A stretch of 11,510 bases of DNA from Clostridiales bacterium (GTDB lineage Bacteria > Bacillota_A > Clostridia > Oscillospirales > Oscillospiraceae). Positions 1 through 11,510 of the stretch are shown piece after piece. The stretch is from contig JAAVHY010000040.1 in NCBI GenBank assembly GCA_014799485.1, positions 1 through 11,510 of the forward strand, given 5' to 3'. The number at the start of each line of letters is the position of its first letter. Position 1 is the stretch's first letter. The position numbers and the translations under genes are program-made. The notes below the pieces were generated by a model. It did not search any database and was not told the DNA's origin. It was given only the letters and a program-made list of their open reading frames with translations.

Positions 1-1379
1 AAGCCGTACATCCGCTGCCGCTTGTCCTCCCCCACGGCGAAGGTGGACACCGGGGTACGCCCCGGCGGCAGCTCGTCCATGACGGACACGTCCAGGTCGC
101 CGTAGATGATGAGGGCCAGCGTCCGGGGGATGGGGGTGGCGGACATCACCAAAATGTGGGGCCGGGCCTCCCCGCCCTTCTCCGCCAGCGCCGAGCGCTG
201 GGCCACGCCGAAGCGGTGCTGCTCGTCGGCGATGACCAGCCCCAGGTCATGGTACTCCACCCCTTCGGAGAACAGGGCGTGGGTGCCCACGATGAGGTCG
301 ATCTCCCCCGCCGCCAGCGCAGACAGCAGGGCCTTTTTCTCCCTCCCCTTCACCGAAGCGGTGAGCAGGGCCACCCGCGCCCCGGCGGGGGAAAGCAGGG
401 CCTCCAGGGTGCGGGCGTGCTGCTCCGCCAGCAGCTCGGTGGGGGCCATCAGGGCGCACTGCACCCCGTTTTTCGCCGCCGTCCACGCCCCGAAGGCGGC
501 CACCGCCGTCTTGCCCGAGCCCACGTCCCCCTGCACCAGCCGGTTCATGGCGCGGCCCGAGCGCAGGTCGGCGGCGATGTCGTCCATGGCACGGCGCTGG
601 GCGCCCGTAGGCGCGAAGGGCAGCAGGGCGGCAAACTCCCCCGGCTCCCCTGCCAGCGCCCGGCCCGAGCCGGCGCGGCGCCGGTCCTTCAATTGCGCCA
701 GGCCGCAGGTGAGGACGAACAGCTCCTCGAACACCAGCCGCCGCCGGGCGATGGCCAGCTCCTCAAAGGAGGCGGGATAGTGGATGTTCTTCCGGGCAAA
801 CTGGGTCTGGCATAATTGGTGGGCCTTCCGCACCTGGGCGGGCAGCGCCTCCGGCAGCCCGTCCAGGCACTCGTCCACCGCCCGCCGGGTGAGCCCCGCC
901 AGCAGGTTGTTGGAGATCCCCGCCGTCAGGGGGTACACCGGCAGGATGAGCCCCGTGAACCGCCCCGCCCCCTCCCGCTCGAAGGCCGGGTTGGTCATGG
1001 CGAAGCCGCGGCCCCGGCGCTCCACCGTGCCGTAGAACACATAGCTCTCCCCGGGGCGCAGGGCGTCTTTGATGTAGCTCTGGTTGAAAAAGGTGAGCTC
1101 CAGCGTCCCGGTGTGGTCCACCGCCCTGGCCTTGACCAGCTCCAGCCCCTTCCGGACGCGGCTGAGCCGGGGCGTCTCCGCCACCATGGCCGCCACGCAG
1201 CAGGGCCGGTCCTCGGGCGCGTCCCGCAGGGCATGGCACTCCCGCCGGTCCTCGTACCGCTGGGGCAGGTGGTCCAGCGTGTCCCCCAGGGTGCGCAGGC
1301 CCAGCTTCTCCAGTTTTTTCGCCCTGGCCGGGCCTATCCCCGGCAGGTCGGTCAGGGGGGTATCGCGTGTCAGCGGCAT
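1..1379 (-). CDS. recG: ATP-dependent DNA helicase RecG (partial, C-terminus outside window)
   Basis: RecG is a cytoplasmic superfamily 2 helicase that remodels stalled replication forks and Holliday junctions. About 459 codons are visible of a family length near 680; the rest lies beyond the left edge. The N-terminus begins MPLTRDTPLTDLPGIGPARA, the usual RecG opening with a helix-hairpin-helix-like GIGPARA. A wedge/OB-fold region follows, roughly residues 60-160. The helicase core has Walker A GDVGSGKT (G284 to T291, Lys290), the DEQH box at residues 385-388 followed by RFG, and motif III SATPIPRT near residue 415. The start at 1379 is supported by GGAGGTGAT about 7 nt upstream. It diverges from the M23 peptidase gene and has its own promoter. 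Identification rests on visible motifs and known RecG architecture. No defect is seen in the visible part. Confidence 0.95.
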   Translation of the reverse strand, partial: MPLTRDTPLTDLPGIGPARAKKLEKLGLRTLGDTLDHLPQRYEDRRECHALRDAPEDRPCCVAAMVAETPRLSRVRKGLELVKARAVDHTGTLELTFFNQSYIKDALRPGESYVFYGTVERRGRGFAMTNPAFEREGAGRFTGLILPVYPLTAGISNNLLAGLTRRAVDECLDGLPEALPAQVRKAHQLCQTQFARKNIHYPASFEELAIARRRLVFEELFVLTCGLAQLKDRRRAGSGRALAGEPGEFAALLPFAPTGAQRRAMDDIAADLRSGRAMNRLVQGDVGSGKTAVAAFGAWTAAKNGVQCALMAPTELLAEQHARTLEALLSPAGARVALLTASVKGREKKALLSALAAGEIDLIVGTHALFSEGVEYHDLGLVIADEQHRFGVAQRSALAEKGGEARPHILVMSATPIPRTLALIIYGDLDVSVMDELPPGRTPVSTFAVGEDKRQRMYG

Positions 1380-1435
1380 CTGTCAATCACCTCCGGGCGG
1401 CTCTGGGAAACCCCGCGGCTCCCATTTCCCTTTGC

Positions 1436-1464
1436 CGTATAGTTTACCACACTCTTCCCGTCAA
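1436..1464 (-). promoter_or_regulatory. sigma-A type promoter of recG
   Basis: On the minus strand TTGACG (1464-1459) is followed after exactly 17 nt by TATACG (1441-1436). Five of six bases match the consensus -35 and four of six the consensus -10. The predicted start lies near 1429, giving a leader of about 50 nt before the recG start at 1379. Confidence 0.7.
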
Positions 1465-1493
1465 AAACAATCCCCGGGGGATTTTTCCCCTCT

Positions 1494-1527
1494 CATGGTA
1501 TAAATTGTACCGCCTCCGTCCACAATA
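1494..1527 (+). promoter_or_regulatory. promoter region of the M23 peptidase gene (sigma class uncertain)
   Basis: An extended -10 for sigma-A, TG-G-TATAAA, lies at 1496-1504 but has no convincing -35. The same stretch gives two partial matches to sporulation sigma factors. GTATA (1498-1502), 15 nt, then GTCCACAATA (1518-1527) is one mismatch from the sigma-F pattern, but its start point would fall almost on the ribosome binding site. CATGGTA (1494-1500) fits a sigma-G -10 without a good -35. The extended -10 reading leaves the most natural leader, about 34 nt. Confidence 0.4.
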
Positions 1528-1544
1528 GGGCCGGAGGTGTTACT

Positions 1545-2306
1545 ATGAACAGCAAACGAACATGGATCGAAAAGTTCAGCGATTTTGTCTCGGGAAAGGG
1601 TTTCTATCTTGTAGTGCTCATCTGCGTGGCCGCCATCGCCCTGTCCGGCTACTATCTGGTGCGGGGCGTGCGCAGCGGCCTGGACGACGTCCTTGACCAG
1701 CCGGTGACCGGCTCCGCCGCCATCGTGGACACGCCTACCGCCATCCCGACGGCCCGGCCCACTGATCCCCCCGCCGCCAGCTCCGCCCGGATCACGGCGC
1801 CCCCGTCGCCCTCTCCTGCCCCCACGCCCTCTGCCCAGCCTGCCCCCTCGGCGGCCCCCTCTGCCGAGCCCGCGCCCAGCCGTGCCCCCGCCCCCCTGGT
1901 CTTTACATGGCCGGTGAAGGGCACCGTCATCGCCGACCTGTCGGTGGAGACGCTGGCCTATAGCGAGACCATGGGCGACTGGCGCACCCATGAGGGGATC
2001 GACATCGCCGCCCCTCTGGGCACCCAGGTGCTGTGTGCCGCCAACGGCACGGTGTCCAAGCTGGAGCAGGACGACCTGCTGGGCACCGTCGTGGAGATCG
2101 ACCACGGCCAGGGTCTGGTGAGCCGGTACGGCAACCTGGCCGCCGTGCCCACCGTGTCCGTGGGGGACGAGGTGGCCACCGGGGCCGTCATCGGCTCGGT
2201 GGGGGACACCGCCGCCTCTGAGAGCGCCCGGCAGTCCCATCTCCACTACGCCCTGCTGAAAGAGGGCTATCCCGTGGATCCCGCCGACTACCTGCCGGCG
2301 CAGTAA
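1545..2306 (+). CDS. membrane-anchored M23 (LytM-type) zinc peptidase, SpoIIQ-like
   Basis: This is a 253-residue protein with one N-terminal membrane segment (about residues 18-40, rich in V, L, I, A) after a short basic cytoplasmic tail. A disordered linker rich in Pro, Ala and Ser spans about residues 50-118. An M23 peptidase domain follows to the end. The domain keeps the full family zinc and catalytic set: His149 and Asp153 in HEGID, then His232 and His234 in HLHY. Such enzymes cut peptide cross-links of peptidoglycan outside the membrane. The single anchor, linker and domain order match the clostridial SpoIIQ layout; in SpoIIQ the partner is SpoIIIAH. The neighbour recG does not help decide, so a general cell-wall hydrolase is equally possible and no symbol is given. 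The start is fixed by GGAGGT at 1533-1538. A terminator follows immediately. Confidence 0.9.
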   Translation: MNSKRTWIEKFSDFVSGKGFYLVVLICVAAIALSGYYLVRGVRSGLDDVLDQPVTGSAAIVDTPTAIPTARPTDPPAASSARITAPPSPSPAPTPSAQPAPSAAPSAEPAPSRAPAPLVFTWPVKGTVIADLSVETLAYSETMGDWRTHEGIDIAAPLGTQVLCAANGTVSKLEQDDLLGTVVEIDHGQGLVSRYGNLAAVPTVSVGDEVATGAVIGSVGDTAASESARQSHLHYALLKEGYPVDPADYLPAQ

Positions 2307-2312
2307 CACAGC

Positions 2313-2345
2313 AAAAATCCCGGTTCCGACCTGGAACCGGGATTT
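2313..2345. terminator. bidirectional intrinsic terminator between convergent genes
   Basis: A perfect 13-bp stem (2315-2327 with 2333-2345) has a 5-nt loop. Reading minus, the stem ends in a run of five T, which serves the ferritin transcript. Reading plus, only TTT then CTTG follows, a weaker tail for the peptidase gene whose stop lies 7 nt before it. Confidence 0.85.
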
Positions 2346-2402
2346 CTTGCGATACGCTGATTTGTCACGCGCGCCCTCGCCCCCGGGCGCTCCGCGCTTC
2401 TC

Positions 2403-2912
2403 TTACAGCTGAAGGGAGGGCGCGGAGTAGACCCGGCCCGCCAGCTCCCTGTTGAGCATATACAGGCCCTTGGCGTCGCCGCCGAACAGCTCCATCTTGG
2501 TGATCAGGTCGGAGGAATTCTTCTCCTCCTCGCCCTGCTCCTTCACGAACCAATCCAGGAACTGCACCGTGCGGAAGTCCTTGACCTCCTGGGCGGCGGC
2601 GTAGATGGCGTTGATCAGGCTGGTGACGTACTGCTCGTGCTCATGGGCGGCGTTCAGGGGATCGGCCAGCGCCTTGAACTCCTTGTCCGGCTTGGCGATG
2701 GCGCCCAGGGTGACGGTCTGGCCGTTGTTGTGCAGGTACTTGTAGATGAGCATGGCGTGATCCTGCTCCTCCTTGGCCTGGATCTCGTACCAGTTGGCAA
2801 AGCCGTCCAGCCCCTTGGAGGCGTAGAAGTTGGCCATGTCCAGATACAAATAGGCGGAGTACAGCTCCTTGTTGACCTGGTCGTTCAGCAGCTCGGAAAC
2901 CTTTTTATCCAT
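2403..2912 (-). CDS. ftnA: ferritin (non-haem, FtnA type)
   Basis: This 169-residue four-helix ferritin oxidises Fe(II) and stores the iron as mineral inside a 24-subunit cytoplasmic shell. All ferroxidase-centre residues of the bacterial ferritin family can be seen: Glu16, Glu49, His52, Glu93, Gln126 and Glu129, each one position lower than in E. coli FtnA. No haem-ligand methionine at the bacterioferritin position was identified. I chose the ATG at 2912 (MDKKVSELL), 10 nt after AAGGAG at 2924-2929. A TTG two codons earlier, at 2918, would leave only 4 nt of spacing. The gene has its own promoter, so it need not be co-transcribed with the GH2 gene upstream. Its role in iron and peroxide handling fits the neighbouring iron-rich flavodiiron operon, though nothing physically links their regulation. 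Confidence 0.95.
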   Translation of the reverse strand: MDKKVSELLNDQVNKELYSAYLYLDMANFYASKGLDGFANWYEIQAKEEQDHAMLIYKYLHNNGQTVTLGAIAKPDKEFKALADPLNAAHEHEQYVTSLINAIYAAAQEVKDFRTVQFLDWFVKEQGEEEKNSSDLITKMELFGGDAKGLYMLNRELAGRVYSAPSLQL

Positions 2913-2964
2913 TGTCAAAACACTCCTTATTTCAGATATGTGTCCCGCGGCGCTTTCAAGGGAG

Positions 2965-2992
2965 AGTATAGCATATTTTTCCCCGCTGTCAA
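2965..2992 (-). promoter_or_regulatory. strong sigma-A promoter of the ferritin gene
   Basis: On the minus strand a perfect TTGACA (2992-2987) is followed after 16 nt by TATACT (2970-2965), preceded by TGC as an extended -10. It is one of the best promoters in the window. The -35 contains the stop codon of the upstream glycosidase gene. The leader to the ATG is about 45 nt. No clear Fur or PerR box is seen here. Confidence 0.85.
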
Positions 2993-4665
2993 CTGTTTTC
3001 CACCGCCGCCGCCAGCGCCTCGCCCACCCGCCGGGCGATGTCCTTCAGCGCCCCGGCGGACACCTTGCGCACCGCCCGGTCATAGGTGTACAGGCCGTTG
3101 GTCTCCCCCTCCACGTCGCTGAGCTGGGTGTAGACGCACCCGCACAATCCATTGGGGATGGAGGGCAGCACCATGTCGTCATACAGGGCCTGGATGCGCC
3201 CGGTGAGCTCCCCCTCGGTCTCGGAGCGCTCGCCGTAGCCGTAATTGCGCCGCTCCCGGGTGACGTGGCCCTCCACCCGGCGGGAGAAGCCGCCGCACTC
3301 GCTGAGGAAGAGGAACTTCCCGGGCCGGTCCCCCTCCAGCACCCGGCTGTTGAAGTAGACGTGCTCGCTCTGCGCGTCGCTCTCGTTTTGGGCGAACCAG
3401 CCCGAGGTGCTGATGAAAAACCGGGTGGGGTCGGCGGGCTTGAGCAGGCGGTAAATGCGGTCGGAGTCGTACTGGCCCCAGCCCTCGTTGAAAATCGTCC
3501 AGCCCACGATGCAGGGGTGGTTTTGCAGGTGGGCCACGGTGTCCAGGCAGTGGCGCTCGAAGAACGCCTTGCGCTGCTCACTGCCGCCCACGCCCAAATC
3601 GTTGCGCTTTTTGTAGCCCAAAGTGGGCAGGACGGTGTCCCGGACATAGCGGTATTCCCCGGAGTTCACCATATCCTGCACCACCAGCATCCCCAGCCGG
3701 TCGCAGGCGTAATAAAACGCCTCCGGCTCCACCTTGATGTGCTTGCGCAGGGTATTGAAGCCCAGCTCCTTCATCCGCAGCACGTCCCGCTCGTACTCCT
3801 CCGGCTCGTAGGGGAGGAACAGGCCGTCCCGGAAATACCCCTGGTCCAGCACGCCGTGGAGGAAGATGGGTTCCCCGTTCAGGCACAGCCGGGTGCGGCC
3901 GTCGATTTCCCGTGTGGTCACGGTGCGCAGGGCGAAATAGCTCTCCACCTCGTCCGCCGCGGTGGCGACGGTCACGGAGTACAGGTACGGGTCGTCAGGC
4001 GTCCACAGGTGGGGCTCCGGGATGTCCAGCCGGAGGGGTTCCCCGCTCCTTCCCGCGGCGGTGAGCACCTGCCCGTTCCCCAGGGGCACCGCCAGGTTGT
4101 ACGGCTCCCCGCCCGCGTCCACTTCCACGGTGACGCCGGTCAGATCCGGGGTGACGCGGACAGACGCCACCGCCCCCCGCTGGGGGACGGCCTCCATCCA
4201 TACGCTCTGCCAGATGCCGGACACCGGGGTGTACCACATCCCGTGGGGGCGCTTGTGCTGCTTGCCGTAGGGGTAGTCGTGGGACAGGGCGTCCACCGCC
4301 TTGACCTCCAGCCGGTTCTCCCCCGGGCGCAGCGCCTCCGTCACGTCAGCGGAGAAGGGCAGATAGCCCCCCTCGTGGCGGATGACCTCCACACCGTTCA
4401 CCCGCGCCTCCGCCACCTGGTCCACCGCGCCGAAGTGGAGCAGCACCCGGTGTCCGGGCCGCGCGAACCCGTCCGGCAGGGTGAAATCCGTCCCGTACCG
4501 CAGCACGTCCCCCACGTCCCCCTCCCAGCCGGACAGGGGGGCCTGGGGCGGCCAGGGCACGTTGATGGGCCTGCCGTCCAGCGTCCAGCCCTCGTTCAAC
4601 GGCAAAAAGCTGTCCCGCCGGAGCTGGGGGCGGGGATAGTATCGGTTCCAGCCGCTGTGTTCCAT
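2989..4665 (-). CDS. glycoside hydrolase family 2 enzyme (beta-galactosidase-like)
   Basis: This 558-residue cytoplasmic enzyme has no signal peptide. The order is typical GH2: an N-terminal jelly-roll sugar-binding domain (about 30-150), an Ig-like sandwich (about 155-250), and a TIM barrel to the end. The general acid/base is Glu394 in IFNEGWG and the likely nucleophile is Glu456 in LSECGG. Retaining GH2 enzymes release non-reducing-end galactose, glucuronic acid or mannose. Near the C-terminus ETNGLYTYD stands where beta-glucuronidases have their Asn-x-Lys carboxylate-binding pair, so glucuronidase activity is unlikely; the substrate is otherwise open. The protein is shorter than LacZ and lacks its C-terminal domains. 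The start at 4665 is supported by AAGGGAG 8 nt upstream. No sugar transporter or regulator is adjacent, so it appears to be a single-gene unit diverging from the acyl-CoA dehydrogenase operon. Confidence 0.92.
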   Translation of the reverse strand: MEHSGWNRYYPRPQLRRDSFLPLNEGWTLDGRPINVPWPPQAPLSGWEGDVGDVLRYGTDFTLPDGFARPGHRVLLHFGAVDQVAEARVNGVEVIRHEGGYLPFSADVTEALRPGENRLEVKAVDALSHDYPYGKQHKRPHGMWYTPVSGIWQSVWMEAVPQRGAVASVRVTPDLTGVTVEVDAGGEPYNLAVPLGNGQVLTAAGRSGEPLRLDIPEPHLWTPDDPYLYSVTVATAADEVESYFALRTVTTREIDGRTRLCLNGEPIFLHGVLDQGYFRDGLFLPYEPEEYERDVLRMKELGFNTLRKHIKVEPEAFYYACDRLGMLVVQDMVNSGEYRYVRDTVLPTLGYKKRNDLGVGGSEQRKAFFERHCLDTVAHLQNHPCIVGWTIFNEGWGQYDSDRIYRLLKPADPTRFFISTSGWFAQNESDAQSEHVYFNSRVLEGDRPGKFLFLSECGGFSRRVEGHVTRERRNYGYGERSETEGELTGRIQALYDDMVLPSIPNGLCGCVYTQLSDVEGETNGLYTYDRAVRKVSAGALKDIARRVGEALAAAVENS

Positions 4666-4700
4666 GCCATTCGCTCCCTTTTGATTGATTCAGATGGTTT

Positions 4701-4729
4701 ATCATATCACTCCCCACAGGGAAACGCAA
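4701..4729 (-). promoter_or_regulatory. promoter of the GH2 gene
   Basis: On the minus strand TTGCGT (4729-4724), 17 nt, then TATGAT (4706-4701). The -10 is good and the -35 is half-consensus. The leader is about 30 nt. It diverges from the operon promoter about 75 bp away. Confidence 0.6.
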
Positions 4730-4803
4730 CCGATTCTTTGGAAGTTTCGTCGGAGAGGCAAAATATCCCCCTCCCTTTTTTGTGCAAAACACAGTGATTT
4801 TCG

Positions 4804-4832
4804 TTGACAAACCGGCCCCGCCATGATACATT
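4804..4832 (+). promoter_or_regulatory. sigma-A promoter of the acyl-CoA dehydrogenase/FprA operon
   Basis: A perfect TTGACA (4804-4809) is followed after 17 nt by TACATT (4827-4832), with TGA directly before it as an extended -10. Transcription should begin near 4839, leaving a leader of about 55 nt with a palindrome at its start. Confidence 0.8.
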
Positions 4833-4842
4833 TGAATGAGTG

Positions 4843-4861
4843 GATAATGATTCCTATTATC
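4843..4861. promoter_or_regulatory. Fur-family (Fur or PerR) operator-like palindrome
   Basis: GATAATGATTCCTATTATC matches the classical 19-bp Fur box (GATAATGATAATCATTATC) at 15 of 19 positions. Its outer arms GATAAT and ATTATC form a perfect inverted repeat. It begins about 4 bp after the predicted transcription start, where a bound repressor would block initiation. The Fur assignment is by sequence resemblance; PerR, which controls oxygen-defence flavodiiron genes in some clostridia, is an alternative. Confidence 0.5.
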
Positions 4862-4893
4862 GCTGTTTCACACTACTCAAAGGAGGTCACTCT

Positions 4894-6804
4894 ATGTTGT
4901 TCCAGACCACGCAGGCCCACGAGGAGCTGCGCGCCAAGATCCGCGCCTTCGCCGAGGCGGAGGTGAAGCCCAACGCCATCCTCATGGACCAGGAGAGCAA
5001 ATTTCCCGCCGAGGCCATCAAAAAGCTGGCCGAAATGGGGCTGATGGGCATCCCCTATCCCAAGGAGTACGGCGGCGCGGGGCTCGACGTGATGAGCTAC
5101 GCCATCGCCGTGGAGGAGCTGTCCCGGGTGGACGGCGGCACGGGCGTCATCCTGTCCGCCCATGTGTCCCTGGGCACCTGGCCCATCTTTGCTTTCGGCA
5201 CCGAGGAGCAGAAGCAGAAGTACCTGGTCCCGTTGGCCAAGGGCGAGAAGATCGGCGCCTTCGGCCTGACCGAGCCCAACGCCGGCTCCGACGCGGGCGG
5301 CACCGAGACCACCGCCATCGATAAGGGCGACCACTGGCTGCTCAACGGCCAGAAGATCTTCATCACCAACGGCGGCGTGGCGGACACCTACGTGGTCTTT
5401 GCCGTCACCACCCCCGACATCGGCACCCGGGGCATCTCCGCCTTCATCGTGGAAAAGGGCTGGAAGGGCTTTACCTTCGAGCCCCACTACGACAAAATGG
5501 GCATCCGCTCCTCCGAGACCTGCCAGCTCAACTTCGACGACGTGAAGGTGCCCAAGGAGAACCTGCTGGGCAAGGAGGGCCAGGGCTTCAAGATCGCCAT
5601 GGCCACCCTGGACGGCGGGCGCATCGGCATCGCCTCCCAGGCCCTGGGCATTGCCCAGGGGGCCTACGAGTCCGCCGTGGAGTACGCCAAGGAGCGCGTC
5701 CAGTTCGGCAAGCCCATCGGCTTCAACCAGGCCCTCACCTTCAAGCTGGCCGACATGGCCACCAAGCTGAAGTGCGCCCGGATGCTGGTCTACTCCGCCG
5801 CCGAGAAGAAGGAACACCACGAGCCCTACAGCGTGGACGCCGCCATGGCCAAGCTGTACGCCTCCGAGACCGCCCTGGAGGTCGTCAACGACGCGGTGCA
5901 GATCTACGGCGGCACCGGCTTCCTCAAGGGCATGGACGTGGAGCGGATGTACCGCGACGCCAAGATCACCACCATCTACGAGGGCACCAGCGAGGTGCAG
6001 CGCATGGTCATCGGCGCGTCCATCATGGGCAAGCCCCCCAAGAGCGCGGGCGGCTCCTCCAGCGTGGCCAAGAAGCCCGCCCCCATCACCGGGGTGCGCA
6101 AGGGCATGATCCTCAAAGAGGGCGGTGCCAAGGAGCGGGTGGACGCCCTGGTGGCCGCGCTGAAGAAGGACGGCTACGACTTCTCCGTGGGCATCCCCAT
6201 CGACACCCCCATCGCCCAGGCGGAGCGGGTGGTGTCCGCCGGCCAGGGCATCGGCTCCAAGGAGAACATGAAGCTCATTGAGGACCTGGCGAAAGCCGCC
6301 GGCGCGGCCATCGGCTCCAGCCGTCCCGTGGCCGAGACCCACAAGTTCGTCCCCCTCAACCGCTACGTGGGCATGTCCGGCCAGAAGTTCAAGGGCAACC
6401 TGTATATCGCCTGCGGCATCTCCGGCGCGGTCCAGCACCTGAAGGGCATCAAGGACGCCTCCACCATCGTGGCCATCAACAAGAGCTCCAACGCCCCCAT
6501 CTTCAAGAACTGCGACTACGGCATCGTGGGCGATGTGAACGAGATCCTGCCCCTGCTGGCCGAGGCCCTGGGTCTGGAGGAAAAGCAGCCCGCGCCTCCC
6601 ATGGTGAAGATGAAGCGGCCCCCCGCCCCCAAGCCCGAGCCCATCGGCAAGCGCTACGTGTGCATGGGCTGCGGCTACGAGTACGTCCCCGAGCTGGGCG
6701 ACCCGGACGGCGACGTGGCCCCCGGCACCCTGTTCGAGAACCTGCCCGAGGGCTGGGCCTGCCCCGAGTGCGCCGAGACCCGGGACAAGTTCATCGAAGC
6801 ATAA
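4894..6804 (+). CDS. fusion: acyl-CoA dehydrogenase / EtfA FAD domain / rubredoxin
   Basis: This 636-residue cytoplasmic protein joins three electron carriers. Residues 1 to about 385 are a complete acyl-CoA dehydrogenase of the short-chain (butyryl-CoA) type. It has FGLTEPNAGSDAG and IFITNGG around the flavin, and the catalytic base Glu363 in YEGTSE, matching Glu367 of the Megasphaera enzyme. After a linker, about 443-565 is the C-terminal FAD-binding domain of electron-transfer flavoprotein alpha (VSAGQGIG, GISGAVQH near 509-515, AINKSSNAPIF). The N-terminal EtfA domain and EtfB are absent. Residues about 585-636 form a rubredoxin with Cys590, Cys593, Cys623 and Cys626. The likely path is acyl-CoA to FAD to FAD to the rubredoxin iron, then to FprA encoded 24 nt downstream. 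I chose the ATG at 4894 because AAGGAGG lies 7 nt before it; an in-frame GTG at 4840 sits on the transcription start. The exact substrate is not determined. Confidence 0.93.
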   Translation: MLFQTTQAHEELRAKIRAFAEAEVKPNAILMDQESKFPAEAIKKLAEMGLMGIPYPKEYGGAGLDVMSYAIAVEELSRVDGGTGVILSAHVSLGTWPIFAFGTEEQKQKYLVPLAKGEKIGAFGLTEPNAGSDAGGTETTAIDKGDHWLLNGQKIFITNGGVADTYVVFAVTTPDIGTRGISAFIVEKGWKGFTFEPHYDKMGIRSSETCQLNFDDVKVPKENLLGKEGQGFKIAMATLDGGRIGIASQALGIAQGAYESAVEYAKERVQFGKPIGFNQALTFKLADMATKLKCARMLVYSAAEKKEHHEPYSVDAAMAKLYASETALEVVNDAVQIYGGTGFLKGMDVERMYRDAKITTIYEGTSEVQRMVIGASIMGKPPKSAGGSSSVAKKPAPITGVRKGMILKEGGAKERVDALVAALKKDGYDFSVGIPIDTPIAQAERVVSAGQGIGSKENMKLIEDLAKAAGAAIGSSRPVAETHKFVPLNRYVGMSGQKFKGNLYIACGISGAVQHLKGIKDASTIVAINKSSNAPIFKNCDYGIVGDVNEILPLLAEALGLEEKQPAPPMVKMKRPPAPKPEPIGKRYVCMGCGYEYVPELGDPDGDVAPGTLFENLPEGWACPECAETRDKFIEA

Positions 6805-6828
6805 TTTTTACAAGGAGGATCATCGACT

Positions 6829-8046
6829 ATGTACTGTGTCCGCACTGTCACCGATAACCTGTACTGGGTGGGCGCCAACGACCACCGCACCCATCTGTTT
6901 GAGAACATCCATCCCATCCCCCGGGGCGTGAGCTACAACGCCTACCTGCTGATGGACAAGTCCACCGTCCTGTTCGACACCGTGGACTGGTCCGTCTGCC
7001 GCCAGCTCATCGAGAACCTGGACCACCTGCTGGGCGACCGGCCCCTGGACTATCTGGTCATCAACCACATGGAGCCCGACCACGGCGCGTCCATCGAGGA
7101 GATCCTGATCCGCTGGCCCAACGTGAAGATCATTTCCACCGCCAAGGCCTTCATGCTCATGCGGCAGTTCGGCTTCACCGTGGACAACCAGGAGCAGATC
7201 GAGGTCAAGGAAGGGGACACCTACTGCTTCGGCGACCACACCGTCACCTTCATCGCCGCCCCCATGGTCCACTGGCCCGAGGCCATGGTCACCTTTGACA
7301 CCACCAACGGCGTGCTCTTCTCCGCCGACGCCTTTGGCTCCTTCATCGCCCTGGACGGCAAGCTCTTCGCCGACGAGGTGAACTTCGACCGGGACTGGAT
7401 CGACGAGGCCCGCCGTTACCTCACCAATATCGTGGGCAAGTACGGCCCCCAGGTGCAGGCACTGCTGAAAAAGGCCGCCGGCATCCTGGACCAGATCAAG
7501 TATATCTGCCCCCTCCACGGCCCCGTGTGGCGTGAAAACCTGCTGTACTTCGTGGACAAGTACGACAAGTGGAGCAAGTACCAGCCCGAGGAGCAGGGCG
7601 TGATGATCGCCTACGCCTCCATGTACGGCAACACCGAGGGCGCCGCCCAGGCCCTGGCCGCCAAGCTGGTGGAAAAGGGCTGCGCCAACGTGTGGGTGTA
7701 CGACGTGTCCAACACCCACGTCTCCCAGCTGGTGAGCGAGGCCTTCCGCCTCAGCCACCTGGTGTTCGCCTCCGTCACCTACAACCTGGGCATCTACCCC
7801 GTGATGCACGACTTCCTCATGCACCTCAAGGCCCTCAACTTCCAGAACCGCACCTGCGCCATCATCGAGAACGGCTCCTGGGCCGTCAAGTCCGGCGATC
7901 TGATGCAGAAGTTCCTGGAGGACGAGATGAAGAACATGACCGTGCTGGGCGACCGGCTCAGCCTGGCCTCCGCCCTCCATCCCGACAAGGCGTCCGAGCT
8001 GGACGCCCTGGCCGACGCCATCATCGAGTCCATGGCGAAGGAGTAA
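6829..8046 (+). CDS. fprA: flavodiiron protein (FprA family, O2/NO reductase)
   Basis: This is a 405-residue class A flavodiiron protein. The N-terminal metallo-beta-lactamase-like half carries the diiron ligands: His80, Glu82 and Asp84 in HMEPDH, then His148, Asp167 and His230, all within one or a few positions of the Desulfovibrio and Moorella enzymes. The C-terminal flavodoxin domain starts near residue 258 with the FMN phosphate loop (IAYASMYGNTEG). The family reduces O2 to water or NO to N2O in the cytoplasm of anaerobes, normally taking electrons from rubredoxin. No rubredoxin is fused here, but the gene just upstream ends in one, so the pair looks like reductase and partner. Start: ATG with AAGGAGG 10 nt upstream. 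Co-transcription is inferred from the 24-nt gap and the terminator that follows. Whether O2 or NO is preferred cannot be read from sequence. Confidence 0.95.
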   Translation: MYCVRTVTDNLYWVGANDHRTHLFENIHPIPRGVSYNAYLLMDKSTVLFDTVDWSVCRQLIENLDHLLGDRPLDYLVINHMEPDHGASIEEILIRWPNVKIISTAKAFMLMRQFGFTVDNQEQIEVKEGDTYCFGDHTVTFIAAPMVHWPEAMVTFDTTNGVLFSADAFGSFIALDGKLFADEVNFDRDWIDEARRYLTNIVGKYGPQVQALLKKAAGILDQIKYICPLHGPVWRENLLYFVDKYDKWSKYQPEEQGVMIAYASMYGNTEGAAQALAAKLVEKGCANVWVYDVSNTHVSQLVSEAFRLSHLVFASVTYNLGIYPVMHDFLMHLKALNFQNRTCAIIENGSWAVKSGDLMQKFLEDEMKNMTVLGDRLSLASALHPDKASELDALADAIIESMAKE

Positions 8047-8060
8047 GCCCCATATGCAGG

Positions 8061-8094
8061 AAAAGGCCCCGGGACAATGTCCCGGGGCCTTTTT
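8061..8094 (+). terminator. strong intrinsic terminator of the operon
   Basis: A perfect 15-bp, GC-rich stem (8061-8075 with 8079-8093) has a 3-nt loop and runs into TTTTT at 8090-8094. The mirrored A run also gives a T-tail on the minus strand, so it may end the convergent beta-helix gene too. Confidence 0.92.
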
Positions 8095-8123
8095 AGCAGG
8101 CTTTTACTGATTGGGGACCAGCC

Positions 8124-9887
8124 TTACTCCGTCAGTTCCGCACTGTAGAATTCAGCCAGCACCTCGTGGCAGTTGAGCACGGCCTCGTCCTCATCCCCCT
8201 TCAGGGTGGTGAGTTCGGGCATGACCATGTCGCTGTACACCGCGAAATTGGCCAGGATGTCCCGCACGAAGGCCACCGTGACCAGCTCATCGGGGTCAAA
8301 GCCGTCATCGGGGATGATCTCGATGGAGTGGGCCCAGCTGATGGCCGGGGCGTACTCATGATCCCCAACCACCTCGACCTCGGGCTCACCCTCGTGCCGC
8401 CACAGGTAGTCGACGAACTCGCCGCAGGTCACCGGCCCTTCAGCCAGAGGCACGGTAGGATCGTCGATCTCAATGGTCGGCTCGTCAGAAACGTACAGCG
8501 AAGGATCGGTGGGAACGACCACCACGGGCGCGGGCTCCAGGGCGGGGATCTCCTGAATTTCATGCCCGTCGCAGCCCTCGGCCCGGCAGAAGCGCTCCTG
8601 AGCACCGGGGACGCCGATCTCGGCCTCGCTGATGGTCATCCACTCGGTCCAGATATGGTCAGAGTGATCGACCACGCTGTAGGTGCCGTCCTCGTTCGCC
8701 AGGAAGGCATAGCCCTCCGCGAGGTACTCGTCACCGAGCAGCTCGGAGAACGTGCCGCCGGTAAGGCTGGTCGAAGACTTGTCGCCCTCATTCTTCACGG
8801 TCACGTCGCCCTTGATGGTGCCGCCGCTCATCGTGAAGGAGCCGTTGCCCTGGCTGGACGAGCCATGCACCTGCACGCCGTCAACCCTGCCGTCATTGGC
8901 GCTGTTGCCGCTGATCTCGCCGCCGGTCATGGTGAAGCTGCCCTGATGGACACCCACGCCGCCGCCGCTGCCGCCGTTTCCGGCAGTGTTGCCGCTGATC
9001 TTGCCGTCGGTCATCGTGAAGGAGGCACCTTCCTTGACCCAGACGCCGCCGCCACCGCCGCCAGAGCTGGCGGAGGTGTTGCCGCTGACCTCGCCGCCGT
9101 TCATCTCAACGGAGGCGTTGTCCGACCTCGCGCCAACGCCGCCGCCGTTCTGTTGGGCCTCGTTGTCGCTGACCTTGCCGCCGTTTATGGTGGCACTGCC
9201 GTTGGTCACGTACACGCCGCCGCCGTTTGCGGCGGTGTTCCCGCTGATCTCGCCGCCGTTCATGGTGAAGCTGCCGCCGCCGGCCACACTCACGCCGCCG
9301 CCGCCAGCAGTGATGCCGGTGTTGCCGGACTCATTGCCGCTGACCTTGCCGCCGTTCATGGTGAAGCTGCCGCCGTCCACATTCACGCCGCCGCCGTTAT
9401 GTCCGGTAGCGTTGCCCGTGATGGAGCCGCTTTCCAGCGTGAGGTTGCCGCCGTTGGTGACCTTGACGCCGCTGTCCCAGCCGCCGGTGATCTTGCCGGT
9501 GGCTTCGCTGCTGGTGTCCTTGATGGTCAGGCTGCCTTCCACCTGGACGGTGGAATGGACGCCGTTCCTATTCGCCGCGACACCATCGCGCCCGTAGTCA
9601 ACGCTGTTGCCGTTGAGATCCAGGGTGACGTTTTTGTCGGTCCCGACCTTGAGGCCCTCTTCGCCCGCTTCGCGCTTAACGTCCTCGTGGAGCTTGACGG
9701 TATCGGTATCCTTATCGTAGCCGATCCTGTCATTACCTTCGTCATCACGCAGGGAGGTCTTATTGTCGATCACGTTCTGGAGGTCCGTAAACGACGCCGC
9801 GAAAGACGGGGCCACAAGGCTGACGCACAGGGCCAGCGAGGTGAATACGGCGAAGCCGCGCTTGCCAAATAATTTGTGCATTTTCAT
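8124..9887 (-). CDS. secreted beta-helix repeat protein with degenerate SLH-like C-terminus
   Basis: This 587-residue exported protein is not a family I can name. A signal peptide covers about residues 1-30 (basic start with KLFGKR, hydrophobic core, likely cut after SFA). The middle has eight or nine imperfect repeats of about 25-33 residues around FTMNGG-x-ISGN plus GGGV-x-V, as in parallel beta-helix surface proteins. A segment HIWTEW with two cysteines follows. The acidic C-terminal part contains CGEFVDYLWRHEGEP, then AISWAH and GFDPDELVTVAFVRDIL, resembling an S-layer homology repeat that has lost its key residues. No LPxTG sorting signal or membrane anchor is seen. I chose the ATG at 9887 (MKMHKL), 9 nt after AAGGA; the ATG at 9881 is possible. 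Expression is probably set by c-di-GMP through the leader. A role in adhesion or the cell envelope is inferred. Confidence 0.85.
   Translation of the reverse strand: MKMHKLFGKRGFAVFTSLALCVSLVAPSFAASFTDLQNVIDNKTSLRDDEGNDRIGYDKDTDTVKLHEDVKREAGEEGLKVGTDKNVTLDLNGNSVDYGRDGVAANRNGVHSTVQVEGSLTIKDTSSEATGKITGGWDSGVKVTNGGNLTLESGSITGNATGHNGGGVNVDGGSFTMNGGKVSGNESGNTGITAGGGGVSVAGGGSFTMNGGEISGNTAANGGGVYVTNGSATINGGKVSDNEAQQNGGGVGARSDNASVEMNGGEVSGNTSASSGGGGGGVWVKEGASFTMTDGKISGNTAGNGGSGGGVGVHQGSFTMTGGEISGNSANDGRVDGVQVHGSSSQGNGSFTMSGGTIKGDVTVKNEGDKSSTSLTGGTFSELLGDEYLAEGYAFLANEDGTYSVVDHSDHIWTEWMTISEAEIGVPGAQERFCRAEGCDGHEIQEIPALEPAPVVVVPTDPSLYVSDEPTIEIDDPTVPLAEGPVTCGEFVDYLWRHEGEPEVEVVGDHEYAPAISWAHSIEIIPDDGFDPDELVTVAFVRDILANFAVYSDMVMPELTTLKGDEDEAVLNCHEVLAEFYSAELTE
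8748..9449 (-). repeat. in-gene tandem repeats encoding beta-helix rungs
   Basis: Eight or nine degenerate coding repeats of about 75-100 bp, each encoding a core like SFTMNGG followed by xISGN and a Gly-rich GGGV turn. Spacer length between cores varies. The DNA is rich in GCCGCC on the plus strand, which also keeps a long antisense frame open. Confidence 0.85.
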
Positions 9888-9932
9888 GTTCCTCTTTCCT
9901 TTCTTTGCATTGCTCGGACGCAAAGAAGTCCG
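9888..9932 (-). promoter_or_regulatory. riboswitch expression platform and ribosome binding site
   Basis: Between the last aptamer and the start codon, CTTTGCGTCC (9925-9916) is the exact complement of GGACGCAAAG, the conserved core of the aptamers. The same bases can instead form CGGAC/GTCCG (9932-9928 with 9919-9915), or pair TTCTTTGC (9927-9920) with GCAAAGAA (9908-9901), which abuts the ribosome binding site AGGAAAGAGG (9900-9891). No T-run follows, so control of translation is more likely than termination. Confidence 0.55.
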
Positions 9933-10005
9933 GTAATCGAACGAGCATAGGGCATTCGCCCCTTAGCCTCTGATTTTGCGTCCCGCGGTTTCCCGCGGTT
10001 TGCCA
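9931..10005 (-). promoter_or_regulatory. c-di-GMP-I (GEMM) riboswitch aptamer, third copy (gene-proximal)
   Basis: On the minus strand GGCAAA (10004-9999), stem CCGCGG/CCGCGG (9998-9993 with 9988-9983) capped by a GAAA tetraloop, then GGACGCAAA. P3 follows with GAGGCTAA and a GGGC/GCCC hairpin, then CTATG and the 3' GATTAC. The usual AAAGCC reads AAAATC here, but the partner reads GAT instead of GGT, so the P3 base pairs are kept. Cytosine 9933 corresponds to the ligand-pairing C92 of Vc2. Confidence 0.88.
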
Positions 10006-10086
10006 TGCAACCGAACGAGCGTGGCCCGGTCTCCCGTGCCGACGCCTCTGGCTTTGCGTCCCATTGTTTCCAATGGTTTGCCAAAA
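10006..10086 (-). promoter_or_regulatory. c-di-GMP-I (GEMM) riboswitch aptamer, second copy
   Basis: On the minus strand GGCAAA (10082-10077), stem CCATTG/CAATGG (10076-10071 with 10066-10061) with a GAAA tetraloop, then GGACGCAAAGCC (10061-10050). The P3 side ends CGGTTGC (10013-10007), and GCC (10052-10050) pairs with GGT (10012-10010). The conserved segments and their order match the GEMM-I consensus. Confidence 0.9.
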
Positions 10087-10182
10087 TCGCAACCCGGCGA
10101 ACATAGCATCGGAAAGGTTTCCGCTGCGGTAGTCCCGTAGCTTTGCGTCCCACAGTTTCCTGTGGTTTGCCAAATGCGCCTT
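10087..10182 (-). promoter_or_regulatory. c-di-GMP-I (GEMM) riboswitch aptamer, first copy (promoter-proximal)
   Basis: On the minus strand GGCAAA (10171-10166), stem CCACAG/CTGTGG (10165-10160 with 10155-10150) with a GAAA tetraloop, then GGACGCAAAGC. P3 carries GGGACT, CTATG and GCCGGGTTGC (10098-10089), the closest of the three copies to clostridial GEMM-I sequences. Outer CGCA (10178-10175) can pair with TGCG (10091-10088) as P1. Confidence 0.92.
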
Positions 10183-10190
10183 GCTGGTTC

Positions 10191-10326
10191 CCCGCCGCCT
10201 TAGGCGCGTTCGGCGGCGGGCCGCTCTCAGAGCAGATCGTTTTCCATTTGCATTCCCCCATTTCTCAGTAAAAGCCGCTGTTCGTGCTGGTAACAACACG
10301 AACAAACACCTATCAAATAGGTGTTT
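10191..10326 (-). other. 5' leader hairpins upstream of the riboswitches
   Basis: Three inverted repeats lie between the transcription start and the first aptamer: a perfect 10-bp repeat AAACACCTAT/ATAGGTGTTT with a 3-nt loop at 10326-10304, a 10-bp repeat with one G-U pair at 10303-10280, and a 9-bp GC-only repeat CCCGCCGCC/GGCGGCGGG at 10220-10191. None has a T-run, so they are not terminators. The first begins almost at the predicted transcription start and could protect the RNA end or be a DNA operator. Confidence 0.6.
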
Positions 10327-10334
10327 CCACTTAC

Positions 10335-10363
10335 ATTATATACCACCCGCAGGGGAAAAGCAA
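10335..10363 (-). promoter_or_regulatory. sigma-A promoter of the riboswitch leader and beta-helix gene
   Basis: On the minus strand TTGCTT (10363-10358), 17 nt, then a perfect TATAAT (10340-10335), in an AT-rich stretch unlike its surroundings. Transcription should start near 10328, giving a leader of about 440 nt that holds all three aptamers. Confidence 0.8.
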
Positions 10364-10500
10364 CAGAAACCAGAAAAAATATTTTGACGATTCCGGCATA
10401 TTGACCACGCCGCAGGCCGACCCCGTCTTTGCGGAACCGGCCGGCGCCTCGGAGATCCGCACGGATAAAATGCTGGGCGGCGGAGATTTTTCTGGGCGCA
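10364..10500. other. intergenic stretch with no recognised feature
   Basis: Together with the leader this makes a gene-free stretch of about 670 bp. In this part I see no coding frame with a ribosome binding site, no RNA gene and no clear repeat. It may hold remnants of the region downstream of spoVT. Confidence 0.5.
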
Positions 10501-10532
10501 AAAGAAGCGCGGCCCTCTGGCCGCGCTTCTTT
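10501..10532 (-). terminator. intrinsic terminator after the SpoVT-coding end
   Basis: A 14-bp perfect stem (AAAGAAGCGCGGCC with its complement) has a 4-nt loop and lies about 28 nt past the stop codon of the minus-strand gene. Reading minus, the stem ends in TTTT. It was probably the native terminator of spoVT. Confidence 0.85.
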
Positions 10533-10559
10533 CAGAGCCTCTTAAATTCCTGGGGCCGC

Positions 10560-11510
10560 TCAGCTCTCCATGTGGCGGCCCAAAAACCCGGCCACCGTCT
10601 GGGCCAGCTTCAGCTCCACCTCGCCCAAGGCGGGGGCGTCGCCGTCGGACACGAAGGCCACGCAGCCCAGCACGTCCCCCTCCGACAAAATGGGCACGGC
10701 GATAAGCACCCTATACTTGTCGCTGCCGTCGCACAGGGGCAGGTTCTGCTCGGCCTGGACGCTCCGGCGCTCTTCCATCAGCTGTTCCACCTGGGGGGCC
10801 ACCCGTTTGTCCACCACCTCCCGGCGGGGGACGCCGCCGGCGGCGATGACGCTGTCCCGGTCGGTGATGACGGCGGGCAGGCCCGCCACCCGGCTGATGG
10901 TGTCGCACAGCTGTGCGGCGAAGTCAGAGACGTCGCCCAATTGGGAGTATTTTTTGAAAATGACGCCGCCTTCCCGGTCGGTGTAGATCTCCAAGGGGTC
11001 GCCGTCGCTGATAACACGGACACTGAAAACCTTATTGTGATGCTTGTCGCTCTCCTGGACGATCTCGATTTCGTAGGGGCGGGGATTCACGGGGGCCATG
11101 GCAGCCACGGCCTCGGGCTTCTCCTCGGGGATGGTTCCGCTTTGCAGGATGCTGTCCACGTCCGCCTGGAGCTGGATGTCCAGGTGATCCTCGTACACCA
11201 CGATTTTCCGGATGATGAGCTCCAGGTCGGCCCGCTCCAGCTTTTCCTTGTTCAGAATGTCGTCGAATACCTCCATGGCGGTTTTTGCCGCCCGGTTCAC
11301 CCGGATGATGGTGTTGCGCTTGTCCGCCGTCATGGCGATCTGGTTTTGCAGGCCCTCTATCCGGCGCAGAAGGTCGCTTTCCAGCTCGTCGTAGGTCTCC
11401 TCCAGCGTCTCCTCCCGATCGGGATGCTTCATGATGTCCCGGATGCGCTGGCGCTTGGTGGCCTTCAGCTCCTCCTGGAGATCAGCCAGCACCGCTTCCA
11501 GGTTGGCGGC
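10560..11510 (-). CDS. large serine recombinase C-terminus fused in frame to SpoVT lacking its N-terminus (partial)
   Basis: The frame is open to the right edge with no credible start, so its 5' part is outside. The first 120 or so visible residues are the C-terminal region of a large serine recombinase: a long coiled coil (ANLEAVLADLQEEL onward) and the typical LELIIRKIVVYEDHLDIQ segment. After a short tail the frame runs into GDPLEIYTDREGG. From there to the stop the 147 residues follow SpoVT, the forespore regulator acting with sigma-G: KKYSQLGDVSDFA, then the GAF-like domain ending GEVELKLAQTVAGFLGRHME. B. subtilis SpoVT has 178 residues with GDPLEI starting at about 31, so only the first 30, half of its AbrB DNA-binding fold, are missing. 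This looks like a mobile-element insertion in spoVT that joined the element's recombinase to the gene's 3' part. The SpoVT half should not bind DNA as it stands. A genuine domain fusion is the less likely alternative. Confidence 0.85.
   Translation of the reverse strand, partial: AANLEAVLADLQEELKATKRQRIRDIMKHPDREETLEETYDELESDLLRRIEGLQNQIAMTADKRNTIIRVNRAAKTAMEVFDDILNKEKLERADLELIIRKIVVYEDHLDIQLQADVDSILQSGTIPEEKPEAVAAMAPVNPRPYEIEIVQESDKHHNKVFSVRVISDGDPLEIYTDREGGVIFKKYSQLGDVSDFAAQLCDTISRVAGLPAVITDRDSVIAAGGVPRREVVDKRVAPQVEQLMEERRSVQAEQNLPLCDGSDKYRVLIAVPILSEGDVLGCVAFVSDGDAPALGEVELKLAQTVAGFLGRHMES
10981..11010 (-). other. probable element/spoVT junction (attachment site region)
   Basis: Protein similarity switches from recombinase to SpoVT at the codons for GDPLEI (11003-10986). 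The crossover should lie in or just 5' of these codons, with the mobile element at higher coordinates. Serine recombinases share only a short core with their target, so the exact bases cannot be set from one end. The position is inferred. Confidence 0.5.

Follow-up and report, generated by a model that had tools for sequence, protein, structure and literature searches.

Three tandem c-di-GMP-I aptamers in a surface-protein gene leader, with one conserved and probably translational platform that they may share

In the leader of a gene for a surface protein, three complete c-di-GMP-I aptamers (RF01051, Rfam covariance scan; minus strand 10171-9933) are followed by one short strand, S, complementary to the pocket strand of every one of them. 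Our tentative reading is that the three aptamers share one translation-acting platform, with the one S strand common to all cores. The leader probably stands out by having one conserved platform, likely to act on translation, for all of its aptamers. The window is the whole stretch of 11,510 nucleotides analysed (features in Table 1). The initial annotation had correctly recognised a leader with three c-di-GMP aptamers of class I preceding a surface-protein gene; two features go beyond it, namely that aptamer 2 is without the CTAAG...TATG receptor and that a 9-nt complement of all cores stands at 9924-9916.

Table 1. Features of the leader and of the gene behind it (positions in the window)
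Feature	Positions	Strand	Basis or remark
Aptamer 1, c-di-GMP-I	10089..10171	minus	contact G (G20) to contact C (C92); limits by eye
Linker 1, GATTTT, 6 nt	10083..10088	minus	sequence
Aptamer 2, c-di-GMP-I, without usual tetraloop receptor	10007..10082	minus	47.4 bits alone; sequence
Linker 2, AT, 2 nt	10005..10006	minus	sequence
Aptamer 3, c-di-GMP-I, with receptor	9933..10004	minus	69.2 bits
CGGAC, first partner of S (helix S1)	9928..9932	minus	sequence; CGGAY in 15/15 listed tails
Switch strand S, TTTGCGTCC	9916..9924	minus	fully complementary to GGACGCAAA of each aptamer
GCAAAGAA, second partner of S (helix S2)	9901..9908	minus	sequence
AAAGGA, likely Shine-Dalgarno	9897..9902	minus	first two bases common to S2; GCAAAGAAAGGA conserved
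Secreted surface protein, beta-helix-like, SLH-like C terminus	8124..9887	minus	relatives, model; start 9887 or 9881

Membership of RF01051 was judged at the gathering cut-off of 35 bits. Aptamer 1 matched at 10085-10181 (65.5 bits), aptamer 3 at 9929-10014 (69.2 bits) and aptamer 2, when 10005-10100 (96 bases) was scanned alone, at 10005-10092 (47.4 bits, E 5.7e-9). The initial annotation had named this Rfam search as its check, with fewer than three significant aptamers counting against it; three were found, and its three GEMM-I copies are thus borne out. Aptamer 2 was absent from the first Rfam table, where four overlapping matches of the same clan had been dropped; we presume that it was one of the four, because its match overlaps both neighbouring matches by 8-10 bases. 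The variant families c-di-GMP-I-GGC and c-di-GMP-I-UAU of the same group (names as in PMC12452182) might accommodate aptamers whose P3 is unusual, aptamer 2 among them; yet its best match is RF01051 (the tool omits lower-scoring matches of the clan).

The sequence GGCAAACC occurs three times on the minus strand (starts 10171, 10082 and 10004), as does the pocket strand GGACGCAAA (starts 10150, 10061 and 9983). P2 stems around the GAAA loops differ in sequence and are all perfectly paired: CCACAG/CTGTGG, CCATTG/CAATGG and CCGCGG/CCGCGG, as the initial annotation had quoted them, read on the minus strand. The GAAA loop is present in 3/3 aptamers. Judged by eye, aptamer 3 has a clear receptor for it and aptamer 1 a partial one; aptamer 2 has none, its P3 having GTCGGC...GGCCACG at the place of CTAAGG...CCTATG in aptamer 3. 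Docking of the GNRA loop of P2 into a P3 receptor is usual in RF01051 and is not required for the Rfam cut-off. The ligand-contact bases G20, A47 and C92 (Vc2 numbering) are present in all three aptamers (cmscan alignments; C92 placed by eye); their names are those used in PMC4744006. The leader (9860-10350) folds better than 100/100 shuffles (z -4.83), and binding of c-di-GMP by the three aptamers is predicted.

Directly before aptamer 1 there is a GC-rich hairpin (10182-10261, minus strand); near the likely leader start, at 10280-10326 of the same strand, there are two near-perfect consecutive hairpins, AAACACCTATTTGATAGGTGTTT and then GTTCGTGTTGTTACCAGCACGAAC.

Past the last contact C, the order is CGGAC (9932-9928), TTC, TTTGCGTCC (9924-9916), GAGCAAT, GCAAAGAAAGGA (9908-9897), 9 nt and ATG at 9887, that is, CGGAC-N3-TTTGCGTCC-N7-GCAAAGAAAGGA-N9-ATG. 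S reverse-complements GGACGCAAA exactly, and thereby all three cores; the minus strand of the window has it only once, and about 1.6e-4 occurrences would be expected in 50 nt (arithmetic with equal base frequencies). It is able to pair with CGGAC (S1) and with GCAAAGAA (S2), both simultaneously as a pseudoknot; each half of the aptamer core recurs here, one as CGGAC and the other as GCAAAG, and GCAAAGAA abuts the Shine-Dalgarno sequence. Duplex energies of S were -17.7, -17.7 and -15.6 kcal/mol with the cores and -11.3 kcal/mol on the Shine-Dalgarno side. As the linkers are only 6 and 2 nt long, there is no room for separate platforms; the layout is one of several aptamers and then one platform, which in layout only is the glycine-type arrangement.

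The database copy of the surface protein (P0001) has 585 residues and fits the second ATG at 9881, so the start codon is not certain. No Pfam or NCBIfam match to the protein was seen at E up to 0.001. In an alignment of the protein with 17 hand-chosen members of 120 listed relatives, 8/18 members had an SLH match (E up to 1, best 2.1e-4), and the window protein itself had none at that limit. Its structural model is beta-rich over 53-447 (mean pLDDT 76.9, pTM 0.66); 0/79 Foldseek matches reached E up to 0.001, the top rows, all short of that threshold, being mainly beta-helical adhesins and tailspikes. The best named relative among those listed was from Acutalibacter muris (46% identity), hence the host is likely one of the Clostridia. 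The gene on the other side of the leader (10560-11510) has a SpoVT C-terminal domain (PF15714, E 1.4e-36). The gap between two convergent genes, whose ends are at 8046 and 8124, holds a strong GC hairpin (8058-8120) that has T runs on either strand and looks by eye like a two-way terminator; Rfam gave there only a sub-threshold NsiR1 match (23.7 bits vs a cut-off of 39). Further away, at 4888-6804 of the plus strand, a single ORF has acyl-CoA dehydrogenase, electron-transfer flavoprotein alpha and rubredoxin domains.

ORFs are at times predicted across RNA of this kind, and in this way relatives of the array were found in a protein database. The 125-residue ORF crossing the leader gave 10 matches (E up to 10); one of them used as a second query gave 28, including itself and 8 of the first ten, for a total of 29 distinct ORFs (P0121-P0149; ENA among the sources for 25). 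The relatives were compared as back-translated peptides, each being tested for whether DNA containing the core GGCAAAC-N5-GNAA-N5-GGACGCAAA could encode it; both window frames, as positive control, gave back the three aptamers under the strict pattern. When no more than one mismatch was allowed, five cores fit in one ORF (P0130), four in two (P0132 and P0135, the latter without mismatch), three in 15, two in nine and one in two; thus at least two cores (two to five) fit in 27/29 database ORFs and at least three in 18/29, these counts being lower bounds since ORFs end at stops, while 870 shuffled ORFs gave one core. The sample was selected by shared words and so gives no frequency; it holds near-duplicates (P0122/P0140, P0138/P0139, P0143/P0148), and an in-frame TAA within CTAAG ends many of the ORFs, so that as a sample of receptor by array position it is biased. 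Linkers, with the shortest fitting one taken, were of 1-6 nt in 40/53 successive pairs (four of them the window's own, in two frames) and of 8-10 nt in 3/53; the other 10 back-translated pairs are without a single value.

The platform, TTTGCGTCC-N-GCAAAGAAAGGA, was exact in 12/29 database ORFs and within one mismatch in 15/29; including the two window frames these figures become 14/31 and 17/31, with shuffle means of 0.0 and 0.05. Exact S was present in 16/21 database ORFs running at least 100 nt past the last core (shuffled tails, 3.4%), and CGGAY stood 7-10 nt upstream of S in 15/15 listed database tails (shuffled upstream residues: mean 1.64, maximum 8). The five ORFs missing exact S were P0125, P0128, P0133, P0145 and P0149; in P0128 and P0145 a weaker core was seen further down, and in P0149 S is one base off at the expected place, where the letters are compatible with CGGAT...ATCCG: S1 changes on both sides and stays paired, at the price of one pair with the core. 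By eye, the letters 8 nt past AAAGGA could be an ATG in P0124 and P0149; in P0144 they could be a GTG, and the frame there continues into a signal-peptide-like stretch. The existence of other arrays of two to five aptamers with the same platform is thus supported, as far as back-translated letters can tell. Array ORFs such as P0121, P0122, P0128 and P0131 also start with a similar M..(D/N/G)PP...(A/T)P stretch; the 5′ part of the leader (10182-10261) may be conserved too.

Among the 17 one-mismatch cores, there were seven in which the mismatch was possible only at G20. The codons at this position allow only an A in the second aptamer of P0141 and only a pyrimidine in six copies: P0126, P0130 (two), P0136 and P0144 (two). 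An A at the G20 position is linked to c-AMP-GMP sensing; P0141 is possibly a mixed-ligand array, and arrays with G20 changes may hold mixed ligands or non-binding copies. G20 is described in PMC9262584 as contributing to selectivity between cyclic dinucleotides, a G20 change lowered Vc2 binding 30,000-fold as told in PMC4744006, and a key pocket change is common among c-AMP-GMP variants (PMC9481103).

One could argue from these changes that the terminal aptamer alone controls the platform, the upstream copies being drifting duplications of little weight: contact-G changes occur in some database copies (7/17 one-mismatch cores), aptamer 3 adjoins the platform and has the top score, and aptamer 2 has lost its receptor. 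We consider this explanation slightly less likely than the shared strand. In the window all three copies keep the pocket strand, the GAAA loop and perfectly paired P2 stems of differing sequence; in the databases, at least three cores per ORF were the result for 18/29, and Watson-Crick pairing of P2 fits 30/39 distinct aptamers vs a mean of 13.2 (maximum 22) for swapped halves. With G-U pairs allowed the fit is 39/39 (swapped halves: mean 22.9, maximum 30).

Returning to a platform shared by all three aptamers, the layout, the complementarity and the conservation are shown by the sequences; the steps from the capture of S onward we infer from them. The core of any ligand-free aptamer would hold S; with all cores bound by c-di-GMP, S would be released to CGGAC and GCAAAGAA, giving a pseudoknot-like fold at the ribosome site. 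Output would then follow the product of the occupancies, with a full response only when every aptamer is bound, and steepness would rise with aptamer number although each aptamer binds on its own. A steep or gated response to c-di-GMP, as the initial annotation had suggested, is plausible for such a leader. It is possible, if speculative, that the c-di-GMP-I arrays of two to five aptamers make up a class in which S, complementary to the invariant core of each aptamer, is held by any empty one; such an array would be an AND gate with N inputs for a single ligand, having one translational platform and no cooperative binding. The least certain step is the sign: it is likelier that c-di-GMP would lower translation, because S2 covers the edge of the Shine-Dalgarno sequence. 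In Clostridioides difficile the class I switches are of the OFF type (PMC11477304), an analogy that fits the likelier sign and proves nothing here.

Several results speak against the gate. At equilibrium (ViennaRNA models, which treat neither pseudoknots nor the ligand-bound tertiary fold), helix S2 was the main state already without ligand (0.66 in a first model, 0.88 in a full-array model with other blocking limits), while S paired with any core, ligand-free, made up 0.30 and 0.09 in all. With all three aptamers bound, S2 rose further, to 0.80 and 0.97, respectively. The Shine-Dalgarno sequence became more open once all were bound: the unpaired fraction went from 0.50 to 0.75 for the 12-nt region in the first model, where the ensemble with all aptamers bound is ~45 kcal/mol less favourable than the free ensemble and the blocking in aptamers 1 and 2 stops short of C92, and from 0.32 to 0.67 for AAAGGA in the full-array model. 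Only in some partly bound states of the full-array model did pairing of S with a core rise, to 0.44 (core 3) or 0.23 (core 2). Since equilibrium folding is against the gate, a switch of this kind would rest on transcription kinetics or on the pseudoknot. The base change in S of P0149, which keeps S1 and breaks one core pair, also counts against it.

Another explanation is contact between the aptamers with cooperative binding of c-di-GMP, a model put forward for tandem glycine aptamers, the single platform reading the last aptamer. With linkers of 2-6 nt the aptamers must lie close to one another, aptamer 2 itself lacks a receptor for its GAAA loop, and two aptamers with one platform are the glycine layout (PMC9481103); aptamers 1 and 3, however, need their own receptors, and copy number in the fits runs from one to five, so that we take cooperative contact to be improbable. 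By eye, the 2-nt linker permits at most two P1 pairs between aptamers 2 and 3 without borrowing neighbour bases; with so little space left for P1, neighbouring aptamers may compete or stack. In single aptamers P1 residues raise affinity: one added nucleotide took the KD of Cd1 from 1.9 to 0.25 uM (PMC9262584). The likeness of our leader to the tandem glycine aptamers of PMC9481103 lies in the layout, where more than one aptamer for the same ligand precedes a lone platform; those have another ligand, another fold and two aptamers, and section 16 of that survey does not describe for them a strand complementary to every aptamer core.

In transcription attenuation, the stem 9942-9928 followed by TTCTTTGCGT would terminate in one state; transcription is the level at which the C. 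difficile class I switches work (PMC11477304). That stem, at the end of aptamer 3, is one of two terminator-like sites on the minus strand, the other being upstream (10326-10304); yet it is weak (5 pairs), such sites are expected by chance (shuffle mean 1.4), and the conserved GCAAAGAAAGGA beside the start codon suggests translation, all of which makes attenuation quite improbable. Three independent riboswitches in series, with own platforms and a pseudo-cooperative response as in Bacillus thuringiensis, would be the arrangement given for tandem c-di-GMP-I in Table 1 of PMC9481103, and this is highly improbable here, with linkers of 6 and 2 nt where a platform per aptamer would have to fit and no terminator-like site between aptamers in the scan of the minus strand.

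Searches in other sequence collections gave no further array. Candidate DNA relatives from a search of genome contigs with the surface protein (nine loci, in Treponema, Methanoplasma, Bacteroidales and Paludibacteraceae, and Saccharibacteria) belonged to other groups and matched the protein repeats; the 14 viral-contig stretches with the tandem pattern were rejected as chance, none being RF01051 at the gathering score. At 24 GEMM-like sites (23 viral-contig stretches found by a single-aptamer pattern and one spirochaete locus) neither CGGAY nor S was in place (0/24). Platform and junction patterns had no match in viral contigs, and plasmids and phages had no match. In the phylum sample of the Treponema genome, of a different lineage from the window, c-di-GMP-I was present in 1/21 genomes. 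One viral contig (L023) carries a type II hammerhead ribozyme at 13013-13087 on the minus strand (60.4 bits).

The initial annotation had called three aptamers in series rare; the arrangement is indeed uncommon, but its kind is already in print. The triple-tandem c-di-GMP-I leader Bc3-5 of B. thuringiensis was characterised in 2016 (PMC4759541), 347 doublets and 12 triplets of c-di-GMP-I were counted in 2022 (PMC9481103), and c-di-GMP is enriched among tandem complete riboswitches (PMC12452182). Our leader is like Bc3-5 in having three class I aptamers in one leader; for Bc3-5 a steeper response with more copies was measured, a terminator is predicted per aptamer and c-di-GMP turns expression on (PMC4759541), whereas here the linkers are of 6 and 2 nt and there is one platform. 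With the tandems of PMC9481103 it has in common the same aptamer class in series before one gene; those are classed under multiple expression platforms, unlike the one platform here. The parts of PMC9481103 available to us make no mention of c-di-GMP-I arrays of four or more aptamers, and titles and abstract openings of the open-licence papers listed gave neither such arrays nor ones with a common platform. Triplets are thus already known; the layout with short linkers and one platform was not found among the papers listed.

Closely abutting arrays may be under-counted where overlapping matches are discarded, as seemingly happened with aptamer 2. According to the 2022 survey, every plausible mechanism proposed for tandem aptamers involves one aptamer influencing the binding of its neighbour (PMC9481103). 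If the proposed gate is true, a strand common to identical cores would be a mechanism without such influence: a digital response that counts empty pockets and would be tunable by copy number.
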